NCBI GenBank assembly: GCA_019637265.1
Contig: JAHBVY010000008.1
Coordinates: forward strand, 62,001 to 126,000
DNA: 64,000 nt
Origin: Polyangiaceae bacterium
Lineage (GTDB): Bacteria; Myxococcota_A; Polyangia; Polyangiales; Polyangiaceae
Direction of reading: 5' to 3'
Part shown: in pieces, positions 1 through 64,000 of the stretch
Layout of the letters: each line of letters starts with the position of its first letter
How positions within the stretch are numbered: position 1 is the first letter of the stretch
Notes under the pieces: generated by a model
Told to the model about the DNA's origin: nothing
The model's input: only the letters and a program-made list of their open reading frames with translations
Databases searched by the model: none
Made by a program: the position numbers and the translations under genes

Positions 1-3000
1 TCGTTCAGGTGGGGCAGGCCCATGAGCACCAAGGTCGCTTCAGCCACTGAGAGCGTGGTCGCCTGCGCCACCTTCTCGGGCGCGCCGCTGTCCCACGGCG
101 CGGGCCCGCGCGCCGCGAGCTCGCGCAAGAGCTCCGCCACGAAGGCGCGATCGTCCTCCACCGTGAAGCTGCGCTGCGCTTCCAGCGTGGCGTCTTTGGG
201 GACGCGCAGCTGGCCTTCGAGCAGGACGTGCACGGTCTTGAGATCGTCGTATTGGTAGGCGTCCATACGAAGCAGCCAGCGCGCGCCGTCCACGGAAGCT
301 ATCCAGGCTTTCTTGTCCTTGGGGCGCGTGAGCAGCGGGGACTTCTCCGGCACCTTCAGCTTGGCGTGGGTGTAGCTCCGCCCCATCAGCCCGCTCGCCG
401 CGAACCCCTCGAGGAGCGCGACGAGGGTCTCTCGGTGCGCGTCGTCGCGGGCGCGTGACGCCACGAAGCAAGCCAACCTCGCGAGCGAATCCAACGCGCG
501 CTCCCAGGCAACGGACGAATCCGAGAGCCTCTCGATGGGGCCGCCGTCGAACGCCCGCGCCACGCGCGCCATGTCTGGCACGATGTACCCATTGCCCCAC
601 CCATCTGTTGGTAGCTGCGGCAGCGCGGCCTTCACCGCGGCGCAACTCGGCCCCGTGCCACCCCCTTCGCTGCTGCCTTGAAGCCGCGCGAGCTCTTGCG
701 CCGCGCGCGCGGCCTGCACCACCACTCGCGCGGCGCCCGCGCGGATCACCTCGTTCGTCAGCTGCGGCAGGTGCTGCTTCAGCGCCTCCAGCGCGGCGCC
801 GGGTGGCGCCTCACGATCGTCGTCCAGCTCCTCGTCGCTGAGCGCTTCACGCGCAAGGGTGAGCAGCAAGGTGGTCGCTTCGTCGCTGATGCCGCGCAGC
901 ACCTCGCTCGCTGCTCCATCGCGCACGCCCAGGTAGTGGAGCCAGGCGCCGCGCGGGATCACCCGGAAGCCCGCGGTCTTCAAGCCGCCCACGCCGAAGA
1001 CGCAGGTTCTGCCTCCCCCTCCGCCGACGAGCACCGCGACCTCCTCATTGGAGGCGTGCCAGGCGTGCCAGGCGCGCACCCCGACGGGCTTCGAGAGCCC
1101 TGGCCAGTCAGCGAGCATGTCTACATGCGGGCCCATCCAGCGCACGCCGTCGATGCGCACGAGCTCCTGATCGCGACCGCCGTAGCGGTCCGCCGCATAC
1201 ACACGCCGGTAGTAGCCGACCAGGCCGTCCTTGAGGCCAAACAGCGATCCTCGAGCGTTCGGCAACGGCTGCAGGAACACGGTTTGGATTTGGTAGCCAT
1301 CCGTCGCCTCCGAGGCCTCACGCACGAAGTCGGGCCACGACGCGCGCCCCTTGCGGCCGGTTCGAGGATCCAGCTCCAGCAGCCGGAACCGCTCGTAGGT
1401 GCTGTGTTTGCTCCAGAACCGCTCACCATCGCTGACGAACGCCGAGTGCGGCACCTTCTTGGGGGTGTCCCCCGCGTGGAGCGCAGGCCCCTCGCCGAGC
1501 GTCACCCCGCCACCTGGGAGTGGCACAGCATCATGGATCCCATTGCCGCGGTAGGCCTGCTCCGTCTCGAACGGAGCCTTGGGCTTGCTCGCCCACACGG
1601 CGTAGAGCTGACCACCGTCCCGGTACTCGATGAACAGGTCGCCATCGAGGTACATCAGCCCCGTGAGGTCCTTGGCTGCCCCGGGCAAGTCGTAGTCCTT
1701 CAGGCGCTTGGGCCCATCGAACACGATGGCCTTGCTCCCCGCGCGCAAGATGGGGTGCGCGAGCGTCCCGTGCTGCTCGACCTCCGCGCTCGGGCCGAGC
1801 TCGGCGAGCGCCGCCTCGAAGTCAGGCCAGCTGAGCTCATCGTAGACGCCGCCGCGCAGGGAGCGCGCGAGCGCCGCGCCGGGGCTCACGCGAGCGAGCG
1901 CCTCCACCACCTCCGGGAACTCAGTGAGGTACTCTGACTTGAGCTGCGTCAGCGCCGTCACCTCCGCCATGAAGTCGGGCAACGCGGCGCCGCTCAGCGC
2001 CTCGATGCGCCGGAGCAGGTGGGTGCGGCGCGCCCCGATCAGGGCGGCCTTCCCCCGCGCGGAGCCGTGGAACACGTCGTGCCCGAAGGCGCGATCGACG
2101 CCATCCTGCACCAGCTCCGGCAGCGTCGCCGTGAGCTTCACGGGATCTTTCTCGAACGCGCAGCGAAGATTGAGCAGCGCGCCCTCTGGCATCGGCGCCA
2201 GGCTGAGCCCAAGCTCCAAGGCCGCCTCGAGGACGTCGCTCAGGTAGGTGCCCCACTTCAGCCAAGAGGTCACCCTTAGGTCGACGGGGGTGCCGCTCGC
2301 GATCAGCCCCGGGGCGAGGCGGGCGAGGATGCTTGAGTAGCGCGGGTTGGTGGTTCGCTCCTTCCACTCGCTACGATCAGCGTGCACGTACAGCGTGAGC
2401 GCGCTGACAAACCGCGCGATCTCCTCGCTCGTGCCCTCGCTCAGGCGCTCGATAGCGCCGATCGAGTCGAGCAGCTCGAGCCAGGTGGTGGTGAAGTCAG
2501 CCTGACCACGCGGCGTGGGGAACAGGAAGGTGAGCTTACGAAGCACCTCGGGCGAGGCCGCCGCCACCTGGGTGATCCGCGCGCGGTAGCTCAGCCAGAA
2601 GTCGGGCGGCGCCTGTTTCAGCGCCGCCGCCGAGGCGATCTGATCGATGAACGCCGCCTCCGCGGCGGTGTCCTTGGCGGCCTTGGCGAGCTTCCCCAGC
2701 TCCTTGGCCATGCCGGTCCACGGCGGCACCCCCGCCTTGATGCGTTGCACGTTGACGCGCACGAAGCGCGCGAGCGCCTCCTTCGCGTCGAAGGCGGCCG
2801 CCAAGTCGGCAGCGTAGCTGGCCAAGCTCTTGGCGGGGATCGCGCCGGCGGCGGCGAACTCGAGGTAGGCCGCGGCGCGCCGCTCCTCGTCCACCGAGAG
2901 CTTGTAAGCGCGCTCGGCGACGCGCGCCTTCTCGAAGCTCTGCGCCGCCATCTGCGTTGCGTCCTCCGCCAAGAAGGCGCGGCCCACCTGCTCCCAGAAC

Positions 3001-3425
3001 GAAGGCAAGAACTCCGGCACGCTGCCCTCGAGGCGCTTGCCGATCTCGACGAAGGCGTCGCGCGCGTGGCCTGGCTTGGTGCGAGCGCGCGCCGCGGCCT
3101 TCCGAAAATCGCGCATCACGTCGAGCGCGAAGGTCGCCTTCTTCGGGTGGTGCACCAGCGCCCACGCCGGGAAGCCCAGCGCGCGCTGACGCGTGCGCCC
3201 CACGGGCTCCTTGCGCGCGGCGCCCTGGAAGCCCAGCACCTGCATCTCCGCCGTGACGGCCGCGTCGAGCGACTCCTCCACCAGCCGCACCACGGTGCGC
3301 CCCGCGAGCGCTGGGTGCCGGAACGTGACAGCGAACAGCTCACCTGACGTGGCCGCGTCCGTCTTCGCCTCGAGGCCCGCGACGCCGCCCGCCTTCACCA
3401 CCCGCTCCGCGTCGAGCGCGGTCAT
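1..3425 (-). CDS. Giant uncharacterised protein, N-terminal 1,141 residues (cut by window edge)
   Basis: Reads leftward off the edge, so the stop is missing. The ATG at 3425-3423 overlaps the stop of the DUF4132 gene (ATGA), which fixes the start and implies coupled translation. The N-terminal region (HPALAGRTVVRLVEESL, GFPAWALVHHPKK) resembles the large proteins labelled 'DNA-binding protein' that I remember beside MoxR-type AAA+ genes in actinomycetes; that is recollection, not a search. From about residue 682 (LLELDPRTGRKGRASWPDF) to the edge it is clearly homologous to the protein at 61236-64000. No signal peptide, membrane segment or catalytic motif is visible, so a cytoplasmic scaffold or regulatory role is the safest guess. 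Several long frames open on the opposite strand are GC-rich shadows. Confidence 0.85.
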   Translation of the reverse strand, partial: MTALDAERVVKAGGVAGLEAKTDAATSGELFAVTFRHPALAGRTVVRLVEESLDAAVTAEMQVLGFQGAARKEPVGRTRQRALGFPAWALVHHPKKATFALDVMRDFRKAAARARTKPGHARDAFVEIGKRLEGSVPEFLPSFWEQVGRAFLAEDATQMAAQSFEKARVAERAYKLSVDEERRAAAYLEFAAAGAIPAKSLASYAADLAAAFDAKEALARFVRVNVQRIKAGVPPWTGMAKELGKLAKAAKDTAAEAAFIDQIASAAALKQAPPDFWLSYRARITQVAAASPEVLRKLTFLFPTPRGQADFTTTWLELLDSIGAIERLSEGTSEEIARFVSALTLYVHADRSEWKERTTNPRYSSILARLAPGLIASGTPVDLRVTSWLKWGTYLSDVLEAALELGLSLAPMPEGALLNLRCAFEKDPVKLTATLPELVQDGVDRAFGHDVFHGSARGKAALIGARRTHLLRRIEALSGAALPDFMAEVTALTQLKSEYLTEFPEVVEALARVSPGAALARSLRGGVYDELSWPDFEAALAELGPSAEVEQHGTLAHPILRAGSKAIVFDGPKRLKDYDLPGAAKDLTGLMYLDGDLFIEYRDGGQLYAVWASKPKAPFETEQAYRGNGIHDAVPLPGGGVTLGEGPALHAGDTPKKVPHSAFVSDGERFWSKHSTYERFRLLELDPRTGRKGRASWPDFVREASEATDGYQIQTVFLQPLPNARGSLFGLKDGLVGYYRRVYAADRYGGRDQELVRIDGVRWMGPHVDMLADWPGLSKPVGVRAWHAWHASNEEVAVLVGGGGGRTCVFGVGGLKTAGFRVIPRGAWLHYLGVRDGAASEVLRGISDEATTLLLTLAREALSDEELDDDREAPPGAALEALKQHLPQLTNEVIRAGAARVVVQAARAAQELARLQGSSEGGGTGPSCAAVKAALPQLPTDGWGNGYIVPDMARVARAFDGGPIERLSDSSVAWERALDSLARLACFVASRARDDAHRETLVALLEGFAASGLMGRSYTHAKLKVPEKSPLLTRPKDKKAWIASVDGARWLLRMDAYQYDDLKTVHVLLEGQLRVPKDATLEAQRSFTVEDDRAFVAELLRELAARGPAPWDSGAPEKVAQATTLSVAEATLVLMGLPHLN

Positions 3426-4366
3426 TCTTCGCCGCCGTCCTTCTCCACCACCCGCTTCCCGTAGATGGCGCTCGCCATGCGCATGCCCTCGGAGAAGGCG
3501 ATCGGCGTGACGTCAGCGATACGGACCGTGTCGCCCGCCTCGTCCACCCACATCAGCTCCTCCGTGTAGGTCTCACCGTAGCCGTCGTCCGCGCCGATCC
3601 AGAAGCGCGCCTCGACGACCTTCCCCTGCTCGAACACGCGACAGATGGCGAAGGCGCCCGAGGTGCGATAGCCGAGCGCCTTGGCCGCGCCCCGCGCGTG
3701 CGTCAGCATCTCGAACTTGCCGCCGCGGAAGCTCGTGATCTCGGTGGCCTCCGGGGCCAGGTCGTCAGGTTTACGGAACACCTCACGGAAGAGCTGTTTT
3801 TGCGCTTGCTCGAGCGACAGCTCGGCGGCCAGGGTGCGCAAGTCCTCCAAGTCCTCGAGCAAGATGGGGTGGGGGATGTGCACCGCGCTCACCTTGCTCC
3901 ACACGGTCTCACCGTCGGCGTCCACCAGCCCAATCCCTTTCTTCGCGTCGACGCCGCGCAGGAAGCCCGCGCTGCCTCCCTTCGGGATCACGATCAGGTT
4001 CTCGAGCGCTTGGCGGTAGGCCTCGTCAGGCCACACCTCCGTGAGCACCTTGAGCGGCACCGGGAGCGAGCGCAGCATCCAACGCTCCAGCGTCTCGCTG
4101 ACCTCGCGCTCGTGCGCCACCAGGAAGTCGATCACGGCGAGCAGTTGCTCACCGACGTCGCTGTCACGCAGCTCCTTCGGTACGCTCGCGAGCAGCTGCC
4201 CCTTGGGGCTCATGCACACGAGCTTTCGCCCCTGGATCCCCAACGCGTAGCCACGCTCGGCGGCTACGAAGCCCTCGGCGAGCGCGGAGGCGGTATTGGG
4301 CGCTGCTGTAGCGTCAGTGCCTTTGACTGATGCGGTCTTGGTCCGGGGTGTCTTCTTGCTAGCCAC
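3422..4366 (-). CDS. DUF4132 domain protein
   Basis: 314 residues from a GTG start. A Lys/Thr/Ala-rich tail (about residues 1-28) precedes a globular domain that looks like DUF4132, the C-terminal domain of E. coli MolR/YehI-type proteins; the VDADGETVWSKVSAVHIPHP stretch followed by a helical DLEDLRTLAAELSLEQAQKQ segment is typical. The molecular function of the family is unknown. The stop overlaps the start of the giant protein (ATGA), so the two are made together and probably act together. The basic N terminus could bind nucleic acid, but this is only inference. Confidence 0.7.
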   Translation of the reverse strand: MASKKTPRTKTASVKGTDATAAPNTASALAEGFVAAERGYALGIQGRKLVCMSPKGQLLASVPKELRDSDVGEQLLAVIDFLVAHEREVSETLERWMLRSLPVPLKVLTEVWPDEAYRQALENLIVIPKGGSAGFLRGVDAKKGIGLVDADGETVWSKVSAVHIPHPILLEDLEDLRTLAAELSLEQAQKQLFREVFRKPDDLAPEATEITSFRGGKFEMLTHARGAAKALGYRTSGAFAICRVFEQGKVVEARFWIGADDGYGETYTEELMWVDEAGDTVRIADVTPIAFSEGMRMASAIYGKRVVEKDGGEE

Positions 4367-4490
4367 CTCACCGTTTTACTGGGTGCTCCGCGCGGCGGGA
4401 ATCAGAAAGGCGAGCGGCGGCTTCGGCTCGCGCAGAGCCTTGATTCGCGCGCGGCGCCTCTCGGTGACTGCAGCGCCGCTCGGGTGTTGC

Positions 4491-4512
4491 AGGTGGTACC
4501 AACCCCCCGATC
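4491..4512 (+). repeat. Partial copy of the CCAACCCCC dispersed repeat
   Basis: GGTACCAACCCCCCGATCG lies between the DUF4132 gene and the 3' end of the methyltransferase. It matches only the right-hand end (CTACCAACCCCC) of repeat family A found at 36482, 40965 and 59470, so it is at most a fragment. Confidence 0.3.
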
Positions 4513-4529
4513 GAACAGGGCAGGGGGAT

Positions 4530-5168
4530 TCAGGTGCTGCGGTAGATGGAGACGCTTGGGTGCGGGGAGGCACCGAGGGTGAGGAAGCGCTGGGGCGGCA
4601 GGGGGAGGTCGACGGTGCACACGGTGAAGGGGCGCGTGCGCAGCTCTTCGAGGCGCGCGAGCCACGCCTGGAGCCGCGAGCCGCTGAAGGGGCAGTACAG
4701 GAAGAAGACAGGGTGACTGGTCAGTGGTCCGGTCATTTGGGTGGCGTCCCCCGCCTGTGACGAGATGCGCCGAAGGTGCAGCCGCGTGGTGAGCTCCTGC
4801 GCGGCCTGGACCAACGCGGGTTGCACTTCGACGCCGATCGCGCTGGCGCCGGTGATGAGGTGCGCGAAGATCATGGCGCGGCCTACTCCCGAGCCGACGT
4901 CGACGAAGACGTCGGAGGAGCGCATCGGGGCGTGATCGATGACGCGTAGGAGCGCGTCCACCGGGCACGGTAGGTAGGGCACGCAGCCGCTCGGGAGCTC
5001 GGGGCCGTCATTCGGTAGCTCCTGGATCCCAAGGACTCGATCGAGCCAGGCATCGCGCTCGCTCGGAGGCACCTCGAGTAATGCCTCGCGGAAATATGAG
5101 GGATCGTGCTGCCGAGCCTCGATCGCCGTTCGCGCCCGATCGGCGCTCTCTTGGTGGCTCCTGAGCAT
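4530..5168 (-). CDS. Class I SAM-dependent methyltransferase
   Basis: About 212 residues from ATG 5168 (MLRSHQES). The open frame extends to 5255, but the extra 29 codons run through an intergenic repeat (5209-5250), so the inner start is preferred. Motif I is VFVDVGSGVGRAM (about residue 87) followed by the acidic end of strand 2 in GVEVQPALVQAA, the usual SAM-binding Rossmann arrangement; GDATQM fits motif II. The resemblance is to small DOT1-like or protein-methyltransferase-type enzymes. Substrate unknown; no neighbour points to one. Confidence 0.7.
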   Translation of the reverse strand: MLRSHQESADRARTAIEARQHDPSYFREALLEVPPSERDAWLDRVLGIQELPNDGPELPSGCVPYLPCPVDALLRVIDHAPMRSSDVFVDVGSGVGRAMIFAHLITGASAIGVEVQPALVQAAQELTTRLHLRRISSQAGDATQMTGPLTSHPVFFLYCPFSGSRLQAWLARLEELRTRPFTVCTVDLPLPPQRFLTLGASPHPSVSIYRST

Positions 5169-5208
5169 CGGCGCGTAGCCTAGTTGACGCTCGTGAGCGC
5201 AGTGATTG

Positions 5209-5250
5209 TTTTTCTGATTGGGTTGGACGGCACCTCGCTTGGAGGTGCAC
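5209..5250 (-). repeat. Dispersed element family B (GGTTGGACGGCACC type)
   Basis: On the minus strand: GAGGTGCCGTCCAACCC, followed by an A-rich run (AGAAAAACAATC). The same GTGCCGTC-AACCC-A-run layout occurs at 7199-7245, 18536-18566 and 59936-59955, always outside genes. Confidence 0.5.
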
Positions 5251-5275
5251 TTCACGTGTGCGCTACGCGTGCAGC

Positions 5276-5830
5276 CTAGCTTCGCGCGCGGAGCGCCTCG
5301 AGCACGAGGGAGAAGGCGGGCGTTGGGTGGCGACGGTGGGGGTAATAGAGGTGGTACCCCTCGAAGGTTTGCTTCCAGTCAGCGAGGACCTCCACGAGGC
5401 TGCCGCGCTCGAGCTGACGCGCCACCAGATCGTACGGCACGTAGGCCAAGCCGAAGCCGTCCGTCGCCGCCGCTACCACGGAGGAGAGGGTGTTGAACAC
5501 GAGCTGCCCCTCCACCTTGACGCGCCGCTCTTGGTTGCCCTTGCGGAACGTCCACGTGAAGAACTCGCCGCGGGTGGGCAGCCGTAGGTTGATGCAAGCG
5601 TGGAGGGTGAGCTCGCGGGGCGACTTGGGAGCGTGCCGCTTCCGTAAATAAGCTGGTGCACTGACGACAGCCATGCGGATGTCCGGGCTGATGCGCACCG
5701 CGATCATGTCCTGGGACACCAGGCGGCCGCGGCGCACGCCGGCATCGTACTCACTGCTGACGATGTCGGTGAGGCTGTAGTCCGTGGTGATCCCCAACTC
5801 GGTCGAGGAGCGGGACCAGGCGGGCATCAC
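5276..5830 (-). pseudogene. LysR-type regulator remnant (effector domain only)
   Basis: 184 codons covering the LysR substrate-binding domain: TDIVSSEYDAGVRRG, QDMIAVRISPDIRMAVVSA, then GFGLAYVPYDLV and the end YHLYYPHRRHPTPAFSLV. The N-terminal helix-turn-helix (about 90 residues) and the first part of the effector domain are absent. Upstream codons (ARLVPLLDR in another frame) suggest a further frameshift near 5800. It lies head-to-head with a decayed hydrolase, the usual target arrangement for such regulators, so a deletion probably removed the shared promoter and both 5' ends. Not expected to bind DNA. Confidence 0.75.
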
Positions 5831-6173
5831 CGAGGTAGATGTCAGTCAGGCTGTTGAATACTACCGCACGCGCGCGGACAGAACGCCTGCGCCCCCAACA
5901 AGCTGCGGTTCACCAGCCTGGGCTCCGTCCCTGGCGTTCGACGCCTTCCACTTGGTGGAGGACCTTTTGACGCAGCCGATCCAGATCATCACGGGGGACG
6001 TGGCTGGCGCGTTCGGCTCGATGCAAGAGGGGCGTGACCTCTTCGATCGCGTGAAGAGCGAGAAAGATCTCTACGTGGTGGAGGGCGCCACGCACTACGA
6101 CCTCTACGATCGGCCGGAGCCCGTGGCGAAGGCGATCGCGAAGCTCGCGCCGTTCTATCGGAAGCACCTCTAG
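5830..6173 (+). pseudogene. Alpha/beta hydrolase remnant (C-terminal part, two frameshifts)
   Basis: The C-terminal part of a dienelactone-hydrolase-like protein: AVEYYRT, LAFDAFHLVEDLLTQPIQII, GAFGSMQEGRDLF and VVEGATHYDLYDRPEPV, the last carrying the catalytic-type His. Between about 5868 and 5931 the family-like segment APNKLRFTSLGSV is in a different frame from the sequences on either side, so two compensating frameshifts are present. The first two-thirds, including the nucleophile, are missing. Divergent from the LysR remnant. Confidence 0.7.
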
Positions 6174-6398
6174 CGCCTTGCGTCGCAAGTGAGAGGGGGG
6201 TGTCATCTTTCGTGAGGGCGCCCCCCTAGCGCGCGCGTGACGCCGCCTTAGGATGGCCGTCGCGTCGCGCTCGCTGGGTGAAACCACGCTGAGCGCGACG
6301 CGTGTCGTCTGCGGTTTCTTGTCGCGATGCGGCGGGAGTGTTCGACGACGGGCTGTGTCACGACGGGCGCGTCGGTCGACGCGAGGAAGGCGGAGAGC

Positions 6399-7169
6399 AT
6401 GAAGCGAGTCGAAGGGAAGGTCGCGATCGTCACGGGTGCAGCGAAGGGGATTGGGGAGTCCGCCGCGCGGCTCCTGGCCGAAGAGGGGGCGAAGGTCGTC
6501 CTCACCGACATCGACGCGAAGGCGGGGGAGGCTGTCTGTCAGTCGATCGATCCAACTGGGGAGCGCGCGCTCTTCATCGAGCACGACGTCGCCGACCACG
6601 AAGCTTGGGCGGGCGTCATCGCGCGGACGCTCCAGACATTTGGTAAGCTAGACGTCCTGGTGAACAACGCCGGCGTGGCCTCCACCTCGAACGTCGAGGT
6701 CGAGACGTTCGAGAGGTGGCGCTGGCTCCAGTCCATCAACCTGGACGCCGTGTTCGTCGGCACTCAAGCGGCCATCCACGCCATGAAGGCGAGCGGCGGT
6801 GGCTCGATCATCAACGTCGCGTCCATCGAAGGTATCATCGGGGACCCGAACCTCGCCGCCTACAACGCCAGCAAGGGCGGCGTGCGGCTCTTCACCAAGT
6901 CCGCGGCGCTCCACTGCGCCAAGGCGGGCTACGGCATTCGAGTGAACTCGGTGCACCCCGGCTACATCTGGACGCCCATGGTCGAAGCCGTCGCCGGGGA
7001 GGGCGGCGACTTGGAGGCTGGCCGCGCGGCGCTCGAGGCGCTGCACCCGATTGGGCGCCTGGGCCGCCCCGAGGAGATCGCCTACGGCATCCTGTTCCTC
7101 GCGTCGGACGAGTCGTCGCTCATGACCGGCGCTGAGCTGGTCATGGATGGCGGCTACACCGCGCAGTGA
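6399..7169 (+). CDS. Short-chain dehydrogenase/reductase (SDR)
   Basis: 256 residues from ATG 6399, preceded by a good ribosome site (GGCGGAG). Classical SDR motifs: cofactor loop TGAAKGIG near residue 13, acidic LTDIDAK after strand 2 favouring NAD(H), NNAG near residue 89, catalytic Ser in NVASIEG, YNASK with Tyr and Lys, and PGYIWTP after the active site. The C-terminal ASDESSLMTGAELVMDGGY end is typical. Closest in feel to hydroxysteroid or cyclopentanol dehydrogenases; substrate unknown. A longer frame opens at 6327 but lacks a ribosome site. Confidence 0.9.
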   Translation: MKRVEGKVAIVTGAAKGIGESAARLLAEEGAKVVLTDIDAKAGEAVCQSIDPTGERALFIEHDVADHEAWAGVIARTLQTFGKLDVLVNNAGVASTSNVEVETFERWRWLQSINLDAVFVGTQAAIHAMKASGGGSIINVASIEGIIGDPNLAAYNASKGGVRLFTKSAALHCAKAGYGIRVNSVHPGYIWTPMVEAVAGEGGDLEAGRAALEALHPIGRLGRPEEIAYGILFLASDESSLMTGAELVMDGGYTAQ

Positions 7170-7170
7170 C

Positions 7171-7187
7171 GGTCCGGGAAACGGACC
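7171..7187 (+). terminator. Possible terminator hairpin after the SDR gene
   Basis: GGTCCG (7171-7176) and CGGACC (7182-7187) form a 6-bp GC-rich stem with loop GGAAA directly after the stop. The nearest T-run is about 15 bases on (TTGTCTTTT), so termination would be weak. Confidence 0.35.
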
Positions 7188-7198
7188 ACGCAGAATTG

Positions 7199-7245
7199 TC
7201 TTTTGGGGGGGTTAGACGGCACCTCCCTGAGAGCGCATCGCGGGT
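7199..7245 (-). repeat. Dispersed element family B
   Basis: On the minus strand: GCGATGCGC, GGTGCCGTCTAACCCCCCC, then AAAAGACAATT. Same layout as the copies at 5209, 18536, 40868 and 52914. Intergenic. Confidence 0.55.
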
Positions 7246-7290
7246 GCGATGGGTGACCCGTCTGTGGTCGTGGAGCTGGCTGGGCGCGCA

Positions 7291-7334
7291 GCCGAGATCG
7301 GCGCGCCCCGGAGCAAAACAGGCAAACCCCCCGA
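7291..7334 (+). repeat. Dispersed repeat family C
   Basis: A 44-bp block: GCCGAGATC, GCGCGCCC, GGAGCAAAACAGGCAAACCC. It is nearly identical, in inverted orientation, to 12560-12603; a shorter copy is at 17371-17394. No coding function seen. Confidence 0.6.
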
Positions 7335-7408
7335 TCCCAAACCGGGCACGTCGCGGGTCGCTGCCCGTTCAATCCGCGCGGAAACGAGCGGCGAGCTTGG
7401 TCATCAGC

Positions 7409-7753
7409 TCAGTCGAGCTCTGCTCGTGAGAACAGATCGCGCATCTGTGCTTCATCCTCGCAGAGCGCGTGGAAGGCCACCGCGAACTCTTCGATCGCCG
7501 CGCGATCCTTGGAGTAGACGCAGAACATGCTGCTCTCGGAGTCCAGGTCCACCTTGCCTTGGAGGTGGGGGAGCTTCTCCTCGAGGAACACCACCGCGAG
7601 CGATTGCCAGTCGTGGCCTCCCCCCTCGAACCCCTCTTCCTCGCGCTCGTCGAAGATGTGCTGCTTGTAGCTGCCGACGGCCGCCATGATCAGCGAGATG
7701 CTGCTGTCGTGGGTCACGAGCTGAAACGGCTTGATCTGTTCTTCGAGGCTCAT
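7409..7753 (-). CDS. Imm51-like immunity protein
   Basis: 114 residues, acidic, no signal peptide. The pattern IKPFQLVTHDSSISLIMAAV, GFEGGGHDWQSLAVVFLEEK, DLDSESSMFCVYSKD matches what I know of the Imm51 family, which protects cells from secreted or contact-delivered polymorphic toxins. No toxin gene lies next to it, so it would be an orphan immunity gene. Followed by a short lipid-poor helical C terminus (ALCEDEAQMRDLFSRAE). Ribosome site AGGAACC lies just upstream. Confidence 0.6.
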   Translation of the reverse strand: MSLEEQIKPFQLVTHDSSISLIMAAVGSYKQHIFDEREEEGFEGGGHDWQSLAVVFLEEKLPHLQGKVDLDSESSMFCVYSKDRAAIEEFAVAFHALCEDEAQMRDLFSRAELD

Positions 7754-7864
7754 GGTGAGGGTTCCTTTCTAGATGGCTCGAGGGCGCGTCGCCTTCGAGT
7801 CTTTGGGATTGGTTGGGTCGGTCTAACTGACCTTTTAGCTGGCCTTGTTCTGGGAACGCGCGCC

Positions 7865-8458
7865 TCACCCCAGCGCGAGCTTGCCGCTCTTCGCGAGCTC
7901 GGGGTCGGTGCAGGAGGCGAGGTTGAAGCAGCAGGGGCGCCGCTTGCCTTGACTGAGCTTGGAGATGCTCACCTCCACGCGCCGCTTTCGGGTGCTGGGG
8001 TTCTTCGTTTCGTTCACCCAGCGCACCCACTCCCAACGCGCCATGGGGGTGATGGCGGCCCACAGCTCACGGATGGCCTGAGGGGCGCTCGCGAGCGCCT
8101 GCTTCAAGTCTTCAGGAACGCGCGGCTCGGGCCACTCGGCGGCTGGCTCCATCTCCACACGGACCTCGTCCCCCGGGCGCAGCTTCGCTGCCTTCTGCAG
8201 CTTGGCGTCGACCGAGATGAAGTGGCCGAAGTAACCGTCAGGCTCGATGACGGTTAGGAAGGAGCGCCCGGCGCCGCTGCCGCTCTTGGGTGATGCAAGA
8301 GTGAGGGTGCCGCTCACCGCCACTTGGCCCCGCGAAGGCAGCTGTTTGCTCGCCGCTTCGGGCAGCCGAATGATGGCGCGACGGCCCACCTCCGTGAGCG
8401 CTCCGTCGAAGCGAACCTTCGTGCCACCCTTTGAGCTCACCCTGCTGCCTCCGCTCAT
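7865..8458 (-). CDS. DUF1905 / YdeI (OmpD-associated) family protein
   Basis: 197 residues. Residues about 12-100 fit DUF1905 (RFDGALTEVGRRAIIRLPEA, GYFGHFISVDAKLQKAA, LRPGDEVRVEMEPA); the rest fits the YdeI/OmpD-associated domain (VPEDLKQALASAPQAIRELW, WVRWVNETKNPSTRKRRVEV). Proteins of this two-domain type are common and have been linked to bacteriocin resistance or stress, but no biochemical activity is established. Divergent from the methyltransferase at 8612. Confidence 0.8.
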   Translation of the reverse strand: MSGGSRVSSKGGTKVRFDGALTEVGRRAIIRLPEAASKQLPSRGQVAVSGTLTLASPKSGSGAGRSFLTVIEPDGYFGHFISVDAKLQKAAKLRPGDEVRVEMEPAAEWPEPRVPEDLKQALASAPQAIRELWAAITPMARWEWVRWVNETKNPSTRKRRVEVSISKLSQGKRRPCCFNLASCTDPELAKSGKLALG

Positions 8459-8611
8459 CCTCTGCTATCACACCCCCTTCAGCATGACGAGAGCTAGAGA
8501 TGCCGGCTTGATCAGGCAGCCGACGCGCGGCGAAGCGCCTCGTGCACGGGAGGGCGGGAGCGCTCCCTTCAGCCGCACGTGCCAGCGCTGCGGAGCTGTG
8601 CGGAGGCGCTT

Positions 8612-9343
8612 GTGAGCGCGTTCTATGGTGAGCTCGCCCGTTGGTGGCCGCTCATCTCACCCCTCGAGGACTACGCGGGTGAGGCCGCTGAGCTCGCGCG
8701 CGTGCTGCGTGAAGCGGCGCCTCACGCCACCACCCTGCTCGAGCTGGGGTGCGGTGGTGGCCACGTCGCGGCCTACCTCAAGCGCGATTTCACGCTCACC
8801 CTCACCGACCTGAGTGAGCCCATGCTCGAGGTGTCGCGCCGGCTCAACCCTGAGTGCGAGCACCTCGCCGGCGACATGCGAACGCTCGAGCTCCGGCGCG
8901 AGTTCGATGGGGTGTTCGTGCACGACGCCATCGATTACATGCTCAGTGCTACTGACCTCAGCGCGGCGATCGCCACCGCTTACCGGCACTGCCGCCCAGG
9001 CGGGGTGGCGCTGTTCGTGCCCGACGTGGTGAAGGAGACGTTCGCGCCGAGCACCGAAGCGGGCGGCGCCGACGCGCCGGATGGCTCCGGCGTCCGCTAC
9101 CTGGAGTGGTGCTACGATCCAGATCCGAACGACACCGTGGCGAACACGCACTACCTGTTCGCGACCCGCGAGGCCGATGGCCGCGTGCAGCACCACGCGG
9201 AGGTGCACGAGCATGGCCTATTCCCACGCGAGATTTGGCTTCAGCTGCTCGCGGCGGCGGGGTTTCGCGTTTCGGTGCTCACCGAGCGCACGGACGAAGA
9301 GCGCGAGCCGCGGCTCCTGTTCCTCGCGCGCAAAGCAGGGTGA
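8612..9343 (+). CDS. Class I SAM-dependent methyltransferase
   Basis: 243 residues from GTG 8612, which has CGGAGG six bases upstream; an in-frame GTG at 8579 has no such site. Motif I LLELGCGGGHVAAYL (about residue 44), acidic strand-2 end LTLTDLSEPML, then LAGDMRTL and the strand-4 segment FDGVFVHDAIDYM, all typical of a Methyltransf_11/25-type small-molecule methyltransferase. The C-terminal half (WCYDPDPNDTVANTHYLFA, HHAEVHEHGLFP) resembles ubiE-like enzymes of unknown substrate. Confidence 0.8.
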   Translation: MSAFYGELARWWPLISPLEDYAGEAAELARVLREAAPHATTLLELGCGGGHVAAYLKRDFTLTLTDLSEPMLEVSRRLNPECEHLAGDMRTLELRREFDGVFVHDAIDYMLSATDLSAAIATAYRHCRPGGVALFVPDVVKETFAPSTEAGGADAPDGSGVRYLEWCYDPDPNDTVANTHYLFATREADGRVQHHAEVHEHGLFPREIWLQLLAAAGFRVSVLTERTDEEREPRLLFLARKAG

Positions 9344-9432
9344 AAAAGCGGCGTGAAAGCGGAGTGAAGAGCGACGCGAAGCGTGATGAAAGGATGGGGT
9401 GAAAGCGCCGTGAAACAGCGGTGAAAAGGACG
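9340..9432 (+). repeat. Degenerate GTGAAA tandem repeat
   Basis: About seven copies of GTGAAA followed by A/G/C-rich spacers (for example GTGAAAGCG), 10-19 bases apart, fill the gap between the methyltransferase and the lipoprotein gene. It starts at the methyltransferase stop. No reading frame is supported. Confidence 0.5.
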
Positions 9433-9500
9433 AAGGAAAGGCGGAGCGCGCGGCAGAGTTCCCTTCCCTGCTCCGCGGCGCCCGGGTGTATGCTCGGGCC

Positions 9501-11054
9501 ATGCGTGCTCCGCTCTTCAACGCTCTCTCCAGGGTCCGCCTCCGTCCACGCTCCGTGGCGAAGGTCGCGCTCACCAGCCTCGCGCTGTGCCTCACCGCGT
9601 GTGGCGGTGACGATGACTCCCCGAACAACGGGGGCAGCGGGGCGACGTCGGGCTCGGGAGGCAGCGCGGGCACCGCGGGTGGTGGCGCTGGCGGCAGCGC
9701 AGGCACGGCGGGCGTGGGTGGCACGGCAGGCGCTGGTGGTACGGCGGCCGCAGGGGGCAGCGCAGGCACGGCTGGCACGGGTGGCGGCGGGGGTCAGCTG
9801 AGCTTCACGTTCACCACGATCGGGAAGCGAACCGTCAGGTCCATGGATCAAGATCTGGAGGTGGAGCTCATCCGCGGGGACCGCGACGACGGCCCCGCGA
9901 GCTACCTCTTGTACGTGCCGGCGCCCGGCCCGAACGCGCCGGTGGTCGTGATGAACGAGCCTTACTCCGGCATCGACTGGACGGGGGAGGCGGTGGACGC
10001 GAAGTGGGCAGCGCGCGGCGACGGCCTGCACCCCGACGATGACGCGCCGAACTACAGCGGGAGTGACTACACGCTCTATGGCGCGCAGTCGGTCGCCGAG
10101 GCCGTCGACGCGGACGTGGTCTGGCGCTTGAACGGCTTCGCGGTGATCCACGCTTATGCCCGCTTCTACTCGGGTGGTGACGTGGAGGGCGACGCCATCG
10201 ACGCCGCCGCGGCCTACGCCTTCGCTTCCGCGCGGCAACAGGAGCTGGACCTGACGCGCATCGGCGCGCTCGGCGGCAGCTGGGGTGGGATGATGACGCT
10301 CTTCGGCGCGCGCCGCGCGCCCGAGGGGGCGAGGCCCATCGCCTTGGCGGCGCTCACCCCGCTGAGCGACTTCGTCGATCAACACCAATGGACTGACGAT
10401 GTGCTCGCGACGCAGTACGCGCGCCCGGCGGACGCGGAGGCCTTCTTCTCACCGTACTGGCGCCGCGCCGCGCCCTCCATGGGCTACCCACCGGCTGGCG
10501 CCGCGAGCGTCCCCTTCACTCACGCGGGCCTGTGCCCTGGCCTGCCGGGCAAGGCCTTCGTGCCGCACGACGACTGGGACCTGCTCATTCCCGTGCGGCA
10601 AACCGAAGGGCTCGCGGCGGCCTGCGGCGCCCAGATCGAGCCGCTCTACTGGCGGCGCGCCCCGGTCGACTTCCAGACGGCGCCGCTCGATCACGGCCCG
10701 CTGGGCGCCGAGCCTCAGCTGCCCAGCATGCTCACCTTCGCGTGGACCTTCCTCGCGACTGAGCTCGCGCAGTCGAGCTCCAGCGCGCTCTTCACCGCCG
10801 GCAGCGAGGCGGCGCTCGAGGAGTTCCTCACCCTGGTCAGCGACGCCCAGCGCACCGGGCGTGACCCGGGCGTCGTGCTCCCCAGGCTCCGCGAGCTCGC
10901 CGCGCCCAGGGTGCAGCTCTACGAGGCGGGGGCCGATCAGTTCGTGCCGGGCGGTGACGCGCTCGCCCGGGTCGTCAACCGCGTGTACCAAACCAGCTAC
11001 GACGCGGCGGCGCTCCGCGCGCAGCTCGCGACGGGCCTACCCACCCCTCCGTGA
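9501..11054 (+). CDS. Lipoprotein with alpha/beta-hydrolase domain
   Basis: 517 residues from ATG 9501 (a GTG five codons upstream is also open). The signal peptide ends in lipobox LTAC, then an acidic DDD and a Gly/Ser/Thr/Ala linker of about 60 residues tethers the enzyme to the membrane. The hydrolase has ALGGSWGGMMTLF with the nucleophile Ser in G-x-S-x-G (near residue 255), and a late His in PLDHGPLG. It resembles X-Pro-dipeptidyl-peptidase or dienelactone-type hydrolases. Two long segments (FDSALL-free lid region before GRDPGVVLPRL and the C terminus) suggest a cap domain. Substrate unknown. Confidence 0.75.
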   Translation: MRAPLFNALSRVRLRPRSVAKVALTSLALCLTACGGDDDSPNNGGSGATSGSGGSAGTAGGGAGGSAGTAGVGGTAGAGGTAAAGGSAGTAGTGGGGGQLSFTFTTIGKRTVRSMDQDLEVELIRGDRDDGPASYLLYVPAPGPNAPVVVMNEPYSGIDWTGEAVDAKWAARGDGLHPDDDAPNYSGSDYTLYGAQSVAEAVDADVVWRLNGFAVIHAYARFYSGGDVEGDAIDAAAAYAFASARQQELDLTRIGALGGSWGGMMTLFGARRAPEGARPIALAALTPLSDFVDQHQWTDDVLATQYARPADAEAFFSPYWRRAAPSMGYPPAGAASVPFTHAGLCPGLPGKAFVPHDDWDLLIPVRQTEGLAAACGAQIEPLYWRRAPVDFQTAPLDHGPLGAEPQLPSMLTFAWTFLATELAQSSSSALFTAGSEAALEEFLTLVSDAQRTGRDPGVVLPRLRELAAPRVQLYEAGADQFVPGGDALARVVNRVYQTSYDAAALRAQLATGLPTPP

Positions 11055-11169
11055 TCCATCAGGTGACCTAACTACACCTCGCGAGCTGTCAGACGGCTCG
11101 AGCACGCGTCGCGGATCGGGCCAAGCGCCCAGGCTAGACGCGGCGCGGGGCCCCGGTACAATCGCGCCC

Positions 11170-11688
11170 ATGACGGACCGACCCATGCACACGGTGCCCG
11201 GCGCGTTTCAGAAGCTGCAGCAGCTGTACGCCGAGGGCGAAGCAGCTATCGCGGCGCGAGACTTCGAGACGGCGGTGGCGAAGTTCACGGAGGGCATCGC
11301 CATCGATGACCACTTCAGGCAGCGCTACATCACCATGTACGCGCAGCGCGCGACGGCTTACCTGCGGATGAACGACTTCGCGAACGCGGTGCCCGATATA
11401 GACAAAGCGCTGGAGATGGAGCCGCCGCATCACCACGCGAACTATTACTTCCAGCGCGCGCTGTGCGCCTGGGCCGGTGACAAGGATGAGGCGCGGGCGC
11501 TCGCTGACTTGGGTCGCGCCATCGAGAGCGACAGTAGCTTCTGGATGCCTTACGACTTGCGCGGCCGCATCCACTTCGCTGCGGGTCGCGCTGCGGAGGC
11601 GGCGCGCGACTTCGAGTGTGTGCTCGAACGTCAGCCTAGCGAGGGAGCGCGCACGATGCTCGAGCAGGCGCGCGCGATGCTTTCTTGA
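11170..11688 (+). CDS. Tetratricopeptide repeat protein
   Basis: 172 residues from ATG 11170. Four TPR-like helix pairs: FQKLQQLYAEGEAAIAARDF, YAQRATAYLRMNDFANAVPD, YYFQRALCAWAGDKDEARAL and DLRGRIHFAAGRAAEAARDF. No signal peptide, so a cytoplasmic protein-interaction module. The open frame extends far upstream inside the previous gene but is not coding there. Confidence 0.8.
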   Translation: MTDRPMHTVPGAFQKLQQLYAEGEAAIAARDFETAVAKFTEGIAIDDHFRQRYITMYAQRATAYLRMNDFANAVPDIDKALEMEPPHHHANYYFQRALCAWAGDKDEARALADLGRAIESDSSFWMPYDLRGRIHFAAGRAAEAARDFECVLERQPSEGARTMLEQARAMLS

Positions 11689-11724
11689 CGTGGGCTCGGC
11701 GCGAATCCACGAGGAGCACGGAGT

Positions 11725-12549
11725 ATGCGGTTTGGTCCTGGCGCGGGTGATTCACGAGACATCGAAGACCGCCGCGGCAAGGGCCGTGGGGTGCCTGCGT
11801 CCCTCGGCATCGGCGGCTTCGTCGTGCTGGCGGTGCTCAGCCTCATCTTCAAGGAGAACTTCTTCGCCTTGATGGATGGCGGCGCGAGCGGTGAGTCGCA
11901 GCTCACCTCCAGCGCGGAGGAAGAGGCGCTCCGCGATCACGTGAACCGCGTGACGACGGATCTCCAGAACGTGTGGGAGCGCGAGCTGCCCCGTCAGGCC
12001 AAGCTGCCTTACAAGCGGTCAGTCGTGGTGCTGTATCGCGACTCCACGCCCACCGCCTGTGGCCACGGCGAGGCCGCCACGGGCCCCTTCTATTGCCCGG
12101 CAGATCAGAAGGTGTACTTGGACTTGAGCTTCTTCGCCCAGCTGAGCCAGCGCTTCGGCGCGCCCGGGGACGCAGCGCAGGCCTACGTCATCGCCCATGA
12201 GATCGGGCACCACATCCAGAACCTCACCGGCGCCGAGCGCCGCATGCGCATCGAAGCTCGCCAGAACCCAAGTCAGAAGAACGCGCTCTCCGTGAAGCTC
12301 GAGCTCCAGGCGGACTGCTACGCCGGGGTCTGGGCCAAGAGCACGCAAGAGCGCGGGATCTTGGAGGCGGGGGATTTGGAGGAGGCGCTGCGCTGCGCAG
12401 AGGCCATCGGGGACGACACGCTTCAGCAGAAGAGCCGTGGCCGCGTCCGGCCAGAGACGTTCACTCATGGCTCCGCCGCGGAGCGCGCTCGGTGGTTCCG
12501 ACGTGGCTTCGACAGTGGGCTCATGAGCGTGTGCGACACCTTCCAATGA
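11725..12549 (+). CDS. Neutral zinc metallopeptidase (YpfJ family)
   Basis: 274 residues. A short Arg/Gly-rich cytoplasmic N terminus, one membrane anchor (about residues 31-50), then the YpfJ/zinc-metallopeptidase domain: FYCPADQKVYLDLSFF, catalytic AHEIGHHIQNLTG (HExxH near residue 155), ELQADCYAGVWA with the third ligand Glu/Asp, and QQKSRGRVRPETFTHGSA near the end. This order is diagnostic of the family (PF04228). The likely role is membrane-bound proteolysis; natural substrates are unknown. Confidence 0.9.
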   Translation: MRFGPGAGDSRDIEDRRGKGRGVPASLGIGGFVVLAVLSLIFKENFFALMDGGASGESQLTSSAEEEALRDHVNRVTTDLQNVWERELPRQAKLPYKRSVVVLYRDSTPTACGHGEAATGPFYCPADQKVYLDLSFFAQLSQRFGAPGDAAQAYVIAHEIGHHIQNLTGAERRMRIEARQNPSQKNALSVKLELQADCYAGVWAKSTQERGILEAGDLEEALRCAEAIGDDTLQQKSRGRVRPETFTHGSAAERARWFRRGFDSGLMSVCDTFQ

Positions 12550-12559
12550 GGTGGTTAGG

Positions 12560-12603
12560 TCAGGGGGTTTGCCTGTTTTGCTCCAGGGCGCGCTGATCTC
12601 GGC
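12560..12603 (-). repeat. Dispersed repeat family C (inverted copy)
   Basis: Minus-strand copy of the 44-bp block at 7291-7334, with only about three differences. It starts about 10 bases after the metallopeptidase stop. Confidence 0.6.
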
Positions 12604-12652
12604 TGTGAGCCGTACAAACCCTGAGGCGAGCGCCGCACCCAAACCTCTAGAC

Positions 12653-12673
12653 GGGCGGGTTTGAAACCCGCCC
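12653..12673. repeat. Near-perfect palindrome, REP-like
   Basis: GGGCGGGTTT and AAACCCGCCC face each other around a single G, followed by CTACC. This GGGCGGGTTTGAAACCCGCC pattern is seen as a dispersed palindrome in many bacteria. There is no T-run, so a terminator is unlikely. Confidence 0.55.
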
Positions 12674-12769
12674 CTACCAGGCGCTTCAGGCCCTTCTCGG
12701 CCCGAGATCGGACGAAGGCTCGGCGTGACGCGCCCCCAACCGGCGCCGGGTGGGATAGTATCCGTTTCC

Positions 12770-14494
12770 ATGGGTCTTTTGCCGCAGGGCCACGCTATCC
12801 ATCAGAGAAATGACGCGTGCCTCGACGCGGCGTGGCAAGTCTTCGGTCAACAGGCGCGCGGAGAGCCCAGGGCGCTCAGCCCGGCGGAGGTCGCTGCGAT
12901 CCGGCGTGGGGGCTCCAAGCGCTTCGCGCTTTGGGCGCTCAGGACGCTGGTGATCACGATGATCTGCATCGCGGTGGTGATGGGCTTGGCGCTTGGGCTC
13001 GCCGCGGCCGTGGCTGACCGTCGCGGTGATGAGCTGGACCTCGTTCAGAAGGCGATCCCGGTCTTCGCCGTGAGCTTGGCGGTCGCGCTCGTGGTCGTGG
13101 CGCTGCACGCGCGCGGGACGCAGCTCGCCCCGCGGCGACAAGGCGCTAGCATCCTCGCGTCGATGGCGGGCCGTGAAGTAGCGGTCCCTGCGGTGGTGTC
13201 GGGGTTCGAGGTCAACCTGGGGAGGGGAGGCATCCAGAACGGTTTGCTCGTCCTCTCGAGCGCTGCGGAGAACCTGCCACTTCGCGCGCGGCGCGGTGAT
13301 TGGCCCATCCCGAAGCGGTACGTGAACCGTCCTTGTTGGGGGTGGACGGTGGGGGAGGTGGGGCCAGGCAAGACGTTCGCCGTGATCTTCGATGATGGCA
13401 CCGTCACCATCCCCAAGCCGGCCGAGGCGTATGAGCCCGTCGCGCGCCATGGCGAGCGAAACGCTGCGCGCCTCGCGTCCGCCGCCCAGCTTTGGCAGAG
13501 CCCGCCTCGAGACGCGCCGCGTGAGCGCCCCATCACACCCGCCGAGGTGCAGGTGATCGAGCGCGGTGGTCACGCGAAGAGTCAGTGGCGCGGACTATTC
13601 ATCTTCGGGGCGGCTGCAGCCAGCTACTTGGCGCTCGCGGTGCTCGCTCTCGGGTGGCTGGTCGGCTGGGAGATCAGCGCGCAGGCCCTCTTGGTGCTCG
13701 GTGCGTGTGCGGCGATGCTGATCCTTGGGGTGGGCGCGTGGGTCATCCAGCGCGGCGTCAGCGCGGGCAAGCGCCTCCTCGCGTCACTCGGCGCTCGCCG
13801 AGTCGCCGAGCCCGCGGTGATCGCGCTGCAAGAGCTGGTGCCAGCGCCCTTTCAGCCGTCCCAGGTGATCGACACGATCTGGCGGATGCACGACGCCATC
13901 TCCGCGCGGAACAGCCAAAAAACGCTCACGAAGGGGGGTAGGGATCTGGCGGATGCCGCGGCGCTCATCTCCATGCGGAATAGCCGGATCGCGGGCCGGA
14001 GGTGGGTCAATCCCTGGCGAGGGCCCGGCCCGAGCGCTGGGCATCACGCAGGCAGGGTAATGGCGCAATTCGCGCGGGCCTGGCCGATCCCTACCGTGGC
14101 GCGCCGTCTCGTAGCAGCCGGCAGCACGCCCCTTGTCATCGTTTGGCCGATCGTGTTTGGTCCTGGCGACCTGCGTCAAGATGCCTCACGTTCCAGCCCT
14201 CACCGACCACGAGCAGGCCCTGCTCGGTCAACCCACGTTGCTCGCTGCGGTCGAGGCGGGGCTCGTCGCTCACGCCCACACGCTCGCGAGTCGCGACGCC
14301 TGGGCACCGATGCGCGCCGCGTGCGCGCAGTATTTGGCGGGGCGGGAGGTCGAGTGGGGCGCGCTGGGTCAGCCGTCCTTCCGCACCAAGGGAGCCAGCC
14401 TGGAAGCGCAGCTCGCTCGCATGCACGGTGGGTTGCGCGACCTGATGAGCTGGTGGGACTGTGGCCATCGCAACCTAGACATCCCCACGTATGA
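12770..14494 (+). CDS. Two-repeat membrane protein, unknown function (3' end doubtful)
   Basis: Starts at ATG 12770. The protein is an internal duplication: LSPAEVAAIRRGGSKR (about residue 45) and ITPAEVQVIERGGHAK (about residue 264) each precede two hydrophobic segments and a soluble part. The second half lacks the WGWTVGEVGPGKTFAVIFDD segment of the first. The open frame ends at 14494, but its last ~105 codons lie over the next gene in another frame and look non-coding (Arg/Ser-rich). The real end is probably before 14180, or a frameshift has extended it. No known family recognised. Confidence 0.5.
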   Translation: MGLLPQGHAIHQRNDACLDAAWQVFGQQARGEPRALSPAEVAAIRRGGSKRFALWALRTLVITMICIAVVMGLALGLAAAVADRRGDELDLVQKAIPVFAVSLAVALVVVALHARGTQLAPRRQGASILASMAGREVAVPAVVSGFEVNLGRGGIQNGLLVLSSAAENLPLRARRGDWPIPKRYVNRPCWGWTVGEVGPGKTFAVIFDDGTVTIPKPAEAYEPVARHGERNAARLASAAQLWQSPPRDAPRERPITPAEVQVIERGGHAKSQWRGLFIFGAAAASYLALAVLALGWLVGWEISAQALLVLGACAAMLILGVGAWVIQRGVSAGKRLLASLGARRVAEPAVIALQELVPAPFQPSQVIDTIWRMHDAISARNSQKTLTKGGRDLADAAALISMRNSRIAGRRWVNPWRGPGPSAGHHAGRVMAQFARAWPIPTVARRLVAAGSTPLVIVWPIVFGPGDLRQDASRSSPHRPRAGPARSTHVARCGRGGARRSRPHARESRRLGTDARRVRAVFGGAGGRVGRAGSAVLPHQGSQPGSAARSHARWVARPDELVGLWPSQPRHPHV

Positions 14495-15308
14495 AGTAGA
14501 TCACGAGCCGGGCGCGCTGCTGCAGCTCGCGGCGGTGACGCTTCACCGACTCACGTTGGACGCTCCGGGCACTGGGATGTCGTTCGAGGCGTTCCAAGCG
14601 CTGCTCGAGCGCATGAAGGCCGCGGCGGAGGCGTGGCTGACTCGCGCGAGTGGCGACGCGGCGGCGCTCGCGACGGGTGCCATCGGCGCGCTGCACGCGG
14701 TGTTCGCCGCAGCGATGGGTGAACAAGCGGCGTGGGCCGGTGACTACGCCGGGCGGCTCCGGGCTCGGCTCGATGAAGCAGAGCTCCACGCCTACGGGCC
14801 GCTAGCGACCTGGTTCGAGGCTTACGCGAACGTCTATAACGTGAGGTACCCTTACGCAATCGCCCTGCTGCAAGAGGCGCTGCCTCGGCTCCAGTACGGC
14901 GGGCGAGCGCCGTGGGTGGCGAGCGCGCTGGCGATTCAATACTTCATCGCTTGCATGAGCGGCGCGAGCTCCACATTGCCAGTCACCCTGACGACGGAGG
15001 AGCAAGCAGGGGACCGCCCGTTCTCCATCACCGACTTCGAGCGCGCGTTGGTCTCGGGCATGTGGCAGACGGTGCGGCCGATGGCGCGCGTGGCGAGCGC
15101 CTACGTGATCGCGCTGGGCCTCTCCTTGCTTGGCGAGCCGGGCGCGGCGGTGCGCCTCATCGCCCAGCGCTGGCCGCTCGAGGTGTTCGCGGTGCCGAAC
15201 GGAGACCGCGCGCGCACCTGGCGCTTCGCCGCGGAGGCGCGGCTCGCCCAGGGCGATGTGGATGTGTCGTCGCGCGCCGGCATCGCCAGCGCGATCGCCG
15301 CGCGCTGA
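14181..15308 (+). CDS. Hypothetical helical protein
   Basis: 375 residues from ATG 14181 (MPHVPALTDHEQALL). Helical, Ala/Leu-rich, no signal peptide or membrane segment. Segments such as FQALLERMKAAAEAWL, IGALHAVFAAAMGEQ and YPYAIALLQEALPRL have TPR-like spacing, so an alpha-alpha solenoid is plausible. It overlaps the doubtful 3' end of the preceding membrane-protein gene and may be co-transcribed with it. Family not recognised. Confidence 0.6.
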   Translation: MPHVPALTDHEQALLGQPTLLAAVEAGLVAHAHTLASRDAWAPMRAACAQYLAGREVEWGALGQPSFRTKGASLEAQLARMHGGLRDLMSWWDCGHRNLDIPTYEVDHEPGALLQLAAVTLHRLTLDAPGTGMSFEAFQALLERMKAAAEAWLTRASGDAAALATGAIGALHAVFAAAMGEQAAWAGDYAGRLRARLDEAELHAYGPLATWFEAYANVYNVRYPYAIALLQEALPRLQYGGRAPWVASALAIQYFIACMSGASSTLPVTLTTEEQAGDRPFSITDFERALVSGMWQTVRPMARVASAYVIALGLSLLGEPGAAVRLIAQRWPLEVFAVPNGDRARTWRFAAEARLAQGDVDVSSRAGIASAIAAR

Positions 15309-15360
15309 CCACCCTGGTACGCGAATCGCTCATGCTGCTGGGTGCTCGGCGGCGGCGCGC

Positions 15361-15990
15361 TCAGCTGGCGTGCACGTAGGCGATGATCAGGCGTGTGAGC
15401 TCTGCCTGCATGCGCTCGCGGGGGAGGGGCTTGGCGTCGGCGGTGGTGAGCCAGCGGTGCGTGAGCGCCTCCAGCAGCTCCACGACGACGCGCGCGGTGA
15501 CGTCAGGATCTTTGACGGGGCACAAGCTGGGGAGCACCGCGGCGAGCGCTCGCGCGCTGTTCTCTTCCATCGCGCGCACGCGCCGCCGCACCTCAGGGCC
15601 GTGGGGCACCTCCTCCGAGAGCACTCGGTGAAGGCGCGGCGACGCGGCGTGCAGGTCGATCATCGCGGTCACGATGGCGCGGGTGAGCGCCTCCAAGCTG
15701 AGCTCACCGCTCGGCAGCGACGAGAGCAGCTCACCGATCCGCGCCTCGGCTTCAGCGAGGTGCCGCTCCACGAGCGCGGTGACCAGCGCCTCCTTGCCCG
15801 GGAAGTATTCGTACAGGGAGCCGACGGAGACGCCCGCGCGCTGCGCGATGTGGTTGGTTGTCGTGCCTGACCATCCGCGCGCCACCAGAACCCGAGCAGT
15901 CGCCTCGAGCAGCGCGTCGTAGGTATCCTGCGCGCGCCGCTGCGTGGGCTGCTTCCTAGGGCGAATACGCGATTTGGTAGGGCGAGGCAT
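15361..15990 (-). CDS. TetR-family transcriptional regulator
   Basis: 209 residues from ATG 15990. The N terminus is basic (MPRPTKSRIRPRKQP); the helix-turn-helix is TTTNHIAQRAGVSVGSLYEY (about residues 41-60) followed by FPGKEALV, a classical TetR signature. The C-terminal ~140 residues form the ligand domain (TetR_C type). It is divergent from the ICMT-type gene at 16057, with a perfect palindrome at 16026-16043 between, so it probably represses both. The open frame continues to 16659 through the neighbour, which is a shadow. Confidence 0.9.
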   Translation of the reverse strand: MPRPTKSRIRPRKQPTQRRAQDTYDALLEATARVLVARGWSGTTTNHIAQRAGVSVGSLYEYFPGKEALVTALVERHLAEAEARIGELLSSLPSGELSLEALTRAIVTAMIDLHAASPRLHRVLSEEVPHGPEVRRRVRAMEENSARALAAVLPSLCPVKDPDVTARVVVELLEALTHRWLTTADAKPLPRERMQAELTRLIIAYVHAS

Positions 15991-16025
15991 GAGCTGAGAC
16001 CGAGCGCCCGGATCCGAGTAGCGGT

Positions 16026-16043
16026 TCCGAGCAATTGCTCGGA
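16026..16043. promoter_or_regulatory. Predicted TetR operator, perfect 18-bp palindrome
   Basis: TCCGAGCAATTGCTCGGA is a perfect inverted repeat. It lies 36 bases upstream of the TetR start and 14 bases upstream of the ICMT-type start, where an autoregulating TetR would bind. Confidence 0.65.
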
Positions 16044-16056
16044 TTATGGAGGCGTC

Positions 16057-16638
16057 ATGCAGCTCATCGCAACCCTCGAGGTCCTCACCTTCTACGTCAT
16101 CGCCTTCGGTGTCCGTTCGCTCGTGCAGTGGATGAAGACGGGCAAGACGGGCTTCGCGGGGGTGCGTCAGGGGGCGCCCCCGCTCGAGTGGCTCGGCGCG
16201 GCCCTGCTCATGCTCGTGGTGGTGCTCGGCCCCATCGCGCCCTGGATCGGCTCTGCTCACTTCGAGTGGGGGAGGGGGTTTGGCGTGGCGCTGGCTGGTC
16301 TCGGTATCGTCTTCACGCTCGTGGCGCAGCTCCAGATGGGCACGTCTTGGCGCATCGGCGTCGACCCATCGGAGCGCACCGCGCTCGTCACAGGGGGTGT
16401 GTTCGCGCTCGTCAGGAACCCGATCTACAGCGCGATGCTCCTCACCTCCGTGGGCCTCGCGCTCGCGGTGCCCACCACCCTCGCGCTGGCGCTGCCCCCC
16501 GTGTTGCTCCTGGCGCTCGAGATCCAAGTGCGCGTCGTGGAGGAGCCATACCTGCGTGAGGTGCACGGCGAGCCCTACCGAGCCTGGGCAGCACGAACCG
16601 GGCGCTTCGTGCCCGGCGTGGGGCGGCTCACGAGCTAG
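16057..16638 (+). CDS. Isoprenylcysteine carboxyl methyltransferase (ICMT) family membrane protein
   Basis: 193 residues with four to five membrane segments. The C-terminal core GVFALVRNPIYSAMLLTSVG, EEPYLREVHGEPYRAWAART with the R-x-P-x-Y and E-E-P-x-L motifs is that of the ICMT/PEMT-like family, which methylates lipids or small thiols at the membrane with SAM. GTSWRIGVDPSERTALVTGG precedes it as usual. Ribosome site TGGAGG lies seven bases upstream. Transcribed away from the TetR gene, its probable regulator. Confidence 0.85.
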   Translation: MQLIATLEVLTFYVIAFGVRSLVQWMKTGKTGFAGVRQGAPPLEWLGAALLMLVVVLGPIAPWIGSAHFEWGRGFGVALAGLGIVFTLVAQLQMGTSWRIGVDPSERTALVTGGVFALVRNPIYSAMLLTSVGLALAVPTTLALALPPVLLLALEIQVRVVEEPYLREVHGEPYRAWAARTGRFVPGVGRLTS

Positions 16639-16684
16639 CCGCGGAGGCTGGCGCCTCACCTCTGCTTACGTTATGCTCTTTGTG

Positions 16685-16700
16685 TTACTGGCGTAATAAC
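16685..16700 (+). promoter_or_regulatory. Candidate antitoxin operator
   Basis: GTTACTGGCGTAATAAC contains TTAC (16685-16688) and GTAA (16693-16696) arms around TGGC, 12-27 bases before the antitoxin ATG. The possible -10 is TATGCT just upstream. Antitoxins of this type usually repress their own operon. Confidence 0.4.
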
Positions 16701-16711
16701 GAGGTGATACC

Positions 16712-16942
16712 ATGATGATCAAGAAGCTCTCCACGATTGGTAACAGCCTGGGCCTCATCATCGATCGGCCCATCTTGGAGCTGCTCGACATCAACAAGGA
16801 CACGCCGCTCGAGATCCGAACCGACGGGAAGGCGCTCATCATCCGCCCGGCAGGGGAGGCGTCCCTGATGAACCGTGCACTCGCCGCCGCTCAGGAGATC
16901 GTCAAGGACCATGACGAGACGTTCAGAAAGCTCGCTCAGTGA
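16712..16942 (+). CDS. AbrB/MazE-type antitoxin
   Basis: 76 residues. The N-terminal swapped-hairpin DNA-binding domain is visible: KKLSTIGNSLGLIIDRPILE, LLDINKDTPLEIRTDGKALI, IRPAGE; the C-terminal ALAAAQEIVKDHDETFRKLA would wrap the toxin. Ribosome site GAGGTG. Its stop overlaps the GTG start of the Doc toxin by four bases, the standard antitoxin-first toxin-antitoxin layout. Pairing of an AbrB-type antitoxin with Doc is known, though Phd is more usual. Confidence 0.85.
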   Translation: MMIKKLSTIGNSLGLIIDRPILELLDINKDTPLEIRTDGKALIIRPAGEASLMNRALAAAQEIVKDHDETFRKLAQ

Positions 16943-17349
16943 GCCAAGCTGACGAAATCACGTTCCTGTCGGTCGAAGTGGTGATCGGGCTTCATCGGTT
17001 CCAGCTCGAGCTCTACGGTGGCGGTGCGGGCTTGCGTGATCGCGGCCTGCTGGAGTCGGCGCTCGCGCAACCGCAAGCGTCGTTCGGTGGCGTCTACGTG
17101 CACGAGGGGCTGTTCGCGATGGCCGCCGCGTACCTCTTCCACATCGTCTCCAACCACCCGTTCGTCGATGGCAACAAGCGGGCGGGGCTCCTCGCGGCGC
17201 TGACCTTCCTGCACCTCAACGGCATGGCGCTGAAGGGCGACTCTGAAGCCCTCTACGCGCTGACGATGGGCGTTGCCGAGGGGCGCCTCGACAAGCAAGC
17301 GGTCGCGGCAGAGCTCAAGCGCATCGCGAGCTGGAAGCCTGGCGAGTGA
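16939..17349 (+). CDS. doc: Doc-type (Fic-fold) toxin
   Basis: 136 residues from GTG 16939. The motif HPFVDGNKRAG (about residue 72) is the Doc form of the Fic motif, with Lys where Fic AMP-transferases have Gly. Doc enzymes phosphorylate elongation factor Tu and stop translation. LRDRGLLESALAQPQASFGG at residues 32-51 is also typical. It overlaps the AbrB-type antitoxin, which should neutralise it and control transcription. Length is normal (Doc of P1 is 126 residues), so the toxin is probably active. Confidence 0.9.
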   Translation: MSQADEITFLSVEVVIGLHRFQLELYGGGAGLRDRGLLESALAQPQASFGGVYVHEGLFAMAAAYLFHIVSNHPFVDGNKRAGLLAALTFLHLNGMALKGDSEALYALTMGVAEGRLDKQAVAAELKRIASWKPGE

Positions 17350-17370
17350 ACAGCTCTTCGCTGGGTGAAG

Positions 17371-17394
17371 GCGCGAAACAGGCAAACCCCCCGA
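17371..17394 (+). repeat. Dispersed repeat family C, short copy
   Basis: GCGCGAAACAGGCAAACCCC then CCGA, matching the right half of 7291-7334. It lies 22 bases after the Doc stop. Confidence 0.45.
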
Positions 17395-17513
17395 ACCCGC
17401 GGAGCGACAGGCAAGCTTACTTCAGGCCGCGCCACCAGGGGTGGGGCCTTCGAGCTGGGGACCGGCCCCCGTCGAAGCCTGGGTGCTCCACGCGCCGCCC
17501 TGCAGCGCTACGC

Positions 17514-17786
17514 TCAGTCCTCCTGACGTTTGAGGAGCCGTCCGTCCTCCGCCACGTCGATCTCGAACTCCCGGTTGTCCTGGATGAACTCGACCTCGTA
17601 GACCACGCGCCCGCGGCGCGTCTCACGCTCGATGTCCGTGATGCGCCCATCGCGGACCTCCCGCTTGACGGTCTCCTGCACCGGGGCGGGCAGCTCGTCG
17701 AACCGGAGATCTTCCCCCGCGAGCACGCCGGCCGAGGTGGCCAGCAAGATCCCACCAACCAAGACTCCTATTCGCTTCTTCATCAT
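17514..17786 (-). CDS. Secreted PepSY-like small protein
   Basis: About 90 residues from ATG 17786 (MMKKRIG). The signal peptide GVLVGGILLATSAGVLA is followed by a PepSY-like fold: FDELPAPVQETVKREVRDG, ITDIERETRRGRVVYEVEF, then NREFEIDVAEDGRLLK. Such proteins are periplasmic beta-sheet folds of unclear role. Seven further codons are open upstream but enter an inverted repeat at 17804-17824, so the inner start is preferred. Confidence 0.7.
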   Translation of the reverse strand: MMKKRIGVLVGGILLATSAGVLAGEDLRFDELPAPVQETVKREVRDGRITDIERETRRGRVVYEVEFIQDNREFEIDVAEDGRLLKRQED

Positions 17787-17803
17787 GGGCTCCGCGGAGA
17801 GGG

Positions 17804-17824
17804 TCACCTCCAGGTGGGAGGTGA
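17804..17824 (-). promoter_or_regulatory. Inverted repeat upstream of the PepSY-like gene
   Basis: TCACCTCC and GGAGGTGA arms with a 5-base centre, 18 bases upstream of ATG 17786. It could be an operator or a 5'-UTR hairpin. Confidence 0.4.
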
Positions 17825-17881
17825 GCGGCTACCCGGGAGTCCTACGACGTCCGCTCGCTTCGTCAAGGGGCGGCGGTGCCG

Positions 17882-18463
17882 CTACTTCGCGCTGACTTTG
17901 AAGGTGTCGTCCCCCAGGTGCTCGCGCAGCGCGAGGACGAAGAACGTTTCGCCTGGCTTGGGGCGACCGCCGATCAGGTGGCCGCGCTCACCCTTCGCGC
18001 GCGCGTCGTGGAACTTGACGCGGAGGCCTTCGCGCTTCGCGGTGGCCATCACGGTGTCGAGTCGCCGCTCGAACGCGCGCTTCTGGGCCTCGTCTTGGGT
18101 GCGGTAGTCGACGCGCGTGAGCTGGTTGTTCGCGAAGATCAGCTCCGCCACCAGCTCGTTCGTTGCGTGTACCAATAAGGTCCAGTCGCGTCCGAAGTCC
18201 GCGTCCTCCAGCTCCGAGGGATCGCTGCTGGGAGGCGCTGCCTTGCCTGAGGCGGCAGCGCTTGCGGCGCTTGGCTCCCCGCTGGGTGCGCTGGTCGTCA
18301 GCTGGCCTGATGTCGGCTCGCCAGCGGAGGGCGACTGGCACGCGCAGAGCGTGAGCACCAAGCTGACTGATCCAAAGCGCGCGAGGTGCGCCGTCAGTTG
18401 CTGCGACAAGACGGAGTGGAGGAGCGCCCGGCGTGGGGTGATTCGGAGCGCGGGTGCTGGCAC
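17882..18463 (-). CDS. Lipoprotein, unknown function
   Basis: Up to 193 residues. The hydrophobic FGSVSLVLTLCAC segment ends in a lipobox (LCAC) and is followed by a Ser/Ala/Pro-rich linker of about 50 residues. The C-terminal ~110 residues (DWTLLVHATNELVAELIFAN, KREGLRVKFHDARAKGERGH) form a small alpha/beta domain that I do not recognise. The N terminus before the hydrophobic segment is long, so the true start may be internal. Confidence 0.55.
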   Translation of the reverse strand: MPAPALRITPRRALLHSVLSQQLTAHLARFGSVSLVLTLCACQSPSAGEPTSGQLTTSAPSGEPSAASAAASGKAAPPSSDPSELEDADFGRDWTLLVHATNELVAELIFANNQLTRVDYRTQDEAQKRAFERRLDTVMATAKREGLRVKFHDARAKGERGHLIGGRPKPGETFFVLALREHLGDDTFKVSAK

Positions 18464-18535
18464 GGTGCTGGGGCCCTCTGAGCGTAAGCGTAGCGTGGAG
18501 CTTTCCGTGGTGGAAGGGCGCCTTGAAGGATTGGC

Positions 18536-18566
18536 CTGGGTGGGGGTTAGACGGCACCGCGCCGCA
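18536..18566 (-). repeat. Dispersed element family B, short copy
   Basis: On the minus strand: GGCGCGGTGCCGTCTAACCC then CCACCCAGG. It lies just after the cupin stop (18572) and before the lipoprotein start. Confidence 0.45.
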
Positions 18567-18571
18567 GGGAC

Positions 18572-19051
18572 TCAGTACGGTGTCCCGTCCTTGCATGTGA
18601 ACACCCACTTGCCGTCTGGCCCCAGGGCGGCCTTCAAATCGTCCTGCGGGTAGCTGACGGTGTCCCCTGGTGTTCGATCGCCGACCTCTAGGTAGACCAC
18701 GTCTTGGTTCGTTCGGTTGACGAGTTGATGCGCGGCGCCTTGAGCGGGGAAGCCAGCGCACATGCCTGGCGACAGGGTGACCTCGCCTTCGTTCGTCACC
18801 AGGGTGGGCTCACCCTCCAGGATGTAGATGAACTCGTCCTGGGAGCTGTGCTCATGGAGCAGCGCGGACTCACCCCCTGGCATGAGCTTCGTCAGGTTCA
18901 CGCCGAAGTTCTTGAGGCCGAACAGATCGCCGAGCGGGCGCTTCTCGCGCTTCGCCATGCGGCTGAAGAAGGGCTCTGGGTAGTTCGACGGCTTCGTGCG
19001 CGGCGGCGCGGAGCTGGCGGTGATAGCGAGGGGCTTCGAGATGTCGCTCAT
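18572..19051 (-). CDS. Cupin-domain protein
   Basis: 159 residues from ATG 19051 (MSDISKPLAITA). A single cupin barrel: LMPGGESALLHEHSSQDEFI carries the first metal-binding His and Glu residues, and PAQGAAHQLVNRTNQDVVYL the second His. PGDTVSYPQDDLKAALGPDG at the end is typical of a cupin subgroup next to sugar or small-molecule enzymes. Exact role unknown. Its first 15 codons are echoed by the mini-ORF at 20266-20319. Confidence 0.8.
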   Translation of the reverse strand: MSDISKPLAITASSAPPRTKPSNYPEPFFSRMAKREKRPLGDLFGLKNFGVNLTKLMPGGESALLHEHSSQDEFIYILEGEPTLVTNEGEVTLSPGMCAGFPAQGAAHQLVNRTNQDVVYLEVGDRTPGDTVSYPQDDLKAALGPDGKWVFTCKDGTPY

Positions 19052-19193
19052 GGGGTGCTCTGATCCGCCGAGGCTACCACAGGTGTGATCGAGGCGGTGC
19101 GACGTGCGAAGCCGATGAACTGAGAGCTCCTTCGCAGCGCACCCGCGCCGCTGAGCGGCGCGAGGGGCTGCGAGTGGGCTACCAAGATCGGAT

Positions 19194-19568
19194 TCAGCGC
19201 GGGAGCTCGCCGTCCTGGTAGAGCGAGAGGATGTGGTCGTCAGGATCCTTGAACTCCGCGGACCAGCCGCCTGGAGCCTCGGAGACGGGCGTGACGATCT
19301 CCACGCCCGCCTTGGCGAGCGAGGCGACGATGCCATCGATGCCCCCCTTGGCGAGACCGAAGACCACCTGAGGAGTCGCTCCGCGCGGTGCGTCGCCGGG
19401 GAGGAACACGAGCTCGACGTCGCCTGGCAAGCGAGCTTGGAGGTAGCCGTTCTCGAAGTCTTCCACCTCGAACGAGAGACCGAGCGTCTCGGTATAGAAG
19501 CGGTGGGTTCGGGCCAAGTCCGTCACGATGAAGACGATGGCGAGGTTCTTAACTTGAGCGCTTAGCAT
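19194..19568 (-). CDS. VOC/glyoxalase-fold protein
   Basis: 124 residues, one VOC module pair: VKNLAIVFIVTDLARTHRFY, TLGLSFEVEDFENGYLQARL, then a second half ending FKDPDDHILSLYQDGELPR with the metal-type Glu/His region. The start overlaps the end of the upstream sigma-like gene by seven bases, so the two are co-translated. Substrate unknown; such pairs often respond to electrophile or antibiotic stress. Confidence 0.8.
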   Translation of the reverse strand: MLSAQVKNLAIVFIVTDLARTHRFYTETLGLSFEVEDFENGYLQARLPGDVELVFLPGDAPRGATPQVVFGLAKGGIDGIVASLAKAGVEIVTPVSEAPGGWSAEFKDPDDHILSLYQDGELPR

Positions 19569-20269
19569 GGGTTTCCTTTCGCGTGAGGCTCCGTACCCGC
19601 TCGAGGCGCGTTGGAGGCTGCCCCGGTAGTTGCCGCGCGCCCGCCAGGTGTGAGCACCTCCGCAAAAATGATCCCGTGACCATCTGGGTCACTCACCGCC
19701 AGGACTCGAGGTGCTTGCATGTGGCTTGCCGTGCCGCTCCGCCCCAGCCTAGGGAGCAGCGCCACCTGAACTCGACGCAACAGGGCGAGCACGCCTGTTC
19801 GTTCAGGGAGGTGGAGCCGAGGGCGCGCCAGGGGTGCGTGATCGCGCAACGCTTGGAACCGCTTGCGAAGCGCTGCGTCCGTCACACCGAGCGCGAGGCG
19901 GAGCTCCGCCTTCTCCAGCCCGGAGAGCAAGAGGAGCAGCGTGGTCTGCAGCGCGGGTGACAACGCCGATAACGGGGCCCCTTCTGGGGCGTCATCCCGA
20001 TCCTCTTCGCAGTCGCTCCGACACATGTAGTCAGCAGCACTGCTTGCTTCACGGGCACGGCGTCGCGCCGCGCTGCGGGCGAGGAAGGCACCGTGCCTTC
20101 GCGCGGCGCCATGGACGCTGCGGAGGAAGGTGTCGCCATCGAGCGGCAGCCCGCGGCCTAAAGCGGCCAGCAGGATGTCGTGCGCGAGGTCTTCAGCCTC
20201 ATGAGCGACGCGGCTCGTGCGCCTCGAGATGTTGACGAGGGAAGCTCGTACGGCGCGCAGGGTGGTCAT
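19562..20269 (-). CDS. Sigma-70-like protein with a VOC-like C-terminal tail
   Basis: 235 residues from ATG 20269. Residues about 10-75 (VAHEAEDLAHDILLAALGRG, FLRSVHGAARRHGAFLAR) resemble sigma region 2, and LSPALQTTLLLLLSGLEKAE, LALGVTDAALRKRFQALRDH resembles region 4. The C terminus (PRVLAVSDPDGHGIIFAEVL) looks like the last strand of a VOC protein, so the gene may be a sigma-VOC fusion or a compound of two. A divergent ECF-like factor is the best reading, with modest confidence. It overlaps the VOC gene downstream. Confidence 0.6.
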   Translation of the reverse strand: MTTLRAVRASLVNISRRTSRVAHEAEDLAHDILLAALGRGLPLDGDTFLRSVHGAARRHGAFLARSAARRRAREASSAADYMCRSDCEEDRDDAPEGAPLSALSPALQTTLLLLLSGLEKAELRLALGVTDAALRKRFQALRDHAPLARPRLHLPERTGVLALLRRVQVALLPRLGRSGTASHMQAPRVLAVSDPDGHGIIFAEVLTPGGRAATTGAASNAPRAGTEPHAKGNPC

Positions 20270-20319
20270 TGCTCGGGTCTTGGAGCGGTGACGGCGAGGG
20301 GTTTGGAGGTGTCGCTCAT
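20266..20319 (-). CDS. 17-codon leader ORF, copy of the cupin N terminus
   Basis: ATG 20319 to TGA 20266 encodes MSDTSKPLAVTAPRPEQ, which matches the first residues of the cupin at 19051 (MSDISKPLAITA). Its stop overlaps the sigma-like start (ATGA). The upstream bases GGGGTGCTC are also shared. It looks like a duplicated 5' end of the cupin gene now acting as, or mimicking, a leader for the sigma-like gene. Confidence 0.45.
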   Translation of the reverse strand: MSDTSKPLAVTAPRPEQ

Positions 20320-20339
20320 GGGGTGCTCCGGTTGGCTCC

Positions 20340-20450
20340 TTAGTCCAACCCGGTTTCGCCGGGAACCCAATAGGTCTTCGTCTTGAGGCTCGTGATGCCT
20401 CGCGCTCGCAGGGCACTTCGCACTGCGAGCACGAGCTCCGAGCCGCCAGT
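20340..20450 (-). pseudogene. C-terminal gene remnant (flavin-reductase-like?)
   Basis: A minus-strand frame ends LRARGITSLKTKTYWVPGET then GLD and a stop at 20342-20340. The Y-W-x-P-G-x-x-G-L-D ending recalls siderophore-interacting or ferredoxin-reductase-like proteins, but the match is from memory and short. Nothing upstream continues it. Confidence 0.3.
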
Positions 20451-20656
20451 CAGGCCAATGGCCGCGCGTGCTCGAGCTGGCTCAGCTTGATCGCGAACCC
20501 GTCCGTGGGTGGGCGCAGCGGCTCCGCCTGGAACAGGTAGCCCTCCGTGCGGAGCTGCTGGACGATCCGCGTGAGCGCCGCGCCGATCTGCGTGAGCTCC
20601 TCGTCGAGGGTGAGGGACATCGAGTAGCCGCTATGGTACCAAACCTTGGTTGGCAT
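20450..20656 (-). CDS. Short hypothetical protein
   Basis: 68 residues (MPTKVWYHSGYSMSLTLDEE start; helical LTQIGAALTRIVQQLRTEGY). It resembles the N-terminal helical part of some myxobacterial SUKH-type proteins and may be a fragment. It ends at debris and has no partner. The start could instead be MSLTLDEE. Confidence 0.35.
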   Translation of the reverse strand: MPTKVWYHSGYSMSLTLDEELTQIGAALTRIVQQLRTEGYLFQAEPLRPPTDGFAIKLSQLEHARPLA

Positions 20657-20720
20657 CGTGTGGCTGCAGCGCCTCCCTCGGCTTCAGGCTCTTCAGGTGC
20701 CCGGCGCGCTGGAGGTGGGG

Positions 20721-20768
20721 ACGCGAGCGACGCTCGGCGCGCGCAGCGTGAGCCAACCCCCAAAAAAA
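20721..20768 (+). repeat. Left copy of the repeat bracketing the radical SAM operon (family B)
   Basis: CGCGAGCGACGC followed by CGGCGCGCGCAGCGTGAGCC, AACCCCC and a run of seven A. The 27 bases at 20735-20761 are identical to 28901-28927. It ends 16 bases before the radical SAM start, so the ribosome site (GGGAGGT) lies just outside. Confidence 0.7.
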
Positions 20769-20784
20769 GCGGGAGGTCAGCGAC

Positions 20785-22026
20785 ATGAGTACAGCGGTGG
20801 GTGCCTTGGCGCAGGACGTGACCGAGCTGGCTCGTCGCGGCGTGGAGAGCTGGCGGTTATCGGAAGGTCAGCTAACGGTGTCGGTGGTCGCGCCCAGCGT
20901 TTCTGCGCGGGACGCGGACTTGGCGTTGGCGACGCTCCTCGACCGGGTGCGCGCGGCGTCGACCCGTGAACGTGCCCGCGAGCACGGCGCCGAAGAGGGA
21001 TTCCGCATCGAGGACGCGGCGGCGATCGCGCTCGGGCTGCCGCCTGGGCTCGACGCGGACAAGCTCTCCGCGTGGCTCGCCAGGCGCATGACGCTGGCTT
21101 GCCCGCTGGGTGTCGTCGTTCGCGAGGGGCCGATCGCGCTGGCCGCTGCGCTTCGTCACCGGGTGGGCTTCGCGCCGGATCGAGCCCGCTATGAGCGTCA
21201 GTTAGACGGACGAGTTCGGGTGGAGGCCTTCGAGCTGCATCCGGTGGAGCACTGCAACCTGCGCTGCGCCAACTGCTGCAATATGTCGCCGCTGGTGGGG
21301 GAGCATTGGCTCAGCGCGGCGGAGGTCTCCGCCCTGGCGCGCCGGATGGCGGAGGCCGTGGTCGCCGACGTGGTGAAGGTGATGGGGGGTGAGCCGCTCC
21401 TACATCCGGAGATCGCGCAGGTGGTGTGGGCGCTGCGGGAGTCCGGGGTGGGGGACCGCGTGCGGCTGTTCACCAACGGCCTGCTGCTGCGCTCGATGAA
21501 GGAGGAGTTTTGGGAGTCGCTCGATGAGCTGACGATTTCCAGCTATTCCAGCGCGCCCGTCAAGCCCGCCATCCTCGAGCTCGCGCGCGCGAAGGCGCGC
21601 CAGCATGACGTCGTGTTGAACGTGAAGCCGGTGGACAGCTTCAACCAGGTGCTCTCGCCGCGCTACGAAGCGGATGATGGGCGAACGCGGCGGACGTTCG
21701 AGCGCTGCTGGCTGCGTCACCGCTGCATGGTGGTGCGAGGTGGGAGGTTCTTCACTTGCACGCGCGCGGCGTACGCTGGCGAGTTCTTGCAGCGCGTGAG
21801 GCACGAAGCGCCTCCCAGCGACACGCCACTCGACAGGACGGGTGACGGTGTGGCGATTGAAGGGGTCGAGCTCGCGGAGCGGATCCAAGCGTACCTGAAC
21901 CGGAGCGCGCCGCTCGCCGCGTGCCGCTACTGCTTCGGCGGGGATGGACCGAGTGAGCCGCACTATCAGCTCTCCCGCGCCGAGGCGGCGGCGGGGGTGC
22001 TCTCGCGGAAGCTACTCGTGCTATGA
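20785..22026 (+). CDS. Radical SAM enzyme with C-terminal SPASM-like cysteines
   Basis: 413 residues, ribosome site GGGAGGT. Residues 1-150 are an Arg/Ala-rich N-terminal domain. The [4Fe-4S] motif is CNLRCANCC (C-x3-C-x2-C, about residue 157), then GGEPLLHPEI. Late Cys residues in RCWLRHRCMV, FFTCTRAA and ACRYCFGG suggest an auxiliary cluster, as in SPASM enzymes that modify peptides or sugars. First gene of a run in which every gene overlaps or abuts the next; ATGA joins it to the asparagine-synthetase-like gene. The reaction cannot be named from sequence; peptide or small-molecule modification is the inference. Confidence 0.85.
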   Translation: MSTAVGALAQDVTELARRGVESWRLSEGQLTVSVVAPSVSARDADLALATLLDRVRAASTRERAREHGAEEGFRIEDAAAIALGLPPGLDADKLSAWLARRMTLACPLGVVVREGPIALAAALRHRVGFAPDRARYERQLDGRVRVEAFELHPVEHCNLRCANCCNMSPLVGEHWLSAAEVSALARRMAEAVVADVVKVMGGEPLLHPEIAQVVWALRESGVGDRVRLFTNGLLLRSMKEEFWESLDELTISSYSSAPVKPAILELARAKARQHDVVLNVKPVDSFNQVLSPRYEADDGRTRRTFERCWLRHRCMVVRGGRFFTCTRAAYAGEFLQRVRHEAPPSDTPLDRTGDGVAIEGVELAERIQAYLNRSAPLAACRYCFGGDGPSEPHYQLSRAEAAAGVLSRKLLVL

Positions 22027-23165
22027 GCTCGCACCTGTCAGTTAAGCTGTCATCGGGCACCCTGCTGTCATCAAGCGCCCTGTCAGCGGCTGCCATCGCC
22101 CAAGCCGGGGTGGCGGTCGCCGCGTCTTCGGCTTCAGGAGCTTCGGGGCTCGCGCTGGATCACGCCGCATCAGAGCGCGACTGGCATGGCGCTGTGCGCC
22201 GGTATATTCGCTTGGCTGACGGATGCGCTGCGCCCACTCTCAAAGCGCTGGTGGCCCCGCCCTTCGCCCTCGATCGCGCTGGCGTCGAGGCGGCCTGGGG
22301 CCTCCGTGAGTCGCCCGAGCGCACCGTCATCGCAGGGATCCAGCAGGCGCCCACGCCTGGCGTGGCTCCCACGGTGCGGGGCCAGGTGCTCGAGCAGCCA
22401 GCCTCCGCGTGGGCTGCGGCGCTTCAGGCTGACGTGGCGGCGATCGCGGAGGACGCCCGCGCGCCAGCCCTCGCGCTCGGCGGTGGTGTCGACGCGGCGG
22501 TGGTGCTCGCGGCGTGGCGCGCCTCGGGGCTGCCGCTGCCGGCCGTCTACACGCTCGCGACGGGGCTCGCCGAGTACGACGAAGTGGGGTCCGCCCAGGC
22601 CATCGCGGCGGCGCTCGGCGCGCGCTGTGAGGTCATCCAAGTTGCACCTAATTGTCTGGTGGAAATGTTGCCGCGCTGCGTCGCCGCGGCCGAGACGCCG
22701 CTCTACAACCTCCACCCCGTGAGTCGCCTCGCGCTCGCCACCCAGCTGAAGCGGCGAGGTCACGACGTCCTGGTGACGGGGGACGGTGCGGACGCGGCGT
22801 TCCTCGGGCGCCCCGATTGGGACTACGTGCCGGTGATGGCCGCGCTGACGGCGAGCGCCGGTTTGAAGCTCAGATCGCCCTTTTTCTCGTCAAGCACGCT
22901 GAGCGCGACGCTGATGCTGGCGCCGGATCGCGACAAGCGCGTGGTGCGTGACTTTGCATTGTTAGCGGGACTGCCTAGCGCCCTCGTCGGTGCGCCCAAG
23001 CGCCCTCGGTGGATGCCGCCGCTCGAGCTGGGTCAGGTCCTCGACGCGCGAGACATCGAACGGCTCGGTCGAGCGCTGGGGAGGGTGCCAACGCTCGACT
23101 CGGACCGCGCGCGGGTGGGGCTGGTGACGCTCGGGCTCTTGGTGCGCTACTTGGAGCGCGGCTGA
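22023..23165 (+). CDS. Asparagine-synthetase-like protein, probably inactive ATP loop
   Basis: 380 residues, only the synthetase half; there is no N-terminal glutaminase. The PP-loop should read SGG-x-DS but here reads ALGGGVDAAVVL (about residue 156), losing the Ser residues, and the second ATP segment is VTGDGADAAFLGRPDW. AspARN-type binding is therefore doubtful. It lies between the radical SAM gene (ATGA overlap) and an intact asparagine synthetase (TGATG overlap), suggesting a regulatory or scaffold partner of that enzyme, by analogy with pseudo-enzyme subunits. Gene order is strict. Confidence 0.7.
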   Translation: MSSHLSVKLSSGTLLSSSALSAAAIAQAGVAVAASSASGASGLALDHAASERDWHGAVRRYIRLADGCAAPTLKALVAPPFALDRAGVEAAWGLRESPERTVIAGIQQAPTPGVAPTVRGQVLEQPASAWAAALQADVAAIAEDARAPALALGGGVDAAVVLAAWRASGLPLPAVYTLATGLAEYDEVGSAQAIAAALGARCEVIQVAPNCLVEMLPRCVAAAETPLYNLHPVSRLALATQLKRRGHDVLVTGDGADAAFLGRPDWDYVPVMAALTASAGLKLRSPFFSSSTLSATLMLAPDRDKRVVRDFALLAGLPSALVGAPKRPRWMPPLELGQVLDARDIERLGRALGRVPTLDSDRARVGLVTLGLLVRYLERG

Positions 23166-24949
23166 TGTGCGGTATCGCGGGCATCGTCGACTTCAGTCGG
23201 CCCGGCAGCGCGTGGGGGGAACCGCTGCGGCAGGTGCGTGCGCGGCTGCGTCACCGCGGGCCCGACGGTGAGGGGGAGGCGTTCGGCTCGTTCGCGGCGC
23301 TCGCGCACACGCGGCTCGCGATGGTGGACGTGGAGGGGGGCGCGCAGCCGCTCCGGAGCGAGGACGGGCGTTACCTGCTCGTCTATAACGGCGAGCTGTA
23401 TAACCACGCGGAGCTTCGCGCGGCGGTCGACTCATCGGGCATCGGGTGGCGTTGGAGGAGGCGCACCGACACCGAGACGCTGCTCGCGGCGTGGGCCCTT
23501 TGGGGTGAGGCGTGCGTCCCGCGCCTCGATGGGATGTTCGCCTTCTTCATCTGGGACGAGCAGCGTCAGCTGGGCTTCGCGGTGCGCGATCCGCTGGGCG
23601 TCAAACCGCTCGCCTATCTCGATGGAGCTGGGCCTCGGTTCGCGTTCGCCTCCGAAGCGCAGGCGCTCTTACCACTCTTGCCATCGGCTCCCCGCGCCCA
23701 CCTGGACGCGGTGATCGAGCACCTCGTCGCGCCGATCTTCAGCGGCGTCGAAGCTTCGCCGTTCGAGGGGATCCGCTACCTGCCGCCGGGCCACCTGCTC
23801 GAGGTGAGTCGGGCGTCGCTCGGGCTCCGCGCCCACTTTCGCTTCGCGCCCGGCGCGTGCGAAGAGGACGATCCAGCGCGCGCGGCAGTCGCGGTCCGCG
23901 AGGCGCTGAGCCAGGCCGTCCGCGGCGCGCTCGTCTCGGAGCGGCCGCTCGGGGTGTTCTTGAGCGGCGGGCTCGACTCGACCGCGGTGGCCGCGCTCGC
24001 TCGCGAGGCGGGGGCTCGGCTCCCCGCCTTCACCATCACCTTCGAGGGCCAGGAGGCTTGGGACGGGGCGCGCTCGGCGCTGGTCGTCTCCAATGACACA
24101 CCGCGCGCGCGTGAGGCCGCGGCGGCGTTGGGGTGCCCGCTTCGCGAAGTGCGCTTCGAGCGGCGTACGTTGGAGCAAGAGCTCGAGGAGCTGGCTCGCG
24201 TCAATGACGCGATCCCTGCATGGGAGCAGGAGCTCTCGCAGCGCGCGCTCGCGCGCGCCGCCGCGGAGGAGGTGCGCGGCGTCTTCGTCGGAGATGCCGC
24301 GGACGAGACCCACTACGGGTACCACTTCCTCTTGGATGACGTGGCGACCAGTGGCCCGCCGGCGATCCTCGCGCGGTTCGGATCGATCCCGATCCGGGCG
24401 GACATCGATCCCGACCCGGCGACGCGGCTCGTGGGTCGTTACCGCGCGCTGATCGAGGAGGCCGGCGGCTCCTTCGGGACGCGGCGCGAGCGGATCCTCG
24501 CGACGACTCAGCTCATCGTGCGTCGCTGGCTCCCACGCCTGCTCCACAATGGAGACATCCACTGCATGGCGTTCGGCTTGGAGCCGCGGGTTCCCTTCGC
24601 GAGCGCGCCGCTCCTCGAGGCCGCCACGCGGGTGAGCCCCGAGCTTGGGCTCCGAGGGGGCGTCGAGAAGTGGCTCCTACGCGAGGCGCTCCGCGGCGTC
24701 GTCCCGGAGTCGATTCGGCTGCGGCGTAAGTCGGCGCTCCCCAAGGATCAGGACGTGGGCGAGAGCTACCAGCGGGTGGTGCGCGGCGTGCTCGCAGCGC
24801 CGCATCCATTGGTCAGTAGAATAGTCGATGTGCCGTCGCTGGCGCCGCTCCTCCAGCCGCGCGCGCTCTCCGAGCGCGAACGAGCGCAGCTCTTCCGCGT
24901 GATTTGCCTGCACCACTGGGCTACGGCGCACGATGTGGCGGCGCCGTGA
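23165..24949 (+). CDS. asnB: Asparagine synthetase, glutamine-hydrolysing type
   Basis: 594 residues from ATG 23165. The glutaminase half begins MCGIAGIVDFS with the catalytic Cys2; LRHRGPDGEG, YNGELYNH and TDTETLL are in place. The synthetase half has an intact PP-loop FLSGGLDSTAVAALAR (about residue 271) and GDAADETHYGYHF. The enzyme family moves glutamine-derived ammonia to an acyl-adenylate; in biosynthetic clusters such proteins also form amides or macrolactams. In this operon it probably aminates, or joins by amide bond, the product of the radical SAM enzyme. Normal length. Confidence 0.9.
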   Translation: MCGIAGIVDFSRPGSAWGEPLRQVRARLRHRGPDGEGEAFGSFAALAHTRLAMVDVEGGAQPLRSEDGRYLLVYNGELYNHAELRAAVDSSGIGWRWRRRTDTETLLAAWALWGEACVPRLDGMFAFFIWDEQRQLGFAVRDPLGVKPLAYLDGAGPRFAFASEAQALLPLLPSAPRAHLDAVIEHLVAPIFSGVEASPFEGIRYLPPGHLLEVSRASLGLRAHFRFAPGACEEDDPARAAVAVREALSQAVRGALVSERPLGVFLSGGLDSTAVAALAREAGARLPAFTITFEGQEAWDGARSALVVSNDTPRAREAAAALGCPLREVRFERRTLEQELEELARVNDAIPAWEQELSQRALARAAAEEVRGVFVGDAADETHYGYHFLLDDVATSGPPAILARFGSIPIRADIDPDPATRLVGRYRALIEEAGGSFGTRRERILATTQLIVRRWLPRLLHNGDIHCMAFGLEPRVPFASAPLLEAATRVSPELGLRGGVEKWLLREALRGVVPESIRLRRKSALPKDQDVGESYQRVVRGVLAAPHPLVSRIVDVPSLAPLLQPRALSERERAQLFRVICLHHWATAHDVAAP

Positions 24950-24969
24950 TCCCATGGGGGAAGCACCTG

Positions 24970-25059
24970 ATGACTGACGATTGGTCAATGAAGCTGATTG
25001 AATCCGTGAGCCTCGTGGCGAACGAGCGCCGCGCGAGGGGGTCAAGGGAGCTGATGTGA
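24970..25059 (+). CDS. 29-residue small ORF, possible precursor or leader
   Basis: ATG 24970 to TGA 25059, starting MTDDWSMKLIESVSLV and ending SRELM. It has a ribosome site GGGGGAAG seven bases upstream and its stop overlaps the GTG of the glycosyltransferase (GTGA), like the other joints in the operon. That makes translation likely. Whether it is a substrate peptide for the radical SAM and amide enzymes, or only a coupling leader, cannot be told; it has no Cys, little Gly and no clear leader/core division. Confidence 0.45.
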   Translation: MTDDWSMKLIESVSLVANERRARGSRELM

Positions 25060-26228
25060 AGCGCGTGCTCGTCGTCACCCTGCCGGAGAGGGGCCACTAC
25101 CACCCGCTGCTCGGGCCGGCAGAGGAGCTCACGCGTCGCGGGGCGGAGGTCGCCTTCGCGTGCACCTGCGACATCAGCGCTGAGCTAGCCGAGGCGGGCG
25201 TTCAGCGCGTGATCACGCCGCCGGGGGCATCGCCGCCGTCTGCGGGCCTGCGAGGGGCTGCGCTCGCGCGGGTGCTCTCGGATGCCGCGGCGCTCCGTCG
25301 CTGGATCCGCGAGCTGCTGATCGAGGTGCCCGCTCAGAACGTCGAGCCCCTGCGCGCCATCGTCCGCGACTTCCGGCCGGACGTGGTCGCGATCGACACG
25401 ATGGCTTACGACGCCGCGATCGCCGCCGAGCTGGAGGGCGTGCCTTGGGTGGGTTGGGCCACCTCGCTCAACCCGGTGTTACCCCAGGCGCTGGACAGTG
25501 AGCTGCTCGCCACCTTGCGCGCGCTCGACTCGTCACGCCACGCGCTCTTCGGGGATTGGGGTTTGGCGGCGCGCTTCCGCGGTAGCGATGTGCTCTCTCC
25601 CCGTGGGACGGCGGTGTTCGCCACCCGTGCGCTGGTGGGGAGCCCGCCGTCGGGCGTCTGCCTGGTGGGGCCGTCGCTCGGTGGGCGGCGCGGTGATTCG
25701 GACGTGGACCTGACGTTCGCTGAAGGGCGGCCCCTCGTCTACGCGTCCTTCGGGAGCCAAGCATGGTACCAGCCGGGGCGCTTCGAGCGGATCATCGAGG
25801 CCGCTCGGGCTGCCGACGTGGCGCTCTTCGCGGCGATGGGTGATTTGGCTGACGACTTTCAAGGCCGTGGGTTGCCGCCGCGCGTGCGCTTGGTCCCCTT
25901 CGCTCCGCAGCTTCAGGTGCTGGCGCGGGCTCACGTCGCGATCAGCCACGGCGGCGCCAACTCGGTGATGGAAGGCTTGGCGGCGGGGGTGCCGCTGCTC
26001 ATCTCGCCGATCTGCAACGACCAGCCGCACAACCTCCACTTCGTCTCCGCGGCGGGGGCAGGGCTAGGGATGGACCTCGACGCTTGCAGCGTGGCGGAGC
26101 TGGCAGCGGCGCTCCACCAGCTCGCGGGCGATGGACCTTGGCGCGCCGCCGCGCGACGTATCGCCGCCTCCTACGCGAGCCGGGACGGTTCTCAGGGCGC
26201 GGCGGACTTGGTGGAGCAGGCAGCGTGA
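25056..26228 (+). CDS. Glycosyltransferase, family 1 (UGT/MGT type)
   Basis: 390 residues from GTG 25056. GT-B fold: the N-terminal acceptor domain starts VLVVTLPERGHYHPLLGPAE and the C-terminal donor domain has VYASFGSQAWY, VPFAPQLQVLARAHVAISHG and GGANSVMEGLAAGVPLLISP, the nucleotide-sugar-binding motif of macrolide, glycopeptide and flavonoid glycosyltransferases. These usually add sugars to small molecules or peptides. It overlaps both neighbours (GTGA and TGATG), so it belongs to the operon product pathway. Confidence 0.9.
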   Translation: MKRVLVVTLPERGHYHPLLGPAEELTRRGAEVAFACTCDISAELAEAGVQRVITPPGASPPSAGLRGAALARVLSDAAALRRWIRELLIEVPAQNVEPLRAIVRDFRPDVVAIDTMAYDAAIAAELEGVPWVGWATSLNPVLPQALDSELLATLRALDSSRHALFGDWGLAARFRGSDVLSPRGTAVFATRALVGSPPSGVCLVGPSLGGRRGDSDVDLTFAEGRPLVYASFGSQAWYQPGRFERIIEAARAADVALFAAMGDLADDFQGRGLPPRVRLVPFAPQLQVLARAHVAISHGGANSVMEGLAAGVPLLISPICNDQPHNLHFVSAAGAGLGMDLDACSVAELAAALHQLAGDGPWRAAARRIAASYASRDGSQGAADLVEQAA

Positions 26229-27202
26229 TGGAGCAGGCAGCGCCGTGTGGCAGTAAGAGCCGTGTGATGGAGATCCCGCTCACCGTCGTCGCGCGGAACG
26301 AGGAGCGCGCGATCGGCGCGTGCCTCGAGTCGCTGCTCGCGTCCGCCCGCTACGCCGAAGCGCGGCTCCCGCTCTGCTTCGCGCCGCTGGTGGTGCTCGA
26401 TGATTGCCGCGATGGCACGGAGGCCGAGGTGCGCCGCCTGGGTGTGCTCTGCGTCGCGAGCCACGGTGGGAAGGTGGAGGGGCAGCGCCGTGGTCAGCGA
26501 CCGGGTCCGTTTCAGATCTTCAGCGACGCGGACCTTTTAGTCAGTGAAGATACCTTGTGCGCCTTGTGCGAGGTGATGCTCGAAGCGTCAGAGGTTCAGG
26601 TCGCCTTCCCTCCCAAGCTGCCGCTCGAGCCGCGGCGGCGCACGCCCATCGCCTGGGCGCTCCACGTGTACAACCTGCGGCGCGGCTTCTCGTCGCAGCG
26701 CACCTGGTTCAGCGGCAAGCTGTTCGCGATCCGCCGCTGGTCGCTGCCCACGCCGCTCGAGGTCCTTCGCCGCGCCGAGCGGTTGCCACGGCGCGCGTTC
26801 TACGACTACGGAGCGCCCCTCCAGGTCGACGACGTCTTGCTCAGTCGTCAGGCAGTGGCCGAAGGTGGCGCTTCAGCGGTGCGAGAGACAGCGCGTGGGC
26901 TCGTGCGCTATCGCGCCCCGGAGACGCTCCAAGGGATGTACCGCACCTATCGCCGGCTGCGTCGTGAGCTCGAGCGGACGGACGCGCTGTTCCCCGAGAC
27001 GCGGCCGGTTCATCGGCAATTCGGCGAGCGGCGGGCTGACCAGCTCGCGAGCGCACAGCTCAGCGAGCGCGCGGCGTGGCTGGTCTTTCAGGCCGCGCTC
27101 ATGGGATGCCGAGCTGTCTATCGAGTGGACCGCCTCGCTCATGACCTCGGCGCTTCGCCGGCGAGGCCGTGGCCTCCCATCGTGGAGACCAAGGAGCTGT
27201 GA
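26228..27202 (+). CDS. Glycosyltransferase, family 2
   Basis: 324 residues from ATG 26228, TGATG overlap with the previous gene. GT-A fold: PLTVVARNEERAIGACLESL at the start, a DDCRDGT segment and the metal site FSDADLLVSE (D-x-D, about residue 98). QVDDVLLSRQAVAEGG is near the expected catalytic region. RAPETLQGMYRTYRRLRREL is a long basic helix of unknown role. No membrane segment except possible weak C-terminal helices. Likely adds a second sugar or acts on a lipid or peptide carrier. Confidence 0.8.
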   Translation: MEQAAPCGSKSRVMEIPLTVVARNEERAIGACLESLLASARYAEARLPLCFAPLVVLDDCRDGTEAEVRRLGVLCVASHGGKVEGQRRGQRPGPFQIFSDADLLVSEDTLCALCEVMLEASEVQVAFPPKLPLEPRRRTPIAWALHVYNLRRGFSSQRTWFSGKLFAIRRWSLPTPLEVLRRAERLPRRAFYDYGAPLQVDDVLLSRQAVAEGGASAVRETARGLVRYRAPETLQGMYRTYRRLRRELERTDALFPETRPVHRQFGERRADQLASAQLSERAAWLVFQAALMGCRAVYRVDRLAHDLGASPARPWPPIVETKEL

Positions 27203-28005
27203 TCCGCCTGAGGCCCGAAGGGGTGTTCCCGCTCGAGGTGTGGAACCTGCCGGTGGGCGGGCGGCCGCTTCAGGCGTGGCGGCGAACGCCGCGCTTCGCG
27301 AGCGCGCTGCGCGAGGTGGTGGAGGGGCTCCGCCGTGATCTTCCCCCACCAGGGGCGGGCACTTTACGCCCCGCGGTGAGGGAGCGAGCCTCATCGGTCA
27401 GTCATATTTACCTGACCGGTGGTGGGGCGACGGAGCCTGGCTTGGCGCAGGGGCTCCGGGCGGCTGGGTTCTCTGTTTCGCTGGCTGAGGCGCCGCGCTT
27501 CGCGGCGGCGCAGGCGGGGCTCACATGGGGTGCAGCTTGCGTCGACGTGGGGCAGACCTCGCTGAAGCTGGCGAGGTGTTCGCGGCGCCTCTCACCGAGC
27601 CATGACGTGACGAGCGTGGAGCGTGACTTGGTGGCCGCGCCACACCGCGACGAGACGCCGCTCGCCGCGCGGAGCACCGCGCGCGCCTCCACGATTCGGT
27701 TCTTGAGCGGCGCCATCGCGGCGCACGCGCGTGAGCTGCCGCTCGTGCTGGCGTTGCCCTGCGAGCTGTCAGATGAAGGGGTGCTCTCGGGGTGCACCTA
27801 CTGTTGGAAGAAGGGGGACGAGACGTTGCTGCGCGAGCTGGCGGAGGCCGCGAAGGTCGACTGGGAGCGGCTCCAAGTGCTGAACGATGCCGAGCTCGCG
27901 GCCGTCAGCGCGCAGCTCGATGCCAGCGTTCCGGCGGGTGAGGTCACGCTCGTGCTCACGGTGGGCTTCGGGGTGGGGGCGGCGTTGCTCGAGAAGGTCG
28001 GGTGA
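27199..28005 (+). CDS. Sugar-kinase/actin-fold (ROK-like) protein
   Basis: 268 residues from GTG 27199 (GTGA overlap). ASKHA signatures: HIYLTGGGATEPGLAQGL (about residue 71), CVDVGQTSLKLARC as the phosphate-1 loop (about residue 115), VLALPCELSDEGVLSG, VLNDAELAAVSAQL and TLVLTVGFGVGAALLEKVG. The order resembles ROK sugar kinases and repressors, although the first ~60 residues are unusual. There is no obvious DNA-binding domain. It may activate a sugar for the two glycosyltransferases; this is inference from context. Confidence 0.65.
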   Translation: MIRLRPEGVFPLEVWNLPVGGRPLQAWRRTPRFASALREVVEGLRRDLPPPGAGTLRPAVRERASSVSHIYLTGGGATEPGLAQGLRAAGFSVSLAEAPRFAAAQAGLTWGAACVDVGQTSLKLARCSRRLSPSHDVTSVERDLVAAPHRDETPLAARSTARASTIRFLSGAIAAHARELPLVLALPCELSDEGVLSGCTYCWKKGDETLLRELAEAAKVDWERLQVLNDAELAAVSAQLDASVPAGEVTLVLTVGFGVGAALLEKVG

Positions 28006-28856
28006 CTCACCTCTACGTCTCGCCGCACTTGGACGACGCCGCGCTCTCTTGCGCCGGTGGGATGCTGCGCCAGGCTCGTTCGGGCGCGCGCGTGGTTGTC
28101 TGCAGCGTGTTCACGCGTTCGGGTAGCGCCCGCCGCGACGCCGTACGGTGCGGTGAAGATCGCCGCGCGCTCGAGGCGGCGGGGATCGAGCCGCTCTACT
28201 TGGGCTTCATGGACGCGCCGGCGCGGCTGGGGGTGAAGCCGAGCTTCGAGCAGCTGGTGCTTCGGGCACGCCTCGATCGGGCGCTCGTGCGTGAGGTGGA
28301 GCGCGCGATCGCCGAGGCTATCCTGCGGGTGCGACCGAGTCAGGTGTACTTCCCTCTTGGCGTGGGTGGTCACATCGACCACCGCGCCGTCTTCGCAGCG
28401 CGCCCGAAGCGCTCAGGCGCCCGCTTCTACGTGGAGCGGCCGTATGGCTTCGTGCCGGTGCTTCGCGCGCTCTGTGGGATCGCGATGGGAGCCTCTAGTA
28501 CGGTGCTCTCACCGGATGAGGTGCTCCGGCAGTTCGAGGAAGGTGGCTGCGGAGCGCTCATGCTCGAAGCCGAGCGTCGCCGCTGCGCCGAGGTGTTGGC
28601 GCGCCGCGCGAGGCGCATGACCGTGGCGCTCGGCTCGGGGCAGGGCAGGGGGTTTGGCGTGGCGCTGGGTGCTGCGGTGACGATTCGGCGTCGGCGGTAT
28701 CCTGCCGAGCTATTCTCGGAGGCTGTTCGGTTGATTGACGGCTACACCAGTCAGGTAAATTGGCTGTTCGGCGCTGAAGGTGCCTCGCCGCAGTATCACC
28801 GGCACGTCCAGGCGCGTGGAGGGTGGTTCGAGGAGGAGGCGTTGCTCTTGCCTTGA
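28002..28856 (+). CDS. PIG-L / LmbE-type zinc deacetylase
   Basis: 284 residues from GTG 28002 (GTGA overlap). Metal-binding SPHLDDAALSCAG (H-x-D-D, about residue 8) and VGGHIDHRAVFAA (H-x-D-H, about residue 125) are the family signature of enzymes that remove N-acetyl groups from GlcNAc-containing molecules (MshB, BshB, glycopeptide deacetylases). It ends the operon. Together with the glycosyltransferases it suggests an N-acetylglucosamine-type sugar is added and then deacetylated. The family-repeat element begins 29 bases after the stop. Confidence 0.85.
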   Translation: MTHLYVSPHLDDAALSCAGGMLRQARSGARVVVCSVFTRSGSARRDAVRCGEDRRALEAAGIEPLYLGFMDAPARLGVKPSFEQLVLRARLDRALVREVERAIAEAILRVRPSQVYFPLGVGGHIDHRAVFAARPKRSGARFYVERPYGFVPVLRALCGIAMGASSTVLSPDEVLRQFEEGGCGALMLEAERRRCAEVLARRARRMTVALGSGQGRGFGVALGAAVTIRRRRYPAELFSEAVRLIDGYTSQVNWLFGAEGASPQYHRHVQARGGWFEEEALLLP

Positions 28857-28885
28857 AGGGGGCGGCTTCCAGGGTGCTCCGTGGG

Positions 28886-28936
28886 GGCGCGAACGACGCG
28901 CGGCGCGCGCAGCGTGAGCCAACCCCCCAAAAAACC
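28886..28936 (+). repeat. Right copy of the repeat bracketing the radical SAM operon (family B)
   Basis: GCGCGAACGACGCG then CGGCGCGCGCAGCGTGAGCC, AACCCCCC and six A. In the same orientation as 20721-20768. The two copies enclose the eight-gene operon and nothing else. Confidence 0.7.
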
Positions 28937-29122
28937 AGAGATCCCTGCGGCAACGGCGGGCGTGAGGAGCGAGGTGGCCACCTTGGGCTTGGGATTGCCA
29001 GGTGCAAAATCCGTCGCTCGACGAACCAGCGCCGTGGGGCTGAAAGCCGTGAGGCGAAGCCGCGGCCGTCGCGCGGTGAGTGTGGGTTGACGTGCTGATG
29101 GAGGGTGGGAAACTGCCGGGTG

Positions 29123-30607
29123 ATGAGCAGGCGTGGGGGCAGTGCCGTGATGTGGGGGGTCGCTTGCGCCCTGGTGTTCTCTGCGTGCTCGGGGGCAACT
29201 CGTCAGGCACCCGCCGATGTGGCGTTCATGGCGCCTGCGACGCCGCTCGCCGGGGTGCCCGCGTTGCCGGCGCCTCCGCGTGGCTGGGAGTGGCCGTTCA
29301 ACGCGCAGAGCTTCGCGCGGGGGTTGACGCCGCTGACGGTGTACCGGCCGGTGAACGTCGCGGCGCTGCGGGCGGCGCCCGTCGGAGCCTGCGGTCCCGT
29401 CGAGGTCGCGCCTTCGGTGTGGGTCACGCCGATGTGCACGAGGCTCCCGCCGCTGTCTCGTTCGCCCTTCGCGCGCCCCATCGCGATCGCTGACACGCGG
29501 CCGCGTGAGGCGCTGCCGCTCGTCTACGACCTTCGGGCTCACGGGCTCGATGGGCCGATGAAAGATCAACAGTCGGCGGATGTGTGTTGGTCGTTCGGGA
29601 TCTCGAGCGTGATGGAGAACGCGCTCCGGCGCATGGCTCGTCAGGATGTCGTCTCACCGCTCCACTTGGTGGCGCATTTCGCGTGGCGCGATCTCCAAAC
29701 TCAAGGCGTCAGTCGTCCTGTCGCTGCGGAGTCGTGGTGGCCGTACGATCCCCATAAGGCTTGCGGCCTCGACCAGAACCCGCGCACGGATCCTTCCTGC
29801 GTGAGGGCGTATGGGGTCGAGCGCGGGTCGCTGCGGGGCGATCCAAGGCTCATCGAGGAGCAGCGCCGCGCCGACGCGGCGGCGGCGTTCCGCATCACCG
29901 CGGTGCACTCCGCGCGGACGGCGCCGGGTGATCCTGAGGAGCTCGTGCGCATCATCTCGGGTGGGACGGCGGTTTATGCTGATTTCGATGTGAACATGCG
30001 GGCGTGGAGCGCGTGGAGCCTCGGCCCGGGGGGCGCGATCGCGGATTGGACGCCCGATGGGACGGGCGGTCACGTGGTGACACTGACAGGGTATCGAACC
30101 ATCGCAGGGGGCGCGCGTGAGTTCCTGGTGCACAACAGCTGGGGATCGAGCTGGGGTGATGGGGGCTATGGCTGGGTGAGCGAGCGCATGGTGCGTGAGC
30201 GGCTGCGCGACGCGTTCGTGGTGACGCTCGCGCCGGTGACGGCGCCACCCACACCGGCACCTCCACCCGAGCCCACGCCGCCCCCTTCACAAGGCAGGAC
30301 GGCGTGCCATCTCACGGGGATCACGAGCACGGGGGAGACGTTGACGCCGCGCGCGGTGCCGGTGGGCGAGTCCATCTGCACGGCGTCCAACGCAGGGGGC
30401 TCATCGCCGGGCCCTTGGCTTCACATGTGCCGGCGAGCCAGCTCGGGCGCGTCGAACTGCGGCGCTCCATCCAGGTCGGCCATCTGCGTCGCGGAGGTCA
30501 CGAACGGGCGGAGCCACGCCGCGTGCTGTCCCGCGGGCGCGACGCGACCTACGGACCCAGGCTGTGTCTCCGCGGATGTGTTGCACCCAGTTGGTCCATA
30601 TGACTGA
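29123..30607 (+). CDS. Papain-like (C1) cysteine peptidase lipoprotein
   Basis: 494 residues from ATG 29123 (a GTG six codons upstream is also open). Signal peptide with lipobox VFSAC. C1A fold: MKDQQSADVCWSFGISSVME carries the oxyanion Gln and catalytic Cys, GGHVVTLTGY the His, and FLVHNSWGSSWGDGGYGWVS the Asn. The Cys pattern around the active Cys is thinner than in papain. The C-terminal ~120 residues are Pro-rich and Cys-rich (TACHLTGITSTGE, CRRASSG). It is likely anchored outside the inner membrane. It starts 267 bases after the deacetylase operon and need not belong to it. Confidence 0.8.
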   Translation: MSRRGGSAVMWGVACALVFSACSGATRQAPADVAFMAPATPLAGVPALPAPPRGWEWPFNAQSFARGLTPLTVYRPVNVAALRAAPVGACGPVEVAPSVWVTPMCTRLPPLSRSPFARPIAIADTRPREALPLVYDLRAHGLDGPMKDQQSADVCWSFGISSVMENALRRMARQDVVSPLHLVAHFAWRDLQTQGVSRPVAAESWWPYDPHKACGLDQNPRTDPSCVRAYGVERGSLRGDPRLIEEQRRADAAAAFRITAVHSARTAPGDPEELVRIISGGTAVYADFDVNMRAWSAWSLGPGGAIADWTPDGTGGHVVTLTGYRTIAGGAREFLVHNSWGSSWGDGGYGWVSERMVRERLRDAFVVTLAPVTAPPTPAPPPEPTPPPSQGRTACHLTGITSTGETLTPRAVPVGESICTASNAGGSSPGPWLHMCRRASSGASNCGAPSRSAICVAEVTNGRSHAACCPAGATRPTDPGCVSADVLHPVGPYD

Positions 30608-30676
30608 TGAAGGGGGCGTTCCTGGCGCCCGAGGGACCTTGCGGTAGGGTCGCTCGGTGTCAGGAGTGCGTTCGAA

Positions 30677-33475
30677 GTGACTGAGGCGCGATGGACGGTC
30701 GAGTCCCCGCATACCCGTGACGCGGCTGACGTCGCGCGTGAGCTGCGCGCGGACGTGGCGCAGGGCCTCCTGACGGACGAGGTGCGGCGGCGCCTCGAGG
30801 CGCATGGCCCCAACGTGCTGCGCGCGGCGGTGCGCGTGCCCGCGTGGCGGCGCTTCATCGGTCAGTTCAAAGATCCACTCGTCGTCTTGCTGCTGTTCGC
30901 GATTGGCATCGCGGTGGTGGCCTGGGTGGTCGAAGGGGGTCATGGCTGGCCCGTCGACGCGGTGGTCATCCTGCTCGTCGTGGTGCTGAACGCGGTGCTC
31001 GGCTTCGCGCAGGAGGCGAAGGCCGAGGACGCCGTGGCGGCGCTCACGCGGATGACCGAGGTGACCTCCAGCGTGCTGCGCGATGGCCGTTTGCAGCGCG
31101 TGCCGAGCACCGAGCTCGTCCCAGGTGATGTGCTGGTCTTGAGCGAGGGGGACGCGGTGGGGGCCGACGCGCGGCTGCTCTCGGCGGCGTCGCTGCGCGT
31201 GCAGGAGGCTTCGCTCACCGGTGAGAGCGAAGCGGTGGTGAAGGACCCCGCGACGCTCGAGCGCGCCGCGGCCCTCGGTGATCGCCGGGACATGGTGTTC
31301 AAGGGCACGGTCGTCGTGCAGGGCACCGGCCGCGCGGTGATCACCGCGACGGGCATGCGCACCGAGATGGGCTCCATCGCGGAGCTCCTCGAGGCGACGG
31401 AGGAGGAGCCCACGCCGCTGCAGCTCGAGATAGCCGCCATCGGTCGCACGCTGGGGATCGCGGTGGCCGTCATCGCGGTGGTGGTGGTGGGCACCATCCT
31501 CCTCTTGTCGGATATTCGAGGCATCTCGGACGTCATCACCGTGCTGCTGCTCGGTGTGTCGCTCGCGGTCGCGGCGGTGCCGGAGGGGCTCCCGGCGATC
31601 CTCTCCGTGGTGCTGGCGCTGGGCGTGCAGCGCATGGCTGCTCGCAACGCCATCGTGAAGAAGCTCTCGTCGGTGGAGACGCTGGGCGCCGCTTCGGTCA
31701 TTTGCTCTGACAAGACAGGGACACTGACGCGATCGGAGATGATGATTGAGCGCGTGGCCACCGCCTCGGGTGACACTCACCTCACGGGCGCCGGCTACGT
31801 GCCGGAGGGGGAGGCGGTGCACGAGGGTCGCGCGCTCGAGCCGGGGCCGCTGCGCGACGAGCAGGTGGTGGCCTTGTGTGGCGGCAGCTTGGCGAGCAAC
31901 GCTGACTTGCAGCAGGGTGAGGCGGGTGAGTGGGAGATCCAGGGCGACCCGACGGAGGCTGCCTTCTTGGTGGCCGAACGCAAGCTCGCGCTGCACGAGC
32001 GCCGCGCGCGCCGCTTCGAGCGGTTAGAGGAGATCCCGTTCACCTCCGAGCGGAAGATGATGTCCACCGTCGAGCGCGATCATGAGCACAACGGTGAGCC
32101 GATGCTCATCAGCAAGGGCGCGCCGGACGTGCTGATCGATCGCTGCTCGCGCGTGCGGATCGGGGCGGAGGTGCTGCCCTTCGACGAAGCGCGCCGCGCG
32201 CAGGCGTTCGCTGACGTGCAGCGGCTGTCGGATGAGGCGCTGCGCACGCTCGCGGTCGCCTACCGCCCGCTTCAGGCTGGAGAAGATCCGCGCGGCGGCG
32301 AGGCGCTCGAGCAGGGCCTCATCTTCGTGGGCACTGTGGGCATCATCGACCCACCGCGGATCGAGGTGGGCGACGCGATCCGTGAGGCGCATCGCGCCGG
32401 GATCCGCGTGGTGATGATCACGGGTGACCACCCGCGCACCGCGGCGCGCATCGCCGTGAGCCTCAGCATCATCCAGGAAGGTGACGCCGTCCTGACGGGC
32501 GCTGACTTAGACAAACTCACTGATGAATCCTTCGCCGAGGCGGTGCGCCGCACGCAGGTGTTCGCGCGGGTGGCGCCGGTGCACAAGCTGCGCATCGTGG
32601 ACGCGTTGCAGGCAGATGGTCAGGTGGTGGCGATGACGGGCGACGGCGTGAACGACGCGCCGGCCTTGAAGTCAGCGGACATCGGCGTGGCGATGGGCAT
32701 CACCGGCACCGAGGTCAGCAAGGAGGCGGCGAAGATGATCCTGGCTGACGATAACTTCGCCACCATCGTCGCCGCCGTGCGCGAGGGGAGGAACATCTAC
32801 GACAACATCCGCAAGTTCCTCCGCTACCTCCTGTGGTCTAACTTGGGCGAGGTACTGACGGTTTTTCTGGGCGTGATCGGCGCGGGTGTCATCGGGCTGA
32901 CCACGGGGGGTGATGAGCTGGTGCTGCCGCTCTTGGCCACCCAGATTTTGTGGATCAACCTGATCACGGACTCCGCGCCCGCGCTGGCCATGGGGGTGGA
33001 CCCAGAGACGGAGGACGTGATGGCGCGGCCGCCCCGCGGGTCGACCACCCACGCCATCAACGGCCGCATGTGGCTTGGCGGGGCGCTGATGGGCACCGTG
33101 ATGGCGGTGGCGACGCTCTCGACCATGGACCTGATGCTGCCGGGCGGGCTGTTCGATGGTGAGGGTGACTTGACCACGGCGCGCACCGCTGGCTTCACCA
33201 CGCTGGTGTTCTCCCAGCTGTTCAACTGTTTCAACGTGCGCTCCGAGACGGCGTCCGCCTTTCACCACGTGCTCGCCAACCATTGGCTGTGGGCGGCGAT
33301 CGGCTTGTCCTTGGTGCTCCAAGTGGCGGTCGTGCACCTGGGTTTCCTGAACGTCGCCTTCAGCACCGCGCCGCTCTCGCTCGCCGAGTGGGGCCTGTGC
33401 GCGCTGATGGGCAGCTCGGTGCTCTGGGCGAGCGAGCTGTTCAAGCTCACGCTGCGAGCGCGCGAGCGACGGTGA
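30677..33475 (+). CDS. P-type cation-transporting ATPase (P2 type)
   Basis: 932 residues from GTG 30677. Full-length: N-terminal cation-ATPase domain, LTGESEAVVKD in the actuator (TGES), PEGLPAILSVVLALGVQRMA in M4, the phosphorylation site CSDKTGTLTRSE, nucleotide domain with KGAPDVLIDRCS, MITGDHPRTA, and MTGDGVNDAPALKSADIGVA. Ten membrane helices with NLITDSAPALAMGVDPE near M6. The P2A/P2B set exports Ca2+ or similar divalent cations. No Cys-Pro-Cys motif, so it is not a copper pump. A repeat A fragment follows the stop by one base. Confidence 0.9.
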   Translation: MTEARWTVESPHTRDAADVARELRADVAQGLLTDEVRRRLEAHGPNVLRAAVRVPAWRRFIGQFKDPLVVLLLFAIGIAVVAWVVEGGHGWPVDAVVILLVVVLNAVLGFAQEAKAEDAVAALTRMTEVTSSVLRDGRLQRVPSTELVPGDVLVLSEGDAVGADARLLSAASLRVQEASLTGESEAVVKDPATLERAAALGDRRDMVFKGTVVVQGTGRAVITATGMRTEMGSIAELLEATEEEPTPLQLEIAAIGRTLGIAVAVIAVVVVGTILLLSDIRGISDVITVLLLGVSLAVAAVPEGLPAILSVVLALGVQRMAARNAIVKKLSSVETLGAASVICSDKTGTLTRSEMMIERVATASGDTHLTGAGYVPEGEAVHEGRALEPGPLRDEQVVALCGGSLASNADLQQGEAGEWEIQGDPTEAAFLVAERKLALHERRARRFERLEEIPFTSERKMMSTVERDHEHNGEPMLISKGAPDVLIDRCSRVRIGAEVLPFDEARRAQAFADVQRLSDEALRTLAVAYRPLQAGEDPRGGEALEQGLIFVGTVGIIDPPRIEVGDAIREAHRAGIRVVMITGDHPRTAARIAVSLSIIQEGDAVLTGADLDKLTDESFAEAVRRTQVFARVAPVHKLRIVDALQADGQVVAMTGDGVNDAPALKSADIGVAMGITGTEVSKEAAKMILADDNFATIVAAVREGRNIYDNIRKFLRYLLWSNLGEVLTVFLGVIGAGVIGLTTGGDELVLPLLATQILWINLITDSAPALAMGVDPETEDVMARPPRGSTTHAINGRMWLGGALMGTVMAVATLSTMDLMLPGGLFDGEGDLTTARTAGFTTLVFSQLFNCFNVRSETASAFHHVLANHWLWAAIGLSLVLQVAVVHLGFLNVAFSTAPLSLAEWGLCALMGSSVLWASELFKLTLRARERR

Positions 33476-33503
33476 GCGACTGTGTTACCGCGCGGAACCG
33501 AGC
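33476..33503 (+). repeat. Dispersed repeat family A, left-half copy
   Basis: GCGACTGTGTTACCGCGCGG then AACCGAGC, directly after the P-type ATPase stop. It matches the first 28 bases of the copies at 36482 and 40965. Confidence 0.55.
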
Positions 33504-33552
33504 TTCATCGCGAGCTGCCCGTTTCTGATGTGAGTCCGTCGAGGCGGGTGCG

Positions 33553-33825
33553 CTACGTATCGTCAGCCAACCGAATCACCCGACCTGGGGCGTTGGCTCT
33601 TTCGTAGTCCGGGAATGGCTCACCGCTCGACGCCCATGCGTCGAGCGTCAGCTCCCAGACCAGGGCGATGCGCTCGCTGGGGGTGAGGTGGGAGACGTCA
33701 GGGGCCGCTTCGTCTTGCAGCGCCACCCGCTTGATCGGGAGACTTTGGCGCGCGGCAGCGCGGGCCTTGCGAGCGTCGTCTGGCGTCATCTCCCTGATCC
33801 TAGCAGGGAGCTTCTGCGCTCGCAT
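33553..33825 (-). CDS. Small conserved hypothetical protein
   Basis: 90 residues. Basic N terminus (PARIREMTPDDARKARAAAR), then LTPSERIALVWELTLDAWAS and PFPDYERANAPGRVIRLADD. The S-E-R-I-A-L-V-W-E-L-T-L-D-A-W core recalls small proteins encoded beside nucleotidyltransferase-like genes in other bacteria, but no such partner is here. Function unknown. Divergent from the SUKH-type gene 46 bases away. Confidence 0.5.
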   Translation of the reverse strand: MRAQKLPARIREMTPDDARKARAAARQSLPIKRVALQDEAAPDVSHLTPSERIALVWELTLDAWASSGEPFPDYERANAPGRVIRLADDT

Positions 33826-33871
33826 CCTAGTGGCGTATCCTTCGCACGGGCCATGGTGGAAGGATGGACAG

Positions 33872-34519
33872 GTGCCTACTACAAGCAGAACGCTCGCTGA
33901 TCTCCTGGCCCGGTTCCCGGCTTTGTTTCCGGAGGCCAGTCCGCTCGTCTTGAAGCCCAGCGGTGCTCAGTTCGCACCCCACGCGGAGCGCTACTCGGGT
34001 GGCCATGCGGCGCGTTGGTTCGCGGCCACGGACGGTCAGCAAGGGGACGAGCCCTTCGCTGACGCGCACGTGCTCTGCTCCCTCGCTGAGGCGTTGGATG
34101 CTGCGGAGATCGCAGACCAGATTCGATCGGAGCCCGAGGGTTACTGGGTGGAGCCGCACTGGCTCCCGATCGCCAGTGATGGTGCGGGCCAACACTTCAT
34201 GATCGACGATCGCGATGGGCGCGTTCTCGCCGTTGCTCATGATGACGATCACGTGAAGGTGATCGCTCCCTCTCCTGAGGCGTGGTTGGAAGCGCTGCTC
34301 GACGGGCATGCAAGCGGTTCGATCGTCTGGGATGAGGTCTTCGGGCTCATCGAGGTGGAGAAGCTCGAGCGGGTTCACGCGTCCCAGCGGGCGCATGCAG
34401 CTCGAATGGAACAGAGCGCAGAGCTCCCGCCCAAGCACCAGATCGGCCTGGCGTTGGTGGTTGGGGTCGTGGTGGTGCTCGTTCTCGCCATGGCGTGGTA
34501 CCTCGAGGCGCGCCGCTGA
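33872..34519 (+). CDS. SUKH (SMI1/KNR4) protein with C-terminal membrane anchor
   Basis: 215 residues from GTG 33872; AAGGATGG lies just upstream. The SUKH domain is seen in LADLLARFPALFPEASPLVL and WLPIASDGAGQHFMIDDRDG, HVKVIAPSPEAWLEALLDGH (about residues 95-150). The last 25 residues (LALVVGVVVVLVLAMAWYL) form a membrane helix. SUKH proteins are often immunity proteins of polymorphic toxin systems; no toxin gene is adjacent, so this would be an orphan. Confidence 0.7.
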   Translation: MPTTSRTLADLLARFPALFPEASPLVLKPSGAQFAPHAERYSGGHAARWFAATDGQQGDEPFADAHVLCSLAEALDAAEIADQIRSEPEGYWVEPHWLPIASDGAGQHFMIDDRDGRVLAVAHDDDHVKVIAPSPEAWLEALLDGHASGSIVWDEVFGLIEVEKLERVHASQRAHAARMEQSAELPPKHQIGLALVVGVVVVLVLAMAWYLEARR

Positions 34520-34588
34520 CGTCGGGCTACGGCGATGAGCCGGGCTCAACCATCGCGGCGCGATCCATGTAGACGCTGGCGCGGGGTG

Positions 34589-34918
34589 TCACGCCTCATC
34601 CGTGATCAGACTGTACTCGAACGGGTGGGCGTTGCCTTGGGTCTCGGGATCCCAGTCGCCTTCGAGCGCTGCTTGGATGATGGCTCGGATCGTCGCTGGT
34701 TTGAGCGCCGTCTGATGCGGAGTGAGCCAATTGTCAGGACGACTCACGATGAGGTCGACGAGGAGGATGGTGCCGGGCGCGTCGGCGACACGCTCGATGG
34801 CGACGGTCATTGGTGCTTTGAAGGCGCCTTGCGTGTAGGTCGGCTTGCGGCGGACGTACCAGCGGTAGTGGTGCCCTGCGTGCGTGAGGGTGCGGGAGCC
34901 CTTCCGAGGGATCGACAT
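34589..34918 (-). CDS. Conserved hypothetical protein
   Basis: 109 residues from ATG 34918 (MSIPRKGSRTLTHAGHHYRW). The pattern RKGSRTLTHAGHHYRWYVRR, VSRPDNWLTPHQTALKPATI and a hydrophobic LLVDLIV strand belongs to a family of unknown function found in myxobacteria and planctomycetes, as far as I recall. No signal peptide. Frame extends to 35065 but the added part is repetitive and lacks a ribosome site. Confidence 0.5.
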   Translation of the reverse strand: MSIPRKGSRTLTHAGHHYRWYVRRKPTYTQGAFKAPMTVAIERVADAPGTILLVDLIVSRPDNWLTPHQTALKPATIRAIIQAALEGDWDPETQGNAHPFEYSLITDEA

Positions 34919-35080
34919 GCCGGGCGTCAGGAGACCACGCGCGCGGTGGTTTGGCGAGGCGGGTTCTCGATCTCCGTGTTCTCGAGAGTAGCCTCGGCGC
35001 GGGTGCTGTCCGGCGGATGTCGGCGGTTTCACATTCGGCACGAGGTGCTCCGTGGCGTGAGGCATTTTCCAATCGGGGCC

Positions 35081-35809
35081 TCAAGCGAAGTCCCGCTCCA
35101 GTGCTGCGACGGCGAAGTCGGTGAGGGGGCGGGCGGGAATGAGGTGGCTGACGGCGCCGCCGACTTTGCCTGAAGCGCATTGGCCAGTGGCCACGAACGC
35201 GCGCACCGTGGCGTCGAAGTACAGCTCGGGCATCGATGCGACGACACCATCGCTCGTATCGTATTCCTCGATGGTGCGCGTGACGCCACCGATGCGCGCG
35301 GCGTAGCGCACGATGCGCTTGTTGGGGAGGCGCGCGAGGTGCTCGGCGTGGTGGAGGAGGGTCACGTGGTCGAAGTCGGCTCCGAGGAGGAGCACGCGGC
35401 CATCGACCTCGACGAGCTTGGCGAGGGGTGACCCTGGTCCGTAGCCGTAGTCGAGCGGGTGATCGGCCACGAGCCAGGCCGCGCGCCTGCCGATCGCCGC
35501 CATCGACGCTCCAGGGTTTGCCGAGCGCAAGGCGCCTGGCCAGGTGCGGATCACCTCGGCGAGGACGCCGTGATCCCTCACCGCTGGTGACGCTTCGAGG
35601 TCGAACTCTCCATCTTGGTTAGGTTCGAAGTCGACATAGGCCGTGAGGGTCCCCGCGGGTCCGATTGTTTCGAGGAGCGCCTCGACGACCCTCTCGGCGC
35701 GTCCGCCCACCGCGCGCATCGAAGCGTGCACCATGACCACTTGGCCTTCATCGACGCCGAGCCGTCGTAGATCATCGAGGAGCGCGTCCACTACGCCTGG
35801 TGGTAGCAC
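35081..35809 (-). CDS. AAC(3)-type aminoglycoside N-acetyltransferase
   Basis: About 242 residues from GTG 35809; the frame stays open to 35974 with unlikely Ser/Arg/Pro-rich codons, so the start is uncertain. Family blocks: QVVMVHASMRAVGG, LETIGPAGTLTAYVDF, ANPGASMAAIGRRAAWL, DYGYGPGSPLAKLVEV and HVTLLHHAEHLARLPNKR, all as in the AAC(3)-II/III class that acetylates gentamicin-type drugs with acetyl-CoA. The His and Glu of the acetyl-transfer site appear intact. Chromosomal copies in soil bacteria may have other substrates. Convergent with the preceding hypothetical gene. Confidence 0.8.
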   Translation of the reverse strand: MLPPGVVDALLDDLRRLGVDEGQVVMVHASMRAVGGRAERVVEALLETIGPAGTLTAYVDFEPNQDGEFDLEASPAVRDHGVLAEVIRTWPGALRSANPGASMAAIGRRAAWLVADHPLDYGYGPGSPLAKLVEVDGRVLLLGADFDHVTLLHHAEHLARLPNKRIVRYAARIGGVTRTIEEYDTSDGVVASMPELYFDATVRAFVATGQCASGKVGGAVSHLIPARPLTDFAVAALERDFA

Positions 35810-35994
35810 GACAGCGGAGGACGCCGAGTGTGTGAGGATCCCGCGGGCGCGGGCTGTACCGGGCGTCAGCGGCGAGTGCGAGGCGGCCGGAGCGCGGCGT
35901 GTCGGAGGCGCTGAATTGGTCCTGATCCTAGGCGATGGCTGGCGGCCGGAGCGCGCAGTCGACACGAGCGCCAAGATGGGCGAGCCTTTCCCAT

Positions 35995-36447
35995 ATGGTT
36001 TGGATCATTGCCGGGGGGGTGGTCGTGCTCGTGGTTCTGCTGCTCGTGATGGGTGGCCTGGCGGTGCTCGTCGTGAAGGGGCGCGCCGCGCAGCAGCGCG
36101 CCTTCGCCGAGCTCGAGGCTGAGGGGGTGCTACGCCGTAGCGGTCCCGTCATGGTCACGCTGTCGCTCACGAACTACCGCTCGGCGCGGGGTGGCTTTGC
36201 TTCGCGCTACTCGGCGCGCAGGTCAGGGAAGCTGCTGCTGCTGGAGCGCGGGCTCGTGGTCCTCGCGCTGCCTCGTGGTTTCCGCTTCGCGCATGAGCAG
36301 ACTGAGGTGCGGCTGGAGGGAGGGACTCTGCACGTGAGCACGGATGCCCCCGTCTCCGCGAGCGGTCGCGTGCAGGTATCAGTCAGCCTACCTGATGCAG
36401 AGGTTTGGTACGCTGACTTGAAGCAGCGCGGCGCGAGGTGCGCCTGA
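35995..36447 (+). CDS. Small membrane-anchored protein
   Basis: 150 residues from ATG 35995 (MVWIIAGG). One N-terminal membrane helix (IIAGGVVVLVVLLLVMGGLA), then a soluble beta-rich domain (MVTLSLTNYRSARGG, LLLERGLVVLALPRGFRFAH, VRLEGGTLHVSTDAPVSASG). It resembles a PH-like fold. No family recognised. Overlaps the spurious 5' extension of the AAC(3) gene on the other strand. Confidence 0.55.
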   Translation: MVWIIAGGVVVLVVLLLVMGGLAVLVVKGRAAQQRAFAELEAEGVLRRSGPVMVTLSLTNYRSARGGFASRYSARRSGKLLLLERGLVVLALPRGFRFAHEQTEVRLEGGTLHVSTDAPVSASGRVQVSVSLPDAEVWYADLKQRGARCA

Positions 36448-36481
36448 GCTACCTCTCAGGGTTGCGCCACACGGGGGAGTA

Positions 36482-36530
36482 GCGACTGTGTTACCTTGTG
36501 GGATCTAACGGTGCTACCAACCCCCCCCCC
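36482..36530 (+). repeat. Dispersed repeat family A, full copy
   Basis: Begins GCGACTGTGTTACC, continues GGGATCTAACGG, ends TGCTACCAACCC with a run of ten C, then AAGAAAAACG. It starts 34 bases after the preceding stop. Copies at 40965, 55670 and 59470 share the layout. Confidence 0.7.
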
Positions 36531-36603
36531 AAGAAAAACGCTGGGCGGTTGAACGGCGCCGCCCGGTGATTGAAGCTGACCGCGCTCCACGACGCTGTGC
36601 TGA

Positions 36604-37548
36604 CTACGCTTGCTGGACTAGCCCGCAGCCCGCTGGCAGGTGGATGCGCGCGCGTCCCGGCCAGCACTCGATGCGGAAGGTGTCGGATTCGACGGGCTCA
36701 CCGTCGAGGTTGAGGGTCATCGGCTTCGGCGAGCGTAGCTCGAGCCAAGGCAGCTTGGTTCGGACCGCGATCTGATCGAGCGCCGCGGTGCGGCCCTCCT
36801 TCATCGCGACGCCCGTCACGCTGAGCGCGCTCTCCTCGAGCTCTGGGATCACGGTCAGATCGATCAGGCCGTCATCGAGGCGCGCGTCTGGGCAGAGCAC
36901 CTGACCTCCACCTGCCTGACAACCGTTGCCGATCCCGAGCGCGAGGCAGCCACCTTGCCAGCTGAAGTCCGGGCCGCTCAGCGTGACGGGTGTCAGCTCG
37001 ACGTTGCCGCTGCCTATCTTGGCCAGGCCAGTCAGTAAGTAAGCCAGGCCGCCGAGCAGGCGCTTCATGCCCTCCGGTGTCTCGACGGTGACCTGGGTGC
37101 CGAAGCCGCCACTAGCCAGGTTGGCGAACCAACGGATGCTGTCTCGGGTTTGAACTCGGATCAGATCGATGAGGCAGGGGCGCTGCGTAGCGATGAGCTC
37201 GAGGGCGGCGAGCGGCTCGGTCGGGATTTGGGTCGCCGTGGCGAAATCGTTGGCGGTGCCGAGCGGGATGAGGCCGAGCGATGGCAGCTCATCGGCGCCG
37301 AGCTCTTGTTGCGCCAGGGCGTTGGCGACCTCACTCAACGTGCCGTCGCCGCCCGCCGCGACGATCGTGTCCACTTTGGCGAGCACCGCCTCGGCGACGT
37401 AGCGATCGACGTCCCCGGCCTCCCAGGTGACGCGCACGCTGAGCTCGACGCCACGGTCGCGAAGCGCTTTGACAGCTTCACGTACCAACTCGTTACCCGC
37501 CGACTTGCCGTTGAGGATCAGGGTCCAGTGTTGTCGAGAGCTGAGCAT
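36604..37548 (-). CDS. yegS: YegS-like lipid kinase
   Basis: 314 residues. Diacylglycerol-kinase catalytic domain: WTLILNGKSAG, IVAAGGDGTLSEVANAL with GGDGT (about residue 65), LGLIPLGTANDFATATQIPT, then the second domain GCLALGIGNGCQAGGGQVLC, LCPDARLDDGLIDLTVIPEL. These are the features of E. coli YegS (299 residues), which phosphorylates phosphatidylglycerol in vitro. All main motifs are present. Convergent with the membrane protein at 35995. Confidence 0.9.
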   Translation of the reverse strand: MLSSRQHWTLILNGKSAGNELVREAVKALRDRGVELSVRVTWEAGDVDRYVAEAVLAKVDTIVAAGGDGTLSEVANALAQQELGADELPSLGLIPLGTANDFATATQIPTEPLAALELIATQRPCLIDLIRVQTRDSIRWFANLASGGFGTQVTVETPEGMKRLLGGLAYLLTGLAKIGSGNVELTPVTLSGPDFSWQGGCLALGIGNGCQAGGGQVLCPDARLDDGLIDLTVIPELEESALSVTGVAMKEGRTAALDQIAVRTKLPWLELRSPKPMTLNLDGEPVESDTFRIECWPGRARIHLPAGCGLVQQA

Positions 37549-37613
37549 GAGGCGCTTCTAGAGCGGCGATCCGTTTGCCGCAAGATGGATCAAGGAAGCG
37601 GCTTGGCGAGGCC

Positions 37614-38948
37614 TCAGATCGGTACGTCAGTGACCAGTACGACTGGCCCTCGTTCGGAGAGGCTCGACTTCTGAGCGATGACGTGCCCGGCTGGATCGTA
37701 AGCCGCTGTGATGCCATGACCCGTCGCGCGGAGAACCGAGGTCCCGCTCATGACGGCAGCCCAAACGGCAGACCGGTGATGGAGCGTTTCGTATCCCGGC
37801 CAGTCGTTGGCGGGGACGGCCAACAGGCCTCCGCGACGGGCTACGGAGGGCACCAAGTCGCCGTAGTCGAGATCGACGCAGATCACGGTGGAGATTGAGA
37901 CCTCGTCGGTGGTGGCGTGGCCGGGAGGCATGCGCTCTCGCCGCTTCGGTTCGATAGGCGCGCCGTGCTGCTTCTCGTACCGCGCGAGGACCCCCGAAGG
38001 ACCGACGATCACGAGCTCGTTGATAGGTTGCTCCTCGTCGAAGTACGGAGTGACGATCACGACGCCGTGCTGTGCTGCCCACTCGCATGCCGCGCGAACC
38101 CACGCGTCGCGTGACGCTGCGCTGACGCGCACGGCCACCTCCGGCAGGACGACGACACGCGCGCCTGCGACGACTGCTGCCGAGACGCTATCGCGATATC
38201 GCGCGATCGTCCGGGGAACATCTGCATACTCTGACGAGTGGAGCGGCCAGAACCCGTCGTGCTCATCCTTGGGCGGGGCGCCATCACAAACGACACCTGC
38301 CACCCTCAACGTTCGCAGCTCGGCCGTTCGCAGCTTCGCGCGCCGGTAGCTCACGAGCCCGAACGCGAGGATCGCGATCAGGAGGAGCCCGGCGGTGGCC
38401 ATCGCTACGATCGTACCGACGCTCCAAACGCCGCGCAGCCAACTGAGGACGAGCGCGGTGACCACGCCGGAGGAGACCCCCATCGCCGCGGTGACGAACA
38501 GGTCTGACCCAAGGCGCGCGATATGAACGACAGGGAGCCACTGCTCCTGGCTGCGCGCCAGAGGATTGGTCGCAGTCCTGGGAGCCCCTGCGATTCGAAG
38601 AGGTAGTACGGAGACCACCGCGAAGAGCGGCATGGCGAGGACCGACCACCCTGCTTCGCCATCGGGCCACAATCGAGCCACGCCTGCGGCCGCTGCGCCC
38701 CAACTCGCCGCTGAGATCACCGTGGCGAGCATGAGTAACGGGCGTAGCGTCTTCGTGGGGAACGATGGCGCGACGATCGCGACCGCGGCGATCGCTCCAG
38801 AGGCCGCCGCCGCGCCGGACGACAGCTCACTCATCGCGACGCCGAGGGGCGCGAGCGCGACCCAAGCGGCGAGCGGGAAACGGAGCGCAAGCACCCCGAG
38901 GATGCTGGTCATGAGGCCCAGCGCGAGCGCGATTTGCAGGTCATTCAT
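37614..38948 (-). CDS. Membrane protein with nitrilase (Lnt-like) domain
   Basis: 444 residues from ATG 38948. Residues about 1-200 contain six hydrophobic segments; the C-terminal half is a carbon-nitrogen hydrolase domain with catalytic Glu in VVVLPEVAVRVSAAS, Lys in ARYEKQHGAPIEPKRRE and Cys in TVICVDLDYGDLVP. The architecture is that of apolipoprotein N-acyltransferase (Lnt), which acylates lipoproteins. The sequence is distant from true Lnt, so a paralogue is likely. Divergent from a TetR gene with an operator-like repeat between. Confidence 0.75.
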   Translation of the reverse strand: MNDLQIALALGLMTSILGVLALRFPLAAWVALAPLGVAMSELSSGAAAASGAIAAVAIVAPSFPTKTLRPLLMLATVISAASWGAAAAGVARLWPDGEAGWSVLAMPLFAVVSVLPLRIAGAPRTATNPLARSQEQWLPVVHIARLGSDLFVTAAMGVSSGVVTALVLSWLRGVWSVGTIVAMATAGLLLIAILAFGLVSYRRAKLRTAELRTLRVAGVVCDGAPPKDEHDGFWPLHSSEYADVPRTIARYRDSVSAAVVAGARVVVLPEVAVRVSAASRDAWVRAACEWAAQHGVVIVTPYFDEEQPINELVIVGPSGVLARYEKQHGAPIEPKRRERMPPGHATTDEVSISTVICVDLDYGDLVPSVARRGGLLAVPANDWPGYETLHHRSAVWAAVMSGTSVLRATGHGITAAYDPAGHVIAQKSSLSERGPVVLVTDVPI

Positions 38949-38964
38949 AGGGTCCCCTTGGGGT

Positions 38965-38982
38965 CGATGTTTTGAAACATCG
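38965..38982. promoter_or_regulatory. Predicted TetR operator
   Basis: CGATGTTT and AAACATCG arms around TG, 16 bases upstream of the Lnt-like ATG and 33 bases upstream of the TetR ATG. TetR proteins usually bind such dyads in divergent promoters. Confidence 0.6.
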
Positions 38983-39015
38983 TTACGATACAGCGTTGCG
39001 CTACGCTCGTCAACC

Positions 39016-39612
39016 ATGGGACGACCCAAGGAACACGGAGACGAGACCCGAGCTCTGCTCCTCGAGCACGCGGGGCGACTGCTCCAGAGCGAGGGGCCGG
39101 CCGCGTTGTCTTTACGGCGTCTAGCTGACGAAGTGGGGACGACGACGCGCGCCGTCTACTCGCTCTTTGGTGGGAAGGAGGGCCTCCTCTCCGCGATGTA
39201 CCGGGAGATGGGCGACACCCTCACGCGCCTTCACGAAGGCGTTCCGCAGCAAGACGATGTAGCGCATGAGCTGTGGCTCCTCTGCGCCGCCTATCGCAAG
39301 AGCGTTCGGCGTCATCCGTCGCTCTACCCGTTGGTCGTCGGCGGTGCTCCGGGCTTCAGGCCCAAGACCGAGGACGCACAACAGGCGCGTCGCGGGTTTG
39401 CTCGGGTGCTCGAGACGCTCGAGCGTGGGATCGAGGCGGGTGTTTTCCGTGGACGAAGCGCGGCGGACATGGGGCACCAGCTGTGGGCCCTGGTGCACGG
39501 GCTCGCGGTATTGGAGCTGAACGGCGTCCTGGGAGGATTGCAGCGAGCGGAGCGGCAGTGGCGGGACGCGACGACCAACCTGATCATGGGTTTTCGCGTG
39601 CCTCCCGAGTAG
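39016..39612 (+). CDS. TetR-family transcriptional regulator
   Basis: 198 residues from ATG 39016 (MGRPKEHGDETRALLLEHAG). HTH: LSLRRLADEVGTTTRAVYSL (about residues 29-48) followed by FGGKEGLLSAMYREM, a TetR signature. The ligand domain (TetR_C, GFRPKTEDAQQARRGFARVL) spans the rest. It lies 67 bases from the divergent Lnt-like gene and likely controls it and itself. Confidence 0.9.
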   Translation: MGRPKEHGDETRALLLEHAGRLLQSEGPAALSLRRLADEVGTTTRAVYSLFGGKEGLLSAMYREMGDTLTRLHEGVPQQDDVAHELWLLCAAYRKSVRRHPSLYPLVVGGAPGFRPKTEDAQQARRGFARVLETLERGIEAGVFRGRSAADMGHQLWALVHGLAVLELNGVLGGLQRAERQWRDATTNLIMGFRVPPE

Positions 39613-39713
39613 GTGGGCGTGCGGAGCCACTACACGATGCTCCCTCGGTGATTTCCTCATGACACCCGGCGCGGCTTGACGAGCGGGCTGTCGTTGGGTA
39701 CACACCCTGTAGC

Positions 39714-39737
39714 GCCAGCCCTGTCGGCTGGCTTTTT
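39714..39737 (+). terminator. Rho-independent terminator
   Basis: GCCAGCC (39714-39720), loop CTGTC and GGCTGGC (39726-39732) followed by TTTTT. A strong hairpin plus T-run about 100 bases after the TetR stop. Confidence 0.7.
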
Positions 39738-39744
39738 CGTTTCT

Positions 39745-39772
39745 GACGCCAGCGGGGCCCCTCGCTGGCGTC
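39745..39772 (+). terminator. Second strong hairpin (terminator-like)
   Basis: GACGCCAGCG and CGCTGGCGTC form a perfect 10-bp stem with an 8-base loop, followed by TCTGTTTG. The T-run is weaker than that of the first hairpin. Confidence 0.5.
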
Positions 39773-39915
39773 TCTGTTTGCGCGCCAGCCTGGCCTCGTG
39801 GTCATCGGTTGGCGTTGCTGTTTGCGCGCCAGCCTGGCCATCGTGGTCATCGGCTGGCGTCTCTGTTTGGCGCTAGTCAGGCCATCGTGGTCATCGGCTG
39901 GCGTCTTGTTTCGGC
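39766..39915 (+). repeat. 44-45 bp tandem repeat, about 3.3 copies
   Basis: Units start at TGGCG at 39766, 39810, 39855 and 39899. Each holds GCCAGCC and GGCTGGCG, so each can fold into the same hairpin as the terminators just upstream. The 39613-40026 gap holds no gene that I can support; it contains this array and the two hairpins. Confidence 0.65.
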
Positions 39916-40026
39916 GTGGCGAATGGGCGCTCGCGCGCCGTCAGCACGCAGCGCATGGTGCGCTTCCCTCACGGGTTGGGTCCCTCGGGACTGAGCGGCT
40001 GGTTTCGTGCGTCCAGGAGGAGACCG

Positions 40027-40846
40027 ATGATGAGCAGTCAGAGAATCGATGCCCCGATGCACGCGCGCGAGGCGCGAGAGGTTTGGTTCGAAGCCGACGG
40101 AGCACGCCTGTTTGCTTCTGAGCTCGGAGACGGGCGTCCAGTCGTCTTCATACATGGCGGGCTCGCCGATCACCGTGCTGCCTTGTTCCGCGTTGGTCAG
40201 CTAGCCAGCGCGCACCGCCTGGTGCTGCCCGATCTGCGTGGCAGCGGGCGCTCGCTTCATTCCGGAGATCTGAGCTGGGATCGCCTCGCGGACGACGTGG
40301 CCGCGCTGCTCGAGCACCTGGAGCGCGCGGTGGTTGGGGGTGTGTCCATGGGTTCCGCCGTGGCCCTGAGATTGGCGCTGCGTCATCCGCGCCTCCTACA
40401 GGGGCTGATCGTGATGTCACCTGTCTATCCAGGCACCGATCGCCCGCTACCCGAGGCCGCGCTGGTGGCCATGCAAACCATGAGAGAAGCGGGTGAGCGC
40501 GCGCTCGATCACGGTGTCGAGGCGCTCTATCCGCTCTTCGAGGCGCTGCCGCCACCCATCCGCGACACCGCCCTCGAGATGGTGCGCAGCTTCGACGCCG
40601 CCAGCGTGGCGGCCACGACTCGGTTCCTCGTCGAACCAACAGCCGATGGGCTCGGTGCGTGAGCTGGAGTCGATCGACGTCCCAGTCTTGGTGTTGCCAG
40701 GCGTCGATCCTCAGCACCCCGCCGAGGTCGCGTCGCTCTACCTGGAGCATCTTCGCTACCCGACCGTCGTCGAGCAGGCGGCGCCGGACATGATGGAGAG
40801 GCTCTCGCGGTTCTGCGACGAGCTAGATTGGCGCGGAGGCCGGTAG
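40027..40846 (+). pseudogene. Alpha/beta hydrolase, frameshifted near the 3' end
   Basis: From ATG 40027: RPVVFIHGGLADHRA (oxyanion HGG), DLRGSGRSLHSGDLSW, VVGGVSMGSAVALRLALRHP with the nucleophile Ser, then in a second frame VLVLPGVDPQHPAEVASLYL and DDL-type C terminus to 40846. The shift lies between 40635 and 40660, where ADGLGA ends the first frame and SVRELESIDVPVLVL starts the second. An intact protein would be about 270 residues. Either an inactivated gene or a sequencing error. Confidence 0.75.
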
Positions 40847-40867
40847 CCACGGCGAAGGCGAGCGACG

Positions 40868-40952
40868 CGAGGGCTTCCTTGAAGGGGCGGCGCACCCTTC
40901 GCCCCCGAGTTTTTTTGGGGTTCGCCCCCGCTTCAAGGAGCCGCGCGTCGCT
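40868..40952. repeat. Large inverted repeat, family B element
   Basis: Outer arms GCTTCCTTGAAGGGGC and GCCCCCGCTTCAAGGAGC enclose CGCCCCCGAG, a run of seven T and GGGGTTCGCCCCCG. It can fold into one long hairpin. On the minus strand the right part reads like 28886-28936 (GCGACGCGCGG, GAACCCC, A-run). Confidence 0.6.
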
Positions 40953-40964
40953 GCGACCCACCCG

Positions 40965-41009
40965 GTGACTGTGTTACCGTGCGGAATCAATCAGGATCTA
41001 CCAACCCCC
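40965..41009 (+). repeat. Dispersed repeat family A, full copy
   Basis: GTGACTGTGTTACCGTGCGG, AATCAATCAGG, ATCTACCAACCCCC. It supplies the last codons and stop (TAG) of the minus-strand gene ending at 40998. Confidence 0.7.
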
Positions 41010-41864
41010 TGCTGGTCGTGACGTGGACGATGGCGCTGGCTCTCTCGAGGGCCTGGCGCGGCCCCAGATCACGTCATTGAACGCGAGCTGCTGCTGCCTT
41101 CGCCGATTGAAGCCGCGCACGGCCCAGGCAAGGAGGAGAAGGACTGCGACGAGGATGATGGGGCGATTCCACTCCCAGTACGCCTCAGCGCGAAGGAACA
41201 GCACCGCCGCGAAGATGCCGAGGAAGTTGAACGCGATGATCGCCCACGCGGGCCAATCTCTGAATATCCCGTCATAGCGGTGCTTGCTCTCGATCTTCTG
41301 CTCGAGGGTGACGGCTACCTGGAGGCGCTCTCCGGCGGCGGTGATCATGCGGGCTTTGAGCGTTGGGTTGACGAGGCAGTCGGCGCGGCAATAGCCGCAA
41401 GTGGCGGCGCTCGCGCCCTCCTCGAAGCGGACGGGGCCGCCACACTGCCCGCAGGCGCCGATGCCTGATGCGAGGAGCATGGCCACGCTGGGGATTCGAG
41501 ACATGCCGCGCGCGCTCAAGCCGGTGGCGACGTACATGCTCAGGGTGAGCGCGAGGAAGCTACGTCCGACTGGGAATTCTGGTGATAGGACGACGACCGT
41601 GAGGAGCACGCTGAAGATGAGCGCCGCCAGGAACAGCGCAGCGTACTTGGAGTTCGTATCGGCCAAGGTCCGCTGGGTCGTCAGGAGCGTCTCCCGCCAC
41701 GCCGCGCGGACCTCGGTGACGTGCGTGAGCACCCGCGCCCGCTGCGCCTCATCGATGGATGTTTCCGTGTAGCAATGTATGCAGCGTACGCGCGGGCTCT
41801 CCTCGACCGCCTCGAGCGGCAGCGCCGCGCCGCAACGTTCGCAGGGGCAAACGGGTACCTCCAT
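40998..41864 (-). CDS. Zinc-ribbon membrane protein
   Basis: 288 residues. Two Cys-x2-Cys pairs at the start (CPCERCGAALPLE, VRCIHCYTE) and two inside (GACGQCGGPVRFE, ATCGYCRADCLV) make zinc ribbons. Four hydrophobic segments (FLAALIFSVLLTVVVL, FLALTLSMYVATGL, AIIAFNFLGIFAAVLFLRA, IILVAVLLLLAWAVRG) place it in the inner membrane. The C terminus ends in repeat A, which supplies RPAGGW and the stop, so the original end may have been longer. Family unknown. Confidence 0.65.
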   Translation of the reverse strand: MEVPVCPCERCGAALPLEAVEESPRVRCIHCYTETSIDEAQRARVLTHVTEVRAAWRETLLTTQRTLADTNSKYAALFLAALIFSVLLTVVVLSPEFPVGRSFLALTLSMYVATGLSARGMSRIPSVAMLLASGIGACGQCGGPVRFEEGASAATCGYCRADCLVNPTLKARMITAAGERLQVAVTLEQKIESKHRYDGIFRDWPAWAIIAFNFLGIFAAVLFLRAEAYWEWNRPIILVAVLLLLAWAVRGFNRRRQQQLAFNDVIWGRARPSREPAPSSTSRPAGGW

Positions 41865-42015
41865 CGCGGCTATCCTAGCGCCTCGCGCGGGGCAGCGGGG
41901 TGGAGCCCGCCAACGCGGGCTGTGGGCACACGCCGCTTCGCGCGCAGCCGTGCGCCATCGTTGGGACGGTTGTGGTCGTCTTCACTGAACCGTCGCCGGA
42001 AGGTACACTCGGAGG

Positions 42016-42381
42016 ATGCAGTTCACGATGAGCGTCCCCTTCGCCGCTCCGATCCATGCGGGCGCTGAGTTCATGTGGATCCGCTTCCAGGAGAAGACGG
42101 CCAGCTTCCTGGGCAAGCTCGAGGTCGAGGTCCTCTTCGATCTCTCAGGTGGTCCGGTCTATGGTAGCAACGCGCTCTCCGCTGCGGTCGGCGTGGCGCT
42201 GGAGAAGCGCGTGGCGAGCCCCAACGTGCTGCAGATGTTCGTCGCCATGGGCTACGTGGTCCTGGAGCAGCGACGCGCGCGCTGTGGGCGGGCGTTCGTC
42301 ATCAGCGGTGGACAAGGTACCGGGCGCGCGGCCACCACCATCCTGCTCTGTGAGGCGGTGCCCCTGGGGCGAGGCGGCTGA
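42016..42381 (+). CDS. Hypothetical protein
   Basis: 121 residues from ATG 42016. No signal peptide or membrane segment; KTASFLGKLEVEVLFDLSGG and NVLQMFVAMGYVVLEQRRAR suggest an alpha/beta fold. Not recognised. It abuts the 3' end of the methyltransferase on the opposite strand. Confidence 0.4.
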   Translation: MQFTMSVPFAAPIHAGAEFMWIRFQEKTASFLGKLEVEVLFDLSGGPVYGSNALSAAVGVALEKRVASPNVLQMFVAMGYVVLEQRRARCGRAFVISGGQGTGRAATTILLCEAVPLGRGG

Positions 42382-43242
42382 TCACGCGCGGCGCGCGATG
42401 AGGAAGTGACACGAGGCCTCGAAGCGCACGGGGCGATCGGCGCCGCCAGCGAGCTCCTCGAAGTCTGCCAGCACTGAGCGCTCGATGACGGCGAGCTCGT
42501 CTTCCGAGCACCGCTCGAAGAGCGGCCTGATGAGGGGGCTCTCGTGCATCATGGTCCACATGGCCTGCGGGGTGGGCGCCGTCAGCGCGGCGCTGTGCAC
42601 CGTCACCTCCGCGTCGACGAAGCCCGCGGCGGTGACCTCCTTCGTCAGCCCCTCTGGCGTGGTGATGTCCAGCCACCCGGGGCGAGGCAAGGAGGCGCGC
42701 ACGTGCTCTGGGAGCGACATCATCACGGGCGCCATCTGCAGCCGCCCCAGCGGGTTGTCGTCCGGCCCGCGCCACACCGCGGTCGCGAAGAGCCCGCCGG
42801 GGCGCAAGACGCGCGCCGCTTCTCGCCAGCCCGCGCTGCGATCGGGGAAGAGGAAGATGCCGAAGGCCGAGAACGCGGCGTCGAAGCTGGCCGCATCGAA
42901 GCCGAGCGCCTGACCATCGTGCACCTCGCAGCGCACGACGTCCCCCGCTTCGAGGGCGCTGAGGTTTCGCCGGGCGCGCGCGACCATTTCCTCGGAGAAA
43001 TCCGTGGCGATCACCTGACCCGGTGCGCCGCCCGCTCGTTGCTGTGCCAGGCAATGCAGGACGGCCGCGTGCGAGAGCTCGCCGTTGCCGCACGCGATGT
43101 CGAGGACGCGCGCCGCCGGCGGCAAGCGGCCCGCCACGGAGAGGAAGAGCGACTGAGCGAAGTAGCCGGTGCACGGCGCGGCCACGCGCGTATAGGTGCT
43201 CGCGTGGTGGTCCCACGCGGTGGAGAGGTCGATGCTCGTCAT
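42382..43242 (-). CDS. Class I SAM-dependent methyltransferase
   Basis: 286 residues. Motif I RVLDIACGNGELSHAAVL (about residue 46), strand-2 end ATDFSEEMVARARRN, DGQALGFDAASFDAAFSAFG, then EAARVLRPGGLFATAVW, the pattern of UbiE/Coq5-like and Methyltransf_11 proteins. GPDDNPLGRLQMAPVMMSLP is a substrate-lid region. The start is a clear ATG at 43242. Substrate unknown. Confidence 0.85.
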   Translation of the reverse strand: MTSIDLSTAWDHHASTYTRVAAPCTGYFAQSLFLSVAGRLPPAARVLDIACGNGELSHAAVLHCLAQQRAGGAPGQVIATDFSEEMVARARRNLSALEAGDVVRCEVHDGQALGFDAASFDAAFSAFGIFLFPDRSAGWREAARVLRPGGLFATAVWRGPDDNPLGRLQMAPVMMSLPEHVRASLPRPGWLDITTPEGLTKEVTAAGFVDAEVTVHSAALTAPTPQAMWTMMHESPLIRPLFERCSEDELAVIERSVLADFEELAGGADRPVRFEASCHFLIARRA

Positions 43243-43307
43243 ATCGCAGCCAAGTCAGGATGGATGGTGGTCAGCGCGGCACGTTGAGCAGCCGGCGCTC
43301 GAGGAGG

Positions 43308-44420
43308 CTACGAAGCTGGCGCGCTGCGCGCAACGGCCCGGGCTTGTGTGCTCGCTTCGCGCTGGAGGAGCGCTTGCTTGCGCTCCACGCCCCAGCGGTA
43401 ACCTGAGAGGCCGCCGTCCATGCGGACGACGCGGTGACAAGGGATGGCGACCGCGATGGGGTTCTTGGCGCATGCGTGCGCCACGGCGCGCACCGCGCGG
43501 GGGACACCGAGGCGCTGAGCCAGGTCAGTGTAGCTGATGGTGGTGCCCGCGGGGATTTCGCGGAGCGCTCGCCACACGCGCTCTTGGAAGGCCGTGCCAC
43601 GAACATCGAGTGGGAGGTTGAGGCCCAGGGAGGGCGCTTCGATGAAGCCGACCACCTGCGCGACGAGCTGCTCGAATTGCGTGTCACCGCCGACCCACTC
43701 GGCGTTGGGGAATTGATCCTGGAGGTCGCGAACGAGCCGATCGGGATCATCGCCCAGTGAGATCGCGCAGACCCCGCGGTGACTCTGGGCCACCAGCACC
43801 GCCCCCAGCGTGCACTGCCCCACGGCGAAGCGGATGGTGAGCCCCGGCGCGCCCGCTAGGTAGTCTCGGGCGCCCATGCCGAGGACGCCGTCCGATGCTG
43901 CGTAGAAGCGACTGCTCGAACCGTAGCCCGCGCCGTAAATGGCGGAGGTCACCGAGGAGACTTCGGCATGAGCGAGCTCGCTCCGTAGCTTCTTTGCGCG
44001 CACCGCGGCGGCGTACTCCTTGGGGGTGAGGCCTGTCTCTGCCTTGAATACCTTATGGAAATGAGATGGGCTCATCCCGGCGTTGGCAGCCAGCTCGTCG
44101 AGGGTGGGCTGCCTCTCGGCGGCCTCGATGCGTCGGCAGCTCGCCGCGACGAGCTGGGCGCGCGCTACGGCGGCGCTCGTTTGGTCTCCGTGGTGACGGC
44201 GGCTCGGACGGTACCCGGCCGCTTCGGCGGCCCGCGCCGAGTCGAAGAACTCGACATTCCTTCGATGAGGCAGTCGTGCTGACGAGCTGGGAGGGCAATA
44301 GACCCCCGTCGTCTTCACGGCGTACACGAAGTGATCGTCCGCCCGCGGATCGCGAGCCAGGACGGCCGCCCAACGCGCCTCAGCGGTCGCGAACGGCTGG
44401 TTCGGGGTCCGCGTCTTCAT
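43308..44420 (-). CDS. ada: Ada-like alkylation-response protein with degraded zinc site
   Basis: 370 residues from ATG 44420. Three parts as in E. coli Ada: N-terminal methyl-phosphotriester domain (residues about 10-80), AraC-type HTH (LDELAANAGMSPSHFHKVF), and O6-methylguanine-DNA methyltransferase (IPCHRVVRMDGGLSGYRWGV with the acceptor Cys). The C-terminal acceptor and the MGMT core (AQRLGVPRAVRAVAHACAKN) are intact. In the N-terminal domain only the first zinc Cys (YCPPSSSAR) remains: the expected second Cys is Ser, and the RPCKRC pair is RPSRRH. Methyl-triester sensing is therefore probably lost while base repair is kept. Confidence 0.85.
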   Translation of the reverse strand: MKTRTPNQPFATAEARWAAVLARDPRADDHFVYAVKTTGVYCPPSSSARLPHRRNVEFFDSARAAEAAGYRPSRRHHGDQTSAAVARAQLVAASCRRIEAAERQPTLDELAANAGMSPSHFHKVFKAETGLTPKEYAAAVRAKKLRSELAHAEVSSVTSAIYGAGYGSSSRFYAASDGVLGMGARDYLAGAPGLTIRFAVGQCTLGAVLVAQSHRGVCAISLGDDPDRLVRDLQDQFPNAEWVGGDTQFEQLVAQVVGFIEAPSLGLNLPLDVRGTAFQERVWRALREIPAGTTISYTDLAQRLGVPRAVRAVAHACAKNPIAVAIPCHRVVRMDGGLSGYRWGVERKQALLQREASTQARAVARSAPAS

Positions 44421-44446
44421 GCTCCCAGGTGTAGCGCCGACCTGCG

Positions 44447-44470
44447 CCGCAAGAACTCCGGTTCTTGCGG
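44447..44470. promoter_or_regulatory. Palindrome upstream of ada
   Basis: CCGCAAGAAC and GTTCTTGCGG, perfect 10-base arms around TCCG, 27 bases upstream of the ada ATG. It is a probable operator, though not the classic Ada box. Confidence 0.5.
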
Positions 44471-44554
44471 TTGAATTCCGAAATCGTGGTCCTGCGGCGA
44501 GCCGCCATGGCCCTGCTTGTGTAGCCCCCGGTTCACACGTCGCCGCGGGCTTGC

Positions 44555-44581
44555 GCGCTTGCACATCATCCGTGCAAGCGC
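44555..44581. promoter_or_regulatory. Palindrome upstream of higB, candidate HigA operator
   Basis: GCGCTTGCAC and GTGCAAGCGC, perfect 10-base arms around seven bases, ending 71 bases before the HigB start. HigA antitoxins autoregulate through such dyads. Confidence 0.5.
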
Positions 44582-44651
44582 TAGATCTGGACGGGCGTGG
44601 GTCTAGCCTCGCCTTCGAGGCAGCCTGCGGCACCAGGAGAGAAGAAGGCGT

Positions 44652-44942
44652 GTGATCAGGAGCTTCGGGAACAAGATGACGGAGGATATCTACAACGGCA
44701 TCACCTCCAAAGAGGCGAGGAAGTTTCCAGGAGAGCTTCGTGGTGTTGCGGAGCGGAAGTTTGACATGATCGATGCCGCGGCGGAGATCCTGGATCTCAG
44801 GGTTCCTCCAAGCAATCGTCTGGAGAAGCTCAAAGGTGACCGGATTGGTCAGTTCAGTATCCGAATCAATGACCAGTACCGGATCTGCTTCCAGTTCACG
44901 CAAGGGAACGCCACGGGCGTGGAGATCGTGGACTACCACTGA
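44652..44942 (+). CDS. higB: HigB-type mRNA interferase toxin
   Basis: 96 residues from GTG 44652. Small RelE/HigB fold: ARKFPGELRGVAERKFDMID, LRVPPSNRLEKLKGDRIGQF, then SIRINDQYRICFQF and the VEIVDYH end. HigB enzymes cut translated mRNA on the ribosome. Toxin-first order with a 16-base gap to the second frame is the standard higBA layout. Normal length and probably functional. Confidence 0.9.
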   Translation: MIRSFGNKMTEDIYNGITSKEARKFPGELRGVAERKFDMIDAAAEILDLRVPPSNRLEKLKGDRIGQFSIRINDQYRICFQFTQGNATGVEIVDYH

Positions 44943-44994
44943 TTGAGTCGAGTGGCCCGTGCGCCAGGTTGACTCCAAAATGAGAAGAACAGCC

Positions 44995-45273
44995 ATGCTC
45001 CCGAAGAACCGTGCTCCGACTCATCCAGGGGTCATCCTGGAGGAGGAATTCCTCAAGCCGCTCGGCATGTCCCAGGTCGCCCTGGCTGCAGAGATGGGCG
45101 TCCCCGTCCAGCGGGTGAACACGATCATCAGTGGCAAGCGAGGGGTTACCGCTGAGACGGCACTTCTTCTCGCTCGCGTTTTCAACAACACGCCTCAGTT
45201 TTGGATGAGCCTCCAGACCAGTGTGGATCTCTGGGAGGCTCAGAGGGGACTGGAGAAGCGGAAGGTCTCCTGA
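44995..45273 (+). CDS. higA: HigA-type antitoxin
   Basis: 92 residues from ATG 44995, which has GAGAAG eight bases upstream; ATG 44980 and 44959 are also open but have poorer sites. Xre-type HTH: LKPLGMSQVALAAEMGVPVQ, RVNTIISGKRGVTAETALLL, then FNNTPQFWMSLQTSVDLW, exactly the HigA pattern. It binds HigB and represses the operon. Confidence 0.9.
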   Translation: MLPKNRAPTHPGVILEEEFLKPLGMSQVALAAEMGVPVQRVNTIISGKRGVTAETALLLARVFNNTPQFWMSLQTSVDLWEAQRGLEKRKVS

Positions 45274-45456
45274 GCGCTAGCTGACCCACGGAGCCTAGTG
45301 CTGCGGTGCCTCGGGACGGCGCAGCGCGGCGGCGCCATGCAGGCGCATACTGGAACCAGCCGGCTCTTCAGGGTCTAGAAGTCGTGATCATCGGCGTGGT
45401 GACGCCGGAGTCAGAGCGTCAGGAAAGCTGATTCGTTAGGTAAGAGGTCTTTAGAT

Positions 45457-45637
45457 TCAGCCGCGTCCGGACTTTCGTAGAGCGATGCGGAGCCGCGCTC
45501 GGATGGCGCCCTCGAGTGATTCGCGATGCGGCAGCAGCAGATCGACGACGGTCGAGAAGTCGCCCGCGCGGTAGGCGACCTCACTTTGGGTGAAGGCCTC
45601 CTGCTTGGCGCGCTCGGCGAGCCGCGTTCGATGTGCA
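45457..45637 (-). pseudogene. 3' fragment of the gene split by IS66
   Basis: Encodes the last ~60 residues of the protein whose start is at 48438 (RAKQEAFTQSEVAYRAGDFS to KSGRG and TGA 45457). Joining 48438-48042 to 45629-45457 without the element and one target copy restores a single frame of 189 residues. See the 48042 entry. Confidence 0.85.
45630..45637 (+). repeat. IS66 target-site duplication, left copy
   Basis: GATGTGCA, 8 bp, repeated exactly at 48042-48049 just outside the other end of the element. Eight bases is the usual IS66 duplication length. Confidence 0.85.
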
Positions 45638-45695
45638 GTGACCCATCAGCGACGCCGGGGAGACAGGCAGCGGGGTGGGTGTGCAGCCTCTGGGC

Positions 45696-46040
45696 ATGCG
45701 GAAGATCAGGATGGAGGCGGAGGCGCGGAGGTGCCTCGCGCAGGTTGAGGCGTCAGGGCGGTCGCTCGCGGGGTGGGCGCGGGCTCATGGTGTCGACGTG
45801 CAGTCGCTGTATGGGTGGCGGAGGGCGCTCAAGCAGCGCGCAGACGGCTACTCAAGGGTGACCGGTGAGGGGGTGTCGCCGCCGACGTTCGTCGAGCTGG
45901 TGGCGGCGCCCGAGGGGCGCGACGTGCCTGACACGGCTGCTCGGTACGTCGTGTGCCTGGAGGGGGCGCGCATCGAGGTGGATGACTCGTTCCGCGCCGA
46001 CACGTTGGCGCGGCTGGTGAGAGCGCTGCGCGCGTGCTGA
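45696..46040 (+). CDS. tnpA: IS66 TnpA (OrfA)
   Basis: 114 residues from ATG 45696 (in-frame GTG 45675 possible). HTH: RRCLAQVEASGRSLAGWARA, HGVDVQSLYGWRRALK, then a variable tail. Its end overlaps tnpB by seven bases. Such small proteins are accessory to IS66 transposition. Confidence 0.85.
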   Translation: MRKIRMEAEARRCLAQVEASGRSLAGWARAHGVDVQSLYGWRRALKQRADGYSRVTGEGVSPPTFVELVAAPEGRDVPDTAARYVVCLEGARIEVDDSFRADTLARLVRALRAC

Positions 46041-46393
46041 GCTTGCCGCCGACGTGGCGCGTGTTCGTGGCGGTGGAGCCGTGCGACATGCGTCGGTCGT
46101 TCGATGGGCTGGCGGGCGCTGTTCGAGCGCTTGGGCTCGATCCGGTGAGTGGGCACGTCTACTTGTTCTTCAATCGGCGACGACGGCTCGCGAAGGCGTT
46201 GTGGTTCGATGGCTCGGGCTGGTGCTTGCTCAGCAAGCGGCTCGAGCAGGGCAGCTTCCAGCTCCCGCGGCTGAGCGGCGACGAGAAGACGGTCGCCATC
46301 AACGGCGCGGCCTTCGCCTCCCTGCTCGCCGGCATCGACTTCACCGTCGCCAGGCGCGGGTGGTTCCGCGCGGAGAGCACTTCGCGTCGATAG
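46034..46393 (+). CDS. tnpB: IS66 TnpB (Orf2)
   Basis: 119 residues from GTG 46034. VEPCDMRRSFDGLAGAVRAL and VYLFFNRRRRLAKALWFDGS, GWCLLSKRLEQGSFQLPRL are the diagnostic IS66 Orf2 segments. Required for transposition of the family; exact role unknown. Confidence 0.9.
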   Translation: MLSLPPTWRVFVAVEPCDMRRSFDGLAGAVRALGLDPVSGHVYLFFNRRRRLAKALWFDGSGWCLLSKRLEQGSFQLPRLSGDEKTVAINGAAFASLLAGIDFTVARRGWFRAESTSRR

Positions 46394-46433
46394 GGGATCG
46401 ACATCCAAGATCAGGTGTGATCGGGTAGCGCCC

Positions 46434-47966
46434 GTGACCACCGCGGACTACCTCGCTGAGCTCGCCAGGCGCGACGCGGAGCTGAGTGTCATCCGTGCGG
46501 AAAATGCACGTCAGGCGAAACTCATCGAGAGCCTGACTGAGCAGCTGGTGGCGCTGACGGAGCGGATCGCTGAGCTTATCGCCGCCGTTGAGCGCAAAAA
46601 AGGCAAACCCCCGATCCCGAAACCCGTCGCGCCAGCGACATTGACTGAGGCAGAGCGCAAGGCGTTCGAGAATCGTCCGCGCCCACCCGAGAAGCCGCTC
46701 GAGCCGAAGAAGCCCAAGCAGCGCGCCAAGCCCACGGGGCGCAAGCCGCTGCCAAAGCACCTGCCCGAAGAGGTGCACCACCTGAGGCCCACAGCCTGCG
46801 ACCACTGCGGTGAAGCAGCGCTCGATCAGGTAGACGAGGTGACTGAAGAGAAGCTGCACGTCGTCAAGGAGCACCAGCGGCGGCGCGTCGTCACGCGTGT
46901 CACTTGCCGCTGCCGGAAGTGTGGCGAGCGTACGACTCCTGCGTCACTGCCCGCGCCGTTTCCACGCTCGAAGATCACGGGAGAGTGGCTCGCTTGGCTG
47001 ATGCATCAGAAGTTCTCGCTGCTCGTGCCGCTCGATCGCGTGCGCCGCGATCTCAAAGAGCGCGGCATCGCCATGGCGATGAGCACGCTGGTCAGCTACG
47101 TGGAGCGCGCTGCTGATCTGCTCGCGGCGATCGATGGCTACCACTGGAAGCAGCTGCTTGCTGGGCGTTGGATGGCGACGGACGCGACGGGCCTCAAGGT
47201 GCTGGTGAAGGGCTTGCCCGAAGCTCATAACGGCTACCTTGAGCAGTTTCACAACCATGAAGCCGTGGTGTTTCAGTACGCGGCGACGAAGCATGGCGAG
47301 GGCATCGAGAGCAAGCTCGCTGGTTTCCGCGGGACGCTCACCGCGGACGCTGAGCATCGCCTGAATGGCGTGTACGGTGAGCACGTGCTCGAAGCGGGCT
47401 GCAACGCCCACGCGCGTCGGAGGTTCCGGGACGCGGAGGCGACGCAGCCAGCGCTCGCGCTCGAGGGAGGGAAGTTCATCGGCGCGATGTACGGCGTCGA
47501 GGAAGACGCCCGGAAGGAAGGGCTCACGGGGAAGGCGCTGCTCGCGCGGCGCCGCGAGCGCGCCGGGCCGATCGCCAAGGAGTTTGACGAGTGGCGGGCG
47601 GCCACGCTCCCAGGCTTGTTGCCGAGTGAGCCCTTGGCGCAGGCGATTCGATACTACGATCGGCACCGTGAAGCGCTGCTGCGTTTCCTCGAGGATCCAG
47701 AGGTGCCGCTCGACAACTCCGCCACCGAGCGGCGGTTTCAACACGTCGCCAAGCTGCGCCTGAACATGCTCTTCGCGGGCAGCACCGAGGGGGCGCACCG
47801 AGCCTGCGTGCTGCTGGGCGTCTCCGCGACCTGTCGCACCATGGGCGTGAATTTCGAGCAGTACCTCGCCTGGGCCTTCGAGCGCTTGGGTACGCACCGC
47901 GAGCGCTTCGGCCTGCCGGTGAGCGAGCTGACGCCAGCGGCGTTTAAGCTGACGCTGGGCGGCTGA
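46434..47966 (+). CDS. tnpC: IS66 TnpC transposase
   Basis: 510 residues. Leucine zipper-like N terminus (LIESLTEQLVALTERIAELI), Cys-rich zinc finger (ACDHCGEAALDQV, RCRKCGERTTP), then the DDE catalytic domain: RWMATDATGLKVLV, GCNAHARRRFRDAEATQP, PLDNSATERRFQHVAKLRL. All blocks of an active enzyme are present. The stretch at 46593-46612 (A-run, GGCAAACCCCCGATCC) resembles repeat family C. Confidence 0.95.
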   Translation: MTTADYLAELARRDAELSVIRAENARQAKLIESLTEQLVALTERIAELIAAVERKKGKPPIPKPVAPATLTEAERKAFENRPRPPEKPLEPKKPKQRAKPTGRKPLPKHLPEEVHHLRPTACDHCGEAALDQVDEVTEEKLHVVKEHQRRRVVTRVTCRCRKCGERTTPASLPAPFPRSKITGEWLAWLMHQKFSLLVPLDRVRRDLKERGIAMAMSTLVSYVERAADLLAAIDGYHWKQLLAGRWMATDATGLKVLVKGLPEAHNGYLEQFHNHEAVVFQYAATKHGEGIESKLAGFRGTLTADAEHRLNGVYGEHVLEAGCNAHARRRFRDAEATQPALALEGGKFIGAMYGVEEDARKEGLTGKALLARRRERAGPIAKEFDEWRAATLPGLLPSEPLAQAIRYYDRHREALLRFLEDPEVPLDNSATERRFQHVAKLRLNMLFAGSTEGAHRACVLLGVSATCRTMGVNFEQYLAWAFERLGTHRERFGLPVSELTPAAFKLTLGG

Positions 47967-48041
47967 GGGGTTGGGGGCCGCTGGCTGCGGCGGGAGGCAC
48001 ACTCAGGCGCGGGGTGCATCCCGGTGTCGCTGATCGGTCAC

Positions 48042-48049
48042 GATGTGCA
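48042..48049 (+). repeat. IS66 target-site duplication, right copy
   Basis: GATGTGCA, identical to 45630-45637. Confidence 0.85.
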
Positions 48050-48438
48050 GCCTCGAGCTCGGCCTGACGCACGGGCGAGATGGGCTCGGCGCCGTCGTGC
48101 GCCTCGAGCAGGTACATGAACTGGACGGCGGCCTCGGGCCACGCGCCCACATCCTCAGGTTGGTTGTCGAGCCACAGGTCGACCGCGCGCCGGTGTGGCT
48201 CCACGTCATGGAAGAACTGCCTGACCGCCTCCTCGCCCTGCTTCTCCATGTAGTCGAGCCGCGTCACGTCGCACGCGATCGCCCAGCGCTCGACGTAGGG
48301 GATCAGGTGTCGAAGGTGCTCAGGGACCTGTGCCTCGTCCACGGCGATGGTGGGCCGGTTCTCCGCGTTGTACCCATACTCGTCCCGCAGCACGTGGCTT
48401 GGAACGACGTCGTAGAGCTGAAGCGGCCGCCGCGTCAC
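48042..48438 (-). pseudogene. 5' fragment of the gene split by IS66
   Basis: Starts at ATG 48438 (MTRRPLQLYDVVPSHVLRDE) and reads to the target site, where the frame continues into the element. With the 45457 fragment it gives 189 residues, acidic and helical, with FHDVEPHRRAVDLWLDNQ and FMYLLEAHDGAEPISP. No family is recognised. The hybrid frame into IS66 ends at 47944. Confidence 0.85.
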
Positions 48439-48453
48439 GCGTTCGAGGATAGC

Positions 48454-50592
48454 TCAGGCCCGCGTGGCGGCGAGTAACCTTCGAATCGTCCACGACAGCT
48501 CGTCGACATCACTCACGTGAATAGACAGGTTCGCCTGGTGTTGTCGAGCGATGCTCGACAGGCTCTGGAGCATGCTCGCTGGGTCCGAGGTGCGTCCTGT
48601 GATCCTCGTGGTGTCAGCGCGGTACGGCTCGATCTTTGTGATGGCGTAGCCGCCGATGGCGCGCGCGGCGCGCTCGACCTCACCCGCGGCGAGCTGCCGC
48701 TTCACCGCCTTTTTCCCTCGGGTGGGAGCAGGCTGATCGAGCCAGATGGACGCCGTGACCTCGACTTCGTGCCCCGAGAGCACGCGAATGCGCCCGCCGT
48801 GGCGGTACGCGAGCCGCGCGAGGCGCTTCGGCCGATTGACGGGGTCGAAGAGCAGGAAGCTGTCGTCAACCCGAGTGACGGGCGGGTCACCCAGCGCGCG
48901 TAGGAAGGTATCCGTACGATGGGCTCGTGCAGGTTGCATATCCCAGAAACGCACGACCATGCGGCCGCGCGTGGGCACGTCAGCGCCGAGTCGCTTCATC
49001 ACCTGAACGACCGCGTCCTCCGTTGGCTCGGGTGTCGTGATCTCGACGGCGAAGGGCTGCCCCGACGCGAGCGCCTCGACCTCACTCCGCAGCTTGGGGA
49101 GACGACGCTCCGTGGCGGCGAGCCGCCACGAGCTCTCCCGAGGGCCGAGCGGGACGCTGACGAGGACCTGCACGCCGTGCACCCAGCACCTGCGCCGGTT
49201 GCTCCGCGCGGCTTGGGCGACGGCGCGCGCGTCCTGAGCGCTCTTGGTGGCGATCGCGATGAGCGCGCACAGGGGCATGTGCGTGTGCACGCCGCCGGGC
49301 GCTACCCAGCCATCGTCCTTCCAGGCGAGGCCGCGCAGCGCGTGGAAGGCGTCATCGACGGCGTAGCCGAGGGCGATCACCGAGCCTCCGATCGCGCCGA
49401 GCTCGTCTGGCATCTCCACGCCGTCGTCCCACGCCTCCGCGTCATCGCCGGGCGCCGCGATTCCGTGCTCACGGACGAGCTGCTGCCAGGCCTCTGTCCA
49501 GGGCGCACCGGGCTCCCAGCCTGGCAGCAGCTTCGCGAGGTAGGCCTCCGCCTTCGCGACGCTCTCGAACCGCGCCACCATCACGCACTCGCCGCTGTTG
49601 TTGCCCGAAAAGCTTTGCCACACGGTAAGTGGTGGGGTCGGGTTGGGCGCTGCCATGGGGAGCGCGCGGCCGCAGCCTGCGCGCGGGCTCGGGCGCGAGA
49701 GCCAAGCCTGATGGGTGCGCCACCCGCTGAGGACCTGTGCGGCCGTGGTGGCCGGCAGTGAGGCGCCCGGCGCGTCGGAGAAGCTACACGCGAGGAGCCG
49801 CTGATCAGGCGTGATGCTGACGAAATCGAGCCCAGCGCCGCAGTCACCGCCGAAGAGCCGCGGGACAGGGACGAGGCCGCCCGCGCACACCGAGAGGCGC
49901 GCGGGGAGGGGAGCGCCTTTCAAGATGGCTGCGAGCCGCCCAGCGCCGGCTGTCGAGAGGCGCCGCCCGGGCTCGCCCACGTAGGTGAGGATGGAGACGT
50001 CCCGCGCACCGAAGGCGGCGAATTCAGACAGCAGCGCTGGTAAGGTGTCGAGCGCGCCGTCATCCACTAGGAGGTTGACGCCCCAGCGTTGGCCATTGGC
50101 TGAGAGAACCTCGGCGGCTCGTCGCCAGCGCGGATCGCTATAGACAGATAATCGGACGATACCGAGCGCCCCTTGCAGCTGCCTTAGGCGCGCTCCGGTG
50201 AGCAAGGTGCCGTTCGTGGTGACGTGCTGCGCCAGCTGGGTCGTCTGAGCGACTCGAGCGACCAGATCATCGAAGCCCGCGAACGCCAGCGGCTCGCCGC
50301 CGCCGTACGCGACCTCCAGCGTGCCGGCCTCCGAGAGGCCCCGGAGCACCTGAGCGGCCGTCTCGGCCGTCCACCGGCTCGGCCTCGATGCGTCTCGCGA
50401 GCAGAAGGCGCAGCGCAGGTTGCACGCGTTGGTGATGCCGAACATCACCACGCGCGGCGCGGTGCGCCTGAGCGCGCCGGTGGCGGCGGTGGCCAGGCGA
50501 ACGTGCGTCCCCGAGAGTGGGTGGAAGTACAACAGCGCCCCATCCAGCGGGTGCGCCCTGAAGCCAGGCGGAAATATTGGCAGGCCTTCCAC
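48454..50592 (-). CDS. Radical SAM domain fused to an uncharacterised C-terminal domain
   Basis: 712 residues. Residues about 45-280 are radical SAM: ITNACNLRCAFCSRDASRPS (C-x3-C-x2-C), VAYGGGEPLAFAGFDDLV and the THVTTNGTLL-type strand, with later Cys residues (SVCAGGLVPV, GDCGAGLDF, LACSFSD, GCGRALP). From about residue 330 a second region begins (LTVWQSFSGNNSGECVMVAR, AYLAKLLPGWEPG) and continues through FWDMQPARAHRTDTFLRALG. I do not recognise it. The fusion suggests that one enzyme activates or carries its own substrate-binding part. No precursor peptide gene is close by. Confidence 0.75.
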   Translation of the reverse strand: MEGLPIFPPGFRAHPLDGALLYFHPLSGTHVRLATAATGALRRTAPRVVMFGITNACNLRCAFCSRDASRPSRWTAETAAQVLRGLSEAGTLEVAYGGGEPLAFAGFDDLVARVAQTTQLAQHVTTNGTLLTGARLRQLQGALGIVRLSVYSDPRWRRAAEVLSANGQRWGVNLLVDDGALDTLPALLSEFAAFGARDVSILTYVGEPGRRLSTAGAGRLAAILKGAPLPARLSVCAGGLVPVPRLFGGDCGAGLDFVSITPDQRLLACSFSDAPGASLPATTAAQVLSGWRTHQAWLSRPSPRAGCGRALPMAAPNPTPPLTVWQSFSGNNSGECVMVARFESVAKAEAYLAKLLPGWEPGAPWTEAWQQLVREHGIAAPGDDAEAWDDGVEMPDELGAIGGSVIALGYAVDDAFHALRGLAWKDDGWVAPGGVHTHMPLCALIAIATKSAQDARAVAQAARSNRRRCWVHGVQVLVSVPLGPRESSWRLAATERRLPKLRSEVEALASGQPFAVEITTPEPTEDAVVQVMKRLGADVPTRGRMVVRFWDMQPARAHRTDTFLRALGDPPVTRVDDSFLLFDPVNRPKRLARLAYRHGGRIRVLSGHEVEVTASIWLDQPAPTRGKKAVKRQLAAGEVERAARAIGGYAITKIEPYRADTTRITGRTSDPASMLQSLSSIARQHQANLSIHVSDVDELSWTIRRLLAATRA

Positions 50593-50624
50593 GCCGCGAG
50601 GGTATCACCCATCACATGGTGCGG

Positions 50625-50957
50625 TCAATTGTACTTTAGGCTGACTACGGTGTTACTGCGCGGAATCACTCGGTGGCTGTCAGTCCGCATCGATGTGGGA
50701 TCGATAGGGCCGATGCCGCCGCTGCCCGCGGTGCCGCCATTGCCCGCGGTGCCGCCGCTGCCCGCAGTGCCGCCGCTGCCCGCGGTGCCGCCGTCACCAC
50801 TGCTACCTGCGGTGCCGCCGTGCCCCGAGCTGCCTCCCGTGCCTCCATCACCCGCGGCGCCGCCGCTGCTGCCGCGGTTGCCGCTCGAGCCGCAGCCGCT
50901 GACTGCCATGGCGATAGCGATGGTCGCCGGGATCCATGTGAGCTTCAGATGCATCAT
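50625..50957 (-). CDS. Truncated glycine-rich lipoprotein
   Basis: 110 residues. Signal peptide with lipobox AVSGC, then a GGTAGSGG-type linker of about 60 residues and no functional domain. The last ~20 codons (DSHRVIPRSNTVVSLKYN) are read from the dispersed repeat A copy at 50642-50680, so the repeat has cut off the domain. Probably a remnant. Confidence 0.55.
   Translation of the reverse strand: MMHLKLTWIPATIAIAMAVSGCGSSGNRGSSGGAAGDGGTGGSSGHGGTAGSSGDGGTAGSGGTAGSGGTAGNGGTAGSGGIGPIDPTSMRTDSHRVIPRSNTVVSLKYN
50642..50680 (+). repeat. Dispersed repeat family A, partial copy
   Basis: GACTACGGTGTTACTGCGCG then GAATCACTCGGTGGCTGT. It matches the first 37 positions of family A with a few changes. 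The end of the lipoprotein frame is read from it. Confidence 0.55.
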
Positions 50958-51014
50958 ATCGTATTCCTCGAGATCACTCCCTTGAGCGCCCTGTGCTACG
51001 TACTCGCAGCATCG

Positions 51015-51653
51015 TCAGTCTTCGTTACGGTAGTACCTCAGCGAGTCCTCCGTGATCTCCTCTTCCTCTGTGATGAGGTACTCGCCGTATTCATCGGTGC
51101 CGATGAGGTACAGCTCTTCGTAGCTCGGCGTGGCTGACGGTGCCCAAGGAGTCCACGTCTGCCCTCGGTCTTCGCTGCTCTGATAGACCGTATCCGAGTA
51201 GTAGATGCGACCGTTCTCGGTTCGGTAGTTGCCCTTGAAGGTGTAGTCGAGGTCGTAGAACGAGCCGCGGGTCACCACGACCCTGAGCCGCGTGCCGTCG
51301 TCGTAGAAGCTCTCGACGATAGCGATCCCTGTCGCTACCGCGGACCAGCTCCCCACGAGCTGCGGGTCGATCTCGGGGGTCACATCAGTGCCTCCGCTGC
51401 CCCCGCCCGCGACGCCGCCATTCGTGTTACCGCCGGTACCCGCGACGCCGCCGGTGCCTCCGTTGGCGCCGCCTGAGCCGCTGGCGCCACCTGAGCCGCC
51501 CGAGCCGCTGGTGGCCCCGCTACCGCTCGAGCCTCCGCTGGCGCCTCCGGTGCCATCCTGGTCGTCGCTCGAGGTCACCACGCAGCCGCTGGCCGCTACC
51601 GCGATCGATGCGGCGATGGTCATCGTGAGCAGGGAAAATGGCTTTGGATTCAT
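51015..51653 (-). CDS. Lipoprotein with glycine-rich linker and beta-sheet domain
   Basis: 212 residues from ATG 51653 (MNPKPFSLL). Lipobox AASGC, then a ~70-residue Gly/Ser/Ala linker and a ~115-residue domain: LVGSWSAVATGIAIVESFYD, GSFYDLDYTFKGNYRTENGR, TPSYEELYLIGTDEYGEYLI. It resembles a lipocalin-like or beta-sandwich fold. Function unknown. Confidence 0.6.
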   Translation of the reverse strand: MNPKPFSLLTMTIAASIAVAASGCVVTSSDDQDGTGGASGGSSGSGATSGSGGSGGASGSGGANGGTGGVAGTGGNTNGGVAGGGSGGTDVTPEIDPQLVGSWSAVATGIAIVESFYDDGTRLRVVVTRGSFYDLDYTFKGNYRTENGRIYYSDTVYQSSEDRGQTWTPWAPSATPSYEELYLIGTDEYGEYLITEEEEITEDSLRYYRNED

Positions 51654-51837
51654 CGTGTCCTCACGTTCGTAAGCGGTGCGCGTCCTCGACCGACGCACCT
51701 CCGTGCTACGTGCGCACGCCCGAGAGTTCCAGTCGTACACCCCCGCAAAATTGTTTACGTTTACGCGCGCCACACTTCTGGCGCGTGCTCGAGAAGCGAG
51801 GCGCCCGCGCGGCACAGCAGCAAGAGCGCCACGCAGA

Positions 51838-51874
51838 AAAGCCGACGGCCCCCGAGGATTGCTCCTGGGGGCCG
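51838..51874 (-). terminator. Terminator of the MscS-type gene
   Basis: CGGCCCCC (51846-51853) and GGGGGCCG (51867-51874) pair; on the minus strand GTCGGCTTTTCTG follows. About 65 bases after the channel stop. Confidence 0.65.
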
Positions 51875-51937
51875 CGACACCTGGCCTAGTTAGTCAGGCT
51901 ACTGAACCGAGTGGGGGCCAGTACGGCGCACCATCGC

Positions 51938-52750
51938 TCAGCGGTTGCGTGGCGCCAGCGGCATCTCGGGGACGGGGTAACCGGCGGCTCCGAAGGTAGC
52001 CACGATGGCTCGGTGCGTATCGAAGTACACTTGCCAGTAGTGGTCCGTGTGCGTGTAGGGGCGCACCGCGAGCATCGGCCCCTCGAGCGTGAACTCCAAG
52101 ATCTCGATGTCTGGCGCCGGGTCAGTGGAGACGTTGGGGATCTCGGCGATCGCCGTCTTCAAGCGCTCGATCGCGTCGAGTGGGTCGACGCCATTCGCGA
52201 TCCTCGCGGTGCAGTCCACGCGACGGACTGGGTTCGTCGAGAAGTTCTCGATCGGCTCGGAGAACACCTTGTTGTTCCCGACGATGGTCACCACGTTCTC
52301 GAGCGTGACGATGGACGTGGTGAACAGGCCAATCTCCCTCACCGTCCCCATCACCCCGCCAACCTTCACGAAATCCCCCACCTTGAACGGCCTGAGCACT
52401 TGAAGGAACAAGCCCGCGGCGAAGTGGGTCAGGAGACCGCCCCAGGCGGTGCCGATGGCCAAGCCCGCGCCCGCCAACAGCGCAGCGAAGGAGGTGGTCT
52501 GCACGCCGAAGATGTCGAGGATGGCCAGGACGAGCACGACGTTGAGGAGGACCCCCAAGATCGACTGCAAGTAGCTGATGAGCGTCGCGTCTACCCGCTG
52601 CCCGCGCGCCAGGCCGATGCCCACGGCGCGTAGCACCAGCGCGATCAGCCAACGGCCGACGATCCACGCGGCGAGCGCGCCCAGCGCTTTGAGCGCGAAG
52701 TTGGCGCCTTGAGTAGCAAGGAAGGTGAGGACTTGATCTAGGTTCGGCAT
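51938..52750 (-). CDS. Small-conductance mechanosensitive channel (MscS type)
   Basis: 270 residues. Three membrane segments (AGLAIGTAWGGLLTHFAAGL includes the pore helix pattern) precede the MscS beta domain (LRPFKVGDFVKVGGVMGTVR, IGLFTTSIVTLENVVTIVGN) and the C-terminal alpha/beta part. LLAGAGLAIGTAWGG is TM3-like, as in E. coli MscS (286 residues). It releases ions when turgor rises. Well-formed start at ATG 52750. Confidence 0.9.
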   Translation of the reverse strand: MPNLDQVLTFLATQGANFALKALGALAAWIVGRWLIALVLRAVGIGLARGQRVDATLISYLQSILGVLLNVVLVLAILDIFGVQTTSFAALLAGAGLAIGTAWGGLLTHFAAGLFLQVLRPFKVGDFVKVGGVMGTVREIGLFTTSIVTLENVVTIVGNNKVFSEPIENFSTNPVRRVDCTARIANGVDPLDAIERLKTAIAEIPNVSTDPAPDIEILEFTLEGPMLAVRPYTHTDHYWQVYFDTHRAIVATFGAAGYPVPEMPLAPRNR

Positions 52751-52913
52751 GGCGAGCGAGCCTCGATGGTGCAGCCCTCGCCGTCAAGCCTTCGCGCCTC
52801 AACCAGTGAATCCACGCCGATCGGTGCACGCCAGCCTTGGTGAAAGCACCACGGCCACACATCCGAGGGACGTTTCCTTGTCCCAAAAAGGGAACCCGAA
52901 CCGGACGCGAGTG

Positions 52914-52983
52914 ACGCGAGGTCTTTTCCGGGGGGTTCGCCCCCACCTCACGGCACCACGCGTCGCCGCGACTCACCTGGAGG
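52914..52983 (-). repeat. Dispersed element family B, long copy
   Basis: On the minus strand: GTCGCGGCGACGCGTGG, TGCCGTGAGG, GGGGGCGAACCCCCC and GGAAAA. Matches 40868-40952. The gap 52751-53083 holds this and the ArsR-like operator, and no gene that I can support. Confidence 0.55.
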
Positions 52984-53032
52984 CCTGCGCTTCGATAGAC
53001 CGAGCTCGATAGTCCTTGCATTTGATTTCGTT

Positions 53033-53045
53033 ATAGATTAACTAT
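53033..53045 (+). promoter_or_regulatory. Candidate ArsR-family operator
   Basis: ATAG-ATTAA-CTAT is an inverted repeat 39 bases before the VOC start. ArsR family members bind similar AT-rich dyads. Confidence 0.4.
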
Positions 53046-53083
53046 GTCGACATGAAGCAATCATCCCAAGGAGGGCCCCGCTC

Positions 53084-53536
53084 ATGACGGAGCCCCACGA
53101 GCTGTGGCCGCGGATCTCATCCGCTGTTTTCTACGACGACGCGGGGGCGGCGATCGACTGGCTCTGTAAGGTCTTTGGCTTCGAGGTGCGCCTGAAGGTC
53201 GAAGGAGAAGGTGGCCGCATCGAGCACTCCGAGCTGACGTTCGGAGACGGCGTCATCATGATCGGCTCCGTGGGTCAGGGGGCCGACGCCGCTCGCGTCC
53301 ATTGCAAGTCACCGCGCTCGCTCGGTGGCGCCAACACCCAGTCGCTCTGCGTCTACGTGGACGATGTGGATGCGCATTGTCAACGCGCGCGGGACGCAGG
53401 CGCTCAGATCCTGCGTGAGCCGGCCACCGATGACTACGGCGACGAGTACGGCGCGAACCGCAGCTACGAGGCGCTCGATCTCGAGGGTCATCACTGGTGG
53501 TTCATGCGCGTGGCCCGCGATCCGAAGGCGCCGTGA
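53084..53536 (+). CDS. VOC/PhnB-like protein
   Basis: 150 residues, ribosome site CAAGGAGG. RISSAVFYDDAGAAIDWLCK, VFGFEVRLKVEGEGGRIEHS and the second half SLCVYVDDVDAHCQRARDAG, EALDLEGHHWWFMRV are the PhnB/VOC core. Co-translated (GTGA overlap) with the ArsR gene, a common pairing. Likely protects against or senses a small electrophile; substrate unknown. Confidence 0.85.
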   Translation: MTEPHELWPRISSAVFYDDAGAAIDWLCKVFGFEVRLKVEGEGGRIEHSELTFGDGVIMIGSVGQGADAARVHCKSPRSLGGANTQSLCVYVDDVDAHCQRARDAGAQILREPATDDYGDEYGANRSYEALDLEGHHWWFMRVARDPKAP

Positions 53537-53874
53537 CCGCGAGCATCGACGCCACCTTCTTCGCGCTCTCGGATCCGACGCGCCGCGCGGTCATCGGCAT
53601 CCTGAGCAAGGGTCCTCAACGCCCCAGTGAAATGGCTGATGCACTGACCGTCAGTCGCCCGGCGATCAGCCGCCACCTGAAGGTGCTACGCGAAGCGGGC
53701 CTCGTCGTCGAGCGAGTCCAGGAGGCCGATACGCGTGTCCGCGAGTACACGCTTCGGCGGAAGCCGTTCGGCGACCTCCGAAGGTGGCTCGACGAGGTCG
53801 AGTGCTTCTGGGGCGACCAGCTCGACGCGTTCAAGGCTCACGCGGAGCGCAGCCGGAAGGGCGGGGCTCGGTGA
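53533..53874 (+). CDS. ArsR-family regulator
   Basis: 113 residues from GTG 53533. HTH: DPTRRAVIGILSKGPQRPSE, LTVSRPAISRHLKVLREAG, then the wing VVERVQEADTRVREYTL. No metal-binding Cys motif, as in SdpR-like members. It overlaps the VOC gene by four bases and probably represses both from the site upstream. Confidence 0.85.
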   Translation: MTASIDATFFALSDPTRRAVIGILSKGPQRPSEMADALTVSRPAISRHLKVLREAGLVVERVQEADTRVREYTLRRKPFGDLRRWLDEVECFWGDQLDAFKAHAERSRKGGAR

Positions 53875-53941
53875 GCACCGAGGATCGATCGACGCGTGGT
53901 GACGCGGCGCGCGTCTCGATGCTCGTTCTGTCGCGACCGCT

Positions 53942-54352
53942 CTATGCGTCCGCTGGGATGGCGCTCGGGTCCATCCACATGGCTTCCCACACGTGGCCAT
54001 CTGGATCTGCGAGGTTCCGGTTGTACATGAACCCGAGGTCTTGAACCGGGTTGATGTCGGCGGTGCCGCCGTTCGCTGCGGCGGCGGCGTTCATGGCGTC
54101 GACCGCCGCGCGGTCCTCCAGGGAGATGGCGAGCATCACCTCGCTCGAGGTGGGCGGGGGGATGTCGCGCGACGTGAACGTCCGCCACTTGTCGTGGGTG
54201 AGCAGCATCACATTGATGGCCTCGCTCCACACCATGCACGCGGCGGTGTCGTCGGTGAAGTGAGGGTTATTGACGAACCCGAGGGCGGCGTAGAAGGCCT
54301 TCGCTCGCTCGAGGTTCTTGACAGGTAAATTGACGAAAATCATCTTGGGCAT
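53942..54352 (-). CDS. VOC/glyoxalase-fold protein
   Basis: 136 residues from ATG 54352 (MPKMIFVNLPVKNLERAKAF). The VOC core is clear: YAALGFVNNPHFTDDTAACM, SSEVMLAISLEDRAAVDAMN, DLGFMYNRNLADPDGHVWEA. No metal-binding Glu is certain. It lies 144 bases from the ECF sigma gene and in the same direction; the pair may be a stress-response module like 19194-20269. Confidence 0.8.
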   Translation of the reverse strand: MPKMIFVNLPVKNLERAKAFYAALGFVNNPHFTDDTAACMVWSEAINVMLLTHDKWRTFTSRDIPPPTSSEVMLAISLEDRAAVDAMNAAAAANGGTADINPVQDLGFMYNRNLADPDGHVWEAMWMDPSAIPADA

Positions 54353-54495
54353 GGTTGGCTCCCTTGGAAGCGTCGAGCGCTCCCTATTGTGGTGTTTCTC
54401 CTTAGACTGCCCCGGCTCTCCAGAATCATCGGCGGGTGGTGAGAATTCGTACCCGCCTAGTAAAATCGTCGATTCTCGCAGGAAAACCCCAAGGA

Positions 54496-55434
54496 TCAGG
54501 CCAACACCAGCGGGAGGCTGAAGCGCGGGAACAGCCGCTCCACGTCCAGGAACGCGTTCCACCCCGTGATGCGCTCCTCCGAGAGCTCCAGGACGATGAG
54601 GGCCCACGCGGCGTGCCCGCCCTGGGGAGCAGACCGATACTGCGCGAAGGCGGGTGAGCCGCAGGCCTCGGTCGCCACCAGGCGCGAGCCGCGGCACCCA
54701 GCGCCAGGCCCGAGGAGCCAGCGGTGGATCTCGTCGGGCCCCGAGAGCCATAGGCAGAACGGAGGCATCGACAGGGTGGCGTCTTCGTGCATGAGTGAGG
54801 TGAGCCCGTCGACGTCGTAGGCCTCGAACGTCGTGACGTAGCGCTCGAGTAGGCGCGCCTGAGTGTCCGTCAGCGGCCCGCTGCTCGTATCGAGGTCACC
54901 GAGCTTGGCGCGGGCGCGTTGCAGGGCGCTGTTCAGCGCAGGCAAGGTCATCTCCAGGCACTCGGCGGCCTCGGCGGCGGAGCACCCGACCACCTCCGTG
55001 AGGAGCAACGCCGCGCGCTGCTTACCGGGGAGGTGTTGCAGCGCTGAAACGAACGCGAGCCGCGTGCGCTCCTTGAGCACCAGCCGCTCGTGGGGGTCGA
55101 TGTCGGGTGAGCACACCGCGGCGTCGGGGATGGGCTCGAGCCACTCTTCCGCCGGGCGCTGGTGGAGCGTGTCGCCGACCTTGCCCGCGGGCCCCTCCTC
55201 GATCGGGCGCGCGCGCCGCTTGCGGTCGGCGAGGAGGTCGAGGCACACGTTGGTGGCGATTCGATGGAGCCACGAGCCGAGCGCCGCTCGCTCCTCGAAG
55301 CGGTCCTGATGGCGCCACGCGCGGACCAGCGTCTCCTGCACGGCGTCATCGGCGTCGAAGACCGAGCCGAGCATGCGGTAGCAGTGCCCTGTCAGGTTCG
55401 GACGATGACGATCGAGCTCCACGGGGCTCAGCAT
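54496..55434 (-). CDS. ECF-type sigma factor with SnoaL-like C-terminal domain
   Basis: 312 residues. Region 2: [33 protein letters not shown]; region 4: [40 protein letters not shown]. From about residue 190 ([38 protein letters not shown]) a SnoaL-like domain follows, as in mycobacterial SigG/SigJ-type factors, where it modulates activity. Precedes a VOC gene and may control it. Confidence 0.85.
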
Positions 55435-55478
55435 GCCTGATTTATACAGCGTCTTCCGCCGACCCTCTACTGCCGCAT

Positions 55479-55639
55479 TTATCTCTCAGATCTCGGTCGA
55501 GATCGACGAGATGACGGGCCGAGCTCTCGGGTCACCGACGTGATCCTTCTGCATCGACAGATGCGAGCGCTCGAGGGAGTCGCAGGGACGCCCGCTGACG
55601 TGAACTGGGGGCGAACCCCCAAGAAAACCAGCGAGACGC
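55479..55639 (+). repeat. 161-bp direct repeat, left copy
   Basis: Nearly identical to 56566-56726 with two mismatches (55552 and 55554 against 56639 and 56641). It contains a 14-base GGGGGCGAACCCCC palindrome near the right end followed by AAGAAAACC, like family B. The two copies bracket the DKNYY gene. Confidence 0.9.
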
Positions 55640-55669
55640 TCAACCAGTCATCTATCGTGTCTTTATTTC

Positions 55670-55713
55670 GGGGGTTGGTAGCACCGATCGATTCCGCACG
55701 GCAACGCAGTCGC
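55670..55713 (-). repeat. Dispersed repeat family A, full copy (inverted)
   Basis: On the minus strand: GCGACTGCGTTGCC, GTGCGGAATCGATCGG, TGCTACCAACCCCC. It sits 11 bases after the stop of the DKNYY gene. Confidence 0.65.
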
Positions 55714-55724
55714 CTGACGCAGCG

Positions 55725-56558
55725 CTACCGATCGCCTTCAGGCGCTGGCTTCGGAAACCTCCGCGCCAGCTCGGCTTTCTGCGCGAGCACGGCGTCGAGC
55801 TCTTCGCGCGCCACCTCGACGCCATTCCTGTAGAACGCGCGAGCATCCGCGGCGAGCCGGATCCCCTCCGCATCGATGACGCGGAAAGTCGCCGCGTCAG
55901 CCCCCACGATGCGACGATGGAAGTAGTAGACGCGATCCGCGTCGATGCTGTGGTCGCCCTCCAACCTTCGCCACGTCTGTGGCGATGCAGCGGGCAGCGC
56001 CGCGATTTCGCAGAAGACGTGAGAGCCGTCGAAGCCGTACACACCGTCGAGGGAGCGAAATGAGGCGGAGTCGGCTCGCTTCACGACGTTCGGTTTCCCA
56101 TCGAAGTTGTAATAGTAGACCTGCGCTCGATCGCGCGCGTAACCGGTTGGAACCAGCCGACCAGAGGACAAGGATCGCGCGCCCCCATCGCAGACCTCGA
56201 AGCTGGCACGGTGCGCGCCCTTCACCTCTCCTGCGATCGTCCAGACACGCTCGCTGTCCGCAGCGTAGCAGTAGTTGAGCGCACGGAAGCTCGTGGGATC
56301 GGCGCCACGAATCCGTGAGAGCTGCTTGTAGCAAGCACGGCGGTCCTTACCGAAGTCACCAAGAAAATATCGGAAAGTCTCTGGATCGGCCCCTCGAACC
56401 AGGCTGCGACCCCACATCACCTTGCCCTCGTGGAGCCAGTAGGTGAACGGCTCATCGTCAGGGAGCTGTAGGTAGGGGTCGGCGCGCCCGAAGAAGCTCG
56501 GCGGTGTGCTCGAAGGCTGGCGCTCCAGCGTGAACTCCTCGGGGATCACGATCTCCAC
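55725..56558 (-). CDS. DKNYY-repeat protein
   Basis: 277 residues, no signal peptide. A chain of DKNYY-type repeats with Tyr-Tyr and Asp-x-x-Thr/Ser-Phe: GADPETFRYFLGDFGKDRRA, YKQLSRIRGADPTSFRALNY, YVYYYNFDGKPN-type units, VVKRADSASFRSLDGVYGFD, IVGADAATFRVIDAEG. The family forms a beta-propeller-like or stacked fold of unknown job, often in soil bacteria. The gene is exactly framed by the 161-bp direct repeats, suggesting movement or duplication as a cassette. Confidence 0.8.
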   Translation of the reverse strand: MEIVIPEEFTLERQPSSTPPSFFGRADPYLQLPDDEPFTYWLHEGKVMWGRSLVRGADPETFRYFLGDFGKDRRACYKQLSRIRGADPTSFRALNYCYAADSERVWTIAGEVKGAHRASFEVCDGGARSLSSGRLVPTGYARDRAQVYYYNFDGKPNVVKRADSASFRSLDGVYGFDGSHVFCEIAALPAASPQTWRRLEGDHSIDADRVYYFHRRIVGADAATFRVIDAEGIRLAADARAFYRNGVEVAREELDAVLAQKAELARRFPKPAPEGDR

Positions 56559-56565
56559 GGGTCGA

Positions 56566-56726
56566 TTATCTCTCAGATCTCGGTCGAGATCGACGAGATG
56601 ACGGGCCGAGCTCTCGGGTCACCGACGTGATCCTTCTGTACCGACAGATGCGAGCGCTCGAGGGAGTCGCAGGGACGCCCGCTGACGTGAACTGGGGGCG
56701 AACCCCCAAGAAAACCAGCGAGACGC
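56566..56726 (+). repeat. 161-bp direct repeat, right copy
   Basis: Offset 1,087 from the left copy, 159 of 161 bases identical. It begins eight bases before the DKNYY gene start, so that gene's promoter lies within or beyond it. Confidence 0.9.
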
Positions 56727-56971
56727 CCGCGAAGTAGCATCGGCCCAACCGCTCAGTCAGCCAGGAGACATGGGTCCGTTCGTCTCCCTAACTATGCCTC
56801 AGGGCTCGCCCGCTCTCTAGGAGCACCGTGAGCGACGATGATCGCGCCACGAGATCGGGTCGCGCCCACGCGCGGCGCTGGGCGGGTTGCAAGCCGGTCG
56901 GCTCGCGAACGATGGTCCCGAGTGCCCAAACCGGCTACGCTGGACGCTCACCGCCCCGCCCTCGAGGTTCC

Positions 56972-58081
56972 ATGCTCGTGTCTTATGTTCCCTCATTGAA
57001 ACACTCACTCGCCTCGCGCTCATCGATCGGGTGCGCGCTCTTGGCGCTCTTCGCTGGCGTCGCGTGCTCGGGCTCATCGGACGACGCGGGCGGCGGCAAA
57101 GGCAAGGAGGACGCCTCGATCCCCGGTGACGGCGGCGATGGCGGCGTCGCGGGCAGCGGCGGCGGCGGCGGCCAGAACGACAGTGGCCCGAACGATAGTG
57201 GTCATGATAGCGCACCCTCCACGGGTTGGAGCCTGGTCGCGTCGCCCGCGGAGCTGCGCCTCTACCGGCTCGCGGGCGATGCTCGCGGCGTGTGGGCGAG
57301 CGGCGACCGACACGTGAGCGGGGGTCGAGTCTTCGAGGCGGGGCGCCTCAGCGAAGGTGGGTTCGAGGGCGTGTACGAGAAGCACAGCTCCGACACGGTG
57401 GCCCCCAACTTCTTCATCCAAGCGTTGGCTCCCGTCGGGGCGCGTACGGCCGTCATCGGCGGTCAGATGTTCGTGCTCATCATCGGCGAGGGCGAGCCGC
57501 GAGCCGTCACCTCGGTGACCAGCGACGCCAAGACGGCCTTCGCCTTCAGCGACCGCGACGTGTGGATCTCCACGCGCCACGGCTCGCTCACGCACTTCAA
57601 CGGCACCACGGACGATCGCAGCCGCGGTCTCGCGGACAGCGGCGACGTCCAGGCCATGTGGGGGACGTCAGGCATGCTGTTCTTCGCGACGACCGAAGGC
57701 CTGCGCGGCGTGTCGCTCCCCATCCCCCTCGGGTGGAACGAGCCGAGCACCGAGGAGCTGAGCGGCTCGTTCGCCGACGTGGATGGCGCGCTGTCCGTCG
57801 GCTTCGCGGTGGGCGACGCGGGCATCGCTGGGCGCTACGAAGGTGGGAGTTGGACTTCCATCCCAACGGGCACCACCGTCGATCTAACGGCGGTCGCCGT
57901 CGCCTCGGGAGACAACGCGTGGGCCGCCGGGGAGCGCACGCTGCTGCACTGGGACGGCTCGCGCTTCACTCAGGTGCAGGAAGAGGGCATGCCCACCGGT
58001 GAAATCACCGATTTGGCGGCTGAGCCCGATGGCACCTTGTGGCTGGCTGCCAGCGGTCAAGTGTACCGCCGCCGTCCGTGA
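56972..58081 (+). CDS. Lipoprotein with predicted beta-propeller domain
   Basis: 369 residues from ATG 56972. Lipobox AGVAC, then an acidic/Gly/Asp-rich linker to about residue 75. The rest (LYRLAGDARGVWASGDRHVS, AFAFSDRDVWISTRHGSLTH, AVAVASGDNAWAAGERTLLH, ITDLAAEPDGTLWLAASGQV) repeats a D-x-W-A-A-G pattern typical of propeller blades seen in secreted myxobacterial proteins. Function unknown. The start is chosen for its signal peptide; an upstream frame is non-coding. Confidence 0.65.
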   Translation: MLVSYVPSLKHSLASRSSIGCALLALFAGVACSGSSDDAGGGKGKEDASIPGDGGDGGVAGSGGGGGQNDSGPNDSGHDSAPSTGWSLVASPAELRLYRLAGDARGVWASGDRHVSGGRVFEAGRLSEGGFEGVYEKHSSDTVAPNFFIQALAPVGARTAVIGGQMFVLIIGEGEPRAVTSVTSDAKTAFAFSDRDVWISTRHGSLTHFNGTTDDRSRGLADSGDVQAMWGTSGMLFFATTEGLRGVSLPIPLGWNEPSTEELSGSFADVDGALSVGFAVGDAGIAGRYEGGSWTSIPTGTTVDLTAVAVASGDNAWAAGERTLLHWDGSRFTQVQEEGMPTGEITDLAAEPDGTLWLAASGQVYRRRP

Positions 58082-58090
58082 GCAGGACGA

Positions 58091-59371
58091 TCACGGTGCG
58101 CGGGCCGCGCGGCGGCTGAAGTAGCCTCGGAACGACCTCTCGTCACCGAGCGGCACGTGCACGGCCTTGTTGTGAACCAGCACACCGCCAGCGAAGTAGG
58201 TGTGCGGCGCGCCGACACCCAGATCATAGACGGTCGCGGTCTCGGTCACGGTGCGCGGCTCGAGCGCCACGAAGCGGAGGTCCGTATCGAGCAGCTGGGC
58301 ACCGCTCGCGACGTCGCGCGCAGCGACGAAGCGCCCGTCCACGAAGATGGGGTGCTCACCGGTGACGCGCAGGCGGCCCATCACATGAAGCTGCCTGGCG
58401 TGTGACCGCTCAATCCATTTCACCTGCGTCGTGGTGAGGCGCCGCTGCTCTGGATCGTAGCTCGTGATCTCGTCGCCCACGCGCAGCGTTTCGACGAGCG
58501 TCTCCCCCCGTGGCGTCGCGATCGGAGTGCCCGCCGCGACGCAAGTGAAGTGTCGATACTCGTCGACGAGCAGCTCCTGACCGCTCGGGTCGACCAGGAT
58601 CTCCGTCACCGTGACGTGATAGCCTGGGTCCGACTGCTCCGTGAAACGCAGCCAACGGTTTCCATCGACGTCATCGATCGTCGGATATGAGGACTTCGGG
58701 GGTGCGCTCAACGAGCGACGCTTCGCCAGGCGCTCGGCGACGATCCGCTCGATCTCCGCGATGGGACGGTGGGCGTCGCCCGCGGCGACCACCTCGAAGG
58801 ACAGGGGCGGTATCGCGAACTCGAACGTGCCCTCGCTCATCGTGGCCGTCCCCTGGAGCGCGATCGAGTACTTCCCCGGGTGAGTCAGCAGGTCGGGCGG
58901 CGCGCTCTTCCAGCGGCGCTTGTTGAGCCCGGCGCCATCCACGGAGAAGAGATCGACGAGGTGCGCGATGTACTGCGAAGACGAGCCAGTCGGAGGCTCA
59001 GCCAGTTCGAGCGTGTGCTTGCTGTCACCCGGTCCGACGATCTCGATTCGAAGGGTGCCCAGCACCGCTGACCAATCAACCCGCGCGTAGCGCCAAGGAT
59101 CTTCACCCCCCGAGGGCTCCGCCAACGCGAACTCGAACGCCAACCGCACCGGCTCCTTCGTCGTGATCTTGCTGACGAGCAGCCGCGCGCGCGCCGTCAG
59201 CCCGCTCTGAGCCTCACTGACGGCGGTGTTGTCACGGATTGGAGCCTGGGCCGGCGGGCGGGAAGGTGCCGTCGAGACCGTCCCCGCGTCGGCTCGAGGC
59301 GCCCCAGGCGAGCTCCGATTGCACCCAAACACACAGAGCACCAAGCACGCCCACATGAAGCCCCGGTTCAT
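58091..59371 (-). CDS. Lipoprotein with C-terminal Hint (intein/Hedgehog-like) domain
   Basis: 426 residues. Lipobox VFGC, then a Ser/Ala/Pro-rich linker and a ~200-residue domain of unknown fold (PVRLAFEFALAEPSGGEDPW, YPTIDDVDGNRWLRFTEQ). From about residue 273 a Hint fold: HFTCVAAGTPIATPRGETLV with the first-position Cys, LRVGDEITSYDPEQRRLT, GRLRVTGEHPIFVDGRFVA, and YFAGGVLVHNKAVH. The splicing His-Asn is present but the next residue is Lys, not Cys/Ser/Thr, so cleavage without ligation is more likely than splicing. A short tail of about 25 residues follows. Confidence 0.7.
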   Translation of the reverse strand: MNRGFMWACLVLCVFGCNRSSPGAPRADAGTVSTAPSRPPAQAPIRDNTAVSEAQSGLTARARLLVSKITTKEPVRLAFEFALAEPSGGEDPWRYARVDWSAVLGTLRIEIVGPGDSKHTLELAEPPTGSSSQYIAHLVDLFSVDGAGLNKRRWKSAPPDLLTHPGKYSIALQGTATMSEGTFEFAIPPLSFEVVAAGDAHRPIAEIERIVAERLAKRRSLSAPPKSSYPTIDDVDGNRWLRFTEQSDPGYHVTVTEILVDPSGQELLVDEYRHFTCVAAGTPIATPRGETLVETLRVGDEITSYDPEQRRLTTTQVKWIERSHARQLHVMGRLRVTGEHPIFVDGRFVAARDVASGAQLLDTDLRFVALEPRTVTETATVYDLGVGAPHTYFAGGVLVHNKAVHVPLGDERSFRGYFSRRAARAP

Positions 59372-59469
59372 GCGGTCACGGTACTCGATTCCCTCGAGTC
59401 ACGGAATCACAAAGTGCGCTCCTCAGTATCACGATCCCACGCGGTAAGTGCACCGCGCAGCGCCGCCGG

Positions 59470-59515
59470 GCGACTGTGTTACCACACGGAATCGACCCGG
59501 AGCTACCAACCCCCC
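59470..59515 (+). repeat. Dispersed repeat family A, full copy
   Basis: GCGACTGTGTTACCACACGG, AATCGACCCGG, AGCTACCAACCCCCC. It lies between the Hint-lipoprotein promoter and the 3' end of the small membrane protein. Confidence 0.65.
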
Positions 59516-59571
59516 TCCCCCCCTCGAGTGAGCGTGTGCCGCGACCGTCGATGGGCGCGCTCGAGAGCCCG

Positions 59572-59808
59572 CTATCCGTCGCTCTTGCCGCGCGCCGCGA
59601 GCGCCTGTTGCCGCCTGCGCAGCAGGCTGAGCAAGACGAGCACTTCGACCACGGCGATCCCCGCCCCGATGCCCGCGCTGTGCAAGCCGAGCATGCTGAA
59701 GACGAAGCCCAGCACGATGCCCGTGGCCAGACCGGCAGCCAAGGTGATCGCGATGATCGTCGGCCAACCCATGACCGTCAGGTTGCCTGGCTGATGTGGA
59801 TCGTTCAT
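59572..59808 (-). CDS. Small two-helix membrane protein
   Basis: 78 residues from ATG 59808 (MNDPHQPGN). Two hydrophobic segments (TIIAITLAAGLATGIVLGFV, GIGAGIAVVEVLVLLSLL) and a basic end (RRRQQALAARGKSDG). Unknown function; a longer N terminus to 59871 is possible. Confidence 0.5.
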   Translation of the reverse strand: MNDPHQPGNLTVMGWPTIIAITLAAGLATGIVLGFVFSMLGLHSAGIGAGIAVVEVLVLLSLLRRRQQALAARGKSDG

Positions 59809-59935
59809 CCGCGCAGTGTATTCGAGCGCAGCCTCGTACTCCAGCCCTTCATCGCCACGGCGGCTATCCATGTGGGATCTTCTGATGGTTCTCCTCCTCG
59901 AAGAACGCCTCTAGCATTGGGGCGGGGGTTCGAAA

Positions 59936-59955
59936 GCGGGTTGGACGGCACCCAT
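59936..59955 (-). repeat. Dispersed element family B, short copy
   Basis: On the minus strand: GATGGGTGCCGTCCAACCC. The core GTGCCGTCCAACCC is shared with 5209-5250. Confidence 0.4.
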
Positions 59956-60051
59956 CCGCGTGACGCGTGAGGCCGAACCTGCGGGGCTCCGCATAGTCAC
60001 CTCCGATGTCTTCGAGGGGCATCGCGAGCTGCCTCGTGTCATGCTCACGCC

Positions 60052-61110
60052 ATGAGAGCGGTACGTCGGTGGGCCCGGAGCGCGTGGGTGTCCTCAACGC
60101 TGGGTGTGGCGCTGGTCTTCGCCTGCTCGTCCAATGAAGGTGGTGGCTCGCTCGGGGGAGGTGCGGGCGGCACCTCGGGCTCCGGCGGCACCTCAGCCGA
60201 CGCGAGCGCCGACGCCGCACAGCGAGATGGCAGCGCGCTGCTCGACGGCTCCACCCAGGACGGCTCCACCGGCGGCTCGCCGAACGACGGCGGCACACTC
60301 GACGCCGCGACCGACGCGGGGGACGGCGGCGCGATCGAAGACGCCGGAGACAGCGGCACGATCGAAGACAGTGGGACTGACGGAGGCGAAGTCGAGGTCC
60401 CGGCAGACGCGGGGCCGCCTTCGTCGCGTCACGTGGAGCGCCCGCTCGGCACCACGGAGGCAGGCAACGGGTACTGGGAGTACCTGCCGCCCACGTACGA
60501 CTTGGTCTCGTCAGCTCCGCTGCTCGTCTTTTGGCACGGCGTCGGCGAGAACGGCAACGGCACCACGGACCTCCCCAACGTCACCAGGAATGGTCCGCCC
60601 AAGCTGATCAAGAACGACACCTGGCCCAACACCCGTCCGTTCATCGTGCTCAGCCCGCAGAACCAGACCGGCGGCAGCTGTCCGTCGGCGGCCAGCGTCG
60701 ACGCCTTCATCACCTTCGCCAAGGCGACCTATCGAGTCGATCCGAAGCGCATCTACCTCACGGGGCTGAGCTGCGGGGCGATCGGCTCCTGGAATTACCT
60801 CAGAGCCCACCGGGGCAAGGACGTCGCCGCGGCGCTCCTCATCGCCGGCAACCCCGGCAACATCTGGTCAACGGTGGGCTGCGCCTTGGTCGATGAGATC
60901 GCGCTCTGGTCGGTGCACGGCGACCCGGACCCCACCGTCCCCTTCGAGCCGGACCGTGCCGCGATGGAGAGCTTCCTTCAGTGTCCGCAGCCGCGGCGCG
61001 ACGTCCGATGGACGCCCGTCGAGAACGGCGGCCACGACACCTGGACCAAGACCTATGACGGCGACTACGGCGACGTTTACCAGTGGCTACTCGACAACCC
61101 GAAGCCGTGA
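60052..61110 (+). CDS. Lipoprotein with esterase/depolymerase-like hydrolase domain
   Basis: 352 residues. Lipobox VFAC, a Gly/Ser/Asp-rich linker to about residue 125, then an alpha/beta hydrolase: LLVFWHGVGENGNGTTDL (oxyanion), YLTGLSCGAIGSWNYL with the nucleophile Ser in G-x-S-x-G (about residue 242), SVHGDPDPTVPFEPDRA with the Asp and ENGGHDTWTKTYDGDY with the His. This is the arrangement of PHB-depolymerase or feruloyl-esterase-like secreted enzymes. The triad is complete. Substrate unknown. Confidence 0.8.
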   Translation: MRAVRRWARSAWVSSTLGVALVFACSSNEGGGSLGGGAGGTSGSGGTSADASADAAQRDGSALLDGSTQDGSTGGSPNDGGTLDAATDAGDGGAIEDAGDSGTIEDSGTDGGEVEVPADAGPPSSRHVERPLGTTEAGNGYWEYLPPTYDLVSSAPLLVFWHGVGENGNGTTDLPNVTRNGPPKLIKNDTWPNTRPFIVLSPQNQTGGSCPSAASVDAFITFAKATYRVDPKRIYLTGLSCGAIGSWNYLRAHRGKDVAAALLIAGNPGNIWSTVGCALVDEIALWSVHGDPDPTVPFEPDRAAMESFLQCPQPRRDVRWTPVENGGHDTWTKTYDGDYGDVYQWLLDNPKP

Positions 61111-61202
61111 TCTCGCCCTTCGCTTCAACCAATCGCAGCCAGATCGACCCGTGAAGATCGTGATCAGGACGCGTGGGGTGGGGCGTTGGGCAGATAGCGT
61201 GG

Positions 61203-61268
61203 TCACTTCTTCCCGGTCTTCTTCGACTTGGCTGCTCACTTCTTCCCGTGCTTCTTCGACTTGGCTGC
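61203..61268. repeat. 33-bp tandem duplication spanning a stop codon
   Basis: 61203-61235 and 61236-61268 differ at two positions. Each copy holds one TGA on the minus strand, so the last 10 codons and the stop of the giant paralogue are repeated downstream. Confidence 0.8.
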
Positions 61269-64000
61269 TCGCTTCTTCTCGACGTCCTCGAAGCCAGGCC
61301 GGTCACCGGCGCTCCAGCGCGCCCACGCCGCTGCGAACGCCTCGTGCGTGGGGCCGCCGAGCAGCGGCATCCCGAACAGCGGTACGTCGTACAGCTGGGC
61401 GCGGTACGCCTCCATCGGGATCCCGCCCACGTTCTTCTCCCACGCGCCGGGCAAGAACACGTCGCGGCCTGCGCGTTCGCGCTTGCCCTCGAGCAGGAGC
61501 TTCTTCTTCGTCAGCGCGCTGCACGCCTTCTGATAGCGCGCTGGAGTCCATTCGTTGACCTGCAAGATCAGACGCTTGTTGGGGTTCGGTAACGTCAGCA
61601 TTTGCAGGTAGAGCGCCGCCGAGTCCTCATCGACGTCGAGCGCCGCGGCGGCGGTCATGACCAGCTCCTTCGCCGATTTCTGTGGGTTCATTTCGTACCC
61701 ACCCGGCTCCACCGGTGTCTCCTCGATGCGGGCGACGAGCGCCGCGCACTCCTTGGACATCAGGTACGCCGCGTGGCGCGCCACGTCTTGCACGCACACG
61801 CCGTCGTCATCGTCCGATGCGTCGAAGAACGGTTGGACCGCCGCGAGATGCGTGCCGAGCCGTGAGGTGCGCACGTGCAGATCCACTGAGTTCTCTGAGG
61901 CCAAGGCGATCACGGTGCCGTTGTCGCGCCCGGGGCACACCTCCTCGCCGAAGGTCACCTCGATTGACTTGCCGCCGACCTTCTCGAGCAGCGCCCTCTG
62001 CTTCTTCTCGTCGTCCTCCCAATCGCTCCCGAGCTCTACCAGCACGTTGGGATCCTCGAGCAGGGCGCGCACACGCCGGTACAGCGTGGGCAGCGCGTCT
62101 CGGTACTCATCGCCGACTGGCAGGTGCGCGCTCAAGAACGGCACCAAGAGCCCGACCGACTCGATCACCTCGTTGCCGAACGCCTCGTCGTTGATGTCGA
62201 CGAACCACCAGCCGTTGACGCGCTTCAGCTTCGTTGACAAGGCGAGCAGCGGGTTGTCGTCCTCGCTCGCCGTGAGCAGCAGCGTGAGCGCCCTGCGCGC
62301 GCCCATCGGCAACGCGCGGCCCTGCTTGTCCAGCAGGCTGACCACCTCTTCGCGTAGGGGTACGCTCGCGCCGAACAGGCGCTTGGCCGTGCGCACCAAG
62401 CTCGCTCGCACGCTGTCCTCTGCGGACGCTGGCGCCCAGAGCGCCGCGGGCTCCTTCACGTCGCCGAGCCCGGCGAGCAACTCGAGGCGCTGCCCTTCCT
62501 CGAGCTCGCATAGCCTATCCTTCGCGCGCTTGGCGTCGGTCACCTTGATGGCGACCTCCGTCCGCAGCTCCTTGCCGAGGAAGTCGTGGTCATACGCGTG
62601 CAGGTTCGGCAACCCGAGCAATAGCAGCGTCGCCTCGGCCGCGGTCAGCGAACAACCCTCCGCGACCTGGGTCGGTCCCTCTGTGTCCCACGGAGCGCGG
62701 CCTCGCGCCGCGAGCTCACGCAGGAACTCGGCGACGAACGCGCGATCGTCGCGCACCGTGAAGGTGCGCTGGCTCTCCACCGTCGCGTCTTGGGGTACGC
62801 AGAGCTCGCCCTCCAACAACACGTCGACGGACTGGACGTCTTCTTCCTCGTAGTAGTCCATGCGAAAGAGCCAGCATGCGCCGCTCACCTGGGCGATCCA
62901 CGCGTGCTTGCCCTTGGGGCGCGTGAGCAGCGGGGACTTCGTCTTCACCTCGAGCTTCGCGCACGTGAGGGTGCGCCCCATGAGGCCGCTCGCGGCGAAC
63001 CCTTCGAGCAGCGCGACGAGGGTCTTGCGATGCTCGTCGTCACGCGTGCGCGACGCCAGGAAGCACCCCATGCGCGCGAGCGAGTCGAGCGCGCGCTCCC
63101 ACGCCACTGACGAGTCAGTGAGCCTTCCCACCTCATGGGTCTCGAAGGCGCGCGCGACCCGCGCCATGTCGGCGACGCAGAAGCCATCGTGCCAGCCCTC
63201 GGTGGGCAGCTCCGGGAGCGCCGCTTTCACCGCGTCGTCGGTCGGCCCCTCGCCGTCGCCGTCGCCGCCCTCTTGCAGGGCTGTGAGGGCCTTCGCTGCG
63301 CGTGCGGCGCGTACCACGGCGTGGGCGACGCCCGCGCGGATCACCTCGTTCTTCAGCTGCGGGAGCTGCTCCTTCAGCGCCTCGATTGCGGCGCTCCGCG
63401 GCGCTTCATCGTCGTCCAGCTCGTCCTCGTCGATCGCCTCGCGCGCGGCCGCCAGCACGGCCGACGCGGCTTCGTCGGTGAGGCGCCGCAGCACCTCACT
63501 CGCCGCCTGGTCGCGAACGCCGAGGTAGTGAAGCCACGCCGCGCGCGGCATCACCCTGAACCCAGCGGGCTTCAGGCCCTCGTCATCCTCGTCACCACCA
63601 AAGACGCCCGTCTGACCGTTCGCGTCGTACAGCTGCACCGTGTCGTCCACCGAGCGCTGCCACGACGACGACGTGACCACGCCGAGCGGCTGCGCGTGAC
63701 CCGGCCAATCGACGAGCAGATCCACGCGCTCCCCTCGCCAACGCTCGCCGTCGATGCGCACGAGCTCGACGCCCGCGTCGCCACCCTCGTCAGTCTCATT
63801 GTCTTTGATTCGCTCACGACGGGCGTAGCCCACCAAACCGTCCTTGAATCCAAACAGCGATTTTTCCGCGCGCGGCAGCGCTTGCAACGTCACCATTCGC
63901 AATTGAAGCCCGTCCGTCGCCTCCGAGGCTTCACGGACGAATTCAGGCCACGACGCGCGCCCAGTCTTGCCGGTTCGTGGGTCGAGCTCGAGCAACTTGA
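61236..64000 (-). CDS. Giant uncharacterised protein, C-terminal 920 residues (cut by window edge)
   Basis: Paralogue of the protein at 1-3425; the visible part starts where the left copy is about residue 682 (LLELDPRTGKTGRASWPEF) and runs to a Lys-rich tail (EKKRAAKSKKHGKK). The shared part is about two-thirds identical, with gaps in Asp/Glu-rich loops. The section beyond the left copy's cut (HDFLGKELRTEVAIKVTDAK, EEVVSLLDKQGRALPMGARR, CVQDVARHAAYLMSKECAAL) shows the C-terminal half of the family: helical, no signal peptide, no catalytic motif. The basic tail may bind nucleic acid or a partner. The true start and a DUF4132 partner, if it has one, would lie beyond 64000. Confidence 0.8.
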   Translation of the reverse strand, partial: KLLELDPRTGKTGRASWPEFVREASEATDGLQLRMVTLQALPRAEKSLFGFKDGLVGYARRERIKDNETDEGGDAGVELVRIDGERWRGERVDLLVDWPGHAQPLGVVTSSSWQRSVDDTVQLYDANGQTGVFGGDEDDEGLKPAGFRVMPRAAWLHYLGVRDQAASEVLRRLTDEAASAVLAAAREAIDEDELDDDEAPRSAAIEALKEQLPQLKNEVIRAGVAHAVVRAARAAKALTALQEGGDGDGEGPTDDAVKAALPELPTEGWHDGFCVADMARVARAFETHEVGRLTDSSVAWERALDSLARMGCFLASRTRDDEHRKTLVALLEGFAASGLMGRTLTCAKLEVKTKSPLLTRPKGKHAWIAQVSGACWLFRMDYYEEEDVQSVDVLLEGELCVPQDATVESQRTFTVRDDRAFVAEFLRELAARGRAPWDTEGPTQVAEGCSLTAAEATLLLLGLPNLHAYDHDFLGKELRTEVAIKVTDAKRAKDRLCELEEGQRLELLAGLGDVKEPAALWAPASAEDSVRASLVRTAKRLFGASVPLREEVVSLLDKQGRALPMGARRALTLLLTASEDDNPLLALSTKLKRVNGWWFVDINDEAFGNEVIESVGLLVPFLSAHLPVGDEYRDALPTLYRRVRALLEDPNVLVELGSDWEDDEKKQRALLEKVGGKSIEVTFGEEVCPGRDNGTVIALASENSVDLHVRTSRLGTHLAAVQPFFDASDDDDGVCVQDVARHAAYLMSKECAALVARIEETPVEPGGYEMNPQKSAKELVMTAAAALDVDEDSAALYLQMLTLPNPNKRLILQVNEWTPARYQKACSALTKKKLLLEGKRERAGRDVFLPGAWEKNVGGIPMEAYRAQLYDVPLFGMPLLGGPTHEAFAAAWARWSAGDRPGFEDVEKKRAAKSKKHGKK

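Follow-up and report, generated by a model that had tools for sequence, protein, structure and literature searches.

A recurrent Myxococcota operon combining a SpeY/HygY-type radical SAM protein, two AsnB-type enzymes and an apparently permuted ROK-like kinase points to a saccharide product

Positions 20785-28856 of the window (the whole stretch of 64,000 nucleotides of Polyangiaceae bacterium DNA that was analysed) form a single co-directional operon, with all frames on the + strand, which encodes a radical SAM protein, a synthetase-only AsnB-like protein, an intact AsnB, an ORF of 29-37 aa, glycosyltransferases of the GT1 and GT2 types, a ROK-like kinase and a PIG-L deacetylase, in this order. 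In 17 Myxococcota genomes, that of the window included, the unit is present as such or as a clear variant, and it probably builds and remodels an undescribed amino-sugar-containing small molecule. The fuller reading, that the operon is a horizontally mobile Myxococcota biosynthetic unit which makes and remodels an amino-sugar-containing glycoside, is assigned a probability of about 0.5. Neither the family libraries nor the open-licence papers searched yielded a characterised pathway or cluster that has this gene set, in agreement with an earlier sequence-only reading of the same DNA, which had been able to name none.

The host genome comprises 5.7 Mb and is 98.5% complete. The sequence-only reading had described eight frames, each overlapping the next by 1-4 bases apart from one gap of 20 bases, and this layout was confirmed from the sequence (Table 1). 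The radical SAM and AsnB-like genes overlap by 4 bases (22023-22026), and the latter shares 1 base with the ATG of AsnB at 23165. The end of AsnB at 24949 is followed by the tiny ORF either after the 20-base gap, if the ORF starts at ATG 24970, or with a 4-base overlap, if it starts at GTG 24946; the tiny ORF in turn overlaps GT1 by 4 bases. With ATG 26228 as its start, GT2 overlaps GT1 by 1 base. Several relatives likewise have a GT2 start near the GT1 stop, and the conserved part of GT2 begins at 26267. The overlaps between GT2 and the ROK-like gene (GTG 27199) and between the ROK-like and PIG-L genes are of 4 bases each. A consensus scan of the operon gave 3 terminator-like sites against 3.7 expected and 1 promoter-like site, inside the second gene, against 0.2 expected; these sites are no evidence for a split of the operon.

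Table 1. Features of the operon in the window (feature, coordinates, strand, remark)
Radical SAM protein, 413 aa	20785..22026	+	RidA/YjgF-like domain and SpeY/HygY-type twitch core
AsnB-like protein, 380 aa	22023..23165	+	synthetase domain only, without glutaminase domain
Glutamine-dependent AsnB-type amidotransferase	23165..24949	+	catalytic Cys (MCGIAG) and SGGLDS loop intact
Tiny ORF, 29 aa (37 aa if GTG 24946)	24970..25059	+	absent from relatives, probably spacer
GT1 (MGT/UGT-type) glycosyltransferase	25056..26228	+	type acting on small molecules
GT2-type glycosyltransferase	26228..27202	+	start ATG 26228 or 26267
ROK-like sugar kinase, 268 aa	27199..28005	+	sugar-kinase motifs in circularly permuted order
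PIG-L family N-deacetylase	28002..28856	+	PHLDD and HIDH metal motifs

The first relatives came from scanning public genomes, for which the radical SAM protein served as the query. Four were returned, at 55-63% identity, three of which (L002, L004 and L005) have the same seven genes in window order, and in the fourth (L003) the contig stops soon after the radical SAM gene. Further units were obtained with a radical SAM profile, run against 183 genomes from the order and 377 sampled from the phylum, and with a ROK-like profile, run against 317 genomes of the class. All seven enzyme genes are adjacent in six genomes (window, L002, L004, L005, L044 and L045), the full seven-gene run with other genes interposed is present in L042, and gene order is mostly kept throughout. 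Occurrence is patchy across the genomes searched, and the unit was not found in the one other searched genome of the window's genus (82% complete). The distance matrices of the seven proteins correlated in all 21 pairs (r 0.77-0.93, species phylogeny uncorrected), and no more than 2 of 2000 label shuffles, likewise uncorrected for species descent, gave an r as high as that observed. Recurrence in 16 further genomes and co-variation of all pairs are more than chance would give, and they support the view that the genes act as one unit; conserved co-occurrence in related genomes was the check proposed in the sequence-only reading. Its count of eight genes stands for the seven enzymes, which recur, and fails for the 29-37 aa ORF, which is not conserved and probably lies outside the unit.

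The unit varies between genomes. In L020 and L021 the radical SAM genes are doubled in tandem, and no relative of the window's PIG-L protein was found in either genome. In L019 the ROK-like gene lies about 8 kb off, no PIG-L gene was found close to the unit, and elsewhere in the genome there are only weak PIG-L matches. L024 and L027 keep the synthetase-only AsnB-like protein, GT1, the ROK-like protein and PIG-L, have the radical SAM gene transcribed divergently, and contain extra genes, one for an AMP-binding ligase and one for a protein with a length of about 188 aa. The glutamine-dependent AsnB is missing from these two and from L048, and GT2 from some genomes. Since PIG-L, GT2 and AsnB are each missing from some units, not every step can be obligatory. 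In genome G423 (locus L023) a search found no ROK-like gene, and the operon there carries instead a SPASM radical SAM protein and a phosphotransferase of the APH family. The L048 block, complete apart from AsnB, has a third-position GC of about 0.5 against about 0.78 in neighbouring genes and therefore looks horizontally transferred, which suggests that the unit travels. The plasmid collection contained no ROK-like or GT2 relatives, and a search of the viral library gave nothing useful. Microcompartment-like genes were observed upstream of the unit in L002 and L003; a link of the unit to them, seen only in these two, was taken as local.

Ordered recurrence in many genomes and transfer as a block leave hardly any probability to the view that these are housekeeping genes clustered by chance, with AsnB as an ordinary asparagine synthetase, and for the set as a whole the co-occurrence has already refuted it. 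Such a view could draw on AsnB itself, which scores 325 bits against the asparagine synthase equivalog model TIGR01536 (cut-off 267) and, its partner apart, is alone in the genome in matching Asn_synthase at full strength. Against this, the motif GDAADETHYGY is conserved within this particular AsnB family; it diverges from the known AsnB types.

The family assignments of the sequence-only reading were upheld, with refinements for the radical SAM and ROK-like proteins. The C-x3-C-x2-C motif and extra late cysteines it had pointed out in the radical SAM protein are present. The SAM-cluster CxxxCxxC corresponds to C157/C161/C164 and is invariant in 14 homologues. The twitch auxiliary-cluster residues C308, G320, C325, C380 and C383 (C-x(n)-G-x4-C ... 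CxxC) are invariant too; C314 is discussed below. No named NCBIfam model reaches its cut-off for this protein. Its closest solved relative is 7wzv (phmmer E 3.5e-38), the title of which describes the twitch radical SAM dehydrogenase SpeY, and the predicted model (pLDDT 90) superimposes on SpeY with Z 31.4, rmsd 1.8 over 257 residues and 34% identity. Enzymes of the SpeY/HygY type are the carbinol dehydrogenases and epimerases of aminoglycoside pathways, and carbinol epimerases of the radical SAM class, HygY among them, have mostly come from such pathways in actinomycetes. The assignment to the radical SAM family was therefore right and can be narrowed to the SpeY/HygY twitch family, which carries out carbinol oxidation or epimerisation on sugars. 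SpeY (spectinomycin), HygY (hygromycin B) and the window protein are alike in homology over the whole core, in CxxxCxxC and in the twitch cysteines. The window protein differs in that identity to the two is 33-34%, an extra RidA-like domain is present and no aminoglycoside pathway genes lie alongside; cyclitol and deoxysugar genes, found in the SAT1 cluster, are not among the operon genes.

The twitch core occupies residues 136-411, and residues about 18-126 match RidA/YjgF-type domains with Z 9.5-9.8 over 95-99 residues. The N-terminal domain thus looks RidA-like and not like an RRE; shorter radical SAM relatives lack it. The sole plasmid relative comes from Streptomyces, at a locus that also carries the hygromycin resistance gene APH(7''). 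This hygromycin-cluster homologue has a cysteine at exactly residue 183, where SpeY has a serine, and the column is taken here to be that of the H-donor cysteine of HygY. Cys183 of HygY reportedly supplies the H atom, and its mutation is said to turn the enzyme into a dehydrogenase. The work concerned (Besandre et al. 2021) is cited in PMC10863075 and PMC10991966. Cys314 of the window protein aligns with this column, which holds a cysteine in all other aligned homologues except that of L023, where it is a serine. Because Cys314 stands where the dehydrogenase SpeY has a serine, the window enzyme is predicted from the alignment to be an epimerase and that of L023 a dehydrogenase.

The pairing of an intact AsnB with a degenerate AsnB-like partner, noticed in the sequence-only reading, was found as described. 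AsnB has the N-terminal cysteine, the glutaminase domain and SGGLDS, motifs present in 12 homologues, and resembles asparagine synthetase B and the hydroxyamidotransferase 7ylz in domain architecture and catalytic residues; unlike the known types, it has a glutaminase-free paralogue as a partner. In the window the ATP loop of this partner reads LGGGVDA, with both serines of SGGxDS lost, and the window's partner may be inactive. A GGGVDA-like loop is shared by the window group and L020/L021, whereas SGG[LV]DS is intact in L019, L042-L045, L024 and L027. In units with a single AsnB-type protein, the remaining one is of the synthetase-only kind. For the partner, this survival and the intact loops of several relatives favour the role of an amide synthetase, in the window perhaps reduced to a structural subunit, over that of a relic.

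An operon that holds a radical SAM gene, an AsnB gene and an ORF of 29-37 aa also brings to mind a RiPP or lasso cluster, in which the tiny ORF would be the precursor and the two enzymes would modify it. This is very improbable. In the relatives the ORF is absent and AsnB and GT1 mostly abut, so it was ruled out as a precursor peptide; the operon lacks a protease or RRE gene, the lasso-cyclase model NF033535 gives 189 bits, below its cut-off of 525, the N-terminus of the radical SAM protein is RidA-like and its nearest relatives act on sugars. Macrolactam formation, which had been offered as an alternative to amide formation, finds no support, given the same lack of a conserved precursor, protease and RRE gene and the same low lasso-cyclase score.

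In the ROK-like protein D-x-G-Q, NDA, G-x-G-x-G and an early GG are invariant in nine homologues, and they occur in the reverse of the usual ROK order, which has phosphate-1 N-terminal and the adenosine motif C-terminal: an adenosine-type GG, then DVGQT (phosphate-1), the catalytic Asp of NDA and an LGFGVG-type phosphate-2. The same elements are common to the GlcNAc, ManNAc and polyphosphate-glucose kinases of the ROK family, from which the window protein differs in the permuted order, in the absence of the ROK zinc motif CxCGxxGCxE from its sequence and in having no Pfam match. With a ROK profile of few sequences (Neff 2.5), hhalign placed residues 113-268 on ROK positions 1-145 with probability 94.5, and a much weaker match put the residues before them on 184-290; when the first 110 residues were moved to the end, a single continuous alignment to this few-sequence profile resulted. 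NCBIfam matches follow the same reversed order. In the predicted model (pLDDT 87, pTM 0.88) residues 110-268 align, with Z of about 9, to the N-terminal half of kinases for GlcNAc, ManNAc and glucose, and a sequential Foldseek search with this model gave no match with E <= 0.001. A natural circular permutant is the best reading of these data; an unrelated N-terminal domain is possible. Since Pfam ROK (PF00480) matched neither the natural nor the re-permuted order and re-permuted sequences brought no large gain in NCBIfam scores, the evidence for a permutation is the order of the motifs together with the profile and fold alignments. The ROK-fold label of the sequence-only reading accordingly holds as ROK-like, with the order permuted and with a phosphorylation step that the original scheme lacked. 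The APH phosphotransferase in place of the kinase in L023 supports such a step.

GT2 gave a weak match below the cut-off in Pfam. The PIG-L protein matches PF02585 (E 8.4e-14, 52.6 bits, cut-off 28.2) and has the PHxDD metal motif. The solved structures nearest to it are glycopeptide pseudoaglycone deacetylases, over a short metal-motif segment; it has the family and metal motif in common with teicoplanin Orf2 and Dbv21, but the likeness is limited to the N-terminal metal-binding segment and no glycopeptide genes are present. Its only NCBIfam match is BshB1, which fits a low-molecular-weight cofactor or protectant resembling mycothiol or bacillithiol, made by glycosylation, de-N-acetylation and amide ligation to the freed amine. 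A glycosyltransferase, a PIG-L protein and an amide-forming enzyme are the logic of MshA/B/C and BshA/B/C, and an entire pathway in a small operon without an exporter would suit such a product. Yet no cysteine ligase (MshC, BshC) was recognised in the unit, PIG-L is absent from some units, and the patchy distribution is unlike that of a core redox cofactor, which makes this explanation distinctly improbable.

For the amino-sugar glycoside the following pathway is proposed. GT1 and GT2 would transfer two sugars to a small acceptor, at least one of them an N-acetylhexosamine from the housekeeping UDP pool, and PIG-L would remove the acetyl group to expose an amine. Alone or together with AsnB, the synthetase-only AsnB-like protein could convert a carboxylate through acyl-AMP to an amide, with either ammonia from AsnB or another amine. 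The radical SAM protein would abstract H from a carbinol carbon of the sugar ring and Cys314 would return H, leaving an inverted centre, and the permuted ROK-type kinase may phosphorylate a sugar hydroxyl, as activation or self-protection. That the enzymes act on a single molecule, in this order and on all these substrates, is what we infer from the recurrence, families and residues observed. The radical modification, amide formation and hexosamine addition with deacetylation of the original scheme remain plausible, the macrolactam option apart.

In support of the glycoside, the same gene set recurs in order in relatives with co-varying divergence of all genes, and the L048 copy is a low-GC, apparently transferred one. 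The radical SAM protein is closest to SpeY and to the homologue beside the hygromycin resistance gene, the kinase keeps phosphate-1, the catalytic Asp and phosphate-2 and has an APH-family substitute in G423, PIG-L resembles pseudoaglycone deacetylases over the metal motif, and an AMP-binding ligase is added in some relatives. Several points weigh on the other side: a hygromycin-type locus has many sugar and aminotransferase genes and the window operon none, the units lacking PIG-L, GT2 or AsnB would omit steps, the partner's SGGxDS loop is without both serines in the window and, unlike in most antibiotic clusters, the neighbourhoods of relatives show neither a transporter nor a regulator conserved alongside the set. 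A conserved precursor peptide is absent from them as well.

The lack of a conserved exporter or resistance gene and of dedicated sugar-nucleotide genes would fit an operon that decorated an envelope glycolipid or polysaccharide (a lipid A, exopolysaccharide or spore-coat unit, for instance) by means of its glycosyltransferases, a uronamide-forming AsnB, the epimerase and the deacetylase, rather than making a secreted metabolite. Amidotransferases and PIG-L deacetylases do occur in envelope glycan loci. This explanation and the mycothiol-like cofactor are the closest rivals of the glycoside reading. Envelope decoration is nevertheless rated unlikely, as GT1 is of the small-molecule MGT/UGT type, no polymerase, flippase or acyltransferase was recognised beside the unit, and the distribution is patchy and the unit transferable.

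Each enzyme is of a known kind; as far as checked, the novelty lies in variation, with a new combination of genes, a twitch enzyme fused to a RidA-like domain and a permuted kinase. Glycosyltransferases and two AsnB-like enzymes also belong to the moenomycin pathway. At the level of gene content, it shares with the operon the logic of a sugar scaffold and paired amidotransferase-like proteins, and the operon differs in having no prenyl or phosphoglycerate genes and a different radical SAM protein. A new class of sugar natural products made without a classical core enzyme (polyketide, peptide, terpene or cyclitol synthase) and with a permuted ROK/ASKHA kinase can be put forward only tentatively.

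A recurring, transferable Myxococcota operon in which a radical SAM protein of this type stands beside two AsnB-type enzymes and a permuted sugar kinase suggests a saccharide product, one that may escape cluster finders which look for core enzymes. The cysteine of the window enzyme and the serine of that of L023 (G423) at the H-donor position would make a one-residue switch between epimerase and dehydrogenase testable in natural enzymes.

The AsnB encoded in the operon is the only intact AsnB in the window's own genome, since all matches to Asn_synthase across that genome, beyond AsnB itself and its synthetase-only AsnB-like partner, were weak and partial.

The composition of the unit varied among the myxococcotal relatives. 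In the L023 variant operon the SPASM-type radical SAM protein adjoins the SpeY-like one, in which the H-donor Cys is replaced by Ser. The protein of ~188 aa found in the L024 and L027 variants gave no Pfam match. The AcrB-like RND fragment of L042 was the sole transporter-like gene seen within the unit at the loci examined.

At L002 and L003 the operon directly follows genes recognized by eye as microcompartment shell protein-like and aldehyde dehydrogenase-like; such genes were seen ahead of it at these two loci only. In the window itself, the AbrB-like and Fic/DOC-like genes, read by eye, look like a toxin-antitoxin pair.

Features of the window and of the related loci
Location	Position	Strand	Feature
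Window	16712-17349		small AbrB-like gene, then Fic/DOC-like gene; 4-base overlap
Window	45675-47966		three genes, IS66-type insertion sequence-like (by eye)
Window	48454-50592	-	second radical SAM protein, 712 aa; long C-terminal part without Pfam match
L002	7062-9756		genes preceding operon
L003	5646-8256		genes preceding operon
L023	14456-16922		variant operon; APH-family phosphotransferase and second radical SAM, SPASM-type
L024	58-2086		variant operon; end, AMP-binding ligase and ~188 aa protein
L027	2379-4302		variant operon; end, AMP-binding ligase and ~188 aa protein
L042	4803-6725		AcrB-like RND gene fragment between GT2 and ROK-like gene
L048	494-5737		operon copy

The operon block of L048 looks, from its base composition, like a recent horizontal transfer because its GC3 is ~0.5, in comparison to ~0.78 in the other genes of the contig.
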